DNA from: Gottschalkiaceae bacterium SANA
GTDB taxonomy: Bacteria > Bacillota > Clostridia > Tissierellales > GPF-1
Assembly (NCBI GenBank): GCA_036323355.1
Contig: AP028876.1
Location: 1,736,001-1,800,000, forward strand
DNA: 64,000 nucleotides
Direction: 5' to 3'
Shown: one piece after another, positions 1 through 64,000 of the stretch
How positions within the stretch are numbered: position 1 is the first letter of the stretch
Layout of the letters: the number at the start of each line of letters is the position of its first letter
Program-made: the position numbers and the translations under genes
The notes under the pieces: generated by a model
Seen by the model: only the letters and a program-made list of their open reading frames with translations
The model's database searches: none
Told to the model about the DNA's origin: nothing

Positions 1-28
1 GCGTGGTATAATAACTTCGGAGGGTATT

Positions 29-781
29 ATGAAAATTTTGGAAGTTAGAAATCTAGACGTCTTTCGAGGCGAGAAAAAAATATTGGAAGATGTTTCTTTT
101 TCATTGGAAAGAGGAGAAGTTTTAGGCATTCTTGGTCCCAATGGAGGTGGAAAGAGTACCTTGGTGCAAGCCATTGCTCGATTGATCCCTTTTTCCAAGG
201 GTGTCATTTGGATTGCCAAGGGAGAGCGCTTGGGCTATGTGCCTCAATTTGCCCATTTTGATGAGGAGTTTCCGATTACAGTTGAAGAAGTCGTTTTAAG
301 TGGCAGTGTACATTTTTCAAAGAGGAAACGCATGGCAGCAGGAGATCATGAGAAAGCGCGGGATTTAATTCAACAATTTAATTTGTTTGATGTGGCAAAC
401 CATTCGATTTCAGATTTATCCGGAGGCCAAACCCAAAGGGTTTTAATCTGTCGTGCCTTGATGGGAGATCCAACAATTTTGATGATGGATGAACCAACAG
501 CCAGTATTGATTTTCAAACCAAGGATCAAATAATCAGACAATTGCGAGATAAGAAGCCGGATATGTCAATCGTCTTGGTTAGTCATGATTTGAATGTCGT
601 CAATCAGACAGTCGGGTCCATTCTTTGTGTTAACTTCCATGCGGATTTTCATCCCAGCAATCAATTGGAGTCGGATGAATTAAAAAAAGTTTATGGTTGT
701 CCCATTGAAGTTATTTTGCATGGAGAAATTCCTCATCGAGTCTTGGGCGGACACAGTGAAGAAGGGGAGGATAGAATTTGA
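29..781 (+). CDS. Zinc/manganese-type ABC transporter ATP-binding protein (ZnuC/MntB-like)
   Basis: This is the cytoplasmic ATPase of a metal-ion ABC importer. The 250-residue protein has a Walker A loop GPNGGGKST at residues 36-44, the signature LSGGQ near 130, Walker B ILMMDEP near 150 and the H-loop VSHD near 184, in the usual order and at the usual family length. The next gene encodes a matching ABC-3 family permease and overlaps it by 4 bp, so the two form one transporter. No substrate-binding protein gene is in the window, and it may lie just upstream. Zinc, manganese or iron cannot be separated from sequence alone. An AGGGT-type ribosome binding site precedes the ATG. Confidence 0.9.
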   Translation: MKILEVRNLDVFRGEKKILEDVSFSLERGEVLGILGPNGGGKSTLVQAIARLIPFSKGVIWIAKGERLGYVPQFAHFDEEFPITVEEVVLSGSVHFSKRKRMAAGDHEKARDLIQQFNLFDVANHSISDLSGGQTQRVLICRALMGDPTILMMDEPTASIDFQTKDQIIRQLRDKKPDMSIVLVSHDLNVVNQTVGSILCVNFHADFHPSNQLESDELKKVYGCPIEVILHGEIPHRVLGGHSEEGEDRI

Positions 782-1593
782 TATTTTCTTATCAATTTGT
801 ACAAAGAGCGATGATTGCTGCTTTGTTTTCAGGAATTATTTCCGGTCTTTTAGGCACTTTAATTACAGAAAAGAAAAAAATTATGATGACCAGCGGGGTT
901 GCACATGCATCCTTTGGGGGAATTGGATTGGGGTATTTGATGGGGATTGACCCCATGATTCCAGCTTTGGGCGTTGCAGGTTTGGTTGTTATGATTATGA
1001 AACGCATGGAAAGTAAATTGTCCAGCCGTTCAGATACTGTGATGGGTATGCTTTGGGCCTTGGGTATGGCCTTGGGCATGATTTTTGTCGGTTTGCGGCC
1101 TGGCTATCCACCGGATATGACAAGCTACTTGTTTGGAGATATTTTAACCATTTCTCAGCGAGATTTATTCTTCATGGTTTTTGTCAGTTTGGCCTTTGTT
1201 CTTATTTTTAGCTTTCGATTTGAACAGTGGAAGTTGATTCTCTTTGATGAAGAGCATGCCTTGCTTCAAGGCTTGGCTGTAGATCGTTATCAGTCAATCT
1301 TTTATCTATCTATCGCGGTGGGTGTCATTGCAATGATCAAGGTTGTAGGCATAATTCTCACTCTTGCGATCTTAACAACACCACCCATGACGGCCAGACT
1401 CTTTACTAAACGATTGTTTCCCCGCATTATTTTGGCTACGTTTTTTGCGTGGGCTACGATATTTATTGGTTTTTTTCTATCCTTTATGATCGATGTGCCA
1501 TCCGGTGCCATGATTATTTTTGTTTCCGTGCTGGTCTACTTTATGATGGCTGGTGGAAAAAAAATTGTAAAAGTACTTGCAATTCACCATTAA
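778..1593 (+). CDS. Metal ABC transporter permease (ZnuB family)
   Basis: This is a 271-residue integral membrane permease of the ABC-3 family, with about eight hydrophobic segments, that carries the ion across the membrane together with the ATPase encoded just upstream. The start is a TTG whose last two bases are shared with the TGA stop of the ATPase gene, giving a TTGA overlap. A GGGGAGG ribosome binding site lies 8 bases upstream. The overlap indicates translational coupling. The -35 box of the glnA promoter lies inside the 3' end of this gene. The metal specificity is unknown. Confidence 0.9.
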   Translation: MIFSYQFVQRAMIAALFSGIISGLLGTLITEKKKIMMTSGVAHASFGGIGLGYLMGIDPMIPALGVAGLVVMIMKRMESKLSSRSDTVMGMLWALGMALGMIFVGLRPGYPPDMTSYLFGDILTISQRDLFFMVFVSLAFVLIFSFRFEQWKLILFDEEHALLQGLAVDRYQSIFYLSIAVGVIAMIKVVGIILTLAILTTPPMTARLFTKRLFPRIILATFFAWATIFIGFFLSFMIDVPSGAMIIFVSVLVYFMMAGGKKIVKVLAIHH

Positions 1594-1605
1594 TTTATGT
1601 ATACT
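1577..1605 (+). promoter_or_regulatory. Promoter of glnA
   Basis: TTGCAA at 1577-1582 and TATACT at 1600-1605 are separated by 17 bp, which fits a sigma-A promoter. It would start transcription near 1612 and give a leader of about 100 nt before glnA. Confidence 0.6.
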
Positions 1606-1630
1606 CTTTTTAATAACTAAATCACTTATC

Positions 1631-1687
1631 GGACAACGGCGTCCAACTAGCAGAGGTAAAACTCAGCTTGGTTGTGGCGCTTTTTTT
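1631..1687 (+). promoter_or_regulatory. glnA leader: candidate ANTAR-responsive antiterminator overlapping an intrinsic terminator
   Basis: Hairpin P1 is GGAC/GTCC (1631-1644) around the hexaloop AACGGC, with A at loop position 1 and G at position 4, as in known ANTAR target RNAs. A second hairpin, AGC-A-GAG/CTC-A-GCT (1649-1668), has the hexaloop GTAAAA, which does not fit that consensus. Both compete with a terminator whose arms are 1639-1651 and 1666-1680, followed by seven T at 1681-1687. The 3' strand of P1 is part of the terminator 5' arm, so the structures are mutually exclusive. The downstream ANTAR protein gene is the obvious partner. The pairing is seen in the sequence and the regulation is inferred. 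Confidence 0.6.
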
Positions 1688-1710
1688 GTACTTATTAAGG
1701 AGGATGAAGA

Positions 1711-3048
1711 ATGAATAGAAATTATAACAAGGATGATGTTTTACGTATTGCTAATGAACAAGAGATTGCATTTATTCACTTACAGTTCACGGATGTTGCA
1801 GGTATCATGAAAAATCTTTCGATTCCATTGAATCAGTTGGAAGCAGCACTCGATAATGAATTGATGTTTGATGGATCTTCGATTGATGGATTTGTTCGTA
1901 TTGAAGAGTCTGATATGTATTTGTTCCCAGATCCAACGACCTTTGTGATTTTTCCTTGGTCAACTCCCGGTGCATTAGAAGCGCGATTGATCTGCGATGT
2001 TTACAAGGCAGACGGCACGCCCTTTAAAGGATGTCCGCGACAAACACTAAAACGTGCTTTGGAAAAAGCAGAAAATATGGGTTACACCTTAAATGTTGGA
2101 CCGGAATGTGAATTCTTCCTATTTAGTACAGATGAGTCTGGTGAGCCGACATTGGAAACCCATGATAAAGCAGGCTATTTCGATTTAGCACCAGTAGACA
2201 TGGGTGGCAATGCGCGTAAAGATATGGTAAAAGCCTTGCAAGACATGCATTTCTTGGTGGAAGCATCTCATCATGAGGTAGCTGAGGGTCAGCATGAAAT
2301 TGACTTCAAATTTGATAATGCCCTCCGTGCGGCTGACAGTATTATGACATTTAAAATGGTCGTACGAATTATGGCGCAAAGGCATGGACTACATGCGACA
2401 TTCATGCCAAAACCAGTAGCAGGTATCAATGGTTCAGGTATGCATATCAATATGTCTCTTTCTACACTAGAAGGCAAGAATGCATTTTATGACGCAGATG
2501 GTGAAGCGCAATTGTCGGCAGAAGCTTATGAGTATATTGCAGGCTTGGTCAAACATGCCAAAGGCTTTGCAGCACTGACAAATCCAACTGTTAACTCTTA
2601 CAAGCGTTTGGTTCCAGGTTACGAAGCACCGACTTTGATTGCATGGTCTGCTAGCAACCGTAGTCCATTGATTCGAATCCCGGCAAAGCGTGGCGCGGGC
2701 ACTCGAGTTGAGTTGAGAAATCCAGATCCAGCTGCAAATCCATATTTGGCATTGGCCGCAGTTTTATCTGCGGGTCTTGATGGTATTGAAAATAAAATGA
2801 CTCCACCTGCAGCCAGTAATATGAATCTTTATCATACAACGCAAGCAGAATTGGATGAAATGGGTATTGAGTCATTGCCAACCAACTTAAAAGAAGCAAT
2901 TGCAGAACTCGATCAAAATAAAGTCATTAAAGATTCATTAGGCGAACATGTCTATGAGGCGCTGAAAGCGACAGCTTTGGCGGAATGGGATCAGTATTCC
3001 CTCTTCGTTTCTGAATGGGAATTGGACACCTATTTGAAAAAGTTTTAA
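1711..3048 (+). CDS. glnA: Glutamine synthetase type I
   Basis: This enzyme makes glutamine from glutamate, ammonia and ATP in the cytoplasm. The 445-residue length fits the GSI-alpha form of Gram-positive bacteria. Visible family blocks are FDGSSIDGF in the N-terminal beta-grasp domain, the metal-binding GPECEFFLF, GQHEIDFKF, INGSGMHINMSL and the ATP/glutamate site RIPAKRGAGTRVELRNPDP. The ATG follows an AAGGAGG site. The gene has its own promoter, an antiterminator-like leader and a terminator at its 3' end, and it is followed by a gene for an ANTAR regulator. Control by nitrogen supply through antitermination is likely. Confidence 0.98.
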   Translation: MNRNYNKDDVLRIANEQEIAFIHLQFTDVAGIMKNLSIPLNQLEAALDNELMFDGSSIDGFVRIEESDMYLFPDPTTFVIFPWSTPGALEARLICDVYKADGTPFKGCPRQTLKRALEKAENMGYTLNVGPECEFFLFSTDESGEPTLETHDKAGYFDLAPVDMGGNARKDMVKALQDMHFLVEASHHEVAEGQHEIDFKFDNALRAADSIMTFKMVVRIMAQRHGLHATFMPKPVAGINGSGMHINMSLSTLEGKNAFYDADGEAQLSAEAYEYIAGLVKHAKGFAALTNPTVNSYKRLVPGYEAPTLIAWSASNRSPLIRIPAKRGAGTRVELRNPDPAANPYLALAAVLSAGLDGIENKMTPPAASNMNLYHTTQAELDEMGIESLPTNLKEAIAELDQNKVIKDSLGEHVYEALKATALAEWDQYSLFVSEWELDTYLKKF

Positions 3049-3057
3049 GAATTGGGT

Positions 3058-3088
3058 AAGCGGCTCTTGTAGTCGCTTCCTTTTTTTT
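3058..3088 (+). terminator. Terminator after glnA
   Basis: An 8-bp stem, AAGCGGCT/AGTCGCTT with one G-T pair and loop CTTGT, is followed by CC and eight T. It separates glnA from the ANTAR regulator gene. Confidence 0.8.
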
Positions 3089-3118
3089 ATAAAGTAGTGG
3101 TAGAGTAGGAGGCTGGCT

Positions 3119-3691
3119 ATGAACAACCGGATATTAATTGTTGACTCGGATGAAAAGAGCCGCATTCGAACAGCGACTATTTTACATCAATATGGATACG
3201 ATGTTCATCAGGCGAGGGAAGGAAACAAGGCGCTTAGAGACGCTCGACGACTTCATCCAGTTTTGATTCTGATTGACATCGAATTGACACGCGGGATGCC
3301 TGCCAATGAGTTGGCAAAAATCGTAGAAGTCGATCGAATCTCTTCTTGCCTCTTTATGAGTAGCAGATATGATTCAGCTCTGGTTTCGCAGATGGAAGCC
3401 TTGCGATTGTATGCCTATATTCAAAAACCGATTCAGCCCTTGGCTTTGATTCAAGTGATCGAGTTTAGTATATCTATGAGCAAAAAAATCTTGGCTTTGG
3501 AAGAAAAGGTGGTAGATTTGGAAACTTCTTTGGAAGGGCGAAAAAAAATGGATCGCTTGAAGGGGATTCTGATGGAAAAAAAAGGTGTTTCGGAGAAAGA
3601 AGCATACGGGTTGATCCGAAAGATGAGCATGGATCATGGTGAGAAAATTGAAAGTACGGTGGAACGAATGCTCGCTTCAATCTTGAAGTGA
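3119..3691 (+). CDS. Response regulator with RNA-binding ANTAR domain (NitR-like antiterminator)
   Basis: This protein probably binds RNA and prevents transcription termination. The 190-residue sequence has a receiver domain (residues 1-115) with acidic pair D9/D11, candidate phosphoacceptor D53 and conserved K103. A coiled-coil linker of about residues 118-142 follows, then a C-terminal ANTAR domain (143-190) with the pattern LKGILMEKKGVSEKEAYGLI. A gene of this architecture downstream of clostridial glnA has been called nitR. No sensor kinase is adjacent. The best target is the hairpin pair in the glnA leader of this window. The ATG has a TAGGAGG site 5 bases upstream. Confidence 0.85.
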   Translation: MNNRILIVDSDEKSRIRTATILHQYGYDVHQAREGNKALRDARRLHPVLILIDIELTRGMPANELAKIVEVDRISSCLFMSSRYDSALVSQMEALRLYAYIQKPIQPLALIQVIEFSISMSKKILALEEKVVDLETSLEGRKKMDRLKGILMEKKGVSEKEAYGLIRKMSMDHGEKIESTVERMLASILK

Positions 3692-3734
3692 CAGGGCTGA
3701 TATGATACGATTACCCGGCATGGGGGTGAGTGTT

Positions 3735-5471
3735 ATGATAAAACGTTTTGTTCAATACTATAGGCCACACTGGAGATTGTTTTCTTTGGATCTTGTGTGC
3801 GCCTTTTTAATGTCTTTAATTGATTTGTTGTTTCCCGTACTGACGCGGCATGCGACAAATACCCTAATTCCGCAGGGCCAGATCCAGAGACTTTTGCTTT
3901 TAGGCGCAGGGATGCTAGTCTTATATTTGATTCGTGCGGGGTTTGAGTATTTTGTGGAATGCTATGGACATGTTTTGGGCGTTCGCATGGAATATGATAT
4001 GCGAAAGGATCTCTTTGGCCATATGCAATCCCTATCCTTCCGATTTTATGATAAAAATCGAACAGGACACTTAATGTCTCGTATCGTTAATGATCTGCGA
4101 GATATTACAGAATTGGCTCATCATGGACCTGAGGATTTATTTATCTCTTTTGTCATGATCATTGGTTCTTTTTTGGTTTTGGTGCAAATTGATTGGCGCT
4201 TGACCTTGATCACCTATGGCTTTCTGCCATTTATCATTTTTTACGCCATTAAAATGCGGTCTAAATTGGCTCGTGATTTCAAGGAAGTGAAAAAGAAAAT
4301 TGCAGATGTTAATGCCCAGGTGGAAAATTCGATCTCTGGTATTCGTGTGGTTCATTCCTTCACCAATGAGGCCTATGAAATCGAAAAATTTGAAAATGGA
4401 AATAATTTGTTCCGCGTATCCCGGGAAAATGCCTATAAGACTATGGCGCAGTTGATGACAGGAATTCGTACCATGCTCAATGTGCTGAATGTAACAGTCC
4501 TGCTCTATGGGGGTTGGTTGGTGTATTCTGGTGATATTACAGTAGGCGATCTTTTGGCATTTCTTTTGTATATCGGATTGTTTTTACAACCGGTTAGACG
4601 ACTGATGTCTTTCACCCAGCAGTTTGAGCAAGGGATGGCCGGCTTTGGCAGGTTCAGTGAAATTATGGATGTACGCCCTGAAATTGTGAATCGACTTGAT
4701 GCCAAGCCGATTGAAGAAATTCAAGGAGAAATTCGTTTCAACCAGGTCGATTTTGCCTATCAAAAAGAAGAATCGATTCTGAAAAATATTATTTTTACCA
4801 TTCCGGCAGGAAAGACGACTGCTTTGGTGGGACCTTCTGGGGGTGGAAAGACGACGATCTGTCAGTTGATTCCACGATTTTATGAAGTAACCGGAGGAGG
4901 GATTTCTCTTGATGGCAGAGACATTCGTGATATTCGTTTAGAGAGTTTACGCAAGAACATAGGCATTGTACAGCAGGATGTTTTTTTGTTTGCGGGCACA
5001 GTTGCTGAGAATATTGGTTACGGGCGTGCAAATGCAAGTTTGGATGAAATGGTGGAGGCTGCTAAGCAGGCTGAAATTCATGATTTTATCATGAGCCTAC
5101 CCGATGCATACGAAACGGAAATCGGTGAACGAGGGATTCGTCTTTCCGGTGGACAAAAGCAGCGTTTGTCCATTGCTCGAGTCTTTTTGAAAAATCCACC
5201 GATATTGATCCTTGATGAAGCGACATCGGCTCTAGATAATGAAACGGAAGTGAAGATTCAGGCTTCCTTGGAGAAGCTGTCTAGGGGAAGGACAACCCTG
5301 GTTATCGCACATCGCTTATCCACGATCCGATCGGCGGATCAAATTCTAGTGGTGACGGATGACGGCATTGAAGAATCAGGTACCCATAAAGCGCTTTTGG
5401 CAAAGGAAGGGGTTTATGCCCATCTTTACAAAATGCAATTCTTGGGATTAGAAAAGCAAGGCGATCGTTAG
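3735..5471 (+). CDS. ABC exporter, fused permease and ATPase (MsbA/BmrA-like)
   Basis: This is a half-transporter that should dimerise in the membrane and export a lipid, peptide or drug. An N-terminal type-1 exporter membrane domain with six predicted segments (about residues 1-300) precedes an ATPase domain. That domain has Walker A GPSGGGKTT near 365, LSGGQ near 470, Walker B LILDEAT near 490 and the H-loop IAHRLST. I chose the ATG at 3735 because GGGGGTG lies 7 bases upstream, whereas the in-frame ATG at 3702 has only a weak site. The gene ends within a strong hairpin shared with the convergent gene. The substrate is not recognisable. Confidence 0.9.
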   Translation: MIKRFVQYYRPHWRLFSLDLVCAFLMSLIDLLFPVLTRHATNTLIPQGQIQRLLLLGAGMLVLYLIRAGFEYFVECYGHVLGVRMEYDMRKDLFGHMQSLSFRFYDKNRTGHLMSRIVNDLRDITELAHHGPEDLFISFVMIIGSFLVLVQIDWRLTLITYGFLPFIIFYAIKMRSKLARDFKEVKKKIADVNAQVENSISGIRVVHSFTNEAYEIEKFENGNNLFRVSRENAYKTMAQLMTGIRTMLNVLNVTVLLYGGWLVYSGDITVGDLLAFLLYIGLFLQPVRRLMSFTQQFEQGMAGFGRFSEIMDVRPEIVNRLDAKPIEEIQGEIRFNQVDFAYQKEESILKNIIFTIPAGKTTALVGPSGGGKTTICQLIPRFYEVTGGGISLDGRDIRDIRLESLRKNIGIVQQDVFLFAGTVAENIGYGRANASLDEMVEAAKQAEIHDFIMSLPDAYETEIGERGIRLSGGQKQRLSIARVFLKNPPILILDEATSALDNETEVKIQASLEKLSRGRTTLVIAHRLSTIRSADQILVVTDDGIEESGTHKALLAKEGVYAHLYKMQFLGLEKQGDR

Positions 5472-5489
5472 ATCTCCTTGCTTTTTTTT
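5455..5489. terminator. Bidirectional terminator between convergent genes
   Basis: AGCAAGG-C-GATC pairs with GATC-T-CCTTGCT around the loop GTTA and is followed by eight T. It serves the + strand gene, and the reverse complement, ending in CTTTTC, can serve the minus-strand gene. The stop codons of both genes lie in the loop. Confidence 0.85.
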
Positions 5490-5734
5490 ACGCCGTCATA
5501 TAAAACTTTTAATTTTGTTAAAACCGGTTGATAGTTGTTTTTATGGTGGGGAAAGCTACAGTTTTGGCAACTCTTTATTCCCGAATCTGTCCAGGTGGGA
5601 TTGCCTCCACAATGATCACCTAAGGCATAAAGCGGACAATAGCAAAATAGACAGTTAAACTCCTCAAGAGGTACATCCTTGTGGCAGGGAAAGTATTCAC
5701 ATTCTGTATGTTGAAAAAAAGAATATTTCGGCAT
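5468..5734 (-). CDS. Cysteine-rich small-domain protein (probable metal-binding, PF04071-like)
   Basis: The 88-residue protein has eight cysteines, including HTECEYFPCHK, FNCLFCYCPLY, a single Cys near residue 42, and a CQNC pair. This pattern matches my memory of the clostridial cysteine-rich small domain thought to bind a metal, and I am moderately sure of that assignment. It is encoded opposite to the ABC exporter and their stop codons overlap by 4 bp. An AGGAGG site lies upstream of the ATG. The function is unknown. In some clostridia I recall such a domain attached to cobalamin-pathway decarboxylases, but here it stands alone. Confidence 0.75.
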   Translation of the reverse strand: MPKYSFFQHTECEYFPCHKDVPLEEFNCLFCYCPLYALGDHCGGNPTWTDSGIKSCQNCSFPHHKNNYQPVLTKLKVLYDGVKKSKEI

Positions 5735-5757
5735 TTGGTTCCTCCTTCATGAAATGG

Positions 5758-5786
5758 TTGTGCTCTGGCTTAAAAAAAAGTAAAAT
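5758..5786 (+). promoter_or_regulatory. Possible promoter of the PAP2/flippase operon
   Basis: TTGTGC at 5758-5763 and TAAAAT at 5781-5786 are spaced 17 bp. The predicted start site, near 5793, coincides with the ATG of the next gene, so the transcript could be leaderless or the real start lies further downstream. Confidence 0.35.
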
Positions 5787-5792
5787 GTAAGA

Positions 5793-6314
5793 ATGAAGAC
5801 TTTACGAGAATTTTGTATTAAAATTGATCACCAAACAGATCAAATAATGAGAATGAAATACTTTACTAACAGTGTACCTTTTTTCAAAATAATCAGCAAG
5901 GAGTTCAGCTTATTCTTATCATTGGTGATTCCCTTGATAGGCTGGCTCATGGCAAGAAAACAAATTTGGATTTTTGTTTTAGGCGCTGGTACGGGAGCTT
6001 TTGTCCTTGCAAAATGGATGAAGGGTTTGGTTGGTCGAAAGCGACCGCAAGAAACGAACAGATCAACCTTCCGCTTGGATCAGGAAGCGGGAAGTTTTCC
6101 TTCTCGACATGCGGCTGTCTTAGCGGCAGAGTGTACGGTTTTGTTGGTCTCTCATTCTGTGTGGGCAAGTCCTTGGATTGTGGCCTGTCTTTTGGTGTCA
6201 ATTTCTCGAATTGTCTTGCGTGAGCACTACGTATCGGATATTATTGCGGGCATCAGCCTTGGAATTTTGGCTGGATTGATCGTTGGGTTCATTAAAGGAG
6301 TCGTGACAGCATGA
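5793..6314 (+). CDS. PAP2-family membrane phosphatase
   Basis: This is a 173-residue membrane enzyme of the phosphatidic acid phosphatase type 2 family. It probably acts on a lipid pyrophosphate such as undecaprenyl pyrophosphate or on a phosphatidyl lipid. The three signature motifs are present: KGLVGRKRP near residues 77-85, FPSRHAA near 102-108 with the catalytic His, and SRIVLREHYVSD near 137-148 with the second His and Asp. No clear ribosome binding site precedes the ATG. ATGs at residues 19 and 21 are possible alternatives. The next gene, for a lipid-flippase-like protein, overlaps by 4 bp, which suggests joint work on cell-envelope lipid intermediates. Confidence 0.85.
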   Translation: MKTLREFCIKIDHQTDQIMRMKYFTNSVPFFKIISKEFSLFLSLVIPLIGWLMARKQIWIFVLGAGTGAFVLAKWMKGLVGRKRPQETNRSTFRLDQEAGSFPSRHAAVLAAECTVLLVSHSVWASPWIVACLLVSISRIVLREHYVSDIIAGISLGILAGLIVGFIKGVVTA

Positions 6315-7825
6315 GTGAAAGAACATTTTTAAAAGGCGCTTTATTTTTATCTCTGGCAGGGATTTTTTCTAAGATTATGGGTTTGATTCTCAAGATGAGG
6401 CTTAGTGTTATTCTGGGACCGGAAGGATCCGGCATCTATAGTTATCCACAGCAGTTCTACGTGATGATGATTGCCATTTCAGCAACGGGATTTGCTTCTT
6501 CCATTTCCAAATTAGTTGCAGAGAAACGTTCCGTGGGGAAGATGCGGGAAGCTCATCGGGTTTTTCATGTTTCCTTGGTGGTGATGTTGGTCTTAAGCGG
6601 AATCATTACCTTTTTGATGCTTTTATTTACCCCGGTTGCTATGAGAATTTGGGGCGAATCGGTGTATTACGCATATATTGCCGTTGCGGTTGGCCCAATC
6701 TTTGTATCGATTATGACATCTTTCCGAGGTTATTTTCAAGGGATGCAATTGATGCAGGCAACCTCGGTTTCCCAGGTTTTTGAGTCTGCGGCACGTCTTG
6801 TATTTGGACTTGGACTGGCAGCCTTCTTTGCCGGTGCTAGTGTAGCGAAAGCAGCAGGCGGTGCTTCCTTTGGAGCTGCAGCAGGTGGTGTCGTTGGTTT
6901 TGGTATTATTTTGATCTACTATATGAAAAATCGGGGCGGAATCATGAATGATCTGGCAGCGGATCATCATCCTCAAGACAAGACTTCGTGGCAATTGGCT
7001 AAGGAATTGATTGCTTTCACCTTGCCGATTACGGTGAATTCCGTTATTGTTCCCTTGATGCCCTTGTTTGATTCTCTTTTGATCAAACCGCGCGCGGTTG
7101 CTGGGGGCTACTCACCAGAAATGGTAGATAAGATGTATGCGTGGTTAAGCAGCGCGGTTACGGTAAATGGATTGCCTTTAACCTTTACTTTGGCTTTAGC
7201 AGTAAGTTTGATACCAGCTGTCTCCAAGGCTGTAGCTAAGAATGATATGCCTGAAGCAAATCGAAAAATTAATTTAAGCCTACGTTTAGGCTTTTTAATT
7301 GGATTTCCGTGTTTTATGGGCTTTCTCGTGATTCCAGAAGAAATTATGGTTCTTTTATTCCCCACCTTTGCGGGAAGTGGCTACGTATTGCAAGCCTATG
7401 CGATTTGTTTGATTTTTATGATTGTATCTCAATTGATGAGCTATTCTCTTCAGGGAATTGGGCGCCCTAGAATCGCGACAAAGAACTTGATGATTGGATC
7501 TGCAATCAAACTTTTCCTCAGCTATTTTTTAATCGCTTGGGAACCAGCTGTGGGGGCGAGCATAGCTACCTTGTCTGCTTATCTTTTCATATCCATCAGT
7601 AATTTTCGCGCCGTCAAGCATTTTACTCAGATACAATTTGATAAGCGAATTTTATATGCACCGATGACTGCATCGATTGTTATGGGGATCGTCACTTATT
7701 TTGTCAATCGGATTTTTGCCAACACCTTGCTTTCGATAGGAACAGCAGCCGTGATTTATTTTGTTGGAGTTGTGGTTTTTGGCGGTATCAGGAAAGATGA
7801 AATCAAGGAAATGATCGGTCGCTAA
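6311..7825 (+). CDS. Polysaccharide/lipid flippase of the SpoVB/MurJ-like (MATE-PST) superfamily
   Basis: The 504-residue protein has about 14 hydrophobic segments and begins with a pattern typical of SpoVB-type flippases, including GIFSKIMGLILKMRL and LGPEGSGIYSY. Members move lipid-linked sugar precursors across the membrane or support spore cortex synthesis. The gene overlaps the PAP2 phosphatase gene (ATGA), which fits a pair that flips and recycles undecaprenyl-linked precursors. A distinction between SpoVB, a MurJ substitute and a capsule exporter is not possible here. A small terminator-like hairpin lies inside the gene at 7276-7296. Confidence 0.88.
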   Translation: MSERTFLKGALFLSLAGIFSKIMGLILKMRLSVILGPEGSGIYSYPQQFYVMMIAISATGFASSISKLVAEKRSVGKMREAHRVFHVSLVVMLVLSGIITFLMLLFTPVAMRIWGESVYYAYIAVAVGPIFVSIMTSFRGYFQGMQLMQATSVSQVFESAARLVFGLGLAAFFAGASVAKAAGGASFGAAAGGVVGFGIILIYYMKNRGGIMNDLAADHHPQDKTSWQLAKELIAFTLPITVNSVIVPLMPLFDSLLIKPRAVAGGYSPEMVDKMYAWLSSAVTVNGLPLTFTLALAVSLIPAVSKAVAKNDMPEANRKINLSLRLGFLIGFPCFMGFLVIPEEIMVLLFPTFAGSGYVLQAYAICLIFMIVSQLMSYSLQGIGRPRIATKNLMIGSAIKLFLSYFLIAWEPAVGASIATLSAYLFISISNFRAVKHFTQIQFDKRILYAPMTASIVMGIVTYFVNRIFANTLLSIGTAAVIYFVGVVVFGGIRKDEIKEMIGR

Positions 7826-7828
7826 ATC

Positions 7829-7857
7829 TTTGCAATTCATTAAAATAGTGATAAAAT
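7829..7857 (+). promoter_or_regulatory. Promoter for the small membrane protein and YbjQ genes
   Basis: TTGCAA at 7829-7834 and TAAAAT at 7852-7857 with 17-bp spacing lie just after the flippase gene. Confidence 0.5.
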
Positions 7858-7875
7858 TAAGATGGAGGTGGTAAA

Positions 7876-8082
7876 ATGAAACAATTTTTAGCCATCGGCT
7901 TGGCAATTGCTTATGCTATTTTTGTTTTGGTAATACTTTTTTGGGGAGATCCAACGGATGCTTTAGCTCTTGGTTTTATTAGAGTGATGGGTGCCGTTGT
8001 GGTAATACTTCTTGGACTTTTGATAGCAGAAAGGTTTCAAGATCAGCGAAAGGAGAATGACGATGATCATCGTAAATACTGA
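7876..8082 (+). CDS. Small membrane protein, function unknown
   Basis: This 68-residue protein has two predicted transmembrane helices (about residues 5-25 and 33-56) and a charged C-terminal tail rich in Gln, Arg, Glu and Asp. A GGAGGTGG site precedes the ATG by about 5 bases. It overlaps the following YbjQ-family gene by 20 bp, so the two are probably made together. I do not recognise a family. Confidence 0.75.
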   Translation: MKQFLAIGLAIAYAIFVLVILFWGDPTDALALGFIRVMGAVVVILLGLLIAERFQDQRKENDDDHRKY

Positions 8083-8377
8083 ATCTATTCCAGGGAAAGA
8101 AATTGATCAAGCATTGGGACTTGTGAAAGGTTCTACAATTCGGGCGAAACATATTGGGAAAGACATTATGTCCGGCTTCCGACAAATTGTTGGCGGCGAA
8201 ATGAAAGAGTATGCTGAAATGTTGACGGAAGCGCGTCAATTTGCCACCTTGCAGATGGTGGAAGAGGCAAAAACTTTAGGGGCGGATGCAATTGTCAATG
8301 TGCGGTATACGACATCGGCAGTTATGCAAGGCGCTGCAGAAATTTTGGCGTATGGAACAGCTGTAACGTTTAAATAA
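8063..8377 (+). CDS. YbjQ/UPF0145 family protein
   Basis: The 104-residue protein matches the YbjQ (UPF0145) family: a GKEI segment near the N-terminus, the central GGEMKEYAEMLTEAR, then GADAIVNVRYTTS and a C-terminal AYGTAV. The fold is a small beta-alpha domain that assembles as a pentamer in solved members, and the function is unknown, although it is often labelled a heavy-metal-binding domain. I chose the ATG at 8063 because AGGAG is 7 bases upstream. The ATG at 8057 would leave only one base between site and start. A strong terminator overlaps its stop codon. Confidence 0.85.
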   Translation: MIIVNTESIPGKEIDQALGLVKGSTIRAKHIGKDIMSGFRQIVGGEMKEYAEMLTEARQFATLQMVEEAKTLGADAIVNVRYTTSAVMQGAAEILAYGTAVTFK

Positions 8378-8398
8378 GCGGAGGAAACTCCGCTTTTT
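8376..8398 (+). terminator. Terminator after the YbjQ-family gene
   Basis: The stem AAGCGGAG/CTCCGCTT with a GAAA tetraloop runs into a T tract, and the stop codon is part of the stem. The next gene starts only 22 bases later. Confidence 0.85.
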
Positions 8399-8420
8399 CA
8401 TTTGTCACGGGAGGGTTCGA

Positions 8421-9305
8421 ATGCAAGAATTATTGGGGAAACCAGTCGCAGACGCGATTTATAAAAAAGCAAAAACAAGGATTTCTTTATTAAGGGAGTA
8501 CGGATATATTCCCCGGGTTGCAATGGTGCAGATCGGCACGGCTTCGGATGATACCTTTTACAAGCACAGTTTGATACGTCAGTGTGAAAAAATTGGAATT
8601 CAAGCGGATGATGTTTCGCTGCCTCAATCTATTACGGAGGATGATTTAATTCATCAGATTCAGCGGTTCAATGAGGATGCTGAAATACATGGTGTCATGA
8701 TTTTTCGACCCTTGCCTGACCATATTTCAAACGAGAAAATTAGTACATTTTTAGATCATTGTAAGGATGTCGACTATATGAATCCTGACAATCTTGGCAA
8801 AATCATTATTGGAAAAAGCCGGGGGAGATTGCCTGGTACACCAGCTGCTGTCATGGAAATGCTGGATTATTATGAAATTCCCTTGGCTGGGCAGGATGTT
8901 GTGATTGTCAATCGTTCCTTGGTTGTAGGAAAGCCCTTAGCCATGCTACTCTTGGATCGCAATGCAACCGTAACGATCTGTCATTCCAGAACCAAGAATC
9001 TGATTGAAAAAATGAAAGCTGCCGATATTGTGGTATCTGCCGTCGGAAAGCCAGAGCTTTTTGGCGCAGAGTGTTTTGATTCTCATAGCTGTGTTATCGA
9101 TGTGGGGATTAACAAACGCCAAGATGGTTCCATGTGCGGGGATGTGCGTTATTCAGAATTAGAATCGTTGGTAGTTGCCGCTTCGCCGGTCCCCAGGGGG
9201 ATTGGTGCTGTGACGTCTGCTGTGCTTTTAAGGAATGTTGTATATTCATGCCGTCAACTTAGCGGCTTAAGTTTGGTTGCTTCTTTCGAGGAAAGATGGG
9301 GGTAA
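8421..9305 (+). CDS. FolD-family protein (methylene-THF dehydrogenase/cyclohydrolase paralogue) with altered active site
   Basis: The 294-residue sequence aligns along its length with bifunctional FolD, which interconverts methylene-, methenyl- and formyl-tetrahydrofolate. Recognisable blocks are the PGTPAAVMEMLDYY segment, the nucleotide-binding VVGKPLAMLLL, the CHSRTKNL segment and VIDVGIN. The catalytic Lys that normally lies four residues after the conserved Tyr (here Y47) is Leu51, and the Gln of the VQLPLP motif is Phe95. The usual PVPGGVGPMT reads PVPRGIGAVT. It may be a dehydrogenase-only, altered-substrate or non-catalytic paralogue. It is followed by a peptidase and a GntR gene in a tight cluster. 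Confidence 0.75.
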   Translation: MQELLGKPVADAIYKKAKTRISLLREYGYIPRVAMVQIGTASDDTFYKHSLIRQCEKIGIQADDVSLPQSITEDDLIHQIQRFNEDAEIHGVMIFRPLPDHISNEKISTFLDHCKDVDYMNPDNLGKIIIGKSRGRLPGTPAAVMEMLDYYEIPLAGQDVVIVNRSLVVGKPLAMLLLDRNATVTICHSRTKNLIEKMKAADIVVSAVGKPELFGAECFDSHSCVIDVGINKRQDGSMCGDVRYSELESLVVAASPVPRGIGAVTSAVLLRNVVYSCRQLSGLSLVASFEERWG

Positions 9306-9310
9306 TAGAG

Positions 9311-10210
9311 ATGAAAGGATTTTTAATTGGTCATGCCGATGACCAAGTGGCGAAAACGGGTTGTACAGTTTTGCTTTGTCCGGAAGGTGCAATTGCTGGT
9401 GTCGATGTTCGCGGCGGAGCGCCGGGTACAAGAGAAACGGCACTGCTGGATCCGCGTATGACGGTGGAATGTGTGCATGGGGTGTTGCTCTCCGGTGGAA
9501 GCGCCTTTGGTTTGGATGCAGCATCGGGTGTGATGCAATATTTGGAAGAACAGGGAATCGGATTTGATACGGGTGTTGCGAAAGTACCAATTGTTCCAGC
9601 AGCCGTTCTCTTTGATTTAGCAGTCGGTCAAGCTGCGATTAGGCCAACCGCGAAAATGGGATATCATGCCTGTGTTAACGCGGAAGATGGAATTCCATTG
9701 CGAGGGAATATTGGTGCGGGGACAGGCGCAACTGTTGGCAAGGAAAAGGGCATGCATCTTGCGATGAAATCAGGATTTGGTTTTTCGATTTTTGAGAGGG
9801 ATGATTTTTTTGTCGCGGCGGGAATTGCAGTCAATAGTTTTGGCGAGATTTTTTCAGAAACAGGAGAACGGATTGCAGGGGTGCAGATTTCTGAGAATCA
9901 AACGCCGGATCAAAAGCCATTTTTAGGAAGCAATACAACCATCGGTTTCATTTTAACCAATGCGATTGTTACCAAATCACAAGCGAATAAATTGGCTTCT
10001 GTTGGACATAATGGGTATGCACGATCCATACGGCCCTGTCATACCCCTTATGATGGAGACACGCTTTTTTGCCTGTCAACTGCAAAGATTCCTTTTGATT
10101 TTTATAGCCTGTGCAAAGTGACGGAGCAGGTTGTGGCTTCTGCAGTCATCGACGCGGTTGAACAAGCTGAATCGATACCTGGATTTCCAGCGGCAAGGGG
10201 GAAGGGATGA
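9311..10210 (+). CDS. P1 (S58) family autoprocessing peptidase/hydrolase
   Basis: This belongs to the DmpA-like P1 family, N-terminal-nucleophile hydrolases that cleave themselves into two chains and act as aminopeptidases or amidases. Typical blocks are VDVRGGAPGTRET, LSGGSAFGLDAASG, NIGAGTGATVGK and the probable autocleavage site SNTTIGF. The nucleophile is probably a Thr of NTTIG. The C-terminal block GYARSIRPCHTPYDGDT is also characteristic. The ATG at 9311 has GGGGG about 8 bases upstream. An in-frame ATG at 9296 with GAGG upstream would overlap the FolD-like gene and remains possible. The substrate is unknown. Confidence 0.85.
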   Translation: MKGFLIGHADDQVAKTGCTVLLCPEGAIAGVDVRGGAPGTRETALLDPRMTVECVHGVLLSGGSAFGLDAASGVMQYLEEQGIGFDTGVAKVPIVPAAVLFDLAVGQAAIRPTAKMGYHACVNAEDGIPLRGNIGAGTGATVGKEKGMHLAMKSGFGFSIFERDDFFVAAGIAVNSFGEIFSETGERIAGVQISENQTPDQKPFLGSNTTIGFILTNAIVTKSQANKLASVGHNGYARSIRPCHTPYDGDTLFCLSTAKIPFDFYSLCKVTEQVVASAVIDAVEQAESIPGFPAARGKG

Positions 10211-10914
10211 ATCCATTAGATGAAAGGCCCTTATACATTCAACTAAAAAACGATTTGTTGGATCAAATTAAGTCTGGAATTTGGCAGGAAAAGGATCAGA
10301 TTCCGACGGAATTGGAGTTGATGGAACTCTATCATTTGGGCCGTGATACGGTTCGAAAGGCTGTCTCCATCCTGGTACAAGAGGGATATCTGATCAAGCG
10401 AAGAGGGAAGGGGACCTTTGTTGCAAAGACACAGTTCTCCATTGGGTTTGAACCCTTGATTAGCTTGCGTTATGCGCTTCAAGTGAGGGGCTTAGAAGAA
10501 ACGAATGTGGTTTTGGATCAGTTTATCGGCACGCAACCGAAGGGAATCGCCGATCGGGCTCGCATGCCTCAGTTGAAAGAATCCATGCGGATTTTACGTT
10601 TGCGCGTTGTAGAAGGCCGCCCTTTGGCCATGGAAGAGTCGGTTTTTTCCTCTCAAGGAATCAACTTAGAGGAAGTGAATCCACATGAATCCATTTCGCG
10701 GTTTCTCTTGCAGCAATGGGGAAATCAAATCGATCGTATTGAGCAAATTATGACACCGAAGAACCCTACGAAAGTCGAGCGGGAACAATTGGAATTGAAG
10801 GAAAACTGTCAGGTTTTAGCTTTGGAACGATGGATTTATGTGAAAAAGAAGGAATCTCCCATCTCCTATGTTTCATTTGTGATTCCTATGACAGAATATG
10901 ATTTTTCCATTTAA
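10207..10914 (+). CDS. GntR-family transcriptional regulator (HutC/UTRA type)
   Basis: The 235-residue protein has an N-terminal winged helix-turn-helix (about residues 5-70, with PTELELMELYHLGRDTVRKA) and a C-terminal UTRA ligand-binding domain (about 90-232). Regulators of this type usually repress sugar or amino-sugar genes and release DNA on binding a metabolite. It overlaps the peptidase gene by 4 bp (ATGA) and sits directly upstream of an FGGY sugar kinase gene. That kinase's promoter region contains an 8-bp inverted repeat, so it is the likely target. Confidence 0.9.
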   Translation: MNPLDERPLYIQLKNDLLDQIKSGIWQEKDQIPTELELMELYHLGRDTVRKAVSILVQEGYLIKRRGKGTFVAKTQFSIGFEPLISLRYALQVRGLEETNVVLDQFIGTQPKGIADRARMPQLKESMRILRLRVVEGRPLAMEESVFSSQGINLEEVNPHESISRFLLQQWGNQIDRIEQIMTPKNPTKVEREQLELKENCQVLALERWIYVKKKESPISYVSFVIPMTEYDFSI

Positions 10915-10934
10915 CCGACGTAAGTCGGTTTTTT
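10913..10934 (+). terminator. Terminator after the GntR gene
   Basis: AACCGAC/GTCGGTT with the loop GTAA, followed by a T tract, immediately after the stop codon. Confidence 0.85.
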
Positions 10935-10940
10935 CATTTA

Positions 10941-10991
10941 ACCAAGGAATTCAATTGTCCTTGGTCTCATTTTGGAAAGAAGTGATATAAT
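10941..10991 (+). promoter_or_regulatory. Candidate GntR operator and extended -10 promoter of the sugar kinase gene
   Basis: ACCAAGGA (10941-10948) and TCCTTGGT (10958-10965) form a perfect 8-bp inverted repeat with a 9-base spacer. TATAAT at 10986-10991 is preceded by TG one base upstream, an extended -10 box. The repeat lies across the -35 region, a usual place for a repressor. There is no T tract after the repeat, so it is not a normal terminator. Confidence 0.5.
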
Positions 10992-11020
10992 ATCCTTGAA
11001 TCTACCAATAGGAGGAAACT

Positions 11021-12577
11021 ATGGCATCCAAGGTGGTATTATCTATCGATTGCGGCACCCAGAGTGTCCGCGCTATGCTCTTTAATCAAAAGGGAGAATT
11101 GCTGGATCGGGTAAAAAAAAGTTTTCAACCGTACACGTCACCACATTTGGATTGGGCGGAGCAGGATGCGGATCAGTATTGGGAAAATCTATGCCAAGTA
11201 ACGCGAAGTCTTCAACAAAAGTCACCAAAATTATTTGAAATGGTGGAAGCAGTAACACTGACGACACAGAGAGACACGGCTGTATTTTTAGATCAGAGCG
11301 GGAGACCTCTTCGTCCTGCGATAATTTGGATGGATCAGAGAAAATTGAAGAAAGCACTTCCTTTTAATAAAACGCAAGCTTTGGCTCTTCGGTTGACGGG
11401 AATGCGGGAAACTGCGATCACATATAATCGAAATTGTCCGGCGCATTGGGTGAAAGTAATGGAGCCCGAAATTTGGAAAAACACAGAACGTGTTTTGTTG
11501 CTGTCGGGCTATCTGCTCTTTCGTATGACTGGCTTGTATCGGGACAGCGATGCTGCACAAGCAGGGAAGGTTCCTTTTAATCATAAAACGAGAAAATGGG
11601 AACCTAGTTTTTCGATCAAGGGACAGATTTTTCAAATTCCCAAAGGAATGCTTCCAGAACTGATTGAGCCAGGTCAAAGGGTCGGTGAGATCGTAGAGAG
11701 GGCGGCGAGTGAATCGGCTATGCCTCTTGGCTTGCCAGTTATTGCCTCAGCGTCGGACAAGGGCTGTGAGACGATTGGATCGGGATGCATGGATGAAACA
11801 ACAGCGAGCATATCTTTAGGCTCTCAAGCCAGTATCCAAACAACAACAAGGCGTTATTTTGAACCCATACGATATATTCCACCCTTTGCAGCGATGATCC
11901 CCGCTAGTTTTAATCCAGAGATTCAAGTATATAAAGGGTATTGGATGATATCTTGGTTCGAACGGGAATTTGCAGAAAAGGAAATGCAAGAGGCAAAAGA
12001 ATTGGGCGTGTCTCCAGAATCTCTTTTAAATAAGCGTTTAGCGGCTGTGCCTGCCGGGTCAGATGGATTAATTCTACAACCCTTATGGGGAGCTGGCATC
12101 AAGAAACCTGAAGCTAGGGGTTCAATTTTAGGATTTAATGATCAACATACACGCATTCATATTTATCGAGCGATTATAGAAGGTGTTGGATATGCCTTGC
12201 TGGAAGGAGCGGGACAGATTGAAAAAAAACTAGGTCATTCTTTTACATCGATTGCTATTTCCGGCGGTGGATCGCAAAGCGATGCCATTTGCCAGATTAC
12301 GGCAAATCTTTTCAATATTCCCGTATATCGCGTGCAAACCCATGAAACATCGGGATTGGGTGCGGCCATAGCCGGTTTTGTTGGACTTGGTGTTTATGAT
12401 ACTTTCGAAGAGGGAATTGCAAAAATGGTTCAAAAAACCGATTGGTTTGAACCGGATCCCAAAGAGGCGAAGATCTACCAACTTCTATATCAAAGAATCT
12501 ATAAAAAAACCTATAAGCAGTTGAAACCCTTATATAAAGAATTGAGAAAAATTATGAAGGAAATCAATGAAGAATAG
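11021..12577 (+). CDS. FGGY-family carbohydrate kinase
   Basis: This enzyme transfers phosphate from ATP to a sugar or polyol. The 518-residue protein shows the N-terminal phosphate-binding DCGTQSVRAMLFN, the substrate-domain segment TTQRDTAVFLD followed by IIWMDQRK, and the C-terminal nucleotide site ISGGGSQSDAICQITA. The family includes xylulokinase, gluconate kinase and glycerol kinase, and the sequence does not decide between them. A TAGGAGG site precedes the ATG. No sugar transporter or isomerase is next to it. The GntR/UTRA regulator upstream is the probable controller. Confidence 0.88.
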   Translation: MASKVVLSIDCGTQSVRAMLFNQKGELLDRVKKSFQPYTSPHLDWAEQDADQYWENLCQVTRSLQQKSPKLFEMVEAVTLTTQRDTAVFLDQSGRPLRPAIIWMDQRKLKKALPFNKTQALALRLTGMRETAITYNRNCPAHWVKVMEPEIWKNTERVLLLSGYLLFRMTGLYRDSDAAQAGKVPFNHKTRKWEPSFSIKGQIFQIPKGMLPELIEPGQRVGEIVERAASESAMPLGLPVIASASDKGCETIGSGCMDETTASISLGSQASIQTTTRRYFEPIRYIPPFAAMIPASFNPEIQVYKGYWMISWFEREFAEKEMQEAKELGVSPESLLNKRLAAVPAGSDGLILQPLWGAGIKKPEARGSILGFNDQHTRIHIYRAIIEGVGYALLEGAGQIEKKLGHSFTSIAISGGGSQSDAICQITANLFNIPVYRVQTHETSGLGAAIAGFVGLGVYDTFEEGIAKMVQKTDWFEPDPKEAKIYQLLYQRIYKKTYKQLKPLYKELRKIMKEINEE

Positions 12578-12604
12578 GACATATTGATTGCAAGTCTTGA
12601 GTGC

Positions 12605-12641
12605 AAGAAAAGAAGCGTGAATTTCGCGCTTCTTTTCTTTT
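12605..12641 (+). terminator. Terminator after the FGGY kinase gene
   Basis: A 13-bp stem, AAGAAAAGAAGCG/CGCTTCTTTTCTT, with a 9-base loop, running into T-rich sequence. Confidence 0.85.
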
Positions 12642-12697
12642 ATCCAAGTCATATATCGTTTATAATAAAGGGTAGAATAAAATGAGAGGAGAAAAGA

Positions 12698-13582
12698 ATG
12701 AAAATCAGAAAAGCAGTTATTCCTGCGGCTGGGTTTGGTACAAGATTTCTTCCAGCTACGAAAGCACAACCAAAAGAAATGTTACCCATCGTCGATAAAC
12801 CATCGATTCAATATATTGTAGAAGAAGCATTGAATTCCGGCATCGAAGAAATCTTGATTATTGTGGGACGCGACAAGTCCTCCATCATCAATCATTTTGA
12901 TCGATCCGTGGAACTTGAATTGACATTGGAGAAGAATCAGAAAGATGAAGCTTTAGCCATGGTCCGAGAGATAACAAACATGGTGAATATTCACTTTATT
13001 AGGCAAAAGGAAGCTTTGGGATTGGGGCATGCGATCCTTCAAGCGAAAACCTTTGTGGGTAATGAACCCTTTGCCGTCTTGCTGGGAGACGATATTGTTG
13101 ATCATCAAGTGCCCTGTTTAAAACAATTGATTGATAGTTATGAGCAGTATCAATGCAGTGTGGTTGGCGTACAATCAGTTGAGTGGGATCATGTATCTAA
13201 ATATGGTATTGTCGATGGAAAAGAAATTGCTTCTCGGACTTATGAAGTGAAAGACATGGTCGAAAAGCCAGCCAGGGAGGATGCGCCATCCAATGTAGCA
13301 ATTCTGGGTCGATACATTTTGACACCTGATATTTTCGGGTATTTGGAGGAAACTCAACCGGGAGCTGGAAATGAAATTCAATTAACAGATGGAATTAAAA
13401 AACTTTGCCAAGGGAATCGAGTTTTGGCCTATGACTTCGAGGGAAGGCGATATGATGCCGGTGATAAACTTGGCTTCTTAGAAGCAACCGTTGAATTTGG
13501 ACTGAAGAATCCAGAAATTGGCGACGCATTTCATACCTATTTAAAAAACCTAATACAAGGAGAAAATAATGACAACTTTTAA
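12698..13582 (+). CDS. galU: UTP--glucose-1-phosphate uridylyltransferase
   Basis: This makes UDP-glucose from UTP and glucose-1-phosphate for glycolipid and wall polymers. The 294-residue length fits the family. Visible are the nucleotide-binding AAGFGTRFLPATKAQPKEM at residues 10-28, IVDKPSIQYIVEEA, LGLGHAI, the metal-binding LLGDDIV and the late Lys in VKDMVEKP. A TATAAT box at 12661-12666 may be its promoter, and a GAGGAG site precedes the ATG. The next gene, truA, overlaps by 14 bp, so galU leads a long co-directional run of genes. Confidence 0.96.
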   Translation: MKIRKAVIPAAGFGTRFLPATKAQPKEMLPIVDKPSIQYIVEEALNSGIEEILIIVGRDKSSIINHFDRSVELELTLEKNQKDEALAMVREITNMVNIHFIRQKEALGLGHAILQAKTFVGNEPFAVLLGDDIVDHQVPCLKQLIDSYEQYQCSVVGVQSVEWDHVSKYGIVDGKEIASRTYEVKDMVEKPAREDAPSNVAILGRYILTPDIFGYLEETQPGAGNEIQLTDGIKKLCQGNRVLAYDFEGRRYDAGDKLGFLEATVEFGLKNPEIGDAFHTYLKNLIQGENNDNF

Positions 13583-14306
13583 AATGACCATTGCCTATGA
13601 CGGCACGAAATATCAAGGATGGCAACGATTGGGTAATACTGATATGACCATTCAAGGAAAAATTGAAGCAGTTTTATCGAGAATATACACCCGTCCAATT
13701 TTGATCGACGGTTCAGGACGAACTGATGCCGGCGTTCATGCAAAGGGGCAGATTGCTTCTGTGGAACTACCGAAAAATCGAATTGATCCTAAGTCTTTGG
13801 GCGAAATCAACCATTATCTTCCGGAGGATATTCAAATCATGTCCATGGAAAAGGCGGATGATCGTTTCCATGCTAGATTTAATGCCAAGCAAAAGATTTA
13901 TCGTTATCGAATTTCTGTTTCTCCATCTGGAAATGTGTTTGAGAGAAAAGAAATGATTCGGATTGAAGAGCCTCTGAACTTAGAGGCAATGCGCAGTGCT
14001 GCTAGCTATTTAATAGGCGAGCATGATTTTCAATCATTTACGGCCATGAAATCAAAGACAAAATCCACGGTTCGGACGATTGAGTCGATTACTGTTACAG
14101 CTTTGTCAGACGAAATACAAATCGATTTTTTAGGAAGTGGATTTCTGCGTCAGCAAGTACGCTTGATGATGGGACTTTTGATCCAGGTTGCCCAAGGCGT
14201 TGTTAAGCCGAAGGCGGTAAAAGATATTCTTGACGAAAAATCACGAGCCAATACGAGAGCAGTAGCTCCAGCAAAGGGTTTGTGTTTGGAGCGTGTCATC
14301 TACTAG
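13569..14306 (+). CDS. truA: tRNA pseudouridine(38-40) synthase TruA
   Basis: This converts uridines 38, 39 and 40 of the tRNA anticodon arm to pseudouridine. The 245-residue protein carries the catalytic Asp motif GSGRTDAGVHAKGQ and the family blocks IAYDGTKYQGWQ near the start and FLRQQVRLMMG near the end. An AAGGAG site 6 bases before the ATG lies inside the galU coding region. Confidence 0.96.
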   Translation: MTTFKMTIAYDGTKYQGWQRLGNTDMTIQGKIEAVLSRIYTRPILIDGSGRTDAGVHAKGQIASVELPKNRIDPKSLGEINHYLPEDIQIMSMEKADDRFHARFNAKQKIYRYRISVSPSGNVFERKEMIRIEEPLNLEAMRSAASYLIGEHDFQSFTAMKSKTKSTVRTIESITVTALSDEIQIDFLGSGFLRQQVRLMMGLLIQVAQGVVKPKAVKDILDEKSRANTRAVAPAKGLCLERVIY

Positions 14307-14315
14307 GAGGACTTC

Positions 14316-15410
14316 ATGGAGATACGATTTTTTCATTTGGCAGATATTCATATCGGGAAATGCTATTCCACTCATTGCTTAAGCCATGCGCATGCTGAAT
14401 CGAGGCGGAATGAAACCTGGGGAACCTTTGCGCGCATTTGCGGAAGGGCAAAGGACGAAGGCGTAGATTTTATTTTGATTGCAGGCGATCTTTTTGACAG
14501 TCACTATTGTAGTCTTCAAGATCTATTGGGTGTTTCGGAGCTTTTTGCTAGCCTGTCGCCTATTTCAATTTATGTGATCGCTGGCAATCATGATCCCTTG
14601 GGAGAAAAGAGTGTCTATCACTGGGTGAAATGGCCTAAAAATGTGTATGTGTTTTCTTCGCAGCAATTTGAAAAAATCGAGTTGGAAGAGAAGAATCTAA
14701 CCATCTGGGGGAAAAGTTGGGACCGCAAAGAAGATTCTGAAACTTGTATCGTACCTATTTTTAATCCCGATACGAAAAATCTTCTTATGCATCATGGTGA
14801 TCTTGATCTTGAAGGATCCCTCTATGCTAATTTGTCCTCGAAGAACATTCAGGAAGGAAATTTTGATTATGTCGCTTTAGGACATATTCATCGACCTGAA
14901 ATCTCAAAAAAATTTACAGGGGCCTATGCGGGAAGTCCAGAACCCTTGGATTTTGGGGAGTATGGGGAACATGGCTATATGGATGTTCGCATAAAAGATG
15001 GGCAGACGGATATTCAATTCATTCCAGAAAGTAGTCGTAAATTTATCGCATTTGAGATTGAAGCTTCGGCAACAGATACTGTTCTTTCATTGGCAACAAA
15101 GATTCGTAGTCACGTTATTGATCTACAACCGAGTAAAGATTTTTTCAAGGTTACGGTCACAGGGTATTGGGAGGGGCAGTTCGAAATGGCTTCTAACCAG
15201 CTGAAGGCTTTATTACAGTCTGAATTCTATGATTTGACCATCCGTGATCAAACAAAGCCGGATTTGAACATCGAAAGGTTAGAACAAATCTATAGTGATT
15301 CGGCTGTTGGGCGATACATTCGAACAATTCAATCTTCAAATCTTGATGAATTGGTTCAAAAAGAAGCCTTGTATATTGGACTTGAAGCTTTGTTGAAAGG
15401 AAAAAAATGA
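14316..15410 (+). CDS. yhaO: Metallophosphoesterase of the YhaO/SbcD type (DNA exonuclease subunit)
   Basis: This is the nuclease partner of an SMC-like ATPase encoded by the next gene, resembling the YhaO-YhaN pair and the SbcCD/Mre11-Rad50 systems. The 364-residue protein has the two-metal phosphoesterase motifs in order: LADIHIGKC, AGDLFDS, AGNHDPLG, MHHGDLD and LGHIHRPE. A TAGGAGG site precedes the ATG, and the ATPase gene overlaps the 3' end (ATGATG). The role in DNA end processing or repair is inferred from the family. Confidence 0.88.
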   Translation: MEIRFFHLADIHIGKCYSTHCLSHAHAESRRNETWGTFARICGRAKDEGVDFILIAGDLFDSHYCSLQDLLGVSELFASLSPISIYVIAGNHDPLGEKSVYHWVKWPKNVYVFSSQQFEKIELEEKNLTIWGKSWDRKEDSETCIVPIFNPDTKNLLMHHGDLDLEGSLYANLSSKNIQEGNFDYVALGHIHRPEISKKFTGAYAGSPEPLDFGEYGEHGYMDVRIKDGQTDIQFIPESSRKFIAFEIEASATDTVLSLATKIRSHVIDLQPSKDFFKVTVTGYWEGQFEMASNQLKALLQSEFYDLTIRDQTKPDLNIERLEQIYSDSAVGRYIRTIQSSNLDELVQKEALYIGLEALLKGKK

Positions 15411-17464
15411 TGAAAATTACACGACTAGAGTTGCAGAGTTTTGGAAAATTTCATCAGAATCACTGGGATTTTTCTCCTGGTTTCAATTGCGTTTATGGAC
15501 CGAATGAAGCTGGAAAATCAACGATGCAAGGCTTTATTCAAGGAATGTTTTATGGATTTTATAGTCCCTATACGAAAACCAAACGCTATACACTTTCGTA
15601 CGACCGATTTCGCCCTTGGGATCATCAGGAATACCGTGGTTCCCTTCAATACAAAGTAGAAAATGGCGTCTATCGATTGAGTCGAAATTTCATTAAGGGC
15701 GACGAGTCAGTTTCTGTTATTCGTCTTTCGGATGGGGAAGAAATCACGGACCAATTTCCTTATAATGGAACAACTCGTACAATCGTACCTGGCGATGCTT
15801 TATTTCAAATGTCGGGACCGATGTTTCAAAACACAGTATATATTCAACAGCGATTGGTAAAACCGGAGAATGATTTTGCTTCGGAAGTACGAGACAACTT
15901 CGTTAGCATTGCTCAGGATTTTTCAGAAGATGTATCCGTTAAAAATGCTATGACACATTTGCAAAATCAATTGGAGAAGGTCGGCTCGCCTAATCGACAA
16001 AAAACCTCGGTTTTAGGAAAATTAGTGGCAGAGTTATCAAACTTGGAAGATGAACGATTGGCACTGCTTCGAAGTCATTCTGAAATGCGCGATTGGTTTG
16101 TCATGCGTCGTAAACTACAGAAAATGAATCAAGATCTAGACTTGAATTTTCAGCAATTGGAAATTGAAGAGAAGTATTGCAGACGAAAAGCTTTAGAAGA
16201 AGATCTTGCAGAATTAGAGGAAACGAAGGATCGAATCCGTCAATTGGAAATCGAACATGAAAAGGTAGAACCCTTTCGTGATTTTGATGATTCAGAAGCG
16301 GAAGAAATTGTAGAATTGGAAAGTCAACTTCGTTATTTGAAGGATCGCATGCACGGAGAAGAAAAGCAGGAAGAAAGGCAGCACACAGAATGGGTTCGAT
16401 GGCCATTGTTGCCGGCAGCACTCTCTTTGATTGCTGTTATAGTATTCTATATCTTCTCTGTTTCGATCGGTGTATTTGCGAGTCTTGGCATATTTGTAGG
16501 ATCGATCTTGATTTTTGCATGGACAAATTTAAAGCAAGGCAAATCGGTTGTCAAGGAATCGGAAAAAGAGGACTCTTTTTTATCTATTGCTGACAGGAGA
16601 GATTATGAAAGAATGCTGGCGCGATTGTACGCTCATTGTCAAAAAGCGAATTGTGGGCAATTACAGGACTACAAAAACAAATTGGATGGCAAAGCAAGAT
16701 TGGCGGAAATCGAACGAGATCTTTCTCATTTAGATGAAGTCTTTGAAGTACAGTGGAAAGAAAAAAACGGGAACCTTTTAGAAGAGGAATTGTTACGGCT
16801 GCCAGTTGTTCCTTCTAGCTGGGCTAGACGTTCATCTCAGGTGGTTGCTGAAGAATGTAGAACGAATCGACAGCAGAGGAAAGAAAATGAATTAGAGATC
16901 GAATGGTTGAAAGGTATGATCGCTTCAAAGGAAGAAGATCGTTCCTTGGCTCACGTAGAAGAGGAATTGGAACTTCTCCGAGAACAAGCAGAACGCCTGC
17001 ACCTGAAAAGGAAAGGGCTCTTAGCAGCAATCGATGCTTTAAATCAAATTGCTGGAGAAGTTCAAGAACAGTTTTCTCCAGAATTAACAAAAAACATGGG
17101 AGAAACACTTGATTTTCTTACCAATGGTAAATATCGTGAAGTGAAAATTGGCCGTGATTTTGAAATTCGTTTGGTAGAAGGTGAGATGAAGAGGGTTGTA
17201 CCTGTCGACGAGGTGAGTGCTGCAACCATCGAATTGGTTTATTTTGCCTTGCGTCTTTCTATTCATTCATTGTCTGGAGACGCAAAAACACCACTTTTTC
17301 TTGACGAGCCCTTCTCGCAATTCGATCGGGACCGGCATGTTCAGGCTTTGCGGCTGTTAAAAGAATATGCTAAGAAAAAGCAGGTTATATTCTTTACGAG
17401 TCAGGAATATGAGTTAGATTTGATGCATGAGTTAGATATGAACCCGCATCTAATTCAATTATAG
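15407..17464 (+). CDS. yhaN: YhaN-like SMC-family ATPase with internal membrane segments
   Basis: The 685-residue protein has Walker A GPNEAGKST near residue 32 and a C-terminal Walker B region LFLDEPFSQFD near 630. Long charged coiled-coil stretches lie between them. Around residues 330-375 there are two adjacent hydrophobic segments, as in YhaN, which suggests anchoring to the membrane. It is shorter than the roughly 960 residues I recall for Bacillus YhaN, mainly in the coiled coils. It is coupled to the nuclease gene upstream. The start may be the ATG at 15407 or the one at 15410. Confidence 0.85.
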   Translation: MMKITRLELQSFGKFHQNHWDFSPGFNCVYGPNEAGKSTMQGFIQGMFYGFYSPYTKTKRYTLSYDRFRPWDHQEYRGSLQYKVENGVYRLSRNFIKGDESVSVIRLSDGEEITDQFPYNGTTRTIVPGDALFQMSGPMFQNTVYIQQRLVKPENDFASEVRDNFVSIAQDFSEDVSVKNAMTHLQNQLEKVGSPNRQKTSVLGKLVAELSNLEDERLALLRSHSEMRDWFVMRRKLQKMNQDLDLNFQQLEIEEKYCRRKALEEDLAELEETKDRIRQLEIEHEKVEPFRDFDDSEAEEIVELESQLRYLKDRMHGEEKQEERQHTEWVRWPLLPAALSLIAVIVFYIFSVSIGVFASLGIFVGSILIFAWTNLKQGKSVVKESEKEDSFLSIADRRDYERMLARLYAHCQKANCGQLQDYKNKLDGKARLAEIERDLSHLDEVFEVQWKEKNGNLLEEELLRLPVVPSSWARRSSQVVAEECRTNRQQRKENELEIEWLKGMIASKEEDRSLAHVEEELELLREQAERLHLKRKGLLAAIDALNQIAGEVQEQFSPELTKNMGETLDFLTNGKYREVKIGRDFEIRLVEGEMKRVVPVDEVSAATIELVYFALRLSIHSLSGDAKTPLFLDEPFSQFDRDRHVQALRLLKEYAKKKQVIFFTSQEYELDLMHELDMNPHLIQL

Positions 17465-17473
17465 GAGGACTGT

Positions 17474-18169
17474 TTGAAAATATTTGGAATTTCTGATCTT
17501 CATTTTGACATCCGATCGGAAAAGCCGATGTCCGTATTCGGGAAAAATTGGGAGCGTCATGAAGAAAGAATAGTAGAAAATTGGAAACAAATGATTGGTG
17601 AGCAAGATCTGATTCTGCTTCCTGGGGATCTTTCTTGGGCTATGCATCTGCGTGAAGCCATTGATCATTTGAAACTGCTAGATGATTTGCCGGGAATCAA
17701 GTGCATCGGGAAAGGCAATCATGATTACTGGTGGGAATCATTATCAAAAATGAATCAATTAGAATTTAAAAGCATTCACTTTATTCATAACACTTCTTAC
17801 AAATCGGGTTCGGTTGGAATCTATGGAACCCGCGGGTGGACTTCAGAGGATTCTCAGCAATTTGATGAGCATGATGAAAAGATTGTAAAACGTGAACTGC
17901 AACGTCTTACTCTTTCTTTGGAGCAGGTGAAAACGTCTAAAACAAGAATAGCTATGTTGCATTATCCGCCATTTTCCTTTCATGGGGAACTGAATGAGTT
18001 TGGAAGAAGGATTGTTGAAAACGGAACTGAGATTTGCATCTATGGTCATTTGCATGCGGAGGGACATCGTTTTGTCCGAGAAGGCAAATGGGGGGGAACA
18101 AGTTTTTATTGCGTGTCTTCTGATTATTTGCAATTTGTTCCACGGCTATTAAAGGAGATCGTAGGATGA
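17474..18169 (+). CDS. Metallophosphoesterase (calcineurin-like), stand-alone
   Basis: This 231-residue phosphohydrolase has the motifs ISDLHFD, PGDLSWAM, GKGNHDYWW, MLHYPPFS and YGHLHAEG, giving the full set of two-metal ligands. The start is a TTG at 17474 with AGGAGG 5 bases upstream, and no better ATG is near. The CYTH gene overlaps its end by 4 bp (ATGA). The pairing with a CYTH triphosphate-binding protein may mean that both act on phosphorylated small molecules, but that is only inference from gene order. Confidence 0.85.
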   Translation: MKIFGISDLHFDIRSEKPMSVFGKNWERHEERIVENWKQMIGEQDLILLPGDLSWAMHLREAIDHLKLLDDLPGIKCIGKGNHDYWWESLSKMNQLEFKSIHFIHNTSYKSGSVGIYGTRGWTSEDSQQFDEHDEKIVKRELQRLTLSLEQVKTSKTRIAMLHYPPFSFHGELNEFGRRIVENGTEICIYGHLHAEGHRFVREGKWGGTSFYCVSSDYLQFVPRLLKEIVG

Positions 18170-18756
18170 AGGAAAGAGAAGTTAAGGTGCTTGGTATCAA
18201 CTTGAATGTTGTTGAGGAACGTTTGATTCAAGCTGGCGCCGTTCTACTCAAGGATGAGGATCAAATTAACTGGGTGTTCCGAGCTGATGTTCTTGAAACA
18301 CCAGAGGGTGAGTTGGGTTATCTTCGCCTTCGATCTACCAAAAGTCGAATCACAAATGATTCGACTTTTGAATTAACCCTAAAGATGAAAGAATCTGCAA
18401 AAGAATTGCGTGTTTACGAAGAATACACTTCACAGGTGAGTGATCCGAAAGTTCTTATTGAAATGTTTGAATTACTGGGTCATCCTCTTCGCCATCGTGG
18501 AGAGAAACATCGGAAGTCTTATCGCTGGCAGGGAATTGATTTTGAGATGGATCAATGGGACGAAAACACCTATCCTGACCCATATTTAGAAATAGAAGTA
18601 GAGTCGGAAGACGACTTGGAACGAGCCTTGCAAATGCTTAAAATTCCAAGGGATTTGATTTCGACCAAATCTATTGGTGATTTGCGAAAAGAATGGAGGG
18701 AAAATCATGCTAATCAGTCAAATAACGGCACAGAGGGTATTGGAAACCGCGCTTGA
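18166..18756 (+). CDS. CYTH-domain protein (class IV adenylate cyclase/triphosphatase fold)
   Basis: The 196-residue protein begins with the CYTH signature EREVK (residues 3-7) and contains the later basic and acidic strands of a triphosphate tunnel enzyme, including YLRLRSTKSR, FELTLKMK, RKSYRW, DFEMDQWDE and YLEIEVES. Bacterial members act as inorganic triphosphatases, thiamine triphosphatases or, rarely, adenylate cyclases. The start overlaps the metallophosphoesterase gene by 4 bp. The last 50 bp overlap the tldD start. A perfect 13-bp inverted repeat lies within the gene at 18339-18370. Confidence 0.85.
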   Translation: MKEREVKVLGINLNVVEERLIQAGAVLLKDEDQINWVFRADVLETPEGELGYLRLRSTKSRITNDSTFELTLKMKESAKELRVYEEYTSQVSDPKVLIEMFELLGHPLRHRGEKHRKSYRWQGIDFEMDQWDENTYPDPYLEIEVESEDDLERALQMLKIPRDLISTKSIGDLRKEWRENHANQSNNGTEGIGNRA

Positions 18757-20107
18757 AACTGGCGCTGACTTTTCGGAAATCTTTGTTGAAAAAAAGCGGG
18801 TGAATGGTGTCTTGATGATCGGTGGGGATGTTGAAACCGTGCAGAGTGGATTGGATTCAGGTTTGGGTCTTCGAATTATTTTTGGAACGCAAAGTCTTTA
18901 CGGATACACGACGGATCTGAAGGAAGAGACTCTGCTTCGCTTGGCTAAAACATTAGCAGCAGCCGTATGTGAATCGAAAAAAGGGATTCTGCATCCGTGG
19001 ATTCCAAAAAATGAAATCGTATCCCCTCATCCTATTCTGATATCTCCTGGATCGATTCATATGAAAAACCGAATTGAGAGAATGAAAGAAGCCCATCAAT
19101 TTGCATCTGCTTATGATTCTATTATCACACAGGTTTCGGTACGATACGCCGATGCTGTGCAAGATATTTTGATTGCTAATAGTCAAGGAAAATGGATAGA
19201 GGATCAGCGGACAAGAACACGATTTTCAATCAGCAGTGTGGCAGAATTCCAAGGTGAAATGCAGACTGGCGGGTTTTCTCCGGGTGCCGCTCAAGGATAT
19301 GAGTTTGTTCAGAACCTAGATGTGAAAGCGGTAGCTGAAGAATCGGCGCGGGTTGCGGTTACGATGGCAAAAGCTGAGCCTTGTCCGGCAGGGAATTTCC
19401 CTGTGATTATAGACAATGGCTTTGGAGGCGTAATTTTTCATGAAGCTTGTGGACATGGTCTGGAAGCGACATCGGTTGCCAAGAACAATTCCATTTTTTC
19501 TAATCGATTGGGTGAAAAAATTGCATCTGAAAAAGTCACGGCTATTGATGATGGTACCATTGTGAATGCTTGGGGCAGCAGTCTCTATGACGATGAAGGA
19601 GACTTGCAACGCAAGCGGATTCTTATTGATCAAGGCGTTTTAAAATCCTATATGATTGACCGTTTGAATGGAAAACGCATGGGAATGGAAGCGACGGGTT
19701 CTGCACGACGAGAGTCTTATAAATATGCGCCAACATCTCGTATGAGTAATACCTATATTGCAGCAGGAACAGACTCCGTTGAGTCCATATTTTCTGCAAC
19801 AGAAAATGGACTCTATGCGAAATATATGGGTGGCGGATCAGTGAATCCCATCACTGGAGAATTCAACTTTTCCGTGATGGAAGGATATCTAGTAAAAAAT
19901 GGGAAAATTGACTGTCCTGTACGCGGTGCCACCTTAATTGGAAAAGGGGCGGATATCTTGAATCAGATCGATTATGTATCGGACAATCTTGCCCATGGAC
20001 AGGGAATGTGTGGCTCAAGTAGCGGTTCTATCCCTGCAAATGTTGGGCAACCAATGATTCGAGTTTCTGGCATCACAGTCGGTGGTCGAAAGGGGGAGGA
20101 AGCATGA
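18707..20107 (+). CDS. tldD: Metalloprotease TldD
   Basis: This is one subunit of the TldD-TldE heterodimeric zinc protease that trims unfolded or modified peptides. The 466-residue protein carries the zinc site HEACGHGLEA of the HExxxH type and later blocks such as TGSARRESYKYAPTSRMSNT and MCGSSSGSIPANVGQP. I chose the ATG at 18707, preceded by GGAGG. An in-frame ATG at 18674 lacks a site and would lie deeper in the CYTH gene. The partner gene follows with a 4-bp overlap. Confidence 0.93.
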   Translation: MLISQITAQRVLETALETGADFSEIFVEKKRVNGVLMIGGDVETVQSGLDSGLGLRIIFGTQSLYGYTTDLKEETLLRLAKTLAAAVCESKKGILHPWIPKNEIVSPHPILISPGSIHMKNRIERMKEAHQFASAYDSIITQVSVRYADAVQDILIANSQGKWIEDQRTRTRFSISSVAEFQGEMQTGGFSPGAAQGYEFVQNLDVKAVAEESARVAVTMAKAEPCPAGNFPVIIDNGFGGVIFHEACGHGLEATSVAKNNSIFSNRLGEKIASEKVTAIDDGTIVNAWGSSLYDDEGDLQRKRILIDQGVLKSYMIDRLNGKRMGMEATGSARRESYKYAPTSRMSNTYIAAGTDSVESIFSATENGLYAKYMGGGSVNPITGEFNFSVMEGYLVKNGKIDCPVRGATLIGKGADILNQIDYVSDNLAHGQGMCGSSSGSIPANVGQPMIRVSGITVGGRKGEEA

Positions 20108-21444
20108 AGCAATTTTGGGAAGCCTTCCTAATCGAGGCAAGAAGCAAAGGCATTGATGAAGTCGAGATGATGATGCAACGTTCTAAAAATTTTAGCATCA
20201 ACGTCTATGAATCGAAGTTGGAAAAATATCTACTCTCGGAAGATGGCGGATATGCTTTTCGCGGTAAAGTGAATGGAAAGATGGGCTCCGTATATACGGA
20301 ATTGCTGAACCTGGAGTTGATCGAAGAATTAGTTGATACCTTGATTGAAAATGCTCAATCGATTGACTCAGCTGATCCTGTATTTCTTTATCCGGGTAAG
20401 GGAATAGCAATGGAATCTGATTTACGGAAAGCAAGTGATGGGAATGAAGCAGAAAAAATTGAATTTGCCATGGAGTTGGAAAAAGCTGCTTTGCAGTTCG
20501 ATCCTCGTATCCACAAGGTAACCAATAGTTTTTTCGCCGAGCAGGAGAGCGAATATCAATTGATGAATAGTCATGGATTGTCCTGTTCTGAACAGGATCG
20601 CTATTTTATGGCTTATTCTTATCTGACGGCTGAAGAAGACGGAGATCGACAGACCGCTTTTGCTTTTCAACTCTCGCGTGATTTTCGAGAATTAAATCCA
20701 CAGACCATTGCAAGGGAAGCGGCTGCAGAAGCCATTTCGATTCTTCATCCAAAACGAATTCTATCGGGAAGCTATGAAGCCGTTCTAGAGAACCGAGTTG
20801 TGGTTGATTTTCTTGAAAGCTTTGGCTCAATTTTTTCTGCAGATGCAGTACAAAAAGGCTTGTCTAGAATGAAGGGTAAACTCAATGAAAAAGTGGCATC
20901 TTCCTTGATCACCTTGGTGGATGACCCCACTGGCGCTGTTGGATTCTTAAAGCAACCCTTTGACTCAGAAGGGGTAAAAACCCAAAAGAAAAAAGTGATT
21001 GATCAGGGGGTATTGACAACCTATCTGCATAATTTGAAAACTGCAAATAAGGCGGGAATCGAATCAACAGGCAATGCACATCAAAGCTCTTACAAAGGAT
21101 CTATGGGAATTTCAACTTCGAATTTCTATATGGAACCTGGGATGAGAAGCAAGGAAAGCATGATCAAGGAAATGAAAGAAGGTATTGTGATTACTGAAGT
21201 ACAGGGGCTGCATTCTGGACTAAATCCGGTATCGGGTGATTTTTCTTTGGCTGCTTCCGGATTTTTAATCAAGGATGGAGAACGAGATCATGCGATTCAT
21301 CAGATTACAATTGCCGGTAATTGGTTTCAATTGCTGCAAGAGATTCACGAGGTGGGCAAAGATCTTTGGTTTGGCATTCCATCGGGAGGACATTTTGGCG
21401 CACCATCGATTTGGTTGAAGTCCCTTAGTGTTGCGGGAGAATAA
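20104..21444 (+). CDS. tldE: TldE/PmbA family protein, partner of TldD
   Basis: The 446-residue protein is the non-catalytic partner of TldD in the TldD/E protease known from microcin B17 maturation and CcdA degradation. The C-terminal block GLHSGLNPVSGDFSLAASGF is characteristic, and the HExxxH zinc motif is absent as expected for TldE. It overlaps tldD by 4 bp. No obvious modified-peptide precursor gene is beside it. Confidence 0.92.
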   Translation: MKQFWEAFLIEARSKGIDEVEMMMQRSKNFSINVYESKLEKYLLSEDGGYAFRGKVNGKMGSVYTELLNLELIEELVDTLIENAQSIDSADPVFLYPGKGIAMESDLRKASDGNEAEKIEFAMELEKAALQFDPRIHKVTNSFFAEQESEYQLMNSHGLSCSEQDRYFMAYSYLTAEEDGDRQTAFAFQLSRDFRELNPQTIAREAAAEAISILHPKRILSGSYEAVLENRVVVDFLESFGSIFSADAVQKGLSRMKGKLNEKVASSLITLVDDPTGAVGFLKQPFDSEGVKTQKKKVIDQGVLTTYLHNLKTANKAGIESTGNAHQSSYKGSMGISTSNFYMEPGMRSKESMIKEMKEGIVITEVQGLHSGLNPVSGDFSLAASGFLIKDGERDHAIHQITIAGNWFQLLQEIHEVGKDLWFGIPSGGHFGAPSIWLKSLSVAGE

Positions 21445-21445
21445 A

Positions 21446-21784
21446 ATGGAAAAGTGGACGAAGTTGTATTATCGTGTACTGATCACGGGATTGCTTATCT
21501 TTGCAGCGATCTTGGTTTGGATGAATGCATTGGGGGTCGCTTTACCCGTCTTGCTATTGCTCTTTTTTGTTTTCTATTTGGCATTTAAGAACGGCTTGCA
21601 ATCTTGGGTGAAGGCCTGTGTTTCAAAGGAGGATCCAGACTATAAAGTTAAACGGAATGAGGAAAAGAAAAAGCAGACAGATACGGTGAAACTTCTCTTG
21701 TTCCCACGGTCTCCGTGGTATAAAAATGAGAGTATTGGTGTTGTTCTGCTTTTGATTCTTGCATTTCTATTGAGATTTCGATAA
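21446..21784 (+). CDS. Membrane protein of unknown function
   Basis: This 112-residue protein has two close hydrophobic segments (about residues 10-27 and 29-47), a basic, lysine-rich soluble stretch, and a C-terminal hydrophobic helix (about 93-110). The ATG at 21446 has GGGAG 5 bases upstream and follows the tldE stop by one base. An in-frame GTG at 21428 would overlap tldE. I do not recognise a family. Its position suggests co-transcription with tldDE and ndk. Confidence 0.7.
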   Translation: MEKWTKLYYRVLITGLLIFAAILVWMNALGVALPVLLLLFFVFYLAFKNGLQSWVKACVSKEDPDYKVKRNEEKKKQTDTVKLLLFPRSPWYKNESIGVVLLLILAFLLRFR

Positions 21785-21817
21785 AATCAAGGAAACCAGT
21801 TTGGAAGGGAGTTTGGC

Positions 21818-22231
21818 ATGGAAAGATCATTGGTCATTATCAAACCTGATGGAGTATCTCGCGGATTGATCGGAGAAATCATCAGTAGCTATGAGCGAAA
21901 AGGCTTTCATATTGTTGCAGGAAAGCTGATCAAACCAGAACGAGAAATTGTGGAGTATCACTATGATGTGCATCGCGGCAAGTCCTTTTTTAGCGACTTG
22001 ATCAACTACTTTATGGAGGGGCAAATTTTTGTCTTGGTCGTAGAAGGGGAGAACGTCGTAGAGTTGGTTCGCCGTATTCATGGAGACAAGAATCCAAGTT
22101 GTGCCATGCCCGGCACCATACGCGGAATGTATGCCTGTAGCACAACAAGAAATATCGTGCATGCTTCCGATAGTTTGGGCGCTGCAGCTCGAGAAATTTC
22201 CATTTGGTTTCCTAATTTGGATGAAGACTAA
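21818..22231 (+). CDS. ndk: Nucleoside diphosphate kinase
   Basis: This balances nucleoside triphosphates by phosphate transfer through a histidine intermediate. The 137-residue protein has the active-site His in NIVHASDS and the N-terminal RSLVIIKPDGVSRGLIG. An AAGGGAG site precedes the ATG. A strong bidirectional terminator follows. Confidence 0.97.
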   Translation: MERSLVIIKPDGVSRGLIGEIISSYERKGFHIVAGKLIKPEREIVEYHYDVHRGKSFFSDLINYFMEGQIFVLVVEGENVVELVRRIHGDKNPSCAMPGTIRGMYACSTTRNIVHASDSLGAAAREISIWFPNLDED

Positions 22232-22270
22232 AAGAACGGTAAAGCGATTTGTTTCGCTTTACCGTTCTTT
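22231..22270. terminator. Bidirectional terminator between ndk and metQ
   Basis: A perfect 17-bp stem (22231-22247 with 22254-22270) around the loop TTTGTT. A-rich on the left and T-rich on the right, it can serve both convergent genes. Confidence 0.9.
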
Positions 22271-23074
22271 CTATTTTGTGAAGCTTGCTACAACAGCACC
22301 ATCATAGGTCTCTTCAATAAAGGATTTGATTTCCTCTGTTTGAAGGGCTTTTATCAGGGCAAGAACATTTGGATCATCTGCATTGTCTTCTCTTGTTGTC
22401 AAGATGTTGACGTAAGGTGAGTTACCATCTTCCAGTAGCAGTGCGTCCTCAATTGGATTTAAACCGGCATCGATTGCATAATTGCCATTGATGACAGCAG
22501 CATCTACATCCACGAGGGTACGCGGTAATTGCGCAGCCTCGATAGCTTGAATCTTTATGTTCTTCGGATTCTCAACAATGTCAACTTCTGTTGCTTCCAA
22601 ACCTGCCTCTTGATCAAGGGTAATCAATCCTGCGCTCTGAAGAAGTAGTAAAGCTCTTCCGCCATTGACCGCATCGTTTGGAATGGAGATGACAGCCCCA
22701 TCTGGCAGATCTTCAAAACTCGTTAAACCGTCAGAATAGAGTCCCATGGGCTCTACATGAATACCTGCTACGGAAACGAGATTTAAACCTCTTTCTTGGT
22801 TGAAATCTTCTAGATAAGGAAGATGTTGGAAAAAGTTAACATCAATCTCGCCATCGTTGAGAGAAAGGTTGGGCTTCACATAGTCGGTGAATTCGACGAT
22901 TTCCAATTCGATACCCTGAGCTTTCAGGACATCTTTCACTTGATTAAGTAGTTCTACATGGGGAACAGGGGTTGCGCCAATGCGCAATACTTGTGACGAA
23001 TCGGACGTACTTTGACAACCGAAAAGCATCATTGTGCATGCCACCAAGAGTAAGAGTTGTAATGCTTTTTTCAT
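22271..23074 (-). CDS. metQ: Methionine ABC transporter substrate-binding lipoprotein
   Basis: The 267-residue protein has a signal peptide with lipobox LFGC (Cys20) and the NlpA/MetQ family core, with IGATPVPHVELLNQVK at the mature N-terminus and FQHLPYLEDF further on. It binds methionine outside the membrane and delivers it to MetI/MetN. It is the last gene of a minus-strand metN-metI-metQ operon controlled by an S-box leader, which fits methionine as the substrate. An AAGGAGG site precedes the ATG. Confidence 0.95.
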   Translation of the reverse strand: MKKALQLLLLVACTMMLFGCQSTSDSSQVLRIGATPVPHVELLNQVKDVLKAQGIELEIVEFTDYVKPNLSLNDGEIDVNFFQHLPYLEDFNQERGLNLVSVAGIHVEPMGLYSDGLTSFEDLPDGAVISIPNDAVNGGRALLLLQSAGLITLDQEAGLEATEVDIVENPKNIKIQAIEAAQLPRTLVDVDAAVINGNYAIDAGLNPIEDALLLEDGNSPYVNILTTREDNADDPNVLALIKALQTEEIKSFIEETYDGAVVASFTK

Positions 23075-23085
23075 TTTGTACCTCC

Positions 23086-23739
23086 TTAGGAACGTTTTTT
23101 ATATATTGCATTCGCGAGCGCATTGCCCGCGTATTGCATCAATTGAACCAAAATGATAATAATGATAACAGCGATGATCAAAACACCTAGTTCGTAGCGG
23201 TAGAAGCCAAATCGTATGGCAAGATCACCGAGACCGCCACCGCCGATGGCTCCTGCCATAGCTGAATATCCGATTAAGTTGATTATCGTCATGGTGATAC
23301 CCAAAACAAGACTGGGCAGAGCTTCTGGCAATAAGACTTTCATAATCATTTGCATGGTAGAAGCCCCTTGAGAGCGGCAGGCTTCGATAACGCCTGCATT
23401 GACCTCTTTCAAGGATGATTCAACCACCCGTGCTACAAATGGCGCAGCGGAGATGGCTAAGGGAATGACCGTTGCAGTCGTTCCAATGGTGGTGCCTACG
23501 ATCAAACGAGAAAGAGGAAAGAGTAGAATCATTAGGATGATAAAGGGAATCGAACGACTGATATTAACGATCAATCCAAGAAATCGATGGAGTGTTTCGT
23601 TTGGCGCTACATGATCTTCTTCACTGACAACCAAAAGTACGCCGCAAGGTAAACCGATTAGCACAGCAAAAATGGTGGACAAGAAGACCATGTAGATCGT
23701 TTCTAGGCTTGGTATGAGAAACAATTGAAAATTAATCAT
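23086..23739 (-). CDS. metI: Methionine ABC transporter permease
   Basis: This 217-residue membrane protein with five predicted helices has the permease loop typical of the family (EACRSQGASTMQMIMKVLLPEA). It forms the channel with MetN and MetQ. The start overlaps the metN stop by 4 bp, so translation is coupled. Confidence 0.95.
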   Translation of the reverse strand: MINFQLFLIPSLETIYMVFLSTIFAVLIGLPCGVLLVVSEEDHVAPNETLHRFLGLIVNISRSIPFIILMILLFPLSRLIVGTTIGTTATVIPLAISAAPFVARVVESSLKEVNAGVIEACRSQGASTMQMIMKVLLPEALPSLVLGITMTIINLIGYSAMAGAIGGGGLGDLAIRFGFYRYELGVLIIAVIIIIILVQLMQYAGNALANAIYKKRS

Positions 23740-24740
23740 GTTGCTACCACCTCCACTTGAATGTCCTGTTTATGGAAATCATGAACACAGGATTCTATTT
23801 CTTCTTTGTTACCGGAAATCTCAATCAATAAATTTCCTACGGGAATCGTTGCGAGCTGATTGATTTCAGCAGCTAGAATATTGATTTCAACACCGTATTT
23901 TTGAATAGTCCGGCTGAGCAAAGGCTCTTGGATGGAGTCGCCGAGGAAGGTCAATTGAAGACGACATGACATTTCGTTTTTTGTTGCTTCTTGCCTTCGA
24001 TCTGGTCGTAAATGAGAAACGAAAGAACGTGTCAATTCAGTTTTAGGATGTGTAAATACGGTTTCGACTGCATCACATTCGATGACCGAGCCGTCTTCCA
24101 TTACTGCGACGCGTTCGCAAATTTCTCGAATCACTTCCATTTCATGGGTGATCATAATGACGGTTAGATTTAAGGTGTTTTTTAACTTCTTGATTAATGT
24201 TAAAATCGATTTGGTTGTTTGTGGGTCCAAAGCGGATGTGGCTTCATCGCACAAAAGAATATTTGGACGATTGGCAATCGCTCTTGCAATGGCTACGCGT
24301 TGTTTTTGCCCGCCGCTCAATTGTGCTGGGTGAACCTTTGCCTTGTCTGAAAGGCCGACCAATTCAAGTGTTTCTTTAACCCTTATTTTTATCGCATTTT
24401 TCTTCATGCCGATCAGTTCCAAAGGAAAAGCTACATTTTCTTCTACAGTTCTTGACTGGAGAAGGTTGAAATGTTGAAAAATCATGCTAATCTTTTTTCG
24501 TTCCAAATTCAATTGATTGGTATTGAGTTGGCGGAGTTCAGTTTTGTTGATCCATATTTCTCCTGAATCGGCTTCTTCTAATCGATTGATCAGTCGAACT
24601 AGAGTCGATTTTCCAGCACCACTTAATCCGATGATTCCAAATATTTCTCCTGCTTTAATCGTGAGGTTGATATCATTAACGGCGGTTATTTTTCCATCGG
24701 GATGGGGAAATGTTTTTGTGATTGACTTAAGTTGTATCAT
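23736..24740 (-). CDS. metN: Methionine ABC transporter ATP-binding protein
   Basis: The 334-residue ATPase has Walker A GLSGAGKST, the signature LSGGQKQR, Walker B LLCDEATSALDP and a C-terminal NIL regulatory domain (about residues 255-334) that in known MetN proteins binds methionine and inhibits transport. An AGGAGG site lies 4 bases before the ATG. Transcription is controlled by the S-box terminator just upstream. Confidence 0.96.
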   Translation of the reverse strand: MIQLKSITKTFPHPDGKITAVNDINLTIKAGEIFGIIGLSGAGKSTLVRLINRLEEADSGEIWINKTELRQLNTNQLNLERKKISMIFQHFNLLQSRTVEENVAFPLELIGMKKNAIKIRVKETLELVGLSDKAKVHPAQLSGGQKQRVAIARAIANRPNILLCDEATSALDPQTTKSILTLIKKLKNTLNLTVIMITHEMEVIREICERVAVMEDGSVIECDAVETVFTHPKTELTRSFVSHLRPDRRQEATKNEMSCRLQLTFLGDSIQEPLLSRTIQKYGVEINILAAEINQLATIPVGNLLIEISGNKEEIESCVHDFHKQDIQVEVVAT

Positions 24741-24753
24741 AATTCCTCCTTAT

Positions 24754-24784
24754 AAAAAAAGATCTCTTTCAGACGAAAGAGACC
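24754..24784 (-). terminator. S-box terminator of metNIQ
   Basis: On the minus strand GGTCTCTTTC pairs with GAAAGAGATC around the loop GTCT, followed by seven T. It is the expression platform of the SAM riboswitch. Confidence 0.85.
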
Positions 24785-24802
24785 ATAAAAATTCTAGACT
24801 TT

Positions 24803-24901
24803 CTCATCTTCCGGATTTTCTCCGTAGGATTTAGCACCGTGTATCATTAGATACTGGTTGCCGGGTTTCATAGGGCCTGTCCCTCCACCACTCTTGATAA
24901 G
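24803..24901 (-). promoter_or_regulatory. SAM-I (S-box) riboswitch
   Basis: Read on the minus strand, the leader has the S-box landmarks in order: CTTATCAAGAG at P1, GGTGGAGGGAC, CCCTATGAAACCCGGCAACC and the GGTGCTAAATCC segment, closing with GATGAG that pairs with CTTATC. High SAM should favour the terminator at 24754-24784 and switch off metNIQ. Confidence 0.92.
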
Positions 24902-24920
24902 TGTTATTCAATTGAAACCT

Positions 24921-24949
24921 ATTCTACTTAGTTTTATACAGAAAGTCAA
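24921..24949 (-). promoter_or_regulatory. Promoter of the metNIQ operon
   Basis: On the minus strand TTGACT (24949-24944) and TAGAAT (24926-24921) are spaced 17 bp, directly upstream of the S-box aptamer. Confidence 0.65.
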
Positions 24950-25021
24950 CTCATTTATAGAAAATTATTCAAGTCAGTGAAAAGAGAACGTTTTTTTGTC
25001 TATTCAGCACAAAAAAATGAA

Positions 25022-25050
25022 TTGCTCCTAAGAGAGATCATCGATATAAT
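25022..25050 (+). promoter_or_regulatory. Promoter of the cobalamin operon
   Basis: TTGCTC (25022-25027) and TATAAT (25045-25050) with 17-bp spacing place the start near 25057, at the first base pair of the riboswitch. Confidence 0.6.
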
Positions 25051-25058
25051 AAAAGAGA

Positions 25059-25219
25059 AGTTCATAGGACTATGGTGCGCGCAAGCGTTAAAAGGGAAGT
25101 AGGTGGAATGCCTACACAGCCCCCGCTACTGTAACCGAGACAAACCCTCAAATCCACTGCGAAAGCGGGAAGGGAGGGGGAGGTAGATCGGAAGTCAGGA
25201 AACCTGCCATAATCGAACT
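25059..25219 (+). promoter_or_regulatory. Cobalamin (B12) riboswitch
   Basis: The element is closed by AGTTC/GAACT (25059-25063 with 25215-25219). It contains AGGGAAGTAGGTGGAATGCC, the CCCCCGCTACTGTAACC region, the TCCACTGCG segment and the B12-box-like GGAAGTCAGGAAACCTGCC. These are the landmarks of adenosylcobalamin riboswitches. It precedes a terminator and cobQ, so corrinoid uptake and assembly genes should be repressed when B12 is plentiful. Confidence 0.92.
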
Positions 25220-25262
25220 ATCAATCTTCGGAGGGAAGGTGAAAGGATTGTTGAAATTAACA

Positions 25263-25293
25263 AACCGTATTCCTTGGGGATACGGTTCTTTTT
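25263..25293 (+). terminator. Expression-platform terminator of the B12 riboswitch
   Basis: AACCGTAT (25263-25270) pairs with ATACGGTT (25280-25287), followed by CTTTTT. It lies between the aptamer and the cobQ ribosome binding site. Confidence 0.75.
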
Positions 25294-25309
25294 ATTGGAG
25301 GTGGCAGGA

Positions 25310-26761
25310 ATGAAATTAATGGTTCAAGGAACGGGTTCGTCCGTTGGGAAAAGTTTATTGGTTGCAGGATTTTGTCGTTTGCTTAAGAACGAAGGGGTGA
25401 GCGTCGCTCCCTATAAATCTCAGAATATGGCCCTGAATGCATGGGTGACTAAGGATGGTTTAGAAATGGGACGTGCGCAGGCCGTTCAAGCGGAAGCTGC
25501 AGGGATTGCACCTCATGTGGACATGAATCCAATTTTGTTGAAGCCCAATCGCAGTTTGGGTGCGCAAGTCATTGTAGAAGGACGTGCAAAGGGGCATTTT
25601 CCAGCCCTGGAGTACGAGTGGATGAAACCGGGTTTAAAGCAGGTTGCTAAACGTTCGTTTGATCGGTTGGCAAGTCGCTATGATGCGATTCTTATTGAAG
25701 GTGCAGGTTCACCTGTAGAAATCAATTTACGTAAAAACGATCTGGTAAATATGGGATTTGCAGAAATGGTGAATGCACCTGTAGTTTTGGTCGCAGATAT
25801 TGATCGAGGCGGTGTTTTTGCTCAATTGGTTGGAACCATGACTCTTCTTTCACCAGAGGAGAAGAAAAGGGTCAAGGGCTATATTATTAATAAATTTCGA
25901 GGGGATCAAACCTTATTGATGCCAGGTATTGAGATGGTAAAAAAGTATATGTCGATTCCATGTTTGGGCGTTGTGCCTTATATGGAGGGGCTGTTAATTG
26001 ACGATGAAGATAGTGTGACTACTCGGATTGATTACAAGAAAAAAGAGGTGGGATTGCCGTCTGTAGGCATTGTACAATATCCTCATGCGTCAAATCTATC
26101 GGATTTTACACCTCTGGAAATGGAGGACGGTATCACATTGCATTATGTGAAGACACCCGAAGAAATTACATCCATGGATGCCATCATTCTGCCGGGTAGT
26201 AAGCATACCTTACATGATTTGAATTGGTTGAAGGAAACTGGTTGTGTCAAGGCTTTGAAAAAAATACATAAAGCGGGCCTTCCAATTCTCGGGATCTGTG
26301 GCGGTTATCAAATTTTAGGTAGGCAATTGGAAGATTCTATGGGTGTAGAAGGAAAAGAATGCAGAGAAACAGGACTCGGATTATTGAATGTTCGTACAAG
26401 AATGGATAGTCAAAAAACAACACAAAAATCAAATCTAAATTGGGACAATCATGTTCTTCAAGGATATGAGATCCATCAGGGTGTAACCGAGCCGATTTTT
26501 GAAAAGAGACATTGGATGGAAAATGAAAGAAAAGAGTGCTTGGGCATGAAGGAAGCCCATGTTATGGGCACCTATCTGCATGGACTTTTTGAAAATGCAA
26601 GCTTTCGAGAATGGTTTTTAGAAGAAATGGGTGCGAATTTCGGGAATTGGGAATATCAAACCAAGAAAGAAGAGTCCTATAACCGATGGGCTGCACACCT
26701 GGAAGCCTGTGTGGATTGGCCCATGATCCATACGATTTTAGAAGAGAGCGAGAGCTTGTAA
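25310..26761 (+). CDS. cobQ: Cobyric acid synthase
   Basis: This amidates the b, d, e and g side chains of adenosyl-cobyrinic acid a,c-diamide using glutamine. The 483-residue protein has the P-loop-like VQGTGSSVGKSLLVAG at its start and a C-terminal glutamine amidotransferase domain with nucleophile Cys in GICGGYQILG and catalytic His in TYLHGLFEN. The ATG at 25310 has TTGGAGGTGG upstream. An in-frame start at 25274 is excluded because it lies in the terminator stem. It is the first gene of the riboswitch operon and shares the A of TAATG with cbiB. Confidence 0.95.
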   Translation: MKLMVQGTGSSVGKSLLVAGFCRLLKNEGVSVAPYKSQNMALNAWVTKDGLEMGRAQAVQAEAAGIAPHVDMNPILLKPNRSLGAQVIVEGRAKGHFPALEYEWMKPGLKQVAKRSFDRLASRYDAILIEGAGSPVEINLRKNDLVNMGFAEMVNAPVVLVADIDRGGVFAQLVGTMTLLSPEEKKRVKGYIINKFRGDQTLLMPGIEMVKKYMSIPCLGVVPYMEGLLIDDEDSVTTRIDYKKKEVGLPSVGIVQYPHASNLSDFTPLEMEDGITLHYVKTPEEITSMDAIILPGSKHTLHDLNWLKETGCVKALKKIHKAGLPILGICGGYQILGRQLEDSMGVEGKECRETGLGLLNVRTRMDSQKTTQKSNLNWDNHVLQGYEIHQGVTEPIFEKRHWMENERKECLGMKEAHVMGTYLHGLFENASFREWFLEEMGANFGNWEYQTKKEESYNRWAAHLEACVDWPMIHTILEESESL

Positions 26762-27699
26762 TGGGTCCGTGGATCATGCTAGTGACGGATGCAATTTTTG
26801 GAGATCCACTTTCGATTCCGCATCCTGTCATTGGGATTGGAAAAATCATAACGTGGTGGGAAAAACGCTGGTATGGAGAAAGAGCCCAGAGAGTGAGAGG
26901 CTTTTGTTTTTTGATCTCGGTGCTTGCAACAACAGGCTTTCTTGCCTATCTCATTCATCTTTCAATTCGTAATTTTGCTGGTGGATGGATTTTAGAATCG
27001 ATGGTGTGCGGTTGGTTCTTGGCAACCAAAAGTTTGGTTGGAGTCGGTGATCAGATGACCCGCATCTTTCAGGTAGAGGGTATTCGAGGAGCGAGAAAAC
27101 AGGTTGGGAATTTTGTCAGTCGGGATACCGACCAACTTACAGAATCTGATGTCTTGCGCGCAACGATAGAGACAATGGCTGAGAATGTTGTCGACGGAGT
27201 GATTTCACCGATTTGTTTTTACTATTTGGGTATGATCCTAGGAAGCCCTTTGGTCGGAATCGTTTTTTATAAAAGCATAAACACTTTGGACTCTATGGTG
27301 GGTTATCGAAATAAACGATATGGTCGATTTGGTACGGCGTCCGCTCGACTTGATGATTTTGCCAACTGGTTACCGGCACGTTTAAGCGCTGGCTTGATCC
27401 TTGTGGCAGGTGGCTTGACCGGTGGAAAGTTTGCTAGGGGATGGCGGATTATGAAAAGAGATCGACATCTTCACGACAGTCCCAATTCTGCATATGCGGA
27501 GGCTAGTATGGCAGGGGTTTATGGCTGCAAGTTGGGTGGACCGGCTAGTTATTTTGGCATAAGAGAAGAAAGGCCCTGGATTGGACAGGGATTGTCTGAT
27601 CCGACCTGGGACTTGCTAAATCGAGTTAAATGCAACGTTTGGGTGTCACAGATATTGTTTGTTGGATTGGTGGAAGGAGGACGATTGATATGGGGTTAA
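26761..27699 (+). CDS. cbiB: Adenosylcobinamide-phosphate synthase (CbiB/CobD family)
   Basis: This membrane enzyme joins aminopropanol phosphate, or aminopropanol, to adenosylcobyric acid. The 312-residue protein has several hydrophobic segments and the family motifs DAIFGDPLSIPHPV, SRDTDQLTESDVLRATIETMAEN and GPASYFG. The ATG overlaps the cobQ stop by one base. The upstream site is weak (GAGAG), so translation probably depends on coupling. The downstream decarboxylase supplies the aminopropanol phosphate. Confidence 0.94.
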   Translation: MGPWIMLVTDAIFGDPLSIPHPVIGIGKIITWWEKRWYGERAQRVRGFCFLISVLATTGFLAYLIHLSIRNFAGGWILESMVCGWFLATKSLVGVGDQMTRIFQVEGIRGARKQVGNFVSRDTDQLTESDVLRATIETMAENVVDGVISPICFYYLGMILGSPLVGIVFYKSINTLDSMVGYRNKRYGRFGTASARLDDFANWLPARLSAGLILVAGGLTGGKFARGWRIMKRDRHLHDSPNSAYAEASMAGVYGCKLGGPASYFGIREERPWIGQGLSDPTWDLLNRVKCNVWVSQILFVGLVEGGRLIWG

Positions 27700-28727
27700 A
27701 TCCACATGGTGGTGACCACCACAAAGAGCATAAGAAAATGATCGACTTCAGTGTGAATGTTCATCCCTTGGGTTTTCCAAAGGGATTAAAACAAATTCTG
27801 AATGATCAGGTTGATCTTTTGCCCTATTATCCTGAGATTGACGGCTATCATGCAAGGGGAGAGTTGGCTGAAGTCCTAGATGTGTCAAGAGATGAACTGA
27901 TTTTGGGAAATGGCGCAGTCGAATTAATTTACCTTTATGCGCGCCTGTGCCGAGGAAAAAACGTTTTAATCATTGGTCCAACCTTCAATGAGTACGAACG
28001 AGGATTTCGCTTGGCCGGTGCCCATGTGTCCCACTTTTTCACTCGAGAAGAAGAGGGTTTTGCTGTATCAACCGCGAAACTGGAGTCTCATTTAAAGAAT
28101 CATAGTGAGATCCAGGTTGTTGTTCTCTGTCATCCTAACAATCCAACAGGAAGTGGAGTCAATCAGATTGAGGACTTCCTTCAAGCGGTTGGAGATAGAG
28201 AATTGCTGGTAGATGAGTCTTTCTGGGAGTTTACTGATCTTGATAGTTTTTTACCATATATCAATAAAAATCGAGTATTGGTTCTTCGGTCTATGACCAA
28301 GTTTTATGCTTTAGCTGGCTTGCGGGTGGGGTATGCTTGCGGATCAAAGGAACTGATTGCGCGAATGACGAATGAAAAAGAACCTTGGACCTTGAATCAA
28401 TTTGCCCTTGCAAGCATACCGTATTTGATTCAAGCGGAGTCTTATCAAAAAGAGGTTCGCGAATGGGTGTTTAAAGAAAAGCAGTTGTTTCTACAGGCTT
28501 TACAAGCAGAGTCTTCATGGATCGTATATCCGGGTCACGCAAATTTTGTTTTAGTCAAATTTCCATTCGAACTGACTGCGATCAGGGAAGCAATGAAGAA
28601 AGAGGGATTTTATTTTCGCATTTGTACGGACTTTCAAAACTTGGGTCCAAATTTCGGGAGATTTACCATACGCGATCATGAAGAGGGGATTGCATTAATT
28701 AGGTATTTACAGGGAGGACAAAGATGA
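27690..28727 (+). CDS. cobD: Threonine-phosphate decarboxylase
   Basis: This PLP enzyme converts L-threonine phosphate to (R)-1-amino-2-propanol phosphate, the linker of the cobalamin nucleotide loop. The 345-residue aminotransferase-fold protein begins with the family pattern NPHGGDHHKEH and IDFSVNVHPLG, and the PLP-binding Lys lies in RSMTKFYALAGLRVGY. The ATG at 27690 has GGAAGGAGG upstream and overlaps cbiB by 10 bp. A protein of the HisC family is excluded by the NPHGG start and the context. Confidence 0.92.
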   Translation: MGLNPHGGDHHKEHKKMIDFSVNVHPLGFPKGLKQILNDQVDLLPYYPEIDGYHARGELAEVLDVSRDELILGNGAVELIYLYARLCRGKNVLIIGPTFNEYERGFRLAGAHVSHFFTREEEGFAVSTAKLESHLKNHSEIQVVVLCHPNNPTGSGVNQIEDFLQAVGDRELLVDESFWEFTDLDSFLPYINKNRVLVLRSMTKFYALAGLRVGYACGSKELIARMTNEKEPWTLNQFALASIPYLIQAESYQKEVREWVFKEKQLFLQALQAESSWIVYPGHANFVLVKFPFELTAIREAMKKEGFYFRICTDFQNLGPNFGRFTIRDHEEGIALIRYLQGGQR

Positions 28728-29962
28728 AAAAGAAATGGTTAGCACTTATCGTAGTAGCGGCAATGCTTCTGGGAACGATGGGAACTGGATTTGCTGCAAC
28801 GGCAGCGATTGAGTCGTCAGATGCAGCTGCTGAATATCAAATTATCGTGATTAACGATCGGAGCCTTATCGCTGTTAGTGATATCATCAGTCTTGGATAC
28901 GATGTTGTACAAAACGGGAAATTTATCGATATTAAGGATTCAACGACAAACTTTCTTTTTGAATTGGGATCGCGAGTGGTTGGTGTAAACGAGATCGAAG
29001 TGAAGATCGATGCGGCTCCTATTAAGAACGGCAATGAAAGTTATATCCCAATGGCCTTCTTTTTTGAGGTTTTGAACTATGAAGTGAGTTGGAATCAAAC
29101 TCTGGGTAAAATTGAAATTGAAAAACGGGCTGATACGCTATATCCAGTGAAGATTGAAAGTTTTGGGTTCGTTTATGATTGCGCAAAACCAGCTAAAACC
29201 ATTTCTTCTACAGCACCAAGCGTAACAGAACTTCTTTTTTCCATTGGTGCAGGGGAACGGATTCAAACCCGATCAAGCTATTGCGACTATCCAGCTCAAG
29301 CGTCGCAAATTCCCGCAGCTGGAAGTCTCTACGACCCAAGTATTGAGGTGATCGTTGCGGCGGCTCCGGAGGTTTTAATTGCTCAAACCCATTTCAAGCC
29401 TGAAGTCTTGGTTCAATTAACAAAAGCAGGAATTGATGTGGTGGCGGTGGAATCTCCATCTACCATTGATGGAATGGTAGCCCTTGTGAAACAATTAGGG
29501 GTAATTACTGGTAATGAAGCCGAGGCAAGAGCCCTTGCAACGAGTATGGAGCAAAGGGTTCAAAGAACTCGAAATTTGGTGAAAAATGTACAACGACCTA
29601 ATGTTTATTATGTGGTTGGTACCGGACAATGGGGTGAATATACCGCAACAAGTGATACCTTTATCAATGATGTCATGCAAACTGCCGGTTTGAACAATGT
29701 TGCAGCAAACGCAACAGGATGGAAATATTCATTAGAAAAGCTGGTTGAACAGGATCCTGAAAGTATATTGGGCGGTGCATATAATTTGGATACCATGCGA
29801 ACCAGTGAGAATTATGCAATACTTACAGCCGTGCAAAACAATCAATTGTTTGATATCGACGAAAATGTCTATAGCCGACCAGCGCTTCGTATTATTGATG
29901 TTGGTATCCCTGAATTGTTAAAACTTTTTCATCCTGATCTTGACCGATCCCTAATTGAGTAG
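28724..29962 (+). CDS. BtuF-like corrinoid-binding protein with an N-terminal copper-amine-oxidase-like domain
   Basis: The 412-residue protein has a signal peptide with an Ala-rich cleavage region near residue 25 but no lipobox Cys. A beta-rich N-terminal domain (about residues 35-135, with IIVINDRSLIAVSDIISLGY and SYIPMAFFFEVLNYEVSW) resembles the repeated domain of copper amine oxidase N-termini found in Gram-positive wall proteins. The rest (about 150-412) is a class III substrate-binding protein of the FecB/BtuF type. It should capture cobalamin or cobinamide for the permease and ATPase encoded next. How it is held at the membrane is unclear. It overlaps cobD by 4 bp. Confidence 0.85.
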   Translation: MKKKWLALIVVAAMLLGTMGTGFAATAAIESSDAAAEYQIIVINDRSLIAVSDIISLGYDVVQNGKFIDIKDSTTNFLFELGSRVVGVNEIEVKIDAAPIKNGNESYIPMAFFFEVLNYEVSWNQTLGKIEIEKRADTLYPVKIESFGFVYDCAKPAKTISSTAPSVTELLFSIGAGERIQTRSSYCDYPAQASQIPAAGSLYDPSIEVIVAAAPEVLIAQTHFKPEVLVQLTKAGIDVVAVESPSTIDGMVALVKQLGVITGNEAEARALATSMEQRVQRTRNLVKNVQRPNVYYVVGTGQWGEYTATSDTFINDVMQTAGLNNVAANATGWKYSLEKLVEQDPESILGGAYNLDTMRTSENYAILTAVQNNQLFDIDENVYSRPALRIIDVGIPELLKLFHPDLDRSLIE

Positions 29963-29966
29963 GACG

Positions 29967-30995
29967 ATGATTTTAAAAACGAAAACACAAAAATATTTAG
30001 GGATTGTGGCTTTGATCATTGGATTGTTTATTCTAATCGTTTTTGCAGTGGGATTTGGTGCTGTACAAATTCCTTGGCGATCGGTTGTGCGCATTATGTT
30101 AGATGGGGTTTTCGGTCGAACTTCCATTGACGAGCATACACGCTTTATCGTTTTAAATCTGCGAATCCCAAGGATTCTTATGGCAGTGATGGTAGGAATG
30201 TTGTTATCTCTAGTGGGCACATCCTACCAGGCTGTTTTCAAGAATCCCATGGCGGATCCCTATCTCTTAGGGACATCATCCGGGGCTGCCTTGGGAGCTA
30301 CCTTGGCCCTTTTGGTGCCGCAATTACAAGTGTTCGGCTATTTTGGGGTAACGGTCTTTGCATTCTTAGGTGCGATAACAACAACCCTGATTGTCTATTT
30401 TCTAGCAAAATCAGGCAATCAAATTTCTACGGTTTCGCTTTTGTTAAGCGGAATTATTATGAGTTCTTTTCTCTCAGCGATTATATCCCTATTGATGATT
30501 TTTCATCACGAAGAAATCGCCATGATCTATAATTGGACCTTGGGATCTTTTAATGGTGCTTCCTGGTCGGGACTGAAATTAGCCGTTCCGATTCTTGGCA
30601 TTGGTAATTTCGTTATGAGTTTTTGGGCGAAAGATTTAAATGTCCTCCTCTTGGGTGATGCTCAAGCCTATAGTCTGGGAATTGATGCCCAGAATGTGAA
30701 ACGAAAAATTTTGATTCTTTCTTCTATTTTAGCGGCTGTAGCGGTTTCTATGAGTGGAATCATTGGATTTGTAGGCTTGATTGTGCCTCATTTCTTTAGA
30801 ATGATCGTGGGTCCGGATCATCGGTATTTGTTGATATATGCAACACTCGGCGGTGGCGTATTTCTCTTGCTTTGTGACACAATTGCACGCAGTCTATTAT
30901 CCAACGCAGAAATTCCTGTTGGGGTTGTTACTGCAATTTTAGGCGCTCCATTTTTTATGATCTTATTGTATCGAACCAAGCAAGGAAAGGAGTAG
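29967..30995 (+). CDS. btuC: Corrinoid ABC transporter permease (BtuC/FecCD family)
   Basis: The 342-residue protein has about ten hydrophobic segments and the family blocks RIPRILMAVMVG, MADPYLLGTSSGAALGA and IGFVGLIVPHFFRMIVGPDHR. The family also serves siderophores. The riboswitch and the surrounding cobalamin genes point to a corrinoid. The ATG at 29967 has an AGGA just before it. A TTG at 29955 is a less likely alternative. Confidence 0.9.
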   Translation: MILKTKTQKYLGIVALIIGLFILIVFAVGFGAVQIPWRSVVRIMLDGVFGRTSIDEHTRFIVLNLRIPRILMAVMVGMLLSLVGTSYQAVFKNPMADPYLLGTSSGAALGATLALLVPQLQVFGYFGVTVFAFLGAITTTLIVYFLAKSGNQISTVSLLLSGIIMSSFLSAIISLLMIFHHEEIAMIYNWTLGSFNGASWSGLKLAVPILGIGNFVMSFWAKDLNVLLLGDAQAYSLGIDAQNVKRKILILSSILAAVAVSMSGIIGFVGLIVPHFFRMIVGPDHRYLLIYATLGGGVFLLLCDTIARSLLSNAEIPVGVVTAILGAPFFMILLYRTKQGKE

Positions 30996-30998
30996 GCG

Positions 30999-31766
30999 AT
31001 GAAGTATGAAGTGAATCAATTGGCTTTTTCGTATGGTAAAAAGCCTATTATCTCAAACTTGAGTTTTTCTTTGCATGAGGGAGAGTGGCTGACTGTCTTG
31101 GGTCCCAATGGATGCGGAAAATCAACTTTAATTTCAGTTTTGCTTCGGATTTTAGAAAAAAACAAAGGCCAAATTACATTTGAAGGAAAGTCTTTGGATG
31201 GGTGGGATCGTAAGGATTTGGCTCGCCGCGTGGCAGTTGTTTATCAAAAGAATGAAATTCCTTTTGGATTTACCGTACGCGAGATCATCGAAATGGGTCG
31301 ATATCCCTATCAAGGACGTTGGAATCGATGGAGCCAAGCTGATGAAAATGCAGTTCAAAAAGCCCTGGCTTTGACTCAGACCGTCGAGTTTTCTGAAAAA
31401 AGCTTTCGAGAATTGAGCGGCGGGGAGCAGCAGCGGGTATTAATTGCGCGAGCAATTGCTCAAGAACCAGAGGTCTTGATCTTGGATGAACCCATTGCTC
31501 ATCTAGACTTGCGGTTTCAATATGAAGTCTTACGCCTTTGTCAAAAACTGCAAAAAGACCAGGGGATGACTATTCTTTCTGTGTTGCATGAAATTAATTT
31601 AGCGGCGGAATTCAGTGATCGACTGTTATTGATGAATCATGGAACTGCCCTTGCGAAGGGAATTCCTTCGGATGTGGTGGTCCCTCAATTGATCAAAGAA
31701 GCCTATGGAATCAATATTGAAATAGTACAAAAAAACGGAAAACCGTATTTGTTTCCCATCTTTTAG
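30999..31766 (+). CDS. btuD: Corrinoid ABC transporter ATP-binding protein (BtuD/FepC family)
   Basis: The 255-residue ATPase has Walker A GPNGCGKST, the signature LSGGEQQRV, Walker B LILDEPIAHLD and the switch His in SVLHEINLAAEF. It powers the BtuC-like permease encoded 3 bases upstream. AGGAAAGGAG precedes the ATG. Confidence 0.92.
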   Translation: MKYEVNQLAFSYGKKPIISNLSFSLHEGEWLTVLGPNGCGKSTLISVLLRILEKNKGQITFEGKSLDGWDRKDLARRVAVVYQKNEIPFGFTVREIIEMGRYPYQGRWNRWSQADENAVQKALALTQTVEFSEKSFRELSGGEQQRVLIARAIAQEPEVLILDEPIAHLDLRFQYEVLRLCQKLQKDQGMTILSVLHEINLAAEFSDRLLLMNHGTALAKGIPSDVVVPQLIKEAYGINIEIVQKNGKPYLFPIF

Positions 31767-31774
31767 GAGGGCAT

Positions 31775-32347
31775 ATGATTCAATTAGTAACGGGTGGCGC
31801 CCGAAGTGGTAAAAGCCGATATGCAGAAAAATTGGCCAATCGTTCGGAAAATGTAACCTATATTGCAACGGCACTACCTATCGACGATGCAATGATAGAT
31901 CGAATTAAACATCATCAACAATCTCGTCCCCAGACGTGGAAAACCCTGGAACGAGATCGCGATTTTCATCTTGTGCGAGATCAAGAAGTTTGGCAAAATG
32001 CCAGTCTCTTTCTCTTGGACTGTGTTACGATTATGGTGACTAATCATATGATGGATGCTGGACTTGATTATGATGCATGTACCATGGATGAAATTAATCA
32101 ACTGGAAACGTGTATCTTGGCTCAAATCAAAGAATTGCTCGATCAAGCGGTTATGGATAAAAAAGATCTTGTGATCGTGACCAATGAAGTGGGGCTGGGT
32201 TTGGTACCCTCCTATCTTCTAGGAAATTATTTTAGGGATATTGCGGGCCGGGTGAACCAGTATATCGCAGAACGAGCAGATGAGGTCTATCTCTGTGTAT
32301 CTGGCATACCGGTGTGCATCAAAGGAGATCAAGCTCATGTTTGCTAA
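31775..32347 (+). CDS. cobU: Adenosylcobinamide kinase/guanylyltransferase
   Basis: This phosphorylates adenosylcobinamide and then attaches GMP to give adenosyl-GDP-cobinamide. The 190-residue protein has the P-loop TGGARSGKSRYAE at residues 5-17, the HHQQSRPQTW block containing the guanylylated His, and VTNEVGLGLVP. A TAGGAGG site precedes the ATG. The cobS gene overlaps its end by 11 bp. Confidence 0.95.
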   Translation: MIQLVTGGARSGKSRYAEKLANRSENVTYIATALPIDDAMIDRIKHHQQSRPQTWKTLERDRDFHLVRDQEVWQNASLFLLDCVTIMVTNHMMDAGLDYDACTMDEINQLETCILAQIKELLDQAVMDKKDLVIVTNEVGLGLVPSYLLGNYFRDIAGRVNQYIAERADEVYLCVSGIPVCIKGDQAHVC

Positions 32348-33065
32348 ATTTCGTGCTGCATTTGCATTTATGACACGATTGCCTGTGCCCATTCAAGATG
32401 GAGATTTTGATACTCTACCAAAAACTGCACCTCTCTTTCCTCTGATTGGACTGATCATTGGTTCGGCCATGTATGCACTCACCTTAGGATTAGCAGCCCT
32501 AGGCATTGATTCGGGCAGTGTGCAGATGATTTTAGTCTTGATGGCCTATTATCTAATCTGCGGAGGCATTCATCTCGATGGAGTGGCAGATCTTTGGGAT
32601 GGAATGAATTGCGGTGGCGATAGAGCTAAAATATTTCAAGCCATGACCGACAGCAATGTTGGATCTTTTGGTGTACTTGGATTGATCTTTCTTGTCGGTC
32701 TAGCCGCTATGGGTTCTTATCACGCGACAAAACTCAGTTTGCTCTTTTTTCCCATTGTTGGGAGAACCATGGCCTTATTATTAATCAGCATACATACAGC
32801 GGCCAAGAGTTCAGGATTGGGGAAGCCCATGATTGATAATTGTGGAAGGAAAACAGCGATTTTTGCTCTTGCTATTCTGGCTGTTATCGCCTTTTTAATA
32901 CCTGGGAGTCTTGTGGCCTACGGTGCAATTGCTTTGTTGTACCTAATTAAGCTCCGACCTTTTTTTAAACGAATTGGCGGCGTCACAGGAGATGGAATTG
33001 GTTTTACGATTGAAATGTCGCAGTGGATGTTTCTTTTATTCATTCAAGGAGGATCATTGCTTTGA
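32337..33065 (+). CDS. cobS: Adenosylcobinamide-GDP ribazoletransferase
   Basis: This membrane enzyme joins adenosyl-GDP-cobinamide with alpha-ribazole or its phosphate in the last step of the nucleotide loop pathway. The 242-residue protein has multiple hydrophobic segments and the metal-binding block GGIHLDGVADLWDGMNCGG, followed by DSNVGSFGV. The ATG at 32337 lies within the end of cobU with AAAGGAG 9 bases upstream. Confidence 0.95.
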   Translation: MFAKFRAAFAFMTRLPVPIQDGDFDTLPKTAPLFPLIGLIIGSAMYALTLGLAALGIDSGSVQMILVLMAYYLICGGIHLDGVADLWDGMNCGGDRAKIFQAMTDSNVGSFGVLGLIFLVGLAAMGSYHATKLSLLFFPIVGRTMALLLISIHTAAKSSGLGKPMIDNCGRKTAIFALAILAVIAFLIPGSLVAYGAIALLYLIKLRPFFKRIGGVTGDGIGFTIEMSQWMFLLFIQGGSLL

Positions 33066-33778
33066 AATATAGAGATTTGACTTTGAGAAAATTTAGCAGG
33101 AATGAAACCTTGGTCATAGCCTGTGATTCTTATGGGGGCATCGGGAATTTAGCTTTGGACCATATACAGGTTGAACCGGAAATCGTGGGTTATTATACAG
33201 CGCTCTTGTGTTTAAAAGAGTGTGCTTCCATACAGGCTGAGCCCATTTGCTTGGTTAATTTGGTCTCGGCTTCTTTTGAGCCGACTGGCAAGGGAATTTT
33301 AAAAGGGATTAGACAGGCCCTAGAGGAGGCTGGCATTCCAGATCTTCCTGTTAATGGAAGTTCTGAGGAAAATTTTTCGGTTCAGCAGACCGGCGGAGGC
33401 ATGACACTTCTAGCAAAATTAAAAGGGGAATTTCTATTCCCCGAGTTTCAAGTTGGAGATCGTCTTTATTTGATTGGGGAACCCTCTGTTGGGGATGAGG
33501 TCATTGGTAACCAAAAGAAACTAGTTACCTTGGATAAAATTAAAGAAATCGCCCAACTTCCCACTTGTATAGAGATTGTGCCTCTTGGTTCCAATGGTTA
33601 TCAAACGGAGATCAATCGATATGAAGACATGGGGTGGAAGATTACGATAGCCCCAGAGATGGGAAAGTTTAATCGTTCGGCAGGCCCTGCAACAGCTGCT
33701 ATTGCAGTCATACGTGGCCAACTGACAGAAACGGAAAACTCAATTCCTCAGCGATGGCTAGGAAGGATCGAAGCATGA
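33062..33778 (+). CDS. AIR-synthase (PurM)-like protein, candidate alpha-ribazole kinase
   Basis: The 238-residue protein resembles the ATP-binding AIR synthase superfamily (PurM, ThiL, SelD). It has an N-terminal acidic/Gly segment VIACDSYGGIG, a central GGGM, and a C-terminal half with LPTCIEIVPLGSNGY. The start is a TTG at 33062 with AAGGAGG 9 bases upstream, overlapping the cobS stop as TTGA. It is the last cobalamin-side gene and no cobT is in the operon. A kinase that makes alpha-ribazole phosphate (CblS-like) would fill that gap. The function is inferred from fold and position only. Confidence 0.6.
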   Translation: MKYRDLTLRKFSRNETLVIACDSYGGIGNLALDHIQVEPEIVGYYTALLCLKECASIQAEPICLVNLVSASFEPTGKGILKGIRQALEEAGIPDLPVNGSSEENFSVQQTGGGMTLLAKLKGEFLFPEFQVGDRLYLIGEPSVGDEVIGNQKKLVTLDKIKEIAQLPTCIEIVPLGSNGYQTEINRYEDMGWKITIAPEMGKFNRSAGPATAAIAVIRGQLTETENSIPQRWLGRIEA

Positions 33779-33797
33779 TGTTTTCGATCCTTTTTTT
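33763..33797 (+). terminator. Terminator hairpin spanning the start codon of the LspA-like gene
   Basis: AAGGATCGAA (33763-33772) pairs perfectly with TTCGATCCTT (33783-33792), followed by five more T. The loop holds the ATG at 33775 and the 5' arm holds its AAGGA ribosome binding site. It could end the cobalamin operon transcript and also hide the next start. Confidence 0.75.
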
Positions 33798-34215
33798 CGT
33801 TTTACTTATCTTGGATCAAGTGATAAAGTGGGCTGCGCGCAGGCAGAGCCAAGGGCTAAAAACCATGATTTCCAGATTGCCGTGTCTTGGATTTCAATAT
33901 CGAGAAAATCACGGATTCCTATTAAATTCCTTTGAAAAAATCGGACCCCGATTCATCGCTTGGATTCACGGACTAATTATTACGGGATTTTCATGTTTCC
34001 TTCTCTATTTTTTTGACTCTGAATTCGGTACAATAGAGAAGATGGGATTGATGATTCTTTATGCCGGAGGCGTTGGCAATGGAATCGATAGGATCTTTCG
34101 AGGAAAAGTGACTGATTTTATTCATTTGAGACGGTTGAAAATTGTTGTCAATTTTGCAGATCTCTACCTCGTCATCGGAAGTGCAATTTTGATCATTGGA
34201 GGAATGAATAAATGA
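33775..34215 (+). CDS. LspA-family (signal peptidase II-like) membrane protein
   Basis: The 146-residue protein has four hydrophobic segments and the family blocks LDQVIKW, REN-x-G, GGVGNGIDR and GKVTDFI followed by NFADLYLVIG. The two catalytic Asp (in IDR and FAD) are present, so it may cut lipoprotein signal peptides. The usual NTGAAF segment is NHGFLL, which marks it as divergent. The start overlaps the AIR-synthase-like gene by 4 bp and lies inside a terminator hairpin. The chromosomal main lspA may be elsewhere. Confidence 0.75.
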   Translation: MMFSILFFVLLILDQVIKWAARRQSQGLKTMISRLPCLGFQYRENHGFLLNSFEKIGPRFIAWIHGLIITGFSCFLLYFFDSEFGTIEKMGLMILYAGGVGNGIDRIFRGKVTDFIHLRRLKIVVNFADLYLVIGSAILIIGGMNK

Positions 34216-35060
34216 AAAATAACCTGATGGAGTACACACTAATTACAATAGGCGCTTTTTTAGTTGCCATGGGTGTTTATTTCTTTTTGGTACCGAGCAA
34301 TTTAGCCGTTGGGGGAGTCAGTGGACTTGCCATTGTTTTGAAGGCTTTCTTGCCTGAGGCGAATATTGGTGTTCTTAGTTTGATGATGAATGGAATTTTG
34401 TTTGTAATTGGTTTTACTTTTATAGGTGTGGGCTTTGGTGCTAAAACCATTTTTTCCAGCATGGCGATTTCGTTTTTTTTAGGCATGATGGAAATTCTTT
34501 ACCCCATGCAACAACCATTTTCCGATGACTTGTTTTTGGTGCTTGTTATGGGTGTTTTGGTTTCTGGCGTTGGGATTGCAATTGTATTCAATCAGAACGC
34601 TTCAACGGGTGGAACTGATATTATCGCAAAAATTTTGAATAAATATTTTAAAATATCCATCGGTGTGGGCTTATTCATTGCTGATTTTTTTATTGTTCTT
34701 GCTGCGGGCTATGTTTTTGGAATCGAAGTGTTTATGTACGCCTTTATTGGTTTGATTTTGAACGGAACCGTAATAGATAATATGATTGAAGGTTTTAATA
34801 CCTGTGTCGAGGTTATGATTATCAGTCGAGAGAGTCAAACGATTCAAAAATATGTGATTGAATCCATGGAACGCGGTGTAACGGTCTATCAAGCAACAGG
34901 GGGGTATACCAAGGAACAAAAGGAAGTTTTATTGACCGTTGTTGGGAAAAGAGAATTTATTCAGTTGCGAAAATTTATCAAACAGATTGATCGAAGCGCC
35001 TTTATTACAACGAAAAAAGCCCATGAAATTCTTGGAGAGGGTTTTAGTGAATTGGACTAG
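34212..35060 (+). CDS. YitT family membrane protein (DUF161/DUF2179)
   Basis: The 282-residue protein has five to six hydrophobic segments (about residues 5-190), with VPSNLAVGGVSGLAIVLK and NQNASTGGTDIIAKI typical of the YitT family, and a C-terminal soluble DUF2179-type domain (about 200-282). The function is not established. It overlaps the LspA-like gene (ATGA), so the two are co-transcribed. A weak hairpin follows the stop. Confidence 0.88.
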   Translation: MKNNLMEYTLITIGAFLVAMGVYFFLVPSNLAVGGVSGLAIVLKAFLPEANIGVLSLMMNGILFVIGFTFIGVGFGAKTIFSSMAISFFLGMMEILYPMQQPFSDDLFLVLVMGVLVSGVGIAIVFNQNASTGGTDIIAKILNKYFKISIGVGLFIADFFIVLAAGYVFGIEVFMYAFIGLILNGTVIDNMIEGFNTCVEVMIISRESQTIQKYVIESMERGVTVYQATGGYTKEQKEVLLTVVGKREFIQLRKFIKQIDRSAFITTKKAHEILGEGFSELD

Positions 35061-35105
35061 TCCCTAATAGACAAGCGAGTGTTTTTATAGAAAAGATGTC
35101 AAATT

Positions 35106-35124
35106 AAGATTTTGCAATCTTTTT
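35106..35124 (+). terminator. Weak terminator after the YitT gene
   Basis: AAGATT/AATCTT with the loop TTGC runs into four T. The stem is short and A/T-rich. Confidence 0.45.
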
Positions 35125-35167
35125 GCAGTTATCTTCCTTCTGGATTATATTTAAAGTACAAGATAAC
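35123..35167 (+). promoter_or_regulatory. Promoter of the dehydrogenase gene flanked by an inverted repeat
   Basis: TTGCAG (35123-35128) and TATATT (35146-35151) are spaced 17 bp. GTTATCTT (35128-35135) and AAGATAAC (35160-35167) are perfect inverted copies whose starts are 32 bp apart, bracketing the -10 box. Confidence 0.45.
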
Positions 35168-35179
35168 GAAGGGGGTAAG

Positions 35180-36133
35180 ATGATGAAGAATATTTTAATT
35201 ACAGGCGCTTTGGGTCAAGTTGGTACTGCTTTAACGAAAAGATTACAACAAGAATATGGCTTTGATCATGTATTGGCTACGGGACTTCAAGAAGAAGCAA
35301 GCATGGATGCACATTATGAAAGAATGGATGTTTTGGATGGCAATACGATGATGCGGCTGGTTCAAAAATATCAAATTGATAGCGTCATTCATCTTGCCGC
35401 ACTTCTTTCTGCAACAGCTGAAGGAAAACCTTTGCAGGCCTGGGATGTTAATATGAATGGGTTACTTACTGTATTAACGATCGCAAAGGACACGAAGCTA
35501 CAAGTATTTACGCCTAGCTCCATCGCTGCCTTCGGCAATGGCACACCACCTGATCTAACACCACAAGACACGTTGCAGCGTCCTACAACCATGTACGGCG
35601 TAACCAAGGTCTCTGGTGAATTGTTGTGTGACTATTTTTATCGCAAATTTGGTGTGGATACACGAGGCGTGCGCTATCCTGGATTAATCTCCCATGAGTC
35701 CTTGCCAGGCGGCGGAACAACTGATTATGCTGTTCATATTTTTTACCAAGCCCTTCTTAAGGGGGCGTATACATCACCTATAGCCAGGGGAACAAAGATG
35801 GACATGATGTATATGCCGGATGCCTTGAACGCCATCGTGCAATTGATGGAAGCGGATCCAGCCCGTTTGATTCATCGCAATGCTTTCAATGTAACTGCGA
35901 TGAGTATTGCACCGGAAGATGTAGCTGCAGAAATCAAAAAATCAATTCCTGAATTTGAAATACATTACGAGGTCAATCAGAATTTGCAACAAATTGCGGA
36001 TTCGTGGCCCAATTCTCTAGACGATTCTGCAGCAAGAGCAGAATGGGACTGGAAGGCGGAGTACGATTTGCCACGAATGACGAAAGAGATGCTTTTTGCT
36101 TTGAAAATGAAATTACAGCAGCCTGTTCGCTAA
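35180..36133 (+). CDS. SDR-type L-threonine 3-dehydrogenase
   Basis: The 317-residue protein is an extended short-chain dehydrogenase with the NAD site ITGALGQVGTAL and catalytic YGVTK. The blocks RYPGLISHE, PGGGTTDYAVHIFYQAL and MMYMPDALNAI match the bacterial and animal threonine dehydrogenases that oxidise threonine to 2-amino-3-ketobutyrate. This suggests a role in amino acid catabolism. GGGGGT precedes two adjacent ATGs (35180 and 35183), and either could start. No 2-amino-3-ketobutyrate CoA ligase gene is beside it. It stands alone with its own promoter. Confidence 0.85.
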   Translation: MMKNILITGALGQVGTALTKRLQQEYGFDHVLATGLQEEASMDAHYERMDVLDGNTMMRLVQKYQIDSVIHLAALLSATAEGKPLQAWDVNMNGLLTVLTIAKDTKLQVFTPSSIAAFGNGTPPDLTPQDTLQRPTTMYGVTKVSGELLCDYFYRKFGVDTRGVRYPGLISHESLPGGGTTDYAVHIFYQALLKGAYTSPIARGTKMDMMYMPDALNAIVQLMEADPARLIHRNAFNVTAMSIAPEDVAAEIKKSIPEFEIHYEVNQNLQQIADSWPNSLDDSAARAEWDWKAEYDLPRMTKEMLFALKMKLQQPVR

Positions 36134-36169
36134 GGGATGTTATTTTATCAGAATCTTGGTGCATATGAG

Positions 36170-36199
36170 TTGACAAATGATTTTTAAACACGGTATAAT
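36170..36199 (+). promoter_or_regulatory. Promoter of valS
   Basis: TTGACA (36170-36175) and TATAAT (36194-36199) are spaced 18 bp, just upstream of the T-box leader. Confidence 0.75.
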
Positions 36200-36209
36200 C
36201 AATTGAATA

Positions 36210-36445
36210 TAATTGACTTTGATGAAGAGGAGTAAATCCATTATCTTTGTAGAGAGCGGATTCATTAGCTGAAAGAATCTGTAAAGCCCTAAGGATTGAA
36301 GGTTGCTTCGGAGTTGCGTTGCCGAAAGAAGTAGGCAGTGCCGGTTCATTTCGTTATCAATGATCGAGTGTTTGTTCCTATGGAACAAAAACGAAGGTGG
36401 TACCGCGGAATTATCCCGTCCTTTTATTTAAGGACGGTTTTTTTT
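36210..36445 (+). promoter_or_regulatory. T-box leader of valS with terminator
   Basis: The leader has the GATGAAGAGGAGTA start of stem I, an AGAGAG element and the T-box core GGTGGTACCGCGG at 36396-36408. Its terminator is CCGTCCTT/AAGGACGG (36416-36437) plus eight T. The specifier on the 3' side of stem I reads GTT (36302-36304), a valine codon, in the context GAAG-GTT-GCTTCGGAG. Uncharged tRNA-Val should favour antitermination. Confidence 0.92.
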
Positions 36446-36460
36446 ATTGAGGAGGAAAAT

Positions 36461-39088
36461 ATGGAAAATAATTTAAACAAGACCTATGATCCAAAAGAGT
36501 TTGAAGATCGCATTTATGCCTTTTGGGAAAAAGAAAATCACTTCCATGCAGAAGTGAACCCTGAGAAAAAGCCCTATACCATTATGATGCCCCCTCCAAA
36601 TGTAACGGGAAAGTTGCATATGGGACATGCCATTGACAATACTTTGCAGGATATTTTAATTCGTTGGAAGCGGATGCAAGGCTATGAAGCGCTTTGGATG
36701 CCTGGAATGGATCATGCTAGTATTTCAACGGAAGCGAAGGTTGTTGAAAAATTGCGCGCAGAAGGCAGATCAAAAGATGAAGTAGGACGAGAAGGCTTTC
36801 TAGAAGAAGCTTGGGAATGGACCCAGGAATATGGTGGAAACATTCGTAATCAATTGAAAAAGATTGGCGTTTCTTGTGATTGGGAACGAGAACGCTTTAC
36901 CTTGGACGACGGGTTGAGCAAAGCCGTTGAAGAGGTGTTTATCCGTCTTCACAAAAAAGACCTAATTTATCAAGGCGATCGAATTATCAATTGGTGCCCA
37001 AACTGTGGAACCGCGATTTCCGATGCAGAGGTCGAGCATATCGAAGAAGAAGGACATTTCTGGCATATTAAGTATCCTTTTAAAGATTCGGATGAGTATC
37101 TTGTGATTGCGACGACACGTCCAGAAACCATGTTAGGGGATACTGCGGTGGCGGTTCATCCAGATGATGAGCGCTATCAAGATCTCGTTGGAAAGTCTTT
37201 GATTCTGCCCTTGCTGAACAAGGAAATCCCATTGGTAGCTGATACCTATGTGGATAAAGAATTTGGAACGGGTGCTGTGAAAATTACTCCTGCCCATGAC
37301 CCTAATGACTTCGAGGTGGGAGCACGACATAAGCTTGAAGTATTGCGCATTATGGACGACGAAGCGAAGATTAATGAAGCTGGTGGAATTTACGCGGGCA
37401 TGGACCGCTACGAAGCCAGAAAAGCCATTATAAGAGATTTGGATCAACAAGGGTACTTGGTTAAGATTGAAGACCATAGTCACAATGTCGGTCATTGTGA
37501 ACGTTGTAAAACAACAGTGGAGCCTATTGTATCCAAGCAGTGGTTTGTTAAAATGGAACCTTTGGCAAAGCCAGCCATTGAAGCCTTAAAATCAGGAGAG
37601 CTTAATTTTGTACCGGAACGATTTAGCAAGGTATATTTACATTGGTTGGAAAATATACGAGATTGGTGTATTTCTCGCCAATTGTGGTGGGGCCATCGAT
37701 TGCCGGTATACTACTGCGATGATTGTGGTGAGGTAATGATTTCTCGAGAAGAGCCGAGTACTTGCAGCAAATGCGACAGCAAGAAGCTCAGACGAGATCC
37801 TGATACTTTAGATACCTGGTTCTCTTCAGCACTTTGGCCATTTTCAACATTGGGTTGGCCAGAAAATACCAAAGAGTTGGATTATTTTTATCCGACAGAT
37901 GTACTGGTAACTGGATACGATATTATCTTCTTCTGGGTAGTTCGTATGGTATTTTCTGGGATGGAAAATATGGGAGAAAACCCATTCAAGCATGTGTTGA
38001 TTCACGGCTTGGTTCGAGATTCCGAAGGTAAAAAGATGAGCAAGTCTTTGGGCAACGGCATTGATCCACTTGAAGTGATTGATCAATATGGAGCGGATGC
38101 CCTACGCTTCTCGTTAATTACAGGCAATTCGCCTGGAAATGACATGCGTTTTTATTACGAACGTGTTGAGTCGAACCGGAACTTTGCCAATAAGCTTTGG
38201 AATGCAACCCGCTTTGTTATGATGAATTTAACGGATGATTTCGTACGTACGGAATCTAATGCGGTAGAAGATCGTTGGATTCGCTCTCGCGTGCAAGAGA
38301 CGGCCAAGTCGATGACAGCTCAAATGGAAAAGTTCGAATTAGGCATGGCTGGACAAGAAATTTACGATTGTATCTGGGAGCTTTATTGTGACTGGTATAT
38401 TGAATTGGTGAAACCTAGACTTTATGGAGACGATCAAGAAAGCAAGAATGCAGCTTTGACAACATTATTGGATGTATTGTCCGACATGCTAAAGCTCCTA
38501 CACCCATTTATGCCTTTTATTACAGAAGAAATTTGGTCTCATTTGCCTGACCGTAAAACTGCATTGATTCGTGCTGAATGGCCGGTTCGAGAAGAGGAAT
38601 CAGATCGCCAAGCTATTGATACCATGGAGTATATGATTGAGGCAATTCGTACCATTCGAAACACGCGATCAGAATTGAATGTGATTCCATCAAAAAAAGC
38701 CAAGGTTTATATTGATTCTAAGGATGATTGGGCAAGAAATACTTTGATGGAGAATCAGGGATTCTTAAAAACCCTCGCTTCGGCATCCGAGGTCTTGATC
38801 GTGGAAGACGCCGAGAAAATGGTAGACGAAGTGATTGCAGCAGTCGTTGAAAAGGCTCGGTTCTATCTGCCTTTGGCGGAATTAGTTGATTTCAAAAAGG
38901 AAATTGAACGCCTTGAAAAGGAAAAAGGTAAGCTTGAAGGTGAATTGAAACGGGTCAACGGAAAGCTGAGTAACAAGAAATTCACTGATAAGGCACCCCA
39001 AGCAGTAGTGGAAGAGGAACGACAGAAAAAAGCAAAATATGAAGATATGATGCAGTCAGTTTTAGAACGATTAGCAAAGTTTGAATAA
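36461..39088 (+). CDS. valS: Valine--tRNA ligase
   Basis: This charges tRNA-Val in the cytoplasm. The 875-residue class I synthetase has the HIGH-type motif HMGH in PPPNVTGKLHMGHAID and KMSKS in GKKMSKSLGN. A long editing domain, Cys pairs such as CPNC and CERC, and a C-terminal coiled coil (LEKEKGKLEGELKRVNGKL) complete the family pattern. GGAGG lies 6 bases before the ATG at 36461. Longer in-frame starts run through the T-box and are not credible. The neighbouring T-box with a GTT specifier confirms valine. Confidence 0.98.
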   Translation: MENNLNKTYDPKEFEDRIYAFWEKENHFHAEVNPEKKPYTIMMPPPNVTGKLHMGHAIDNTLQDILIRWKRMQGYEALWMPGMDHASISTEAKVVEKLRAEGRSKDEVGREGFLEEAWEWTQEYGGNIRNQLKKIGVSCDWERERFTLDDGLSKAVEEVFIRLHKKDLIYQGDRIINWCPNCGTAISDAEVEHIEEEGHFWHIKYPFKDSDEYLVIATTRPETMLGDTAVAVHPDDERYQDLVGKSLILPLLNKEIPLVADTYVDKEFGTGAVKITPAHDPNDFEVGARHKLEVLRIMDDEAKINEAGGIYAGMDRYEARKAIIRDLDQQGYLVKIEDHSHNVGHCERCKTTVEPIVSKQWFVKMEPLAKPAIEALKSGELNFVPERFSKVYLHWLENIRDWCISRQLWWGHRLPVYYCDDCGEVMISREEPSTCSKCDSKKLRRDPDTLDTWFSSALWPFSTLGWPENTKELDYFYPTDVLVTGYDIIFFWVVRMVFSGMENMGENPFKHVLIHGLVRDSEGKKMSKSLGNGIDPLEVIDQYGADALRFSLITGNSPGNDMRFYYERVESNRNFANKLWNATRFVMMNLTDDFVRTESNAVEDRWIRSRVQETAKSMTAQMEKFELGMAGQEIYDCIWELYCDWYIELVKPRLYGDDQESKNAALTTLLDVLSDMLKLLHPFMPFITEEIWSHLPDRKTALIRAEWPVREEESDRQAIDTMEYMIEAIRTIRNTRSELNVIPSKKAKVYIDSKDDWARNTLMENQGFLKTLASASEVLIVEDAEKMVDEVIAAVVEKARFYLPLAELVDFKKEIERLEKEKGKLEGELKRVNGKLSNKKFTDKAPQAVVEEERQKKAKYEDMMQSVLERLAKFE

Positions 39089-39091
39089 ACA

Positions 39092-39137
39092 AAAAGAGAA
39101 CAACACAGTGACTTATTCCGCTGTGTTGTTCTCTTTT
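39092..39137. terminator. Bidirectional terminator between valS and the DUF4364 gene
   Basis: A 17-bp stem (39092-39108 with 39121-39137) starts in A and ends in TTTT. It serves convergent genes and includes the 3' end of the minus-strand coding region. Confidence 0.85.
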
Positions 39138-39658
39138 GTTAATAGTCCAAGAATTTGATTGAAAATGGATCCTGATTCCAAATTCCAATTCTTACAAATC
39201 ATTTTAGCCTGCTCTTGCGAGACTACGTTCAAAGCTTGACTGAAGAGTAAGGTTTCATTCTCTATGACCTTCAAGGTAACGATATATTCCGTATCGTTTT
39301 TTTTGTAATAATGTCCTGTGACCTGACGCGCTTTCACACGTTCATTTTTCTTAACCGATGCATTTTCAGTCAATTGATAACGGACAGCTTCAGGTATGCG
39401 GTCTTCAAAAAACAAGAGAGTATCTTCTCCAAGTTTTGTCAAAACATAACCGGAATAATCTTCATGAATGGGGCAAATCTCAATAAAGGAAGCTCCTGCC
39501 AATTCGCTGAGATATTGTTGAATCATAAAATAATTCAAGGATAAATTTTCCAGGATAAATTGAATAAACTCTGAGTTGGGAATTGGAATTTCCAGTACTT
39601 TCATCGAGTACAATAGTATTAATTTGTTTTGAGCCAGTTCGGTGGTACTTTCAAACAT
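39113..39658 (-). CDS. DUF4364 family protein, possible transcriptional regulator
   Basis: The 181-residue protein matches my memory of the clostridial DUF4364 family. It begins with an alpha-helical part (about residues 5-75) that looks like a winged-helix fold, with LILLYSMKVL and a recognition-helix-like LNYFMIQQYLSELAGASFIE. The rest is mixed beta. A regulatory role is suggested by the fold but not shown. GGAG lies 8 bases before the ATG. It is transcribed alone from an extended -10 promoter. Confidence 0.75.
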   Translation of the reverse strand: MFESTTELAQNKLILLYSMKVLEIPIPNSEFIQFILENLSLNYFMIQQYLSELAGASFIEICPIHEDYSGYVLTKLGEDTLLFFEDRIPEAVRYQLTENASVKKNERVKARQVTGHYYKKNDTEYIVTLKVIENETLLFSQALNVVSQEQAKMICKNWNLESGSIFNQILGLLTKENNTAE

Positions 39659-39686
39659 CTGATCAACTCCATATGAATAATGATTA

Positions 39687-39695
39687 ATTATACCA
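39687..39695 (-). promoter_or_regulatory. Extended -10 promoter of the DUF4364 gene
   Basis: On the minus strand TGGTATAAT is an extended -10 box. I see no good -35 box. Confidence 0.5.
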
Positions 39696-39736
39696 TAGAA
39701 AGGACTGCTTCGGGTAGCTTTCTTCCAAGGCTTTTG

Positions 39737-39745
39737 GTATGATGA
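39737..39745 (+). promoter_or_regulatory. Extended -10 promoter of the deacetylase gene
   Basis: TGGTATGAT forms an extended -10 box about 25 bases before the ATG. Confidence 0.4.
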
Positions 39746-39769
39746 AAGGGACGAAAGAGGGGGATATTC

Positions 39770-40957
39770 ATGAAGAAAGTTACCAGTATTTTAATGGGAA
39801 GTTTAGTGAGCTTGATCTTGCTTGTAGGATGTAGCGGACCGGTTCAAGATATGGAAGAGGTTGAGAGTCAAACTGCAGTTATAGAAGAAGAGCTGATTGA
39901 GGATGCAAGCGCTGAAAACGCATCTGTTGATGGTACGGAAGTGGAAGACTCATCAACTGACCCAAACAAAGTGGATGAGCAAACGGTAATGGAACCAACC
40001 TTGGAAGAACGAATGACAGCAATAGATTTGTCGTTGAAACCCAATGAATTGGGAAAAGTGATGGTCCTGATGTATCACAATATCGGGGACGAAGAAAAGA
40101 CATGGGTGAGGACACCAGATAATTTTAGACGCGATTTGGAAACCCTGTACACGAAGGGCTATCGCCCTGTATCCCTTGTGGATTATGTAGGCGGCAGCTT
40201 TGATATACCCGCCGGAACAACGCCGTTTGTATTAACTTTTGATGATGGAAATGAAAATAATTTTCGTTATTTGGAAACGGATATCGGGTGGGGAATTGAC
40301 CCTGAATGTGCGGTAGGTATCCTCGAGTCATTCCGAAAGGAGCATGAAGATTTTAATCCACAGGCTACTTTCTTTGTTTATGGATCGAGACCCTTCCGTC
40401 AGGAAGAACTAGTTGAAAAGAAACTAAAATTTTTAGTGGACAATGACTATGTTGTTGGTAATCACTCATGGGGTCATGACGACTATAAAGAAGAGAAATA
40501 TAACGATCCGCAAATGGTGATGGCAAGTCTTGGCAAGAATGTCGCCTTTCTAGAGACGTTTTTAGAAGCTGGGACAGTCAATACCCTCGCCTTGCCTTAT
40601 GGCCACCGTCCGAAAGACGATGCCGCAGAGATGGCTTTGTTTGATGGAAACTATGAAGGCACTGAGTATGAAAATGTTGCCGTCCTCAACGTAGGCTGGG
40701 ATCCATATAAGTCGCCATATCATATGGACTTTAACCCTAGGTCTATCCATCGCGTGCGTGCCAGCGAAACCAATGTCGATAATGTTGGTTTGTATGATTG
40801 GCTTGCTTATTTTGATAAGCATCCCTCTCAACGGTATATTAGTGATGGGGATCTAGAGATTGTTACGGTTCCTGAATCGAAAGCGGATTCTTTATCAGAA
40901 GCCTACATGATGGGCGGAGAGCTCGTTGATCACAAATTCGTTTATGTCGTTGAGTAG
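39770..40957 (+). CDS. Polysaccharide deacetylase-family lipoprotein
   Basis: The 395-residue protein is exported and lipid-anchored through the lipobox LVGC (Cys21). A Glu/Ser/Thr-rich, highly acidic linker (about residues 25-80) is followed by a NodB-type deacetylase domain with MYHNIGDEE, the metal-binding TFDDGNENNF and NHSWGHDD. It probably removes acetyl groups from peptidoglycan or another wall or extracellular glycan. The ATG has an AGAGGGGG site upstream. A 52-residue membrane protein gene follows within 10 bases. Confidence 0.88.
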   Translation: MKKVTSILMGSLVSLILLVGCSGPVQDMEEVESQTAVIEEELIEDASAENASVDGTEVEDSSTDPNKVDEQTVMEPTLEERMTAIDLSLKPNELGKVMVLMYHNIGDEEKTWVRTPDNFRRDLETLYTKGYRPVSLVDYVGGSFDIPAGTTPFVLTFDDGNENNFRYLETDIGWGIDPECAVGILESFRKEHEDFNPQATFFVYGSRPFRQEELVEKKLKFLVDNDYVVGNHSWGHDDYKEEKYNDPQMVMASLGKNVAFLETFLEAGTVNTLALPYGHRPKDDAAEMALFDGNYEGTEYENVAVLNVGWDPYKSPYHMDFNPRSIHRVRASETNVDNVGLYDWLAYFDKHPSQRYISDGDLEIVTVPESKADSLSEAYMMGGELVDHKFVYVVE

Positions 40958-40965
40958 GAGGAAGT

Positions 40966-41124
40966 ATGAATTTTCAAATTCAAATGGTAATCGGTGTCAT
41001 CTTTTTTGTCATCCTTGTTAGTTTGCAGTTTACTTTAAATCGAATTCTTGTCGAGCTAAAAAAGTTGAATCTGAAAATGGAACGATTGGTTGGACGTGAT
41101 CGGGATGAGGATAGATTTTCTTAA
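40966..41124 (+). CDS. 52-residue single-pass membrane protein, unknown
   Basis: This short gene starts at an ATG with TAGGAGG 4 bases upstream. The encoded protein has one transmembrane helix (about residues 7-24), then an amphipathic helix with Leu/Lys repeats and a charged tail ending RDRDEDRFS. It follows the deacetylase gene by 8 bases and is probably co-transcribed. No family is recognised. The good ribosome binding site and membrane-helix composition support it as real. Confidence 0.65.
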   Translation: MNFQIQMVIGVIFFVILVSLQFTLNRILVELKKLNLKMERLVGRDRDEDRFS

Positions 41125-41131
41125 TAAATTG

Positions 41132-41140
41132 TGGTACAAT
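41132..41140 (+). promoter_or_regulatory. Extended -10 promoter of hpt
   Basis: TGGTACAAT at 41132-41140 is an extended -10 box 25 bases before the hpt start. Confidence 0.5.
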
Positions 41141-41164
41141 TAATAAAAATTATGGGGGTAGACT

Positions 41165-41701
41165 GTGGATACAAGCAAAAGAAAAATTATATTTTCCCAT
41201 GAGGAAATTAATAAAGAGGTCCAAAGATTGGGCCAGCAAATAAGTGAAGATTATTTGGGTGAAAAGATATTGGTGATTTCACTGCTCAAAGGGAGTTTTA
41301 TCTTTGCAGCAGACTTGATTAGAGCCATTGATGGTGATGTACAGATGGAGTTTATGACGACATCGAGTTATGGACATGGGGAAGCTTCTACGGGTGAAGT
41401 GAGTATTGTCAATGATTTGTCTGTTGATATTAATGGTCGTCACGTTTTAGTCGTCGATGATATCGTCGATTCTGGTTTAACGATGTCCGTGATTTTGAAG
41501 CATTTAAAAGCATCGAATCCAGCATCATTAAAGTCTTGTGTTTTATTGGATAAACCAGAACGAAGAGTGGTGGAAATCGAGCCGGATTATTGCGGATTTG
41601 TAATACCGGACCTTTTTATTGTCGGTTACGGTTTAAATTACGGAGATTACTTTAGAAATATTCCGTATATTTTTTCTTTTATCCAAGATGAGGAAGCGTA
41701 G
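41165..41701 (+). CDS. hpt: Hypoxanthine phosphoribosyltransferase
   Basis: This salvages hypoxanthine and guanine with PRPP. The 178-residue protein has the PRPP motif VLVVDDIVDSGLT, the N-terminal LLKGSFIFAADLIR and a late GYGLNYGDYFRNIPYI. The start is a GTG at 41165 with GGGGG 6 bases upstream. A terminator directly follows the stop. Confidence 0.96.
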   Translation: MDTSKRKIIFSHEEINKEVQRLGQQISEDYLGEKILVISLLKGSFIFAADLIRAIDGDVQMEFMTTSSYGHGEASTGEVSIVNDLSVDINGRHVLVVDDIVDSGLTMSVILKHLKASNPASLKSCVLLDKPERRVVEIEPDYCGFVIPDLFIVGYGLNYGDYFRNIPYIFSFIQDEEA

Positions 41702-41726
41702 AAGAAGAGTTCGCTCTTCTTTTTTC
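41702..41726 (+). terminator. Terminator after hpt
   Basis: AAGAAGAG/CTCTTCTT with the loop TTCG, followed by a T-rich tract. The next gene starts only 13 bases later. Confidence 0.75.
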
Positions 41727-41739
41727 TTTGGAGGAAATT

Positions 41740-42486
41740 ATGAGTAATTATGAAAACTTAGCTGATTATTATGATCGCTTGATGAATCGAGATGTAGATT
41801 ATGTAGGGTGGGCAGATTATCTGTGGAAACTTCTTACCGAATTGCATCCCAGTCCCATAGATGGGCTAGAAATGGCTTCAGGAACTGGAAATATGACAGA
41901 ACAAATGATTAGGAAAAATTGTCATTTGGATGCCTTTGATCGATCGGAAGAGATGTTGACCATTGCTCGAGAGAAAAATCTTCCGATTCGTGATGTGCGT
42001 TTTTTTCAGCAAGACATGGTTGATTTCCGATTTGCTAAAAAGTATGATTTTGCGATTTGCTCATGCGATAGCATTAATTACTTGTTGGAAGATGGCGATT
42101 TACTAAGGGTTTTTCAACGGGTATTTGATCAACTGAAACCCGGTGGGATTTTTCTGTTTGATGTCGTCACCTTGCATCGGATGAGTGACTTATACGGCAA
42201 TGAAATTTTTGTCGCTGATCAAGATGATGTATATTATGTTTGGAAGAATCAATGGGATCCAGACAAGTGTCAGATTTCATATGAAATCACTTTTTTTGTT
42301 CAAATGGAAGATGGCTATGAACGCTTCGACGAGTTCCATCAACAACGAGGATATACTATGAAGGAAATCGAAATGGCACTTGTTGAAGCTGGCTTTGTTA
42401 ATAACCAATCATTTGATGGGTTTACGAAAAATCCAGTTACAGACAAAAGCGAACGCGTGCAATGGCGTGCGCAAAAAGGAGTATAA
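41740..42486 (+). CDS. Class I SAM-dependent methyltransferase, substrate unknown
   Basis: The 248-residue protein has the Rossmann methyltransferase motif I (GLEMASGTGNMTEQM), an acidic motif II (LDAFDRSEEML) and the post-motif blocks FAICSCDSINYL and LKPGGIFLFDVV. The start at 41740 has GGAGG 5 bases upstream. The hpt terminator is immediately upstream and hslO starts 2 bases after its stop, so it is probably co-transcribed with hslO. The substrate cannot be told. Confidence 0.88.
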   Translation: MSNYENLADYYDRLMNRDVDYVGWADYLWKLLTELHPSPIDGLEMASGTGNMTEQMIRKNCHLDAFDRSEEMLTIAREKNLPIRDVRFFQQDMVDFRFAKKYDFAICSCDSINYLLEDGDLLRVFQRVFDQLKPGGIFLFDVVTLHRMSDLYGNEIFVADQDDVYYVWKNQWDPDKCQISYEITFFVQMEDGYERFDEFHQQRGYTMKEIEMALVEAGFVNNQSFDGFTKNPVTDKSERVQWRAQKGV

Positions 42487-42488
42487 AA

Positions 42489-43370
42489 ATGAATCATATT
42501 TTACGTGGTATGGATCGTGGACAAAACTTTCGATTTTTTTTGGCGAATACCACTGAATTAACGAAAGAAATGAAAGAGATTCACAAGTTGAGTGAAACGG
42601 CAACCGCAGCATTGGGAAGAACTGCAGCGGTTTCTGCGATTATAGCGAGCATGATGAAAAATCTAAAGGATAAGATCACGGTTCAAATCCAGGGTAATGG
42701 TCCAGGGGGGAAGTTGATACTTGTTGCTTCTTCAACGGGGGGAATCAAGGCAACCGTGGATCATCCAGAAATTGAATTGCCCCTGAAATCGAATGGAAAA
42801 CTTGATGTCGGTGGTTATGTTGGCAAGGACGGTCAAATGATTATCATTCGAGATCTTGGTTTGAAAGAACCCTATGTGGGCAGATCGCCTTTGGTTTCTG
42901 GAGAGATTGCAGAGGATTTCGCCTATTATTTCGCAATGAGTGAACAACAACCCAGTGTCGTTAATCTAGGGGTCTTGTTTAATAAAGAAGGCGAGGTGGA
43001 AACGGCTGGTGGAATTTTGATTCAAACCATGCCTGATATTTCAGAAGAGGTATTGATTCAATTAGAAAAAGATGTGGCCTCCATGCCAAGTTTTACCAAG
43101 GCAGCCCAGATCTCTACGGATCCCAAAGAACGGCTACATAGCTTGCTTCCCTCATTTGAATTGGATTTTATGGATGAAATGCCAGTATTTTGGGAGTGTG
43201 ACTGTTCACGCGAACGAATGGAACAAGCTTTGCTTGCTTTGGGCAAAGATGAACTGAAGAGTCTTATGGATGAGGATGATTCTACAGAGATGCATTGTCA
43301 TTTTTGCAACACGAATTATCGCTTTAATAAAGAGGATCTCTTGCAACTTATACAAGAATCAAATGGGTAA
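42489..43370 (+). CDS. hslO: Redox-regulated chaperone Hsp33
   Basis: This cytoplasmic chaperone is activated by disulfide formation during oxidative stress. The 293-residue protein has the zinc ligands C237 and C239 (CDC) with C270 and C273 (CHFC) near the C-terminus. It also has the N-terminal pattern LRGMDRGQNFRFF and the TAALGRTAAVSAI block. AAAGGAG lies 8 bases before the ATG. Confidence 0.95.
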   Translation: MNHILRGMDRGQNFRFFLANTTELTKEMKEIHKLSETATAALGRTAAVSAIIASMMKNLKDKITVQIQGNGPGGKLILVASSTGGIKATVDHPEIELPLKSNGKLDVGGYVGKDGQMIIIRDLGLKEPYVGRSPLVSGEIAEDFAYYFAMSEQQPSVVNLGVLFNKEGEVETAGGILIQTMPDISEEVLIQLEKDVASMPSFTKAAQISTDPKERLHSLLPSFELDFMDEMPVFWECDCSRERMEQALLALGKDELKSLMDEDDSTEMHCHFCNTNYRFNKEDLLQLIQESNG

Positions 43371-43417
43371 TCTTGGAATTCAGACTATTTTTAATAATGG
43401 AACTTTACTGTGACCCG

Positions 43418-43446
43418 TTGACTTTTCTCGAATGATATTGTAATAT
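43418..43446 (+). promoter_or_regulatory. Promoter of the tRNA cluster
   Basis: TTGACT (43418-43423) and TAATAT (43441-43446) are spaced 17 bp, with the tRNA starting 17 bases further on. Confidence 0.55.
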
Positions 43447-43462
43447 ATAGAAGTCGCAGTTA

Positions 43463-43538
43463 GCCCAGATAGCTCAGTCGGTAGAGCAGGGGACTGAAAA
43501 TCCCCGTGTCGGTGGTTCGATTCCGCCTCTGGGCACCA
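43463..43538 (+). tRNA. tRNA-Phe (anticodon GAA)
   Basis: A 76-base tRNA with acceptor stem GCCCAGA/TCTGGGC, D-arm AGCTCAGTCGGTAGAGC, anticodon GAA in CTGAAAA, T-loop TTCGATTC and encoded CCA. Confidence 0.97.
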
Positions 43539-43544
43539 AGTTTT

Positions 43545-43619
43545 GCGAAAGTAGCTCAGTGGTAGAGCTTCGCCTTGCCAAGGCGAAGGTCGCGAGTTCG
43601 AATCTCGTCTTTCGCTCCA
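43545..43619 (+). tRNA. tRNA-Gly (anticodon GCC)
   Basis: A 75-base tRNA with acceptor GCGAAAG/CTTTCGC, anticodon GCC in TTGCCAA, T-arm GAGTTCGAATCTC and encoded CCA. Confidence 0.97.
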
Positions 43620-43624
43620 AATAG

Positions 43625-43698
43625 GGCGCCATGGCCAAGTGGTAAGGCAGAGGACTGCAAATCCTTTACCCCCAGTTCGAATCTGGGTGGCGCCTCCA
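43625..43698 (+). tRNA. tRNA-Cys (anticodon GCA)
   Basis: A 74-base tRNA with acceptor GGCGCCA/TGGCGCC, anticodon GCA in CTGCAAA, T-arm CAGTTCGAATCTG and encoded CCA. Confidence 0.97.
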
Positions 43699-43703
43699 AA
43701 ATG

Positions 43704-43736
43704 AAATGAGAAGAGTTATTTCTTCTCATTTTTTTA
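43704..43736 (+). terminator. Terminator after the tRNA cluster
   Basis: An 11-bp stem, AAATGAGAAGA/TCTTCTCATTT, with the loop GTTATT, followed by T. Confidence 0.85.
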
Positions 43737-43739
43737 TGC

Positions 43740-43769
43740 AAAAAAGCCGCAAACATATCGATTGACGGC
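43740..43769 (-). terminator. Weak terminator after the response regulator gene
   Basis: On the minus strand GCCG and CGGC form a short stem with a long loop, followed by six T. It lies downstream of the AraC-type regulator gene. Confidence 0.35.
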
Positions 43770-43788
43770 GAATCACATTTTGTAATGG

Positions 43789-43810
43789 ACACCCGTAAGG
43801 GTGTTTTTTA
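43789..43810 (+). terminator. Terminator-like hairpin facing the regulator gene
   Basis: ACACCC/GGGTGT with the loop GTAA, followed by six T on the + strand. No + strand gene lies between it and the tRNA terminator. It may be a backup terminator preventing antisense reading into the minus-strand operon. Confidence 0.5.
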
Positions 43811-44548
43811 TTTCTGACAACGGAACTGAAGCGGTGAAAATCCAGTTTGATTTTTGAATACACGACTAAAATAATGCTGACTGCTAAATCCAAGAAGCTT
43901 TGAAATTTGTAAAATAGTTATATCTGGATTTCCTAGAAGATCCTTTGCGTGTTCAATCTTGAGCTGAGTGACATAATCGATAAAGGTTTTACCGGTTTCT
44001 CTCTTGATATAATTAGCGATGCTTGTCTTACCCATGGAGAAGGTGCTTTCCAATAAAGACATACTCAATTGAGGGTCTCGATAACGGTCCTTGATATAGG
44101 CAAGAATATGCGCCTTCTGATTCGTTTGGTGGGTATCCAGTGCATGGGTGATTAAGTTCTTTTTCTGTGCTTTCTCCCGATAGGTTTCAAGAGCGGAGAG
44201 GAGGAGGTCGCGGAATTCATCGTTTTGAAAGGGTTTTAACAGATAATGATAAACCCCCAAAGAGACGGCTTTCTGGGCGTAGTCAAAGCGGTCGTAACCT
44301 GAAATGATGATGATGACGGCTTCTGGATGAATCGCTTGGATTCTTTCAATTGCTTCTAGTCCGTTAAGTTGGGGCATGTTGATATCGATCAAAACAATCT
44401 CGGGCAGGTGAATGCGCGTGGATTCCAAGGCCTCTGCTCCATTTTTCACAAGTGCACATACCTGGAGATCGATATCAAATTGTTCAATTAGTTTCGCTAT
44501 GCCGTTTCTGATTCGTTCCTCGTCATCTGCGATAAGAACTCTATACAT
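43808..44548 (-). CDS. AraC-type response regulator (YesN-like)
   Basis: This is the DNA-binding partner of the sensor kinase encoded upstream on the same strand. The 246-residue protein has a receiver domain with the acidic DDEE near the start, phosphoacceptor Asp in LIDINMP and Lys in LLKPFQ. A C-terminal pair of AraC helix-turn-helix motifs follows, with GKTSIANYIKRETG and LLGFSSQHYFSRVFK. It overlaps the kinase gene by 8 bp. The likely target is the divergent reductase gene, whose promoter region has a poor -35 box, as expected for an activated promoter. Confidence 0.92.
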   Translation of the reverse strand: MYRVLIADDEERIRNGIAKLIEQFDIDLQVCALVKNGAEALESTRIHLPEIVLIDINMPQLNGLEAIERIQAIHPEAVIIIISGYDRFDYAQKAVSLGVYHYLLKPFQNDEFRDLLLSALETYREKAQKKNLITHALDTHQTNQKAHILAYIKDRYRDPQLSMSLLESTFSMGKTSIANYIKRETGKTFIDYVTQLKIEHAKDLLGNPDITILQISKLLGFSSQHYFSRVFKNQTGFSPLQFRCQK

Positions 44549-46259
44549 GATGAAACCCTCCTTTGTTTTCTATGGGATAGTAGATGGTGGCGGTTGTGCC
44601 GTAATTTTCAATGCTTTCAATTGTCAAACCGGCACTTTGGCCGTATTTTAACTTCAGTCGCTCCAATATATTGTATATACCATAATGCTTGCTAATCATT
44701 TGCATCTCCAAATTCCTACGAATATTTTGTAGCTTTTGAGAAGGGATGCCGACACCGTTGTCTGTGACTTCAATGAAGATCAAGGATTCGTATTCATATG
44801 CTGTAATCGAAATCAATCCTTTTTTGTTCTTTGGTTTCAACCCGTGATAGAGGGCGTTTTCCACGAGTGGTTGAATCAAAATTTTCAAGGTATCAATGTG
44901 CTGGATTGAAGGTTCAATTTCAATTTGATAATCAAGAATTTCGGTATAGCGCATCTTTTGGATCTCCATATAATGACGCGCGTGATTCAGTTCTTTCCCA
45001 AGGGGAATCATTTCATTTCCGTCGCTTAAGGAGATGCGGAAGAAGGCGGATAGGGAATTGACAGCATCTGAAATCTCATAGGCTTGGTAGTCCAAAGCAA
45101 TCCATTTTAAGGTATCTAGGGTGTTATAGAGGAAGTGTGGATTGATTTGCGATTGCAGGGCACGAAGCTCTGCTTCTCGCTTGAATCCTTGTTCTGTGTA
45201 AATACGATCGATTAGATGGGAAATTTGATTCAACATACGGTTGTAAGAGGCTTCCAGATAATAAAATTCATCCTTGTGATTGCCCAAGGGGAGGCTGACT
45301 AGATTGCCTTTTTCCACTTCTCGCATATTTGCTTTTAACGCTTCTAAGGGTTGAGCAAAAGATCGTGTCAGAAAATAGGATATAAGGACAGTGAGCAATA
45401 AAAGTGCAATCCACAGCATGGCGATGTTTCGAGATAGTTCATTGCTATGGGCAAATATCTCTGAATCAGCCAAAAGAGTGCATAGGAGCCATTGGTCTGT
45501 ATTTGGAATGGTTGAATAGATCAGGGTGGAACTCATATTACGAAGATCAGACAAATGGAGAACATCGGTCTGTCGCCTTGTTTTATCATTCATCAATTCT
45601 TTAAGGGTTTCTTGAGACAAGACTTCGTGGTAGAAATAGGACTCGTTTTGTGTAAAGACTACCCCGTCTTGATTCATAATCCAGGTGATGCCATTGGATT
45701 GATTGATATCTGCCAGCATATTGATCAAGGTTTTGGTCGGGATTCCGCCATAGAGGATGCCTGTTTTTTCCCCTTTGTCATTCAGGATGGGATAATAGAT
45801 GGGGAAGATGTCCCTGTGATTGTAGGGAGAGATCTGAGGATTGTCGATGATGAATTCCTGGGTGCTGGATTTGATCTTGAGCATTGTGCTTCGGTCGATT
45901 AGTTCCAGGGTTTGTTCGCCATTGATCCAAATCTTTTGATTAATTCCGCCGACACCGAAGAATTCAGTGCTCTCTATAGAAGAAGGGCGACTGGCAAGTT
46001 CGTCGATCAGCGGTTTGATTCCGCGGATATCCATAGACTGAAAGGCTGGCAGTTCAGAGAGGACGCGAAATTCAGATATCTTTGTGAAGAACCAAAGTCC
46101 AACTTCTGAAGCTTTTGATTCCATTGCATACATGGTTTGCTCTTCTGTATATGCCATGGTGTTCCTTTCGACAGATGTCTTGACGTAGACCATCAGAATA
46201 GAAAAAACAATGGAGATACATAAGCAAAAACTAATTAGTATTCTTTTTCTGAATGTCAT
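44541..46259 (-). CDS. Sensor histidine kinase (YesM/LytS type)
   Basis: The 572-residue protein has an N-terminal membrane helix, an extracellular sensing region (about residues 35-280, Cache-like), a second helix, a HAMP segment, then a His kinase domain. That domain has the phosphorylated His in QINPHFLYNTLD, the N box VENALYHGLKP and DNGVGIP. The ATG at 46259 has GGAGG 5 bases upstream. A longer in-frame start at 46310 adds a polar stretch without a site. It probably senses an external small molecule, perhaps the acceptor used by the adjacent reductases. Confidence 0.9.
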   Translation of the reverse strand: MTFRKRILISFCLCISIVFSILMVYVKTSVERNTMAYTEEQTMYAMESKASEVGLWFFTKISEFRVLSELPAFQSMDIRGIKPLIDELASRPSSIESTEFFGVGGINQKIWINGEQTLELIDRSTMLKIKSSTQEFIIDNPQISPYNHRDIFPIYYPILNDKGEKTGILYGGIPTKTLINMLADINQSNGITWIMNQDGVVFTQNESYFYHEVLSQETLKELMNDKTRRQTDVLHLSDLRNMSSTLIYSTIPNTDQWLLCTLLADSEIFAHSNELSRNIAMLWIALLLLTVLISYFLTRSFAQPLEALKANMREVEKGNLVSLPLGNHKDEFYYLEASYNRMLNQISHLIDRIYTEQGFKREAELRALQSQINPHFLYNTLDTLKWIALDYQAYEISDAVNSLSAFFRISLSDGNEMIPLGKELNHARHYMEIQKMRYTEILDYQIEIEPSIQHIDTLKILIQPLVENALYHGLKPKNKKGLISITAYEYESLIFIEVTDNGVGIPSQKLQNIRRNLEMQMISKHYGIYNILERLKLKYGQSAGLTIESIENYGTTATIYYPIENKGGFHHV

Positions 46260-46375
46260 GGTTTCCTCCGTTTCGCCGGGTTTCTTTTCCGAGTATATCG
46301 AATCTTTCAATCCTTTGCAAGATGCGTAAAAAGAGATATAAAATCTGTTGATTCGTGTAAATACAGACTTCCTGG

Positions 46376-46388
46376 CGAATGCTATAAT
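46376..46388 (+). promoter_or_regulatory. Promoter region of the reductase gene
   Basis: TATAAT at 46383-46388 is a clear -10 box, but I see no good -35 box at the right distance. ATTCG (46351-46355) and CGAAT (46376-46380) are inverted copies upstream. This suits a promoter that needs an activator such as the adjacent AraC-type regulator. Confidence 0.45.
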
Positions 46389-46448
46389 AAATTTCAGAAA
46401 GTTTGTTTGAAAAATAACAAACTATATTCATAAGGGGGAATCAACATA

Positions 46449-48515
46449 ATGAAGAGAATTTTTGCATTGGCTTTGGCACTTATGATGGTATTTTCATTGG
46501 CGGCATGTTCAGCGAGCGAAGCGACAGCGGAGCCGGCGAAGGGGATATACCAAGCGGGTGTGTATCCTGTTACGGCAAGAGGAAATGGTGGAGACATTGA
46601 AATTGAAGTCACTTTCAGTGAAACTGAAATAACGGATATCAAGATTGTGAGTCAAAATGAAACTCAGGGACTAAGCGACGAGGTTTTTGAGAAGATGCCG
46701 ACAGCGATACTGGAGGCGCAATCGACAGAGGTTGAATCGGTATCGGGTGCATCTGTTTCTTCAGAGGCAATAAAAAAGGCTGTTGATCATGCGATTGCCA
46801 TGGCAATGGGAATCGAAATCGAATCAGAAGTCGTTGACGGCGTATATAAGGGAAGCGCCGAAGGAAAAGGCGGACTGTTAACGGTTGAAGTTACAATTGA
46901 AAACGGAGCGATTCAGGATATTCAAGTGGTTGAATCTCATGAAACCATTGGTTTCGACCGATCGTTCAAATTGGTGAGAAAAGCCATATTGGAGTCAAAT
47001 AGTACAGATGTTGACACAGTTGCCAGCGCAACCTTGGCATCGGGTGCCATGATTCGGGCAACAATCGCTGCCTTGGAAGAAGCGGGATTCGCTGATCGGT
47101 TTGCTGAAGCGGCGGGCGGAGTGTCGATTACTGATCTACCAAAAGAGCAGACAGCTGATGTCATTATCATCGGTGCAGGCGGTGCAGGCGTTAATGCGGC
47201 GGTTGAAGCAATGGCTGCGGGAGCAGAAGTCATTGTGCTGGAAAAAGCACCGGTTCCTGGAGGCAATACGAAGTTGACGGATGGGGTATTGAATGCCTCT
47301 GAAACAACATACCAGGATGAAGAAGGTATTGTTGACCAAAACAATTCATTCTTTGAAGATACAATGGCAGGTGGCGACCGTATCAACAATCCGGATTTAG
47401 TCCATACACTAGCAGAGAATTCTGCAGAAGCATACCAGTACTATAAAGATGTTGTTGGGGTCAAATGGTATATGTTGAACCGCGCGGGAGGACATTCTCA
47501 AACACGTTCTCATTATGCAGAGGGTGAAGGTGCACAACTTTTTGAAACGCTGTTTAATTATGCCTTGAATCAAGGAATCAATGTGAACTACAATACGCAA
47601 GCAGTTGAAATTTTGAAAGATGATACAGGTGCGGTTACGGGCGTAAAAGCAATTCGAAACGGAGAAGACGTATTCTATTATGCCAACCGAGCGGTAGTGC
47701 TTGCCACCGGTGGATTCGGTAGAAATCAAGATCTGTTGAAAGAATTTGATCCCAATTATGTGGAGGGTGCATTATGTACCAATAGTGTATTGAGCACAGG
47801 CGACGGTGTTGGCTTAGCACGTGAAGCTGGTGCGAATTTGGTTGGCATGACCTATATCCAAAAACATCCAACTTGTGATGTCGTGACTGGAGAATTGATT
47901 TCTAGTGCCAATTCCGGACGAGGTCTTGGTACAACAGTCATGGTCAACAAAGAAGGGCAACGTTATGTGGAAGAATTAGAGCGACGTGATGTCATCTCGA
48001 TTGCGACCGGCAAACAAACGGGTGGAATCTCTTATTCTTTCTTCGATCAAAATGCAGCGGATGAAACGGGATTTTTCGATAAGTTTGGTGAAGAACTTGC
48101 ACATCTTGAAGCGACGGGTCAGATGGTGAAAGCAGATACGGTAGAGGAAGCTTGTGAATTCTATGGGATCGATCTAGATAGCTTCAAGGCGACCATTGAA
48201 CGTTACAATGGTTTCGCTCAAGCGGGAGAAGATCTTGACTTCCAACGAAGAAATGGGCTGAGAGAATATAGCCTGTCAGAGGGACCCTTCTATTTCATCC
48301 AATCGTCACCAGCCATTCATCATACAATGGGTGGGGTGGAGATTAACGTGAATACCCAAGTGATCGGGATAGATGGTGAAATTCTTCCGCATTTCTTTGC
48401 GGCAGGTGAAGTCACAGGCGGGGTACATGGTTCCAATCGCCTGGGCGGAAATGCCATTACAGACATTACGGTATTTGGTCGCATTGCAGGACAAAACGCT
48501 GCACAAGAAAAATAA
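46449..48515 (+). CDS. Flavinylated surface fumarate-reductase-like lipoprotein (two FMN-binding domains)
   Basis: The 688-residue lipoprotein (lipobox LAAC, Cys20) carries two FMN-binding domains, about residues 33-120 and 138-220. The first has a canonical covalent-FMN motif, SGAS (S102). The second has ASAT (T195) instead of SGAT. The C-terminal FAD-dependent reductase domain (about 235-688) has the dinucleotide site IIGAGGAGVNAAVEA. It also has counterparts of all fumarate reductase catalytic residues: H473 in KHPT, R513 in ERRD, the HHTMGG His pair (624-625) and R664 in NRLGG. It should reduce an external acceptor using electrons passed through FMN. Confidence 0.88.
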   Translation: MKRIFALALALMMVFSLAACSASEATAEPAKGIYQAGVYPVTARGNGGDIEIEVTFSETEITDIKIVSQNETQGLSDEVFEKMPTAILEAQSTEVESVSGASVSSEAIKKAVDHAIAMAMGIEIESEVVDGVYKGSAEGKGGLLTVEVTIENGAIQDIQVVESHETIGFDRSFKLVRKAILESNSTDVDTVASATLASGAMIRATIAALEEAGFADRFAEAAGGVSITDLPKEQTADVIIIGAGGAGVNAAVEAMAAGAEVIVLEKAPVPGGNTKLTDGVLNASETTYQDEEGIVDQNNSFFEDTMAGGDRINNPDLVHTLAENSAEAYQYYKDVVGVKWYMLNRAGGHSQTRSHYAEGEGAQLFETLFNYALNQGINVNYNTQAVEILKDDTGAVTGVKAIRNGEDVFYYANRAVVLATGGFGRNQDLLKEFDPNYVEGALCTNSVLSTGDGVGLAREAGANLVGMTYIQKHPTCDVVTGELISSANSGRGLGTTVMVNKEGQRYVEELERRDVISIATGKQTGGISYSFFDQNAADETGFFDKFGEELAHLEATGQMVKADTVEEACEFYGIDLDSFKATIERYNGFAQAGEDLDFQRRNGLREYSLSEGPFYFIQSSPAIHHTMGGVEINVNTQVIGIDGEILPHFFAAGEVTGGVHGSNRLGGNAITDITVFGRIAGQNAAQEK

Positions 48516-48522
48516 GAAACGA

Positions 48523-48550
48523 GGGCTGCCCATGCAGCCCTTTATTTGTT
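48523..48550 (+). terminator. Terminator after the first reductase gene
   Basis: GGGCTGC/GCAGCCC with the loop CCAT, followed by a T-rich tract. Confidence 0.8.
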
Positions 48551-48564
48551 TTTACCGTTTCCCA

Positions 48565-48573
48565 TGATACAAT
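48565..48573 (+). promoter_or_regulatory. Extended -10 promoter of the second reductase gene
   Basis: TGATACAAT is an extended -10 box about 30 bases before the start codon. Confidence 0.45.
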
Positions 48574-48602
48574 ACATTATTGAATGAAAGGGAGGAGTGC
48601 GC

Positions 48603-50384
48603 GTGAAGCGATGGATCATATTGCTGTTTATAATAGCTAGTGTCATGATGACGGGGTGTGAGACCGTTGAATATGCGATTCCATTTTCGGAAGGTGGTAG
48701 ATTTACTGGATGTGCAACCGGATATGTGGAAGAAATCACAATTGAACTTGTTGTTCAAAATGGCGCGATTATCGAAATTGACTCATTGGGTGTAAACGAG
48801 TCCTTTTCCTTGGCAGAGCAGGCCAAGGATGAAATCTTCGAAAGGATTATTTCCAATCAAGTGTTGCCGGCTGAAGCGGTATCGGGTGCGACGACGACAT
48901 CTCTCGCTTTGATTGAAGCTGTGGAGGCGGCCATTGTTGCAGCGGGAATGGAGCCAGCCTATTTTAAACAGGCAAGTATCAAGGCCATAGAGGAAGAAAT
49001 TCATCAAGATCAGACATTTGATATTGTTGTAATTGGGGGAGGCGCAGCTGGACTTGCAGCTGCAGTCGAGGCATCCCTTCAAGGGAAAAGTGTAATTTTA
49101 ATTGAAAAGCTTCCTTTCGTTGGCGGAAATACAGCCCTATCAGGTGGTGAAATGTCCGTGCCTGGAAGCGATTTACAAAAGCAGCTTGGAATTGAGGATG
49201 ATGTAGATACGATGATCGGAGATATCTATGCCGGAGGCAGAAAAACCGGCAAATTGGAGTTAATTCAAACGTTTTGTGAAAATATCAATTCGACGCTCCA
49301 ATGGCTTGAGGAAACAATTGGAGTCGAATATCAGACGCGAGTCTATACGGTGAGCGGACATTCAGTTCCAAGGACGGTGATCCCCATAGGTTTAGGAGCG
49401 GGTATTGTAGATCGGCTTCTTTTCCTTGCTGAAAGTAATGGTGTCCAGGTGATTTACAATGCAAAGGCGACAGACATCATGATTGATGAGACAGGTCGTG
49501 TATTTGGGGTTTATGCAACCGTGAATTCTCAAGAGCATCGTATTTTTGCAAGGGAAAAAACGATTCTTGCTAGCGGTGGATTCAGTGCCAATGTAGAAAT
49601 GAGGGAACACTACAACACCCAATGGGCATCCCTGGGTAGCGAAGTGTTGACATCAAATTCTCCTGGAATTACTGGGGATGGAATTTTAATGGCGGAAAAA
49701 ATTGGAGCAAAATTAATTGATATGGAATTTATTCAACTCTTTCCGTACAACAATCCAGCATCGGGGAAACACTATTATCTGGATAATATTCGTGCAAGCG
49801 CTGGAGCCTTTTTTGTGAATCAAGAGGGCGAGCGCTTTGTGAATGAAGACGAGGTGCGAGATATCGTCGCAGGCCGGATTCTCGAGCAAACGGCGCAGAC
49901 GAGCTATGAGATCTTTACTCAAAGTATAATCGATACCCTTTCGGATGATCCGGTTGCCTTGGAAGAAGTTGAAAGGTGGTTAAATCAAGGCGTGCTAATT
50001 AAACGCGACACAATCCAAGAATGCGCAGCATATTTCGGTGTGAATAAACATGAGATACAGAAAACGCTTGATCAATATAATCAATATATTGTAAATGGAA
50101 AAGATGAGGCATTCGATCGAACACTTGGTTTTAAACCCTTGTTGAATGGACCTTTCTATATGTTGGAGGGGGTTCCGTCGGTGCATTACACAATGGGCGG
50201 TGTTGCCATCACTCAACATGCTGAGGTGGTAAACACGGAAGGAAATATCATCCCGGGTTTTTACGCTGCAGGTGAGGTGACCGGAGGTATTCATGGTGAA
50301 AACCGTTTGGGTGCTTGTGCAGTCCCAGACGCCCTGGTCTTTGGGAGAATCGCAGGCGGATACGCACCTGTTCTAGAAGATTAG
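48603..50384 (+). CDS. Flavinylated surface reductase-like lipoprotein (one FMN-binding domain), altered active site
   Basis: The 593-residue lipoprotein (lipobox MTGC, Cys19) has one FMN-binding domain (about residues 30-115) with a canonical SGAT motif (T97). An FAD-dependent reductase domain like that of the preceding gene follows. The dinucleotide motif VVIGGGAAGLAAAVEA, the EVRD Arg, the HYTMGG His and the NRLG Arg are kept. The position of the His in KHPT is Phe380 (QLFPY), and NRLGGNA is NRLGACA. The substrate is therefore probably not fumarate. The GTG at 48603 has GGGAGGAG 5 bases upstream, and a GTG at 48597 is less likely. Confidence 0.86.
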   Translation: MKRWIILLFIIASVMMTGCETVEYAIPFSEGGRFTGCATGYVEEITIELVVQNGAIIEIDSLGVNESFSLAEQAKDEIFERIISNQVLPAEAVSGATTTSLALIEAVEAAIVAAGMEPAYFKQASIKAIEEEIHQDQTFDIVVIGGGAAGLAAAVEASLQGKSVILIEKLPFVGGNTALSGGEMSVPGSDLQKQLGIEDDVDTMIGDIYAGGRKTGKLELIQTFCENINSTLQWLEETIGVEYQTRVYTVSGHSVPRTVIPIGLGAGIVDRLLFLAESNGVQVIYNAKATDIMIDETGRVFGVYATVNSQEHRIFAREKTILASGGFSANVEMREHYNTQWASLGSEVLTSNSPGITGDGILMAEKIGAKLIDMEFIQLFPYNNPASGKHYYLDNIRASAGAFFVNQEGERFVNEDEVRDIVAGRILEQTAQTSYEIFTQSIIDTLSDDPVALEEVERWLNQGVLIKRDTIQECAAYFGVNKHEIQKTLDQYNQYIVNGKDEAFDRTLGFKPLLNGPFYMLEGVPSVHYTMGGVAITQHAEVVNTEGNIIPGFYAAGEVTGGIHGENRLGACAVPDALVFGRIAGGYAPVLED

Positions 50385-50488
50385 ATCATCGTTCAATCCA
50401 GCAAAGAGTTGGTTTGATAAAAAACACTAGACAAATAGGGAACGGTTTGATAGACTACTTCTGGTAGCAGAATTGGTTCAAATATCAT

Positions 50489-50517
50489 TTGACAAAATGA
50501 CTGTCAACCGTTATACT
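50489..50517 (+). promoter_or_regulatory. Promoter of infC-rpmI-rplT
   Basis: TTGACA (50489-50494) and TATACT (50512-50517) are spaced 17 bp. Confidence 0.75.
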
Positions 50518-50523
50518 TAGAAT

Positions 50524-50638
50524 GTTGTATAAGGAAAGTAGGAGGTCCGCTTCTCACCTTATGGCGAAAGCTTATAAGGTTATCACTCAAAATTGAGTTT
50601 TGATGCGGATAGGTGAGCCTATCCGCTATTTTTTTTAG
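50524..50638 (+). promoter_or_regulatory. infC operon leader with terminator (L20-leader type)
   Basis: The 115-base leader has a hairpin CCTTATGGC/GCTTATAAGG with a GAAA loop, a small ACTCA/TGAGT hairpin, and a terminator GCGGATAGG/CCTATCCGC (50605-50626) followed by eight T. CTCACCT upstream can pair with AGGTGAG in the terminator, an alternative antiterminator. In Bacillus ribosomal protein L20 controls such a leader, and the same is likely here. Confidence 0.75.
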
Positions 50639-50650
50639 GAGGTGTTTTGT

Positions 50651-51157
50651 ATCAAAGAACTTTTTATTAATGAAAAAATTCGCGCCCGCGAAGTCCGTGT
50701 TGTCGATAGCGATGGAGAACAGTTGGGTGTTATACCCACTAGAGAAGCATTGCAGATTGCACAAGAGAAAAAATTGGATTTGGTGATGGTTTCTCCCAAC
50801 GCAAAGCCGCCGGTATGCAAGATCTTGGATTATGGCAAATACCGATATGAGCAGTCGAAGAGAGAGAAGGAAGCGAAGAAAAACCAGAAAACCATTAATA
50901 TTAAAGAAGTTCGAATGACACCAAGAATTGATGAGCATGACCTGCAAGTTAAAGCAAGCAATGCGATTAAATTCTTGAAAGCAGAGAACAAAGTTAAAGT
51001 TACCGTCCGTTTTAGAGGACGCGAATTGGGCCATACGAATATTGGTCGTGAAGTATTGAAAACATTTGTCACGATGATTCAGGAATATGGCGAAGTTGAA
51101 AAACATGCACGTATGGAAGGACGAAACATGGTTATGTTTCTAACACCAAAAAAATAA
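50651..51157 (+). CDS. infC: Translation initiation factor IF-3
   Basis: This prevents premature joining of ribosomal subunits and checks start codons. The 168-residue protein contains KELFINEKIRAREVRV at its start and the C-terminal blocks VRMTPRIDEHDL and KVKVTVRFRGRE. The best start is an ATC at 50651, 8 bases after AGGAGG. The in-frame GTG at 50642 overlaps that site and no ATG is available. A rare start codon is known for infC in other bacteria, where IF-3 uses it for self-control. It leads the infC-rpmI-rplT operon. Confidence 0.93.
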   Translation: MKELFINEKIRAREVRVVDSDGEQLGVIPTREALQIAQEKKLDLVMVSPNAKPPVCKILDYGKYRYEQSKREKEAKKNQKTINIKEVRMTPRIDEHDLQVKASNAIKFLKAENKVKVTVRFRGRELGHTNIGREVLKTFVTMIQEYGEVEKHARMEGRNMVMFLTPKK

Positions 51158-51175
51158 TTGAGAGGAGGCTTTATC

Positions 51176-51370
51176 ATGCCTAAAATGAAATCTCATCGCG
51201 GAGCTGCAAAGCGATTTAAAAAAACTGGAACAGGTAAATTCAAAAGACACAGCAATTATACGAGTCACTTATTCAAGTCAAAATCTCCGAAGCGAAAGCG
51301 TCAATTGAGACAAGGAAAAATTGCTTGCCCAAGTGATGAAAAAAAGCTACAACAAATGCTACCGTACTAA
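51176..51370 (+). CDS. rpmI: 50S ribosomal protein L35
   Basis: The 64-residue basic protein begins [20 protein letters not shown] and ends near [14 protein letters not shown], as in L35 of other bacteria. The ATG at 51176 has GAGAGGAGG upstream. Confidence 0.97.
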
Positions 51371-51393
51371 GTTGATCTGTAGGAGGATTTAAA

Positions 51394-51750
51394 ATGGCTA
51401 GAGTAAAAGGTGCGATGAACGCACGAAAGAAGCACAAGAAAGTATTAAAACTAGCAAAAGGCTATTATGGCCAAGCAAGCCGTTCGTTCCGTCCAGCGAA
51501 CCAAGCGGTTATGCGCTCAATGCGCTTCGCTTATATCGGACGTAAATTAAAGAAACGTGATTTCCGTAAACTTTGGATTGCTCGTATTAATGCAGCAACT
51601 CGTTTAAACGGAATGTCATACAGCCGCTTTATCAATGGTTTGAAGAAATCAGAGATCGAAGTAAACCGCAAAATGTTGTCTGAAATGGCAATTCATGATC
51701 CTGCAGGTTTTACAGCATTGGTTAATATTGCCAAGGAAAGCGTAAAATAA
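51394..51750 (+). CDS. rplT: 50S ribosomal protein L20
   Basis: The 118-residue protein has the L20 pattern [20 protein letters not shown] and [19 protein letters not shown]. In Gram-positive bacteria it binds its operon leader and lowers expression. The ATG has GTAGGAGG upstream, and a terminator overlaps the stop. Confidence 0.98.
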
Positions 51751-51773
51751 GTCCCTCGGGGACTTATTTTTTT
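51748..51773 (+). terminator. Terminator after rplT
   Basis: TAAGTCCC/GGGACTTA with a TCG loop, followed by seven T. Confidence 0.85.
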
Positions 51774-51800
51774 GACTTGTTTTCACCTTTGAATTACAAT
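51772..51800 (+). promoter_or_regulatory. Promoter of the potassium-uptake operon
   Basis: TTGACT (51772-51777) and TACAAT (51795-51800) are spaced 17 bp, directly after the rplT terminator. Confidence 0.65.
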
Positions 51801-51834
51801 ATATGCAAAGCATGAAGAATTTGACAGACGGGAG

Positions 51835-53202
51835 ATGATCACAATCGATATTCGAAGTCGTCTCGATGAGATTAGTGCAAAGCCGGCTCGCTTTCTGGCG
51901 ATCGGTTTCTTTTTATTGATTTTAGTGGGAGCAACGCTGCTGAATTTACCCATATCTTCTATAGATGGGAATAGCGTTGGCTTTGTTGATGCCCTTTTTA
52001 CTTCTGCTTCGGCAGTCTGCGTAACAGGGCTTATTGTTGTAAATACAGCGGCGCATTGGACCTTTTTTGGAAAACTGATCATACTGGTCTTAATACAGAT
52101 TGGTGGACTGGGTTTTATGACCATGGCGACCCTTGTTGCCTTGGTATTAGGCCGTAAGATTACCTTGAAAAATCGATTGATTTTACAAGAGGAGTTGAAC
52201 AATTTAACACTCTCTGGCGTTGTTAAATTGACAAAATATGTCTTATATTCGACCTTCTTAATTGAGGCGGTCGGTGCATTGATCCTTTCTTTCCGTTTTG
52301 TGCCGGATTTTGGGTTTTGGAAAGGAATTTGGTTTTCAATCTTTCACTCGATTTCTGCTTTTTGTAATGCTGGATTTGATTTGATTGGAAATAGCATGGA
52401 AAGCTATTCGGGAAGTTTTTTGGTGATTATGACTATGAGCTTCTTGGTTGTGATTGGAGGAATTGGATTTTCTGTTTTCATTAATCTTTCTCAAACTATC
52501 CGAATGAAAAAAAATATGTCACGTTTGAGCTTACATACAAAACTCGTTCTCGTCATCACTGGTGGATTGTTGGTCGTTGGATTTATCTTTATTTATCTGG
52601 TCGAATTTACAAACCCAGAGACGCTGGGTTCTATGACCGCAGGGGAAAAGATCCTTGCAGCAGTTTTTCAATCTGTTGTGCCAAGAACCGCAGGATTCAA
52701 CAGTATTCCCATGAACAGCATGCGAGATGCATCTACCTTCTTTATCATTATGTTGATGTTTATCGGTGGTTCTCCAGGCTCTACAGCAGGTGGAGTAAAA
52801 ACCACAACGATCGGTGTAGTCTTTTTAACGATTCTATCGAATATCAAAGGCAAGGAAGATGTGGAAATCTATAAAAGAAGAATTCCGCAAGGTGCCATTA
52901 ATAAAGCTATTACCATTTTTATGCTCGGTTTTTTTGTTTGCCTTGTCTCTACCTTGTTGTTGGCCATTTCAGAGGATGCCAGTTTTTTGGATGTTCTCTT
53001 TGAAACCGTTTCTGCCTATGCAACGGTGGGATTAAGCCGTGGAATTACGGCAGACTTAACCATATTTGGACGTTTGCTTATTATTGGAAATATGTTTTTT
53101 GGGCGACTGGGTCCATTGACCATTGCTTTTGCCTTGGCAGAGAGAACAAAAACGAATAAAGGAATTTATCATTTTGCGGAAGAAAATATCAATGTTGGGT
53201 AG
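51835..53202 (+). CDS. TrkH/KtrB-family potassium uptake membrane protein
   Basis: The 455-residue protein has the repeated membrane-pore-membrane layout, with four filter-like loops such as TSASAVCVTGL, AFCNAGFDLIG, VVPRTAGFNS and SAYATVGLSRG. It forms the channel for potassium uptake with the nucleotide-binding protein encoded next. The ATG at 51835 directly abuts GGGAG without spacing. I found no ATG, GTG or TTG better placed, so the exact start is uncertain. It is followed 10 bases later by the TrkA/KtrA gene. Confidence 0.92.
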   Translation: MITIDIRSRLDEISAKPARFLAIGFFLLILVGATLLNLPISSIDGNSVGFVDALFTSASAVCVTGLIVVNTAAHWTFFGKLIILVLIQIGGLGFMTMATLVALVLGRKITLKNRLILQEELNNLTLSGVVKLTKYVLYSTFLIEAVGALILSFRFVPDFGFWKGIWFSIFHSISAFCNAGFDLIGNSMESYSGSFLVIMTMSFLVVIGGIGFSVFINLSQTIRMKKNMSRLSLHTKLVLVITGGLLVVGFIFIYLVEFTNPETLGSMTAGEKILAAVFQSVVPRTAGFNSIPMNSMRDASTFFIIMLMFIGGSPGSTAGGVKTTTIGVVFLTILSNIKGKEDVEIYKRRIPQGAINKAITIFMLGFFVCLVSTLLLAISEDASFLDVLFETVSAYATVGLSRGITADLTIFGRLLIIGNMFFGRLGPLTIAFALAERTKTNKGIYHFAEENINVG

Positions 53203-53211
53203 GAGGTAGGG

Positions 53212-53868
53212 ATGAAACAATTTGTCGTAATAGGATGCGGTCGATTTGGATCAAGTTTAGCAAGAACATTATTTGATTTGGGATATGATGTCATGGTTAT
53301 AGATAAGAATCCTGAAAAAATTCAAGAAATTTCGCCCTATGTAACCCATGCGGTTCAAGCGGATGCTTTAGACGAAACAACCTTAAAAGCGATTGGGATC
53401 GGCAATTTTGATGTGGCGACTGTAGCCTTAGGTACCAATTTAGAGGCGTCTATCATGACGACACTGATCGTTAAGGAATTGGGTGTGAAAATGGTCATTG
53501 CCAAAGCACAGAATGAAAATCATGGAAAGGTGCTAGAAAAACTTGGTGCTGATCGAATTGTTCATCCGGAACGAGATATGGGTGTTCGTATTGCTCGTAA
53601 CTTAGTATCCTCCAATCTTTTGGATTATATTGAATTTGCTCCTGATTATGGAATCGTAGAAATAAGTGCCTTAAAGGATTGGGAAGGGAAAACTCTAGTT
53701 GAACTTCAGTTACCTACTCGATACGGCATCAATGTAATTGCGATCAAACATACGGATAGCATTAATATTTCACCAGCAGCGGATGAAGTGATTGATAAGG
53801 AAGACATCCTTGTGGTCATCGGGGGCAACCAAGAATTGATTCAATTGGAAAAAGAAGGACAACGATAG
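53212..53868 (+). CDS. TrkA/KtrA-family potassium channel regulatory protein
   Basis: The 218-residue cytoplasmic protein has an N-terminal RCK domain with the NAD/ATP-binding VIGCGRFGSSLARTLFDLG and a C-terminal RCK_C domain (about residues 137-218). It gates the TrkH/KtrB protein encoded upstream. TAGGAGGTAGGG precedes the ATG. The RNA methyltransferase gene overlaps its stop by one base. Confidence 0.93.
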   Translation: MKQFVVIGCGRFGSSLARTLFDLGYDVMVIDKNPEKIQEISPYVTHAVQADALDETTLKAIGIGNFDVATVALGTNLEASIMTTLIVKELGVKMVIAKAQNENHGKVLEKLGADRIVHPERDMGVRIARNLVSSNLLDYIEFAPDYGIVEISALKDWEGKTLVELQLPTRYGINVIAIKHTDSINISPAADEVIDKEDILVVIGGNQELIQLEKEGQR

Positions 53869-54653
53869 TGGAATTCATTCGATTGTCACAAGAACAGACG
53901 AAAAGATGGACAAAATTAAAGCAGAAAAAATACCGTGTGCGGGAACAAAAGTATATTGTTGAGGGTCTTCGTTTGCTTGGGGCAGCAGAGGCTTCTCATC
54001 AAAACATTGAGGCTGTCATTGTAACAAACCAGTTTCAAGAAGAAGCAAAAGGTACTGAAATTCTCCAACGAATTCAAGCACCCGTTTATCTGGCGGATGA
54101 AAAGAATTGGAAAAGAATCAGTGAAACCGTTCATGGTCAAGGAATTCTCGCCATTGTTTCTATGAAAGAATTGCTTGAAAGTGAGCAAGAGTGGAGTCGA
54201 CGGATTCTCATTCTTGACCGCATACAAGATCCAGGAAATTTGGGTACAATTCTTCGCACGGCAGAAGCCTTTGGGTTTCGCGATATTTTTTTGACTCGTG
54301 GTTGTGTAGATTGCTATGACAGTAAGGTGATTCGTTCTTCTATGGGTGGAATTTTTACTTTGCAACTGCATATTTGGGAATCTGATTCATTAGAGGAAGC
54401 CAAGGCAAAGGGCTATCAATGTATCGCAAGTTCCTTGAGTGACTCCGATCCATTGCCTGTTGTGAATTTTGAAGATCAAGTTGCTTTAATTATCGGTAAC
54501 GAAGCCAATGGGATTCGTAAGGAATGGATTGAATCGTCTAACCTGCGCGTGCAAATACCTATGACCGGACAAGCAGAATCTTTAAACGCTGGGATTGCAG
54601 CGGGTATTCTCATGTATGCCATACAATCTCATCAAAGGATTGATGTTTTTTGA
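53868..54653 (+). CDS. RNA 2'-O-methyltransferase, TrmH/SpoU family
   Basis: The 261-residue protein has an N-terminal substrate-binding domain and the SPOUT motifs LDRIQDPGNLGTILRTAEAFG, ALIIGNEANGIRKEW and IPMTGQAESLNAGIAAGILMY. It is the form that methylates rRNA or tRNA ribose, and rlmB-like and tsnR-like members are not separable here. The start is a GTG at 53868, with AAGAAGGAC upstream and one base of overlap with the previous stop. The -35 box of the pheS promoter lies in its 3' end. Confidence 0.9.
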   Translation: MEFIRLSQEQTKRWTKLKQKKYRVREQKYIVEGLRLLGAAEASHQNIEAVIVTNQFQEEAKGTEILQRIQAPVYLADEKNWKRISETVHGQGILAIVSMKELLESEQEWSRRILILDRIQDPGNLGTILRTAEAFGFRDIFLTRGCVDCYDSKVIRSSMGGIFTLQLHIWESDSLEEAKAKGYQCIASSLSDSDPLPVVNFEDQVALIIGNEANGIRKEWIESSNLRVQIPMTGQAESLNAGIAAGILMYAIQSHQRIDVF

Positions 54654-54668
54654 CACACATGATATAAT
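54640..54668 (+). promoter_or_regulatory. Promoter of pheST
   Basis: TTGATG (54640-54645) and TATAAT (54663-54668) are spaced 17 bp. Confidence 0.6.
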
Positions 54669-54689
54669 CAGTCACGAATAGCATATGAA

Positions 54690-54894
54690 AGCAATGAGAA
54701 AGCATAGTACGGTCGCATTCCAGAGAGTTATCGATGGCTGAAAGATAACACGCGAAAACCGGAATTTCACTTTTGAGCTATCTGACTGAAACTAGTAAGT
54801 TGGATCGGTTTAGCCGTTATCAGTTAAGAGGTCGCAAGACAATTAGGGTGGTACCGCGGAACACTTCGTCCCTGACGAAGTGTTCCGTTTTTTT
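54690..54894 (+). promoter_or_regulatory. T-box leader of pheST with terminator
   Basis: Landmarks are AGAGAG in stem I and the T-box core GGTGGTACCGCGG, then a terminator GGAACACTTCG/CGAAGTGTTCC with seven T. The specifier TTC (54766-54768), a phenylalanine codon, sits in GGAAT-TTC-ACTTTTGAG. It should raise pheST expression when tRNA-Phe is uncharged. Confidence 0.92.
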
Positions 54895-54919
54895 ATTTTT
54901 AAGGAAGGGGCGAACAAAT

Positions 54920-55942
54920 ATGAAAGAACAATTATTGGAGATCCAGAAAACTGGATTGGAAAGTATTGATGCATCTAGTGATTTAAAATCTCTCGATGCA
55001 ATCCGTGTACAGTATTTAGGGAAAAAGGGAGAATTAACACAGGTTTTACGCCAGATGGGAAAATTGCCCAAGGAGGAACGACCGATTGTTGGCGAGGTGG
55101 CAAATCAAGTGCGCGAGGCTTTAAATCAAGCCATAGAAACTCGCAAAGAAAGCTTGAAGCAACTGGCTTTGGAAAAACAACTTTTGGAAGAACAAGTTGA
55201 TGTTACGATTGATGGGCTTCAAGAAAAAGTAGGCCATCATCATCCTTTGATGAAGGTAAAAGAAGAGTTGGAAGCTTTATTTAGCCGTATGGGTTACGAT
55301 GTTGTAGAGGGACCAGAGATTGAAACGGTCTACAACAACTTCGATGCTTTGAACGCGCCGGAAAGCCATCCGTCCCGTGACATGTCCGATACTTTTTATA
55401 TCAATCCAGAGCTTTTGCTTCGCACACAAACTTCACCGGTTCAAATTCGTGCGATGAAAGATATTCAACCTCCGATTCGTATGGTAACCGCAGGAAGAAC
55501 CTTCCGTTTTGACGATGTCGACGACACCCATTCACCTATGTTTCATCAAATGGAATGTCTGGTCGTCGGTGAAGGCGTTACCATGGCAAATCTGATTGAT
55601 ACCATTGAAACCTTTGTACATGAACTATTCGGTAATGATATTGAAACACGATTCCGTCCACATCATTTTCCATTCACGGAGCCGAGTGCCGAAGTGGATG
55701 TTTCATGCCTAAAGTGTCGTGGTGAGGGCTGTGAAGCCTGTCATTATACGGGTTGGAGTATGGAACTGTTGGGTTGTGGGATGGTTCATCCCAAGGTTTT
55801 AGAGAATTGTGGAATTGATTCAGAGAAGTATACCGGATTTGCATTTGGATTGGGTGTCGATCGAATCACCATGGTGAAATATGGGATTCCAAATATCCGT
55901 TTACTATTTGAAAATGATATGCGGTTTATTGATCAGTTCTAA
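54920..55942 (+). CDS. pheS: Phenylalanine--tRNA ligase alpha subunit
   Basis: The 340-residue subunit holds the class II catalytic core, with an N-terminal coiled coil, HPLMKVKEELEALFSRMGYDVVEGPEIE, RTQTSPVQIRAM and the C-terminal GFAFGLGVDRITMVKYGI. It works with PheT as an alpha2-beta2 enzyme. The ATG at 54920 has AAGGGG 9 bases upstream. Longer starts run through the T-box terminator. The T-box specifier TTC agrees. Confidence 0.97.
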   Translation: MKEQLLEIQKTGLESIDASSDLKSLDAIRVQYLGKKGELTQVLRQMGKLPKEERPIVGEVANQVREALNQAIETRKESLKQLALEKQLLEEQVDVTIDGLQEKVGHHHPLMKVKEELEALFSRMGYDVVEGPEIETVYNNFDALNAPESHPSRDMSDTFYINPELLLRTQTSPVQIRAMKDIQPPIRMVTAGRTFRFDDVDDTHSPMFHQMECLVVGEGVTMANLIDTIETFVHELFGNDIETRFRPHHFPFTEPSAEVDVSCLKCRGEGCEACHYTGWSMELLGCGMVHPKVLENCGIDSEKYTGFAFGLGVDRITMVKYGIPNIRLLFENDMRFIDQF

Positions 55943-55954
55943 GGAGGGGAAAGA

Positions 55955-58354
55955 ATGTTAGTATCCATTGAATGGTTATCAGAATATGTAGAAATTGAGC
56001 AATCGGGAAAGATGATTTCCGATCGTTTGACGATGTCCGGCTCTCATGCCGATTCAATCGAAAAATATGGAAATAAATGCACCGGTATTGTAGTTGGAAA
56101 AATTCTTTCCATCGTGCCACATCCCGATGCTGACAAATTAGTTGTTACCAAGGTAGATATTGGCAGGGAAGAGCCACTTCAAATTGTAACCGGAGCAAAA
56201 AACATTGCAAAGGGCGATTTGATTCCTCTTGCAACCGTCGGTGCAGTTCTGCCTGGAAACTTTAAAATCAAAAAAGGCAAGCTTCGTGGAGAGGTTTCTG
56301 AAGGTATGATGTGCTCTTTAGAGGAAATGGGCTTTGCTGATTCTGTTATTTCGAAAGAAGCCAAAGAAGGCATATTTATCTTAACTAATGAATATACCTT
56401 GGGCCAAGATATTAGAGATGCCTTGAAACTCTATGACGATGTCATTGATTTTGAAATCACGAACAATCGCCCGGACTGTCTAAGTATGATTGGTATGGCA
56501 AGAGAAACAGCTGCAACTTTGTCAAAGACAATTCAGATTCCTCAAGCCCAGGCAAAACAATGTGATGGCAATATCCACGAGTATTTGAATACGGTTACCA
56601 TTGAAGCGACAGATCTTTGCAAGCGCTATATGGGCCGCGTTGTGAAGAATGTCAAAATTGAGGCTTCTCCTATTTGGATGCAAATTCGTTTGATGAAAGC
56701 CGGTGTTAGACCCATCAATAATGTTGTTGATGTGACCAACTATGTGATGTTGGAAACCGGTCAACCCTTGCATGCCTTTGATGTAGAGAAGGTCGAGGGC
56801 AAAGAAATACGTGTCCGTCGAGCGAAAGCTGGCGAAACCCTAGTGACCCTAGATGGTACCGAGCGAAATCTTGATGAAGACGCTTTGGTAATTGCTGATC
56901 AGGTGAAACCCATTGCTCTAGCTGGAATCATGGGGGGTGGAAATTCTGAAATTTCATCGACTACGACAACAATTTTGATCGAATCAGCGAATTTTGATGG
57001 TAAAACAGTACGCTTGGGAGCAAAAGCATTAGGCATGCGTACAGAAGCCTCCAATCGATTCGAAAAGGATTTGGATGTCGAAATGGCAGCCTATGCTTGT
57101 CAGCGCGCCTGTGCTTTATTAGAAGAGCTAGGAGCAGGAGTTGTGGTAAATGGCGTGATAGATGCTTATCCTGTTGCTTATCAAGCAAGCACAGTCAGCA
57201 TGCGATTAGATCGCGCAGCCGCTCTTTTGGGTGTATCAATTCCCCTAGCCGATCAATTGGACTCCTTGGCGCGACTTGGTTTAGAAGCGACCTGTAAAGG
57301 TGATGTCATCGATGTTCAAGTACCAAGCCATCGTGGGGATATCAAAATTGAGGCTGATGTTATTGAAGAGGTTGGACGGATCTATGGATTTCATAATATC
57401 GAGCCCGCACCGCTACGCATGGAGGTACGACAAGGCCGATACAGCAAGGCGCGTGTTCGAGAAGACCGTGCAAAAGAAATTATGCGTGGATTGGGTTTCA
57501 ATGAAATTATGACCTATTCTTTTATCAGCGAAAAGGTATACGATCAATTGCGTATTCCTATGACCAGTCCAAAACGACAATTGATACGATTATTGAATCC
57601 TTTGGGTGAAGATTTCAGCATTATGAGAACAACCCTTTTGGGAAATATGATGAAAGTGGTTTCTCGTAATATGAACCATGGGGTAAAAGAAATGGCTGCC
57701 TTTGAATTGGGTAACGTATTCATACCAAAGTCGCTTCCTGTAACGGAATTGCCTGTTGAGAAGATGTTAATGGTGCTTGCTGAAGTTAGTGAAAATACCG
57801 ATTTCTTTTCCTTTAAAGGCAATGTAGAAGCCTTGCTTTCCGGTATGAATTTATCAAATGTTGAATTCGAACCAGAAACAAGTGATCCGAGTTTTCATCC
57901 GGGTCAATGTGCACGGATATTGATTGATGGTGCAGAGGTGGGACGAATGGGCCAAATGCATCCAATTGTAGCAGAGAATTTCAACCTTGATCAAGCTGTT
58001 TTTGCTGCGGAATTGGATTTGCAGGCTTTCCATACGCTTGCGGAGGATAAAAAAACCTATCAGCCATTGCCAAAGTATCCGGCAATGACACGAGATTTGG
58101 CACTTTTGGTACCGAGCTCTTTGCCATCAAAATTCCTAGAAAAGGCGATGAAGGAGTCTGGTGGAAAATTGGTTGAGACGACCAAACTATTTGATGTCTA
58201 TACAGGTGCTCAGGTTCCGGAAGGCTGGAAAAGTTTGGCTTACTCCATTTCCTATCGAGCGAAGGATCGTACCTTGACAGACGAAGAAGTAGCCAAGGTT
58301 CAAAATAAAATTTTACAACGTTTGGAAAAAGATTTTGAGGCAAAATTAAGATAG
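55955..58354 (+). CDS. pheT: Phenylalanine--tRNA ligase beta subunit
   Basis: The 799-residue subunit has the N-terminal tRNA-binding domain (about residues 40-150), B3/B4 editing domains, the B5 domain and the C-terminal FDX-ACB anticodon-binding domain with YPAMTRDLALLVP. The motif RPDCLSMIGMARE is typical. AAGGAGGGG precedes the ATG 13 bases after pheS. Confidence 0.97.
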   Translation: MLVSIEWLSEYVEIEQSGKMISDRLTMSGSHADSIEKYGNKCTGIVVGKILSIVPHPDADKLVVTKVDIGREEPLQIVTGAKNIAKGDLIPLATVGAVLPGNFKIKKGKLRGEVSEGMMCSLEEMGFADSVISKEAKEGIFILTNEYTLGQDIRDALKLYDDVIDFEITNNRPDCLSMIGMARETAATLSKTIQIPQAQAKQCDGNIHEYLNTVTIEATDLCKRYMGRVVKNVKIEASPIWMQIRLMKAGVRPINNVVDVTNYVMLETGQPLHAFDVEKVEGKEIRVRRAKAGETLVTLDGTERNLDEDALVIADQVKPIALAGIMGGGNSEISSTTTTILIESANFDGKTVRLGAKALGMRTEASNRFEKDLDVEMAAYACQRACALLEELGAGVVVNGVIDAYPVAYQASTVSMRLDRAAALLGVSIPLADQLDSLARLGLEATCKGDVIDVQVPSHRGDIKIEADVIEEVGRIYGFHNIEPAPLRMEVRQGRYSKARVREDRAKEIMRGLGFNEIMTYSFISEKVYDQLRIPMTSPKRQLIRLLNPLGEDFSIMRTTLLGNMMKVVSRNMNHGVKEMAAFELGNVFIPKSLPVTELPVEKMLMVLAEVSENTDFFSFKGNVEALLSGMNLSNVEFEPETSDPSFHPGQCARILIDGAEVGRMGQMHPIVAENFNLDQAVFAAELDLQAFHTLAEDKKTYQPLPKYPAMTRDLALLVPSSLPSKFLEKAMKESGGKLVETTKLFDVYTGAQVPEGWKSLAYSISYRAKDRTLTDEEVAKVQNKILQRLEKDFEAKLR

Positions 58355-58380
58355 GACTGCTTATGCAGTCCTTTTTTTTT
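58353..58380 (+). terminator. Terminator after pheT
   Basis: AGGACTGC/GCAGTCCT with the loop TTAT, followed by T. It overlaps the stop codon. Confidence 0.9.
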
Positions 58381-58388
58381 TTGACTTA

Positions 58389-58397
58389 TGCTATAAT
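58389..58397 (+). promoter_or_regulatory. Extended -10 promoter of zapA
   Basis: TGCTATAAT is an extended -10 box 20 bases before the zapA start. Confidence 0.5.
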
Positions 58398-58417
58398 AAG
58401 AAAAAGGAGGGATTGCC

Positions 58418-58828
58418 ATGTCAGAAATGAATCGTGTGACATTGACCATCAAGGGCGTAAATTATACCGTAGTCGGTGATGAACCTCAGGAGGTGCTTAA
58501 TCAGATTGCGGGGCAAACCGTCAATCGGATTGAAGAAAAACTGGCTGCAAGCCAGCGGATCAATGACCGCATGGCAATGCTGTTGTCCGTATTCGAAGTT
58601 GAAAATGAATTGACAGGATTGCAAGAGCAAATGGCGACTATCAATGTGCTGGAGCCAGGAGAAAGGGTAGATCCTATTGTTTTGGAAGAACTAAAAGACA
58701 AAATTCGTGCAAAAAATGATGCTTTGCTCAAAGCAGAAAACACCATTCATGAATTACAAAATAAGTTGTTTCATACGCAGATTGAATTGGTGCAAGCACG
58801 AAAACAAAATCAAGAGTTGGGAAAATAA
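58418..58828 (+). CDS. zapA: Cell division protein ZapA
   Basis: The 136-residue protein has the ZapA globular head (about residues 1-70, with VTLTIKGVNYTVVGDE and the RMAMLLSVFEVENEL helix) and a C-terminal coiled coil. It bundles FtsZ at the division site. AAAGGAGG precedes the ATG. A hairpin follows the stop. Confidence 0.9.
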   Translation: MSEMNRVTLTIKGVNYTVVGDEPQEVLNQIAGQTVNRIEEKLAASQRINDRMAMLLSVFEVENELTGLQEQMATINVLEPGERVDPIVLEELKDKIRAKNDALLKAENTIHELQNKLFHTQIELVQARKQNQELGK

Positions 58829-58856
58829 CCACGACTTCCTGTCGCGGTTTTTTTTA
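58827..58856 (+). terminator. Terminator after zapA
   Basis: AACC-A-CGAC pairs with GTCG-C-GGTT around the loop TTCCT with one mismatch, followed by eight T. The next gene starts 12-30 bases later. Confidence 0.75.
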
Positions 58857-58867
58857 TGGGAGATGAA

Positions 58868-61168
58868 ATGAAAAAAGAAAATGAAATGATTGAATTATTG
58901 GCACCCGCCGGGACGCCTGATGCTTTTTACGCAGCGATTCGTTATGGTGCAAACGCCGTTTATCTAGGTGTGGAAAGCTTTAATGCACGAATGGGTGCTG
59001 AAAATATTCTTTTGGCTGACTTGCCGGATTACGTTGAATTCGCACACCTTAGAAATGTAAAGGTATATGTAGCCATCAATACCTTAATTCGGGATAACGA
59101 GTGGCCGCTTTTGGAAGAAACGATGGAAAAAATCGTGGATTCAGGTTCTGATGCTGTAATCCTTCAGGATCTTGGTGTTTTGACCTATATGCAAGAAGCT
59201 TATCCATCTTTTGAATGTCATGCAAGTACACAATTCTCTATCTATAATGAAGCGGGTGTCAGAAAAGCGAAGGAACTTGGCTTTTCACGCGTGGTTATGG
59301 CCAGAGAAACCTCCATTGATGAAATTGAAAAATGCGCAAAGATCGAAGGTATAGAGCTTGAAGTATTTGTTCATGGTGCTCTTTGTGTCTCGGCTTCTGG
59401 ACAATGCTTGCTTAGTTCTTCTAGGGGGGGACGAAGTGGAAATCGCGGTCGGTGTGCGCAACCATGCAGACTGAATTATCAAAGCCAAGAAGCACATGGA
59501 CTTGAAGCACCGTGGCTGAGTCTAAAGGATCTCTGCGGAATCGAAGAAATTGAACGATTGATTCAATGTGGCGTCCATTCTTTAAAAATTGAAGGTCGAA
59601 GCAAACGCCCGGCTTATGTTGCAGGAGTGGTCCGTTCCTACCGCCAAGCAATTGATGGAAAACAGGAGCTTTTGCCTGTTCGAATAGAAGAAATGAAATC
59701 TTTGTATTACCGTGGATTTACAAAGGGACTCTTAAACAATGCATCGATCAAAGAGATTGGCAGTCAAGGCCAACCCAATCATCAGGGAATATCGGTTGGA
59801 CATGTTAAACGATATTCCAATGGAAAAGCCTTAATTGAATCAAAACATACTTTTGTATCGGGTGATGGCATTCGATATCAAGACCGTGAGGGAGAGTGGG
59901 TTGGTCAAAATATATCGTGGAGCGAATCCATGGGCGAGACATTAACCTTGATTCGTTTTCAAGCCAAACCGCGTATTAGCGGAGAAGTTTTCTTAACAAA
60001 AAATCATGCACTCGAGAAGTTCTTGGATTGGAATCAAAACAAGATAGAACCTTGGCTCGGGATTGATGGACAATTAGTTGTTGAAATAGGTAAAAAACTT
60101 CAATTAGTTGTGATTTGTGAAGGGAAATCATGGACGTTTGAAAGTGAAGACGCAATTGAAGCAGCTCGCTCTCGAGGAAGTAACAAAGAAGAGATCAAAA
60201 AACAATTGAATAAAATGGGGGGGACTCCGTTTTATTGGAACGTCTTGGATATTACACTTGCAGAATTGGCCTATGTGCCAGCTCGTTTGGTTAATGAATT
60301 GAGACGAAGAATGACCGAAAAAGTATGGAACGAACGTCTGATGAAAGATGATTCGAATGTTCGGGTAAGCTTGCCAGATTCCAAGGGGAATCCAGCTGTG
60401 AATACGATGAAGTATACAGCAGCTATTTATGGCGCAAAGATTGGCCAACAAATCAATCCTAAGTTTTATGATCAAATTTGGATTTTACCAGAACTCGAGA
60501 CTGAAGCCTGGGTTGCAAAAGCACGCGAAATGGGCGTAGCTGTTGGATGGACAAGCCTCTATGGACAAATTATGCCGGAAACAAGTCAAAACATTGAGCA
60601 AAACGATTGGAATCAAACTCATTTAGGGTTTCAATCTTCTGGGATCAGTCTATTTCCCATGAACCAGTGGAGTATTTATCGTCTTCAGAACCTAGGGTTA
60701 GAAACCATTCATCTATCACCAGAATTATCCGTTGATCAAATTCGTACCCTTTCAAAAGGGATTGAAGGCGATTTTGAAGTGATGGGGTATGGACGGATTC
60801 CTTTGATGTCTATGCGTCACTGTCCTATGAAATCGATGGGAATTTGTACAGGTAATCTATGTGAGTCTTGTAGCCGAGTCTATCACCTTAAAGATAAGGA
60901 AGAACGATCGTATCCGGTTGCGCGAATGGGGGAGTTTTCTTATCTGCTGTCCCATGAACCCATTTCAAATCTTGCCTTTTTGTCTGAATTAAAGCGGGCG
61001 GGTATTCGAAATCTACGTTTCCAATTCTGGGACGAAAGCGATCCTGTCAAGACTTTGGAAAAATGGGTAGAAAAAAGCAATGTTGCGGATAGAGAAGAAC
61101 TGAACAAATGGCTAGACCGTCAAGATCTTCCAGGTGATCAATCCATGATTAAATGGGGGGTGAAATAA
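58868..61168 (+). CDS. U32-family peptidase / RlhA-like protein
   Basis: The 766-residue protein has an N-terminal U32 domain with LLAPAGTPDAFYAAIRYGANAVYLG, the acidic block EVFVHGALC and the Cys-rich signature GGRSGNRGRCAQPCRLNY. A middle DUF3656-like region and a C-terminal Cys cluster (HCPMKS, CTGNLCESC) follow. Relatives include secreted collagenase-like U32 enzymes and RlhA, which hydroxylates 23S rRNA. The Cys clusters favour an iron-sulfur, RlhA-like enzyme. The ATG at 58868 has GGGAG 5 bases upstream. The start overlaps no gene, and mutS2 overlaps its stop by one base. Confidence 0.85.
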   Translation: MKKENEMIELLAPAGTPDAFYAAIRYGANAVYLGVESFNARMGAENILLADLPDYVEFAHLRNVKVYVAINTLIRDNEWPLLEETMEKIVDSGSDAVILQDLGVLTYMQEAYPSFECHASTQFSIYNEAGVRKAKELGFSRVVMARETSIDEIEKCAKIEGIELEVFVHGALCVSASGQCLLSSSRGGRSGNRGRCAQPCRLNYQSQEAHGLEAPWLSLKDLCGIEEIERLIQCGVHSLKIEGRSKRPAYVAGVVRSYRQAIDGKQELLPVRIEEMKSLYYRGFTKGLLNNASIKEIGSQGQPNHQGISVGHVKRYSNGKALIESKHTFVSGDGIRYQDREGEWVGQNISWSESMGETLTLIRFQAKPRISGEVFLTKNHALEKFLDWNQNKIEPWLGIDGQLVVEIGKKLQLVVICEGKSWTFESEDAIEAARSRGSNKEEIKKQLNKMGGTPFYWNVLDITLAELAYVPARLVNELRRRMTEKVWNERLMKDDSNVRVSLPDSKGNPAVNTMKYTAAIYGAKIGQQINPKFYDQIWILPELETEAWVAKAREMGVAVGWTSLYGQIMPETSQNIEQNDWNQTHLGFQSSGISLFPMNQWSIYRLQNLGLETIHLSPELSVDQIRTLSKGIEGDFEVMGYGRIPLMSMRHCPMKSMGICTGNLCESCSRVYHLKDKEERSYPVARMGEFSYLLSHEPISNLAFLSELKRAGIRNLRFQFWDESDPVKTLEKWVEKSNVADREELNKWLDRQDLPGDQSMIKWGVK

Positions 61169-63513
61169 TGAATCAAAAGGCGATTCAACGCCTTGAGCTC
61201 GATAAAGTACTTGCAACGATTGAATTGAAATGTGCCCATGACATGGGACGTCAACGTGTGAGAAAGCTTCACCCTAAAAGCAGTATTGCCCAGGTGAAGC
61301 AAGCTCTCAATGAATCAGAGTCTGCTATGTCTCGTATTTTGAGAAAGGGCTATGCGCCTCTACGAGGATATGGAGATATTGTGGGAATTGCTTCTCATGC
61401 GGAAAAGGGTGGCATATTACATCCTGGGGACTTATTAAGTGTGGCGAGAAATCTTCGTGTGGCACGAGATTTGAAAAGCTACGGAGATGACATAACATCT
61501 CCCTTAAGCGACTATTTTGAAAATATTGACACCCATACGCGTCTTGCGTCTGAGATTGATGCAGCGATCATCAGTGAAGAAGAAATTGCCGATGAGGCTA
61601 GTCCGGCTTTGAAGCAAATTCGGCGCAATATCAGAGTGAAACGTGATTCGATTCGCCAGCGATTGAATGTGATTCTTACGAGGAAGTCAAATGATAAAAT
61701 TTTTCAGGAGCATTTGATCACCCTGAGAAATGATCGTTTTGTCATTCCAGTGAAAGCGGAATATCGTGGCAAGTTTCAAGGCATTATTCATGATCAATCT
61801 TCCAGCGGAGCAACAATCTTTGTCGAGCCTATGGAGATTGTTGAAATTAATAATGAAATCCGATCATTGGAAATGGAAGAACGCAAAGAAATCGAACGCA
61901 TTCTACGTGCTTTCAGTATGAAGGTGCAGGAAATTTCTCCATTAATGCGCAATAATCAATTGCAATTCATCCAACTGGATTTGATCTTTTCCATTGCTTC
62001 TTATGGCTTGGATATGAGAGCAACAAAACCAATAATCAAAGATGAGCCATGTCTCAACTTGAAAAAAGCAAGACACCCCATGCTTCCGAGTGTGGATGTT
62101 GTACCAGTTGATGTTGCTTTCGGCATGCCCAAACCGATGATCTTGATTACTGGACCCAACACGGGAGGTAAGACTGTTACCTTAAAGACCATTGGTTTGT
62201 TGGTTTTGATGTCCCTTTGCGGAATTCCAATTCCTGTTGAAGAAGAGAGTCAAGTTCCCTTTTTAGAAGAACTGTATGTGGATTTGGGTGATGAACAAAG
62301 CATCGAACAGAATTTGAGTACATTTTCGTCCCATATGGTCAATATCGTTCAGATTATGAAAAACCTTCAAGCCAAGAGCATGGTCTTGTTAGATGAGCTC
62401 GGTGCTGGTACCGATCCTATGGAAGGGGCGGCCTTGGCAAGATCGATTTTATCCTTTTTATTGGAGAAACAAGTTCTTTGCGCTTGCACCACCCACTACA
62501 GTGAATTAAAGGAATATGCGCTTTCTACGGAAGGTATCATCAATGCTTCTATGGAGTTTGATGTAGACACTCTTTCACCGACTTATCGTTTGATTATGGG
62601 GATTCCGGGTAAATCAAATGCTTTTGAAATCGCTAGAAAGCTTGGTCTCAGCGATGCTGTGATCGAAAAAGCGAAAGGTTTGATGGATCATTCAAATGTT
62701 GAATTTGAAGAGATATTAACTGATTTGCAAAAGGAACGAAAAATTGCCGAAAAAGAAAGCGAACGTCAACGGGATCTGCGCATTCAAATGGAGCGCCAGC
62801 AAAAAGAATTAGAAAAAGAAAAGCAAAAGCTTCACGCCATTCGTGAAAAGGAAAACAAAAAAGCCAGACAAGAGGCAAAGCGACTTCTGCAACAGGCAAA
62901 ACGCACAGCAGAAGAATTGCTGGACCAAGCAAGACAGCAACGTGATGGTTGGAAGGATTCTGATCATTTTGCCGGACAAGCCATTGAAAGAAAATTTGAA
63001 GAGCAATTAGAAGCCCTGAAAGGGGAAGAAGACCGCATCGTTCTTAGAAAATCACATAATCCGGTTAAGGAACTGAAGGTGGACGATCAAGTTCGCATAC
63101 CATCTCTGGGACAAACTGGCGTTGTACTAGAGATTAATGAAAAAGAACGCTATGTCTTGGTCCAGGTTGGTGCCATGAAAATGAAACTGAAGAAGAAAAA
63201 CTTGGAACCGGTTAAACAGCAGCATGAACCAATTCAATCAACGCAAGTTAAACCTATGATTATGAGGCAAGTGAGATCCACTTTGGATCTTCGCGGCTTA
63301 AACTGGGAAGATGCTATGGAAGCACTTGACAAGTATGTGGATGATGCATTATTGTCCAATTTAGCTATGGTCACAATTATTCACGGTTTGGGTAGTGGGG
63401 TTTTAATGCGAGGGGTGCGAGAATGGTTGAGTACTCATCCCCATATCAAGAAATATCGCCGAGGAGAGATGGGTGAAGGTGGAAATGGCGTAACCATTGC
63501 AGAATTCCGCTAA
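61168..63513 (+). CDS. mutS2: Endonuclease MutS2 with Smr domain
   Basis: The 781-residue protein has a MutS-like ATPase with Walker A TGPNTGGKTVT near residue 328 and Walker B MVLLDELGAGTDP. A charged coiled coil, a KOW-like segment and a C-terminal Smr domain with LDLRGLNWEDAM and IIHGLGSGVL follow. It suppresses homologous recombination and, in Bacillus, also acts in rescue of collided ribosomes. GGGGGG lies upstream of the ATG, which shares one base with the previous stop. Confidence 0.95.
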   Translation: MNQKAIQRLELDKVLATIELKCAHDMGRQRVRKLHPKSSIAQVKQALNESESAMSRILRKGYAPLRGYGDIVGIASHAEKGGILHPGDLLSVARNLRVARDLKSYGDDITSPLSDYFENIDTHTRLASEIDAAIISEEEIADEASPALKQIRRNIRVKRDSIRQRLNVILTRKSNDKIFQEHLITLRNDRFVIPVKAEYRGKFQGIIHDQSSSGATIFVEPMEIVEINNEIRSLEMEERKEIERILRAFSMKVQEISPLMRNNQLQFIQLDLIFSIASYGLDMRATKPIIKDEPCLNLKKARHPMLPSVDVVPVDVAFGMPKPMILITGPNTGGKTVTLKTIGLLVLMSLCGIPIPVEEESQVPFLEELYVDLGDEQSIEQNLSTFSSHMVNIVQIMKNLQAKSMVLLDELGAGTDPMEGAALARSILSFLLEKQVLCACTTHYSELKEYALSTEGIINASMEFDVDTLSPTYRLIMGIPGKSNAFEIARKLGLSDAVIEKAKGLMDHSNVEFEEILTDLQKERKIAEKESERQRDLRIQMERQQKELEKEKQKLHAIREKENKKARQEAKRLLQQAKRTAEELLDQARQQRDGWKDSDHFAGQAIERKFEEQLEALKGEEDRIVLRKSHNPVKELKVDDQVRIPSLGQTGVVLEINEKERYVLVQVGAMKMKLKKKNLEPVKQQHEPIQSTQVKPMIMRQVRSTLDLRGLNWEDAMEALDKYVDDALLSNLAMVTIIHGLGSGVLMRGVREWLSTHPHIKKYRRGEMGEGGNGVTIAEFR

Positions 63514-63559
63514 CTCTTGCAAATTTAATAAACACATGATATAATCAAAAAAAATTCAA

Positions 63560-63772
63560 ATGAATTGTTGATGAGAAAAGTAGGGATTCTGGGAACAAAA
63601 GCGAGTAGAGGATGGTGTGAGCTCTATGGGGAACAGATCTTGAAACGAGCCTCGGAGATGGAGCCTAAGCTCCCGGTGTGAACCGTTATCTAATAAAGCG
63701 GGGAGAAATCCCAACTAGAGTGGTACCACGGCGAAGTCGTCTCTAATTAGGAGACGAGCTTCGCTTTTTTTA
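63560..63772 (+). promoter_or_regulatory. T-box leader of argS with terminator
   Basis: The leader begins with a GATGAGAAAAGTA stem I start and has the T-box core AGTGGTACCACGG (63719-63731). Its terminator is a GCGAAG-TCGTCTC stem paired with GAGACGA-G-CTTCGC, with seven T. The specifier CGA (63646-63648), an arginine codon, sits in GAAA-CGA-GCCTCGGAG. It is the third T-box in the window. Confidence 0.9.
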
Positions 63773-63785
63773 TTGCAGAGGAATA

Positions 63786-63877
63786 ATCTTCCTTCCATGT
63801 TTAGCGGAAGAGAGCAATCCGCTAAAGTTTTGTGCAAGGAAGATGGTCAGTCGAGAACCAGGTTCGAGCCTGGATTC
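63786..63877 (+). promoter_or_regulatory. Structured 5' UTR between the T-box terminator and argS
   Basis: ATCTTCCTT (63786-63794) pairs with AAGGAAGAT (63836-63844), enclosing a perfect TTAGCGGA/TCCGCTAA hairpin (63801-63825). A third hairpin, CCAGG/CCTGG (63858-63873), extends by three more pairs with a bulge. None has a T tract. The role is unknown. Confidence 0.5.
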
Positions 63878-63883
63878 ATATAG
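63797..63883 (+). other. Possible 28-codon upstream ORF before argS
   Basis: ATG at 63797 to TAG at 63881-63883 encodes 28 residues with three AGA/AGG arginine codons (positions 5, 20, 22). It lies inside the hairpins noted above and ends 4 bases before the argS ribosome binding site. No good ribosome binding site precedes it (AGGA at 63778 is about 15 bases away), so it is only a candidate leader peptide. Confidence 0.3.
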
Positions 63884-63899
63884 ATACAGGAGGAAAAAA

Positions 63900-64000
63900 A
63901 TGGATTATAAAGTAGAAGTTGCCAAACAATTATCAAAGAAAATTGATTTTTTATCAGTAGAGGAAATTGAAGCGATTCTGGAAGTGCCCAAAGATCGGGA
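63900..64000 (+). CDS. argS: Arginine--tRNA ligase, N-terminal fragment cut by the window edge
   Basis: The visible 33 codons encode MDYKVEVAKQLSKKIDFLSV and a following VEEIEAILEVPKD segment, which match the N-terminal domain of arginyl-tRNA synthetases. AGGAGG at 63888-63893 lies 6 bases before the ATG. The arginine-specific T-box leader upstream supports the call. The rest lies outside the window. Confidence 0.85.
   Translation, partial: MDYKVEVAKQLSKKIDFLSVEEIEAILEVPKDR

Follow-up and report, generated by a model that had tools for sequence, protein, structure and literature searches.

Many enzymes of the superfamily of extracytosolic reductases have no known substrate, as stated in passages of PMC8238504, which also describe how, for those FMN-type reductases of fumarate and urocanate that have been characterised, the electron-transfer genes are encoded elsewhere. 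The closest described systems are I) FrdA of Listeria monocytogenes, which combines FMN_bind with FAD_binding_2 and has its electron-transfer genes elsewhere, according to the same passages of PMC8238504; II) UrdA of Shewanella oneidensis (6t85-6t88); III) Fcc3, the flavocytochrome c3 fumarate reductase; and IV) a Holdemania filiformis reductase and a Clostridium jeddahtimonense locus, which are taken up with the trees below. The locus described here is made of parts of known kinds, and the variant is that two enzymes differing in descent would answer to a single sensor, with a candidate switch that recurs at related loci. A search of openly available papers met no account of sensor-reductase cassettes like these, though this does not prove that none exists.

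The window, a stretch of 64,000 nucleotides from Gottschalkiaceae bacterium SANA, contains four open reading frames at 43808-50384, and their positions, family matches, and structure models exclude chance. As the initial annotation had proposed, a YesM/YesN-type pair (HK and RR) is divergent from two lipoprotein reductases (R1 and R2), and this arrangement is borne out by the ORFs and Pfam families. We consider it reasonably likely, at a probability of about 65%, that these genes form a cassette for anaerobic respiration gated by a sensor, in which R1 and R2 are flavinylated, are fed by a membrane chain, and act on different substrates; the cell would probably use them to dispose of electrons on two unsaturated acids, one differing from the other. 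The features are as follows:

43463..43698, plus strand: tRNA-Phe, tRNA-Gly, tRNA-Cys array (ARAGORN), left flank of the cassette
43745..50487, no strand: stretch without counterpart at the same site in both congeners compared (blastn to G001, G002; outer limits)
43808..44548, minus strand: RR, response regulator (YesN-like), receiver and AraC-type HTH_18, 246 aa (ORF, Pfam)
44541..46310, minus strand: HK, histidine kinase (YesM-like) with dCache-type sensor, HAMP, His_kinase, HATPase_c, 589 aa (ORF, Pfam, model)
46337..46342, plus strand: weak upstream half-site TATAAA, 5/6 to TGYAAA, at offset 19 instead of 20 (half-site scan)
46356..46388, plus strand: candidate promoter/operator TGTAAATACA-N17-TATAAT, common to paralogous reductase loci (exact match)
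46449..48515, plus strand: R1, predicted lipoprotein with two FMN_bind and FAD_binding_2, 688 aa (ORF, Pfam, alignment)
46581..46796, plus strand: R1 FMN_bind domain 1 (genome 1782581-1782796)
46863..47078, plus strand: R1 FMN_bind domain 2 (genome 1782863-1783078)
47157..48455, plus strand: R1 FAD_binding_2 reductase domain (genome 1783157-1784455)
48521..48542, plus strand: terminator-like hairpin between R1 and R2 (dG -18.1 kcal/mol, z -5.06)
48597..50384, plus strand: R2, predicted lipoprotein with one FMN_bind and FAD_binding_2, 595 aa (ORF, Pfam, alignment)
48720..48935, plus strand: R2 FMN_bind domain (genome 1784720-1784935)
49020..50321, plus strand: R2 FAD_binding_2 reductase domain (genome 1785020-1786321)

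The cassette is a four-gene insert adjoining tRNA genes in an anaerobic bacterium. Homology to the congeners G001 and G002 ends at 43743-43744 and restarts at 50488, and only 78 and 130 bp, respectively, span the flanking homologies in these genomes (blastn). A 33-bp blastn match at 50420-50452 occurs in G002 only, and the right edge of the absent stretch may lie near 50415. No direct repeat of 9-14 bp spanning both junctions was found, and horizontal gain is not shown by composition, the G+C content of the four genes being 41-46% and that of the window 42%. When cassette orthologues were sought in 60 relatives (E <= 1e-60) and 391 class genomes (cut at 1e-125 and 1e-135), the best-scoring places reached at most 44% (R1) and 43% (R2) identity, and a scan of named genomes with R2 (16 pattern matches) did not find a relative.

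In Pfam, R1 matches FAD_binding_2 (1.1e-72) with two FMN_bind stretches, and R2 matches FAD_binding_2 (2.7e-76) and FMN_bind (8.5e-07); on the NCBIfam flavocytochrome c model TIGR01813 (cut-off 285.45) they score 430 and 410.3 bits, respectively. With the [S/T]GA[S/T]-like FMN motif defined after parts of PMC8238504 and PMC12052999, flavinylation-type motifs are ESVSGAS (predicted acceptor Ser102) and the variant DTVASAT (predicted acceptor Thr195) in R1, and EAVSGAT (predicted acceptor Thr99, 595-aa numbering) in R2, whose true start, read from a comparison with the paralogues, is probably the GTG at 48603. Both R1 motifs deviate, site 1 having Glu for Asp and a Ser acceptor, and site 2 having A-S for [S/T]-G. 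All 32 reductases in the alignment have the lipobox Cys near the N-terminus, and this Cys, with the signal-like stretch preceding it, marks R1 and R2 as predicted exported lipoproteins. Taken with FAD_binding_2, the FMN motifs, and an ApbE encoded in the genome, this identifies them as putative flavinylation-type surface reductases. Compared with Listeria FrdA, the locus adds an adjacent two-component system, a second reductase, and the doubled FMN arm of R1, and both R1 and R2 lack the full fumarate pocket, FrdA itself being outside the alignment.

Among proteins of solved structure, UrdA is the best match to both enzymes by sequence, and to R2 by fold (predicted R2 model against 6t86: TM-score 0.92 on target, 0.71 on query). 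The catalytic set of Arg411, His520, and Arg560 (UrdA numbers), which contact the substrate in UrdA according to sections of PMC7921117, is kept in the alignments of R1 and R2, whereas at Tyr373, a UrdA marker in the same sections, R1 has His and R2 has Phe. UrdA Asp388 aligns with Asn in both enzymes, where loop lengths differ and two alignments disagree on the neighbours; like UrdA, R2 has Glu at 177. With Fcc3, R1 and R2 have the reductase domain fold and the catalytic Arg/His in common. From the Fcc3 set tested (His365, Glu378, Arg381, Arg402, His504, and the Arg of NRLGG), both keep Arg402, His504, and the Arg of NRLG, and neither is complete: R1 keeps the substrate His365 and lacks Glu378 of the proton path, while R2 lacks His365. 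Both also differ from Fcc3 in carrying FMN domains in place of the haem domain, and R2 has Tyr at 505, a change found in the engineered mutant 1ksu. The initial annotation had held that the two active sites differ, which agrees with the residues around the substrate, as 10 of the 15 listed pocket positions differ between the aligned R1 and R2.

The trees separate the two enzymes as well. R1, whose closest paralogue is the reductase of the 402-kb type, groups with the fumarate-type enzymes, and its placement on the UrdA side has a p-AU of 0.029; a first tree had left R1 unplaced. R2 falls in a clade (support 100/98) with the 466-kb type and the reductases of loci L192, L197, and L198, which is marked by 'QLxPxNNP' and by a change in NRLGGN, where Cys, Val, or Leu stands for the Asn that is normally present. 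R2 aligns with loci recruited by the 466-kb reductase at 44% identity over 568 columns (L192) and 46% over 461 (L196). The same clade holds the Holdemania filiformis reductase (L193:6001-7791) beside those of the Clostridium jeddahtimonense locus (L198), at about 42-43% identity to R2. A sister relationship of R1 and R2 as recent duplicates was rejected (p-AU 0.0026); placing R1 inside the clade of R2 was not strictly rejected (p-AU 0.055). The C. jeddahtimonense locus has the same kinase type and two reductases, one of them with two flavinylation-type motifs and the length of R1, but its second reductase lies after the regulator, on the same strand as the kinase, and its doubled arm does not share its descent with that of R1, since a sister position of R1 to the remaining double-motif enzymes was rejected (p-AU 9e-05). 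In H. filiformis, in contrast to the window, no kinase match is present in the 13.8-kb stretch examined.

A flavin transferase and extracellular electron-transfer genes, on whose presence the initial annotation had made its proposal depend, were both found elsewhere in the genome by the search it had suggested for apbE and an electron-transfer module. The single ApbE match above the Pfam cut-off belongs to a Listeria-like extracellular electron-transfer locus (L039:1-9868), whose proteins also match UbiX, UbiA, UbiD, a polyprenyl synthase, Hpre_diP_synt_I (EetB-like), NusG_II (EetA-like), Pyr_redox_2 (Ndh2-like), and, weakly, FMN_bind (PplA-like, 26.2 bits versus 22). A putative Listeria-type set for flavin-based extracellular electron transfer (FLEET: ndh2, eetA, eetB, quinone genes, pplA, fmnB) stands together at L039. 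The proteins that we take to be EetA, EetB, Ndh2, and PplA were so named from domain and gene order, with the gene order of Listeria as the reference, as no family model carries these names. Relative to the Ndh2/Eet/FmnB chain of Listeria FrdA, this genome has Ndh2-like, EetA/EetB-like, PplA-like, and ApbE genes. As a marker separating genomes with and without reductases, NusG_II was useless, being present in 60 of 60 relatives, and the presence of Eet-like genes is therefore no test of a link to R1 and R2.

In the mechanism that we infer from these parts, R1 and R2 would be exported and lipoprotein-anchored, and the single ApbE/FmnB would put FMN on their Ser/Thr acceptors. Electrons would pass from NADH via Ndh2 and quinone to EetA/EetB, with a possible role of the Rnf or Nqr-like set, and then from FMN to FAD, where hydride and a proton from the conserved Arg would reduce an alpha,beta-unsaturated carboxylate at its C=C bond. 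With a fumarate-type His and an Asn near the helix in R1, and Phe at the former position in R2 of the 'QLxPxNNP' clade, the substrates would differ. It is unlikely, though worth retaining, that the electrons come mainly from the Rnf or Nqr-like set via FMN-bearing subunits instead of the Ndh2/Eet chain: rnf genes (L040:5704-10616) and an Nqr/Rnf-like set (L041:6966-10837), named by reading translations, are present, and their G-type subunits match FMN_bind, but apbE is located in the Eet-like locus, and the flavinylated fumarate reductase of Listeria draws its electrons from the Ndh2 chain.

The pair HK and RR has the composition of a YesM/YesN-type system, i.e., His_kinase (PF06580, 3.2e-27) and HATPase_c (3.2e-08) with an outward sensor in HK, and Response_reg (8.5e-25) and the AraC-type HTH_18 (7.3e-17) in RR. 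The HAMP and dCache_1 matches of HK are under Pfam's own cut-offs; the sensor stretch is predicted to adopt a dCache fold (mean pLDDT 77.7). The real start of HK is probably an internal Met downstream of the TTG, again as read from the paralogues. The outward dCache domain would detect a small molecule, most likely an acceptor of R1 or of R2, or an accompanying compound, and phosphorylated RR would then bind TGYAAA-type half-sites overlapping the -35 region before R1 and switch R1 on.

The element TGYAAATACA-N17-TANNNT is shared by four of the five kinase-bearing reductase loci of the genome. The 757-kb locus deviates from it, and the site is absent in the L116 stretch examined. Exact matches in four genomes precede such reductases in 9 of 12 cases (4 of 5 in the window's genome), an enrichment that is partly circular because the pattern was derived from the same loci. 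Allowing up to one mismatch, the element and its reversed pattern give 20 and 16 matches in the window's genome, 15 and 5 in G001, 19 and 11 in G002, and 98 and 29 in G023. A second half-site 20 bp upstream averages 4.86 of 6 over seven loci (0 of 2000 shuffles), with 3 of 6 at the 466-kb locus and 2 of 6 in the window, where 5 of 6 is reached only at offset 19.

This element precedes R1 and is absent before R2, and R1-R2 may not be a simple operon because a terminator-like hairpin lies between them. Taken as a whole, the terminator scan showed no enrichment, with 9 hits where shuffled sequence gave 6.3 on average (sd 2.4). A scan for sigma-70 promoters reports none between R1 and R2, which says little as it also misses the TATAAT promoter of R1. 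The proposal in the initial annotation that the pair may use two acceptors sensed by one kinase is upheld in part: the active sites do differ, and it is no more than plausible that one kinase governs both enzymes, with R2 perhaps receiving a smaller share from transcription that passes the hairpin or from its own weak promoter.

The position of the element and the hairpin would suit a kinase that controls R1 only, with R2 as an independently or constitutively expressed passenger, a reading that we regard as improbable. It also draws on identity: RR (44% versus 41%) and the catalytic half of HK (46% versus 38%) are nearer to the 402-kb type, home of the closest R1 paralogue, than to the 466-kb type; only the HK sensor is nearer to the 466-kb type (37% versus 29%). 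Against it, the kinase tree unites HK with the kinases from the R2-clade loci (466-kb type, L192/L197/L198) at a support of 99/98, and the gap has no listed strong promoter, with the reservation given for that scan. The suggested link of HK to R2 rests on the trees; plain identity favours the 402-kb type except in the sensor, the best BLAST kinase is that of the 402-kb type, and RR is unplaced in its own tree. In Mantel comparisons over seven modules, kinase sensor and reductase distances correlate at r 0.66 (R1) and 0.69 (R2), with 118 and 76 permutations out of 5040 attaining these values, and the HK catalytic half and regulator at r 0.59-0.64 (173-197 of 5040); these are not the main evidence, since one orthologous pair (402 kb, L121) has a large influence and R1 and R2 perform about alike.

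The genome holds eight such reductases in seven loci, five of which have a kinase of the same kind. Two reductases beside one kinase were seen in 4 of the 17 modules examined, and their recurrence favours functional pairing. As L192, L197, and L198 all repeat two reductases beside one YesM/YesN pair, R1 and R2 might instead form one pathway, in which they share an acceptor or take acceptors one after the other (isomers, or two steps on a di-unsaturated acid), with the kinase sensing a single compound. The L197 and L198 reductases, of the same clade and with near-identical pocket letters, suit one substrate class there, but the different clades of R1 and R2 and their divergent pockets make this rather unlikely for the window. 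Detoxification or scavenging (e.g., of inhibitory plant phenolic acids) without supporting respiration is less likely still: the four genes include no energy-coupling gene and the substrates of the superfamily include xenobiotics, but those extracytosolic reductases of fumarate, urocanate, and methacrylate that have been characterised serve respiration, according to passages of PMC8238504.

A sensor-gated respiration cassette with two substrates thus remains the preferred reading. More tentatively, such cassettes, each bringing a sensor and an operator along with one surface reductase or two, may constitute an exchangeable kit for anaerobic respiration, in which one kinase would serve two enzyme classes and the acceptor of the R2 class would be neither fumarate nor urocanate. 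If so, a new external acceptor could be swapped in without altering the electron chain, here by a gain beside tRNA genes. The pairing of one sensor with two enzymes that differ in descent, and a candidate switch common to related loci, make the acceptors testable: if each cassette comes with a sensor and with a promoter that can be recognised, whatever turns that promoter on points to the acceptor, and the shared element offers a means of listing such loci in related anaerobes. Lastly, as the clade of R2 includes a protein of the gut bacterium H. filiformis, its acceptor may matter for gut chemistry.

The initial annotation, made from the sequence alone, had placed four open reading frames in the cassette, and their positions were confirmed exactly. 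Domain matches also bear out its description of a YesM/YesN-type pair divergent from two FMN-binding lipoprotein reductases:

43808-44548, minus strand: regulator, receiver plus AraC-type HTH (Pfam domain search)
44541-46310, minus strand: sensor kinase, His_kinase/HATPase_c, with HAMP and dCache matches slightly under the Pfam cut-offs
46449-48515, plus strand: R1, lipoprotein carrying FMN_bind and FAD_binding_2, with two FMN domains
48597-50384, plus strand: R2, lipoprotein carrying FMN_bind and FAD_binding_2

Both R1 and R2 pass the flavocytochrome c model TIGR01813. In a structure comparison, the predicted model of the kinase sensor stretch (mean pLDDT 77.7) matches dCache domains of chemoreceptors and kinases, e.g., Mlp24, Tlp3, PctA, and KinD.

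Larger reductase arsenals in gut bacteria were reportedly described in a 2024 Nature Microbiology paper. Excerpts of PMC8238504 already document reductases of this type, multi-FMN proteins, and genomes with several paralogues. R1 and R2 are members of a known family, and their gene arrangement is a variant; a literature search turned up no description of sensor-reductase cassettes sharing an operator. The genome holds eight reductases with FMN and FAD domains, spread over seven loci. A YesM-type kinase and regulator adjoin the reductase at five of these (the window and the loci at 402, 466, 757, and 893 kb), a CitA/CitB-like pair was recognized by reading at 2773 kb, and the 1314-kb locus has no such pair. 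When 47 genome stretches (L-numbers) were scanned with a model built from these five kinases, the kinase was found beside a reductase in 14, namely five in this genome (G000), three and four in its congeners G001 and G002, and two in a further relative, G023; the same scan found none in the 22 stretches from other genomes. Orthologous reductases within the genus share 90.0-94.5% identity (nine pairs compared); the best identity in relatives is 44% for R1 and 43% for R2, and R2 is 44-46% identical to reductases of the named loci. One kinase accompanies two reductases in 4 of 17 modules (the 14 from the scan plus L192, L197, and the Clostridium jeddahtimonense locus L198); since the latter three have this content, in a gene order unlike that of the window, the pairing recurs. 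Elsewhere, L049:3336-8898 encodes a fumarate-type flavinylated reductase together with a pair read as CitA/CitB-like; a second FAD_binding_2 protein there has no FMN domain. Both reductases also occur in G002 (L120) and in G001 (L113), where a contig end interrupts them. At L115:8922-10600 (G002, MAG GPF-1), a 402-kb-type kinase is split over two frames near a contig end.

Upstream of R1, TGTAAATACA is followed by 17 bases and TATAAT; the 402-, 466-, and 893-kb reductases are preceded by the same layout, as are reductases of relatives. Exact matches to TGYAAATACA-N17-TANNNT number 12 in four genomes, nine of them before flavinylated reductases with the kinase (4/5 in G000, 2/2 in G001, 2/3 in G002, 1/2 in G023). 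With at most one mismatch, the pattern and its reversed-pattern control gave 20 and 16 matches in G000, 15 and 5 in G001, 19 and 11 in G002, and 98 and 29 in G023, and a second half-site 20 bases upstream scored a mean of 4.86/6 over seven loci (none of 2000 shuffles reached this value, the highest shuffle mean being 3.0), figures that overstate independence because the same, mutually related loci supplied the pattern. The half-site fits poorly at the 466-kb locus (3/6) and in the window (2/6 at offset 20, 5/6 at 19); the 757-kb locus departs from the element, and the site is missing in the L116 stretch examined. Three exact matches lie away from any known reductase (G000:C1:3449218-3449250; G002:C96:85-117, at a contig end; G023:C43:27316-27348). 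R2 lacks the shared element and is separated from R1 by a hairpin with a T-rich tail, from which the switch is inferred to act mainly on R1, with R2 receiving less. Between the promoter and the R1 start (46400-46423) there is also a perfect 8-bp inverted repeat, AGTTTGTT-N8-AACAAACT (fold z -1.7).

The genes on either side of the cassette, read as HslO and InfC, are 608 bases apart in G001, 660 in G002, and 7274 here, measured between matched ends. DNA homology with the congeners spans the tRNA array to 43744 and restarts at 50488. The comparison covers three species of the genus; in G023 the two flanking genes are on separate contigs, so that it provides no syntenic outgroup. Loss of the cassette from both G001 and G002 would also produce this pattern, and gain at this site is the simpler reading. 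No integrase-like ORF was found among the four cassette genes, nor a direct repeat of 9-14 bp across both junctions, and the cassette G+C is ordinary.

As for descent, a sister relationship of R1 and R2 was rejected (p-AU 0.0026), and placement of R1 inside the clade of R2 came close to rejection (p-AU 0.055). In a 55-row tree, R2 groups with the 466-kb type, proteins like the Holdemania filiformis reductase, and the L192, L197, and L198 reductases (support 100/98), and R1 with fumarate-type enzymes (100/98; 99/98 in a 30-row tree without flavocytochrome c fumarate reductase, Fcc); its closest paralogue is the 402-kb reductase (44%). The kinase groups with those of the 466-kb type, L192, L197, and L198 (99/98); R1, R2, and the kinase are all long branches. 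A simple shared history of kinase and R2 is nevertheless countered by the regulator, which is unplaced in its tree (nearest the L121 and 402-kb types) and is 44% identical to the 402-kb type versus 41% to the 466-kb type, and by the kinase catalytic half (46% versus 38%); only the kinase sensor is nearer the 466-kb type (37% versus 29%). Either the 466-kb kinases have evolved rapidly, or the cassette is a patchwork. One of the two reductases in each of L197 and L198 also has two flavinylation-type motifs; its placement as sister to R1 was rejected in a topology test.

The differing active sites proposed for the two enzymes are upheld by pocket residues read off an alignment with Shewanella oneidensis urocanate reductase (UrdA) and Fcc, redone with more rows. 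Arg411, His520, and Arg560 are retained in both.

Pocket residues of R1 and R2 (UrdA numbering). The R2 letters are from the larger alignment; the first, smaller one placed R2 positions 390-391 differently.
R1: V177 N243 A245 H373 A387 N388 S389 R390 G391 H521 G563 N564
R2: E177 Y243 V245 F373 D387 N388 I389 R390 A391 Y521 A563 C564

According to passages of PMC7921117, Tyr373 marks UrdA, fumarate reductases having His there, and gut-bacterial UrdAs carry Asp, Asn, or Gln at 388. The R1 pocket is therefore mixed, with the fumarate-type His and an apparently UrdA-type Asn aligned at 388, and it lacks the Glu that belongs to the proton path of fumarate reductases. That of R2 fully matches neither UrdA nor fumarate reductase. 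Each is predicted to reduce alpha,beta-unsaturated carboxylates, with different substrates. Another reductase, L046:7147-9006, has its own kinase and a UrdA-like pocket (Glu177, Tyr373, Asp388, Arg390, Phe391), and is a candidate urocanate reductase.

Flavinylated extracellular reductases, as proposed in the initial annotation, presuppose a flavin transferase and electron-transfer genes, and both are present in the genome. The single ApbE match ends a gene run at L039:1-9868 (G000:C1:950001-959868), with UbiX, UbiA, UbiD, polyprenyl synthase, EetB-like, EetA-like, and Ndh2-like matches on one strand; the PplA-like and ApbE matches lie on the opposite strand. We take this run to resemble the Listeria extracellular electron-transfer gene order. 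Reading of translations further identified an rnf set (L040) and an Nqr/Rnf-like set (L041:6966-10837; D-, G-, E-, and A-type plus an NqrF-like 2Fe-2S/FAD protein). The EetA-type domain occurs in 60/60 relatives and is thus uninformative on supply of R1 and R2 by the Eet-like genes. In the alignment, R1 carries the flavinylation-type motifs ESVSGAS (site 1) and DTVASAT (site 2), and R2 carries EAVSGAT. The motif is given as D-x-x-[S/T]-G-A-[S/T], with Thr favoured over Ser and a minor effect of Asp-to-Ala, in the portions of PMC12052999 that describe it. By these preferences, R2 appears well suited to flavinylation and R1 site 1 fairly so; R1 site 2 has a variant motif. The genes that follow another FMN_bind protein, at L042:8184-14298, were read as lipoprotein-like and as encoding an ECF-type transporter.
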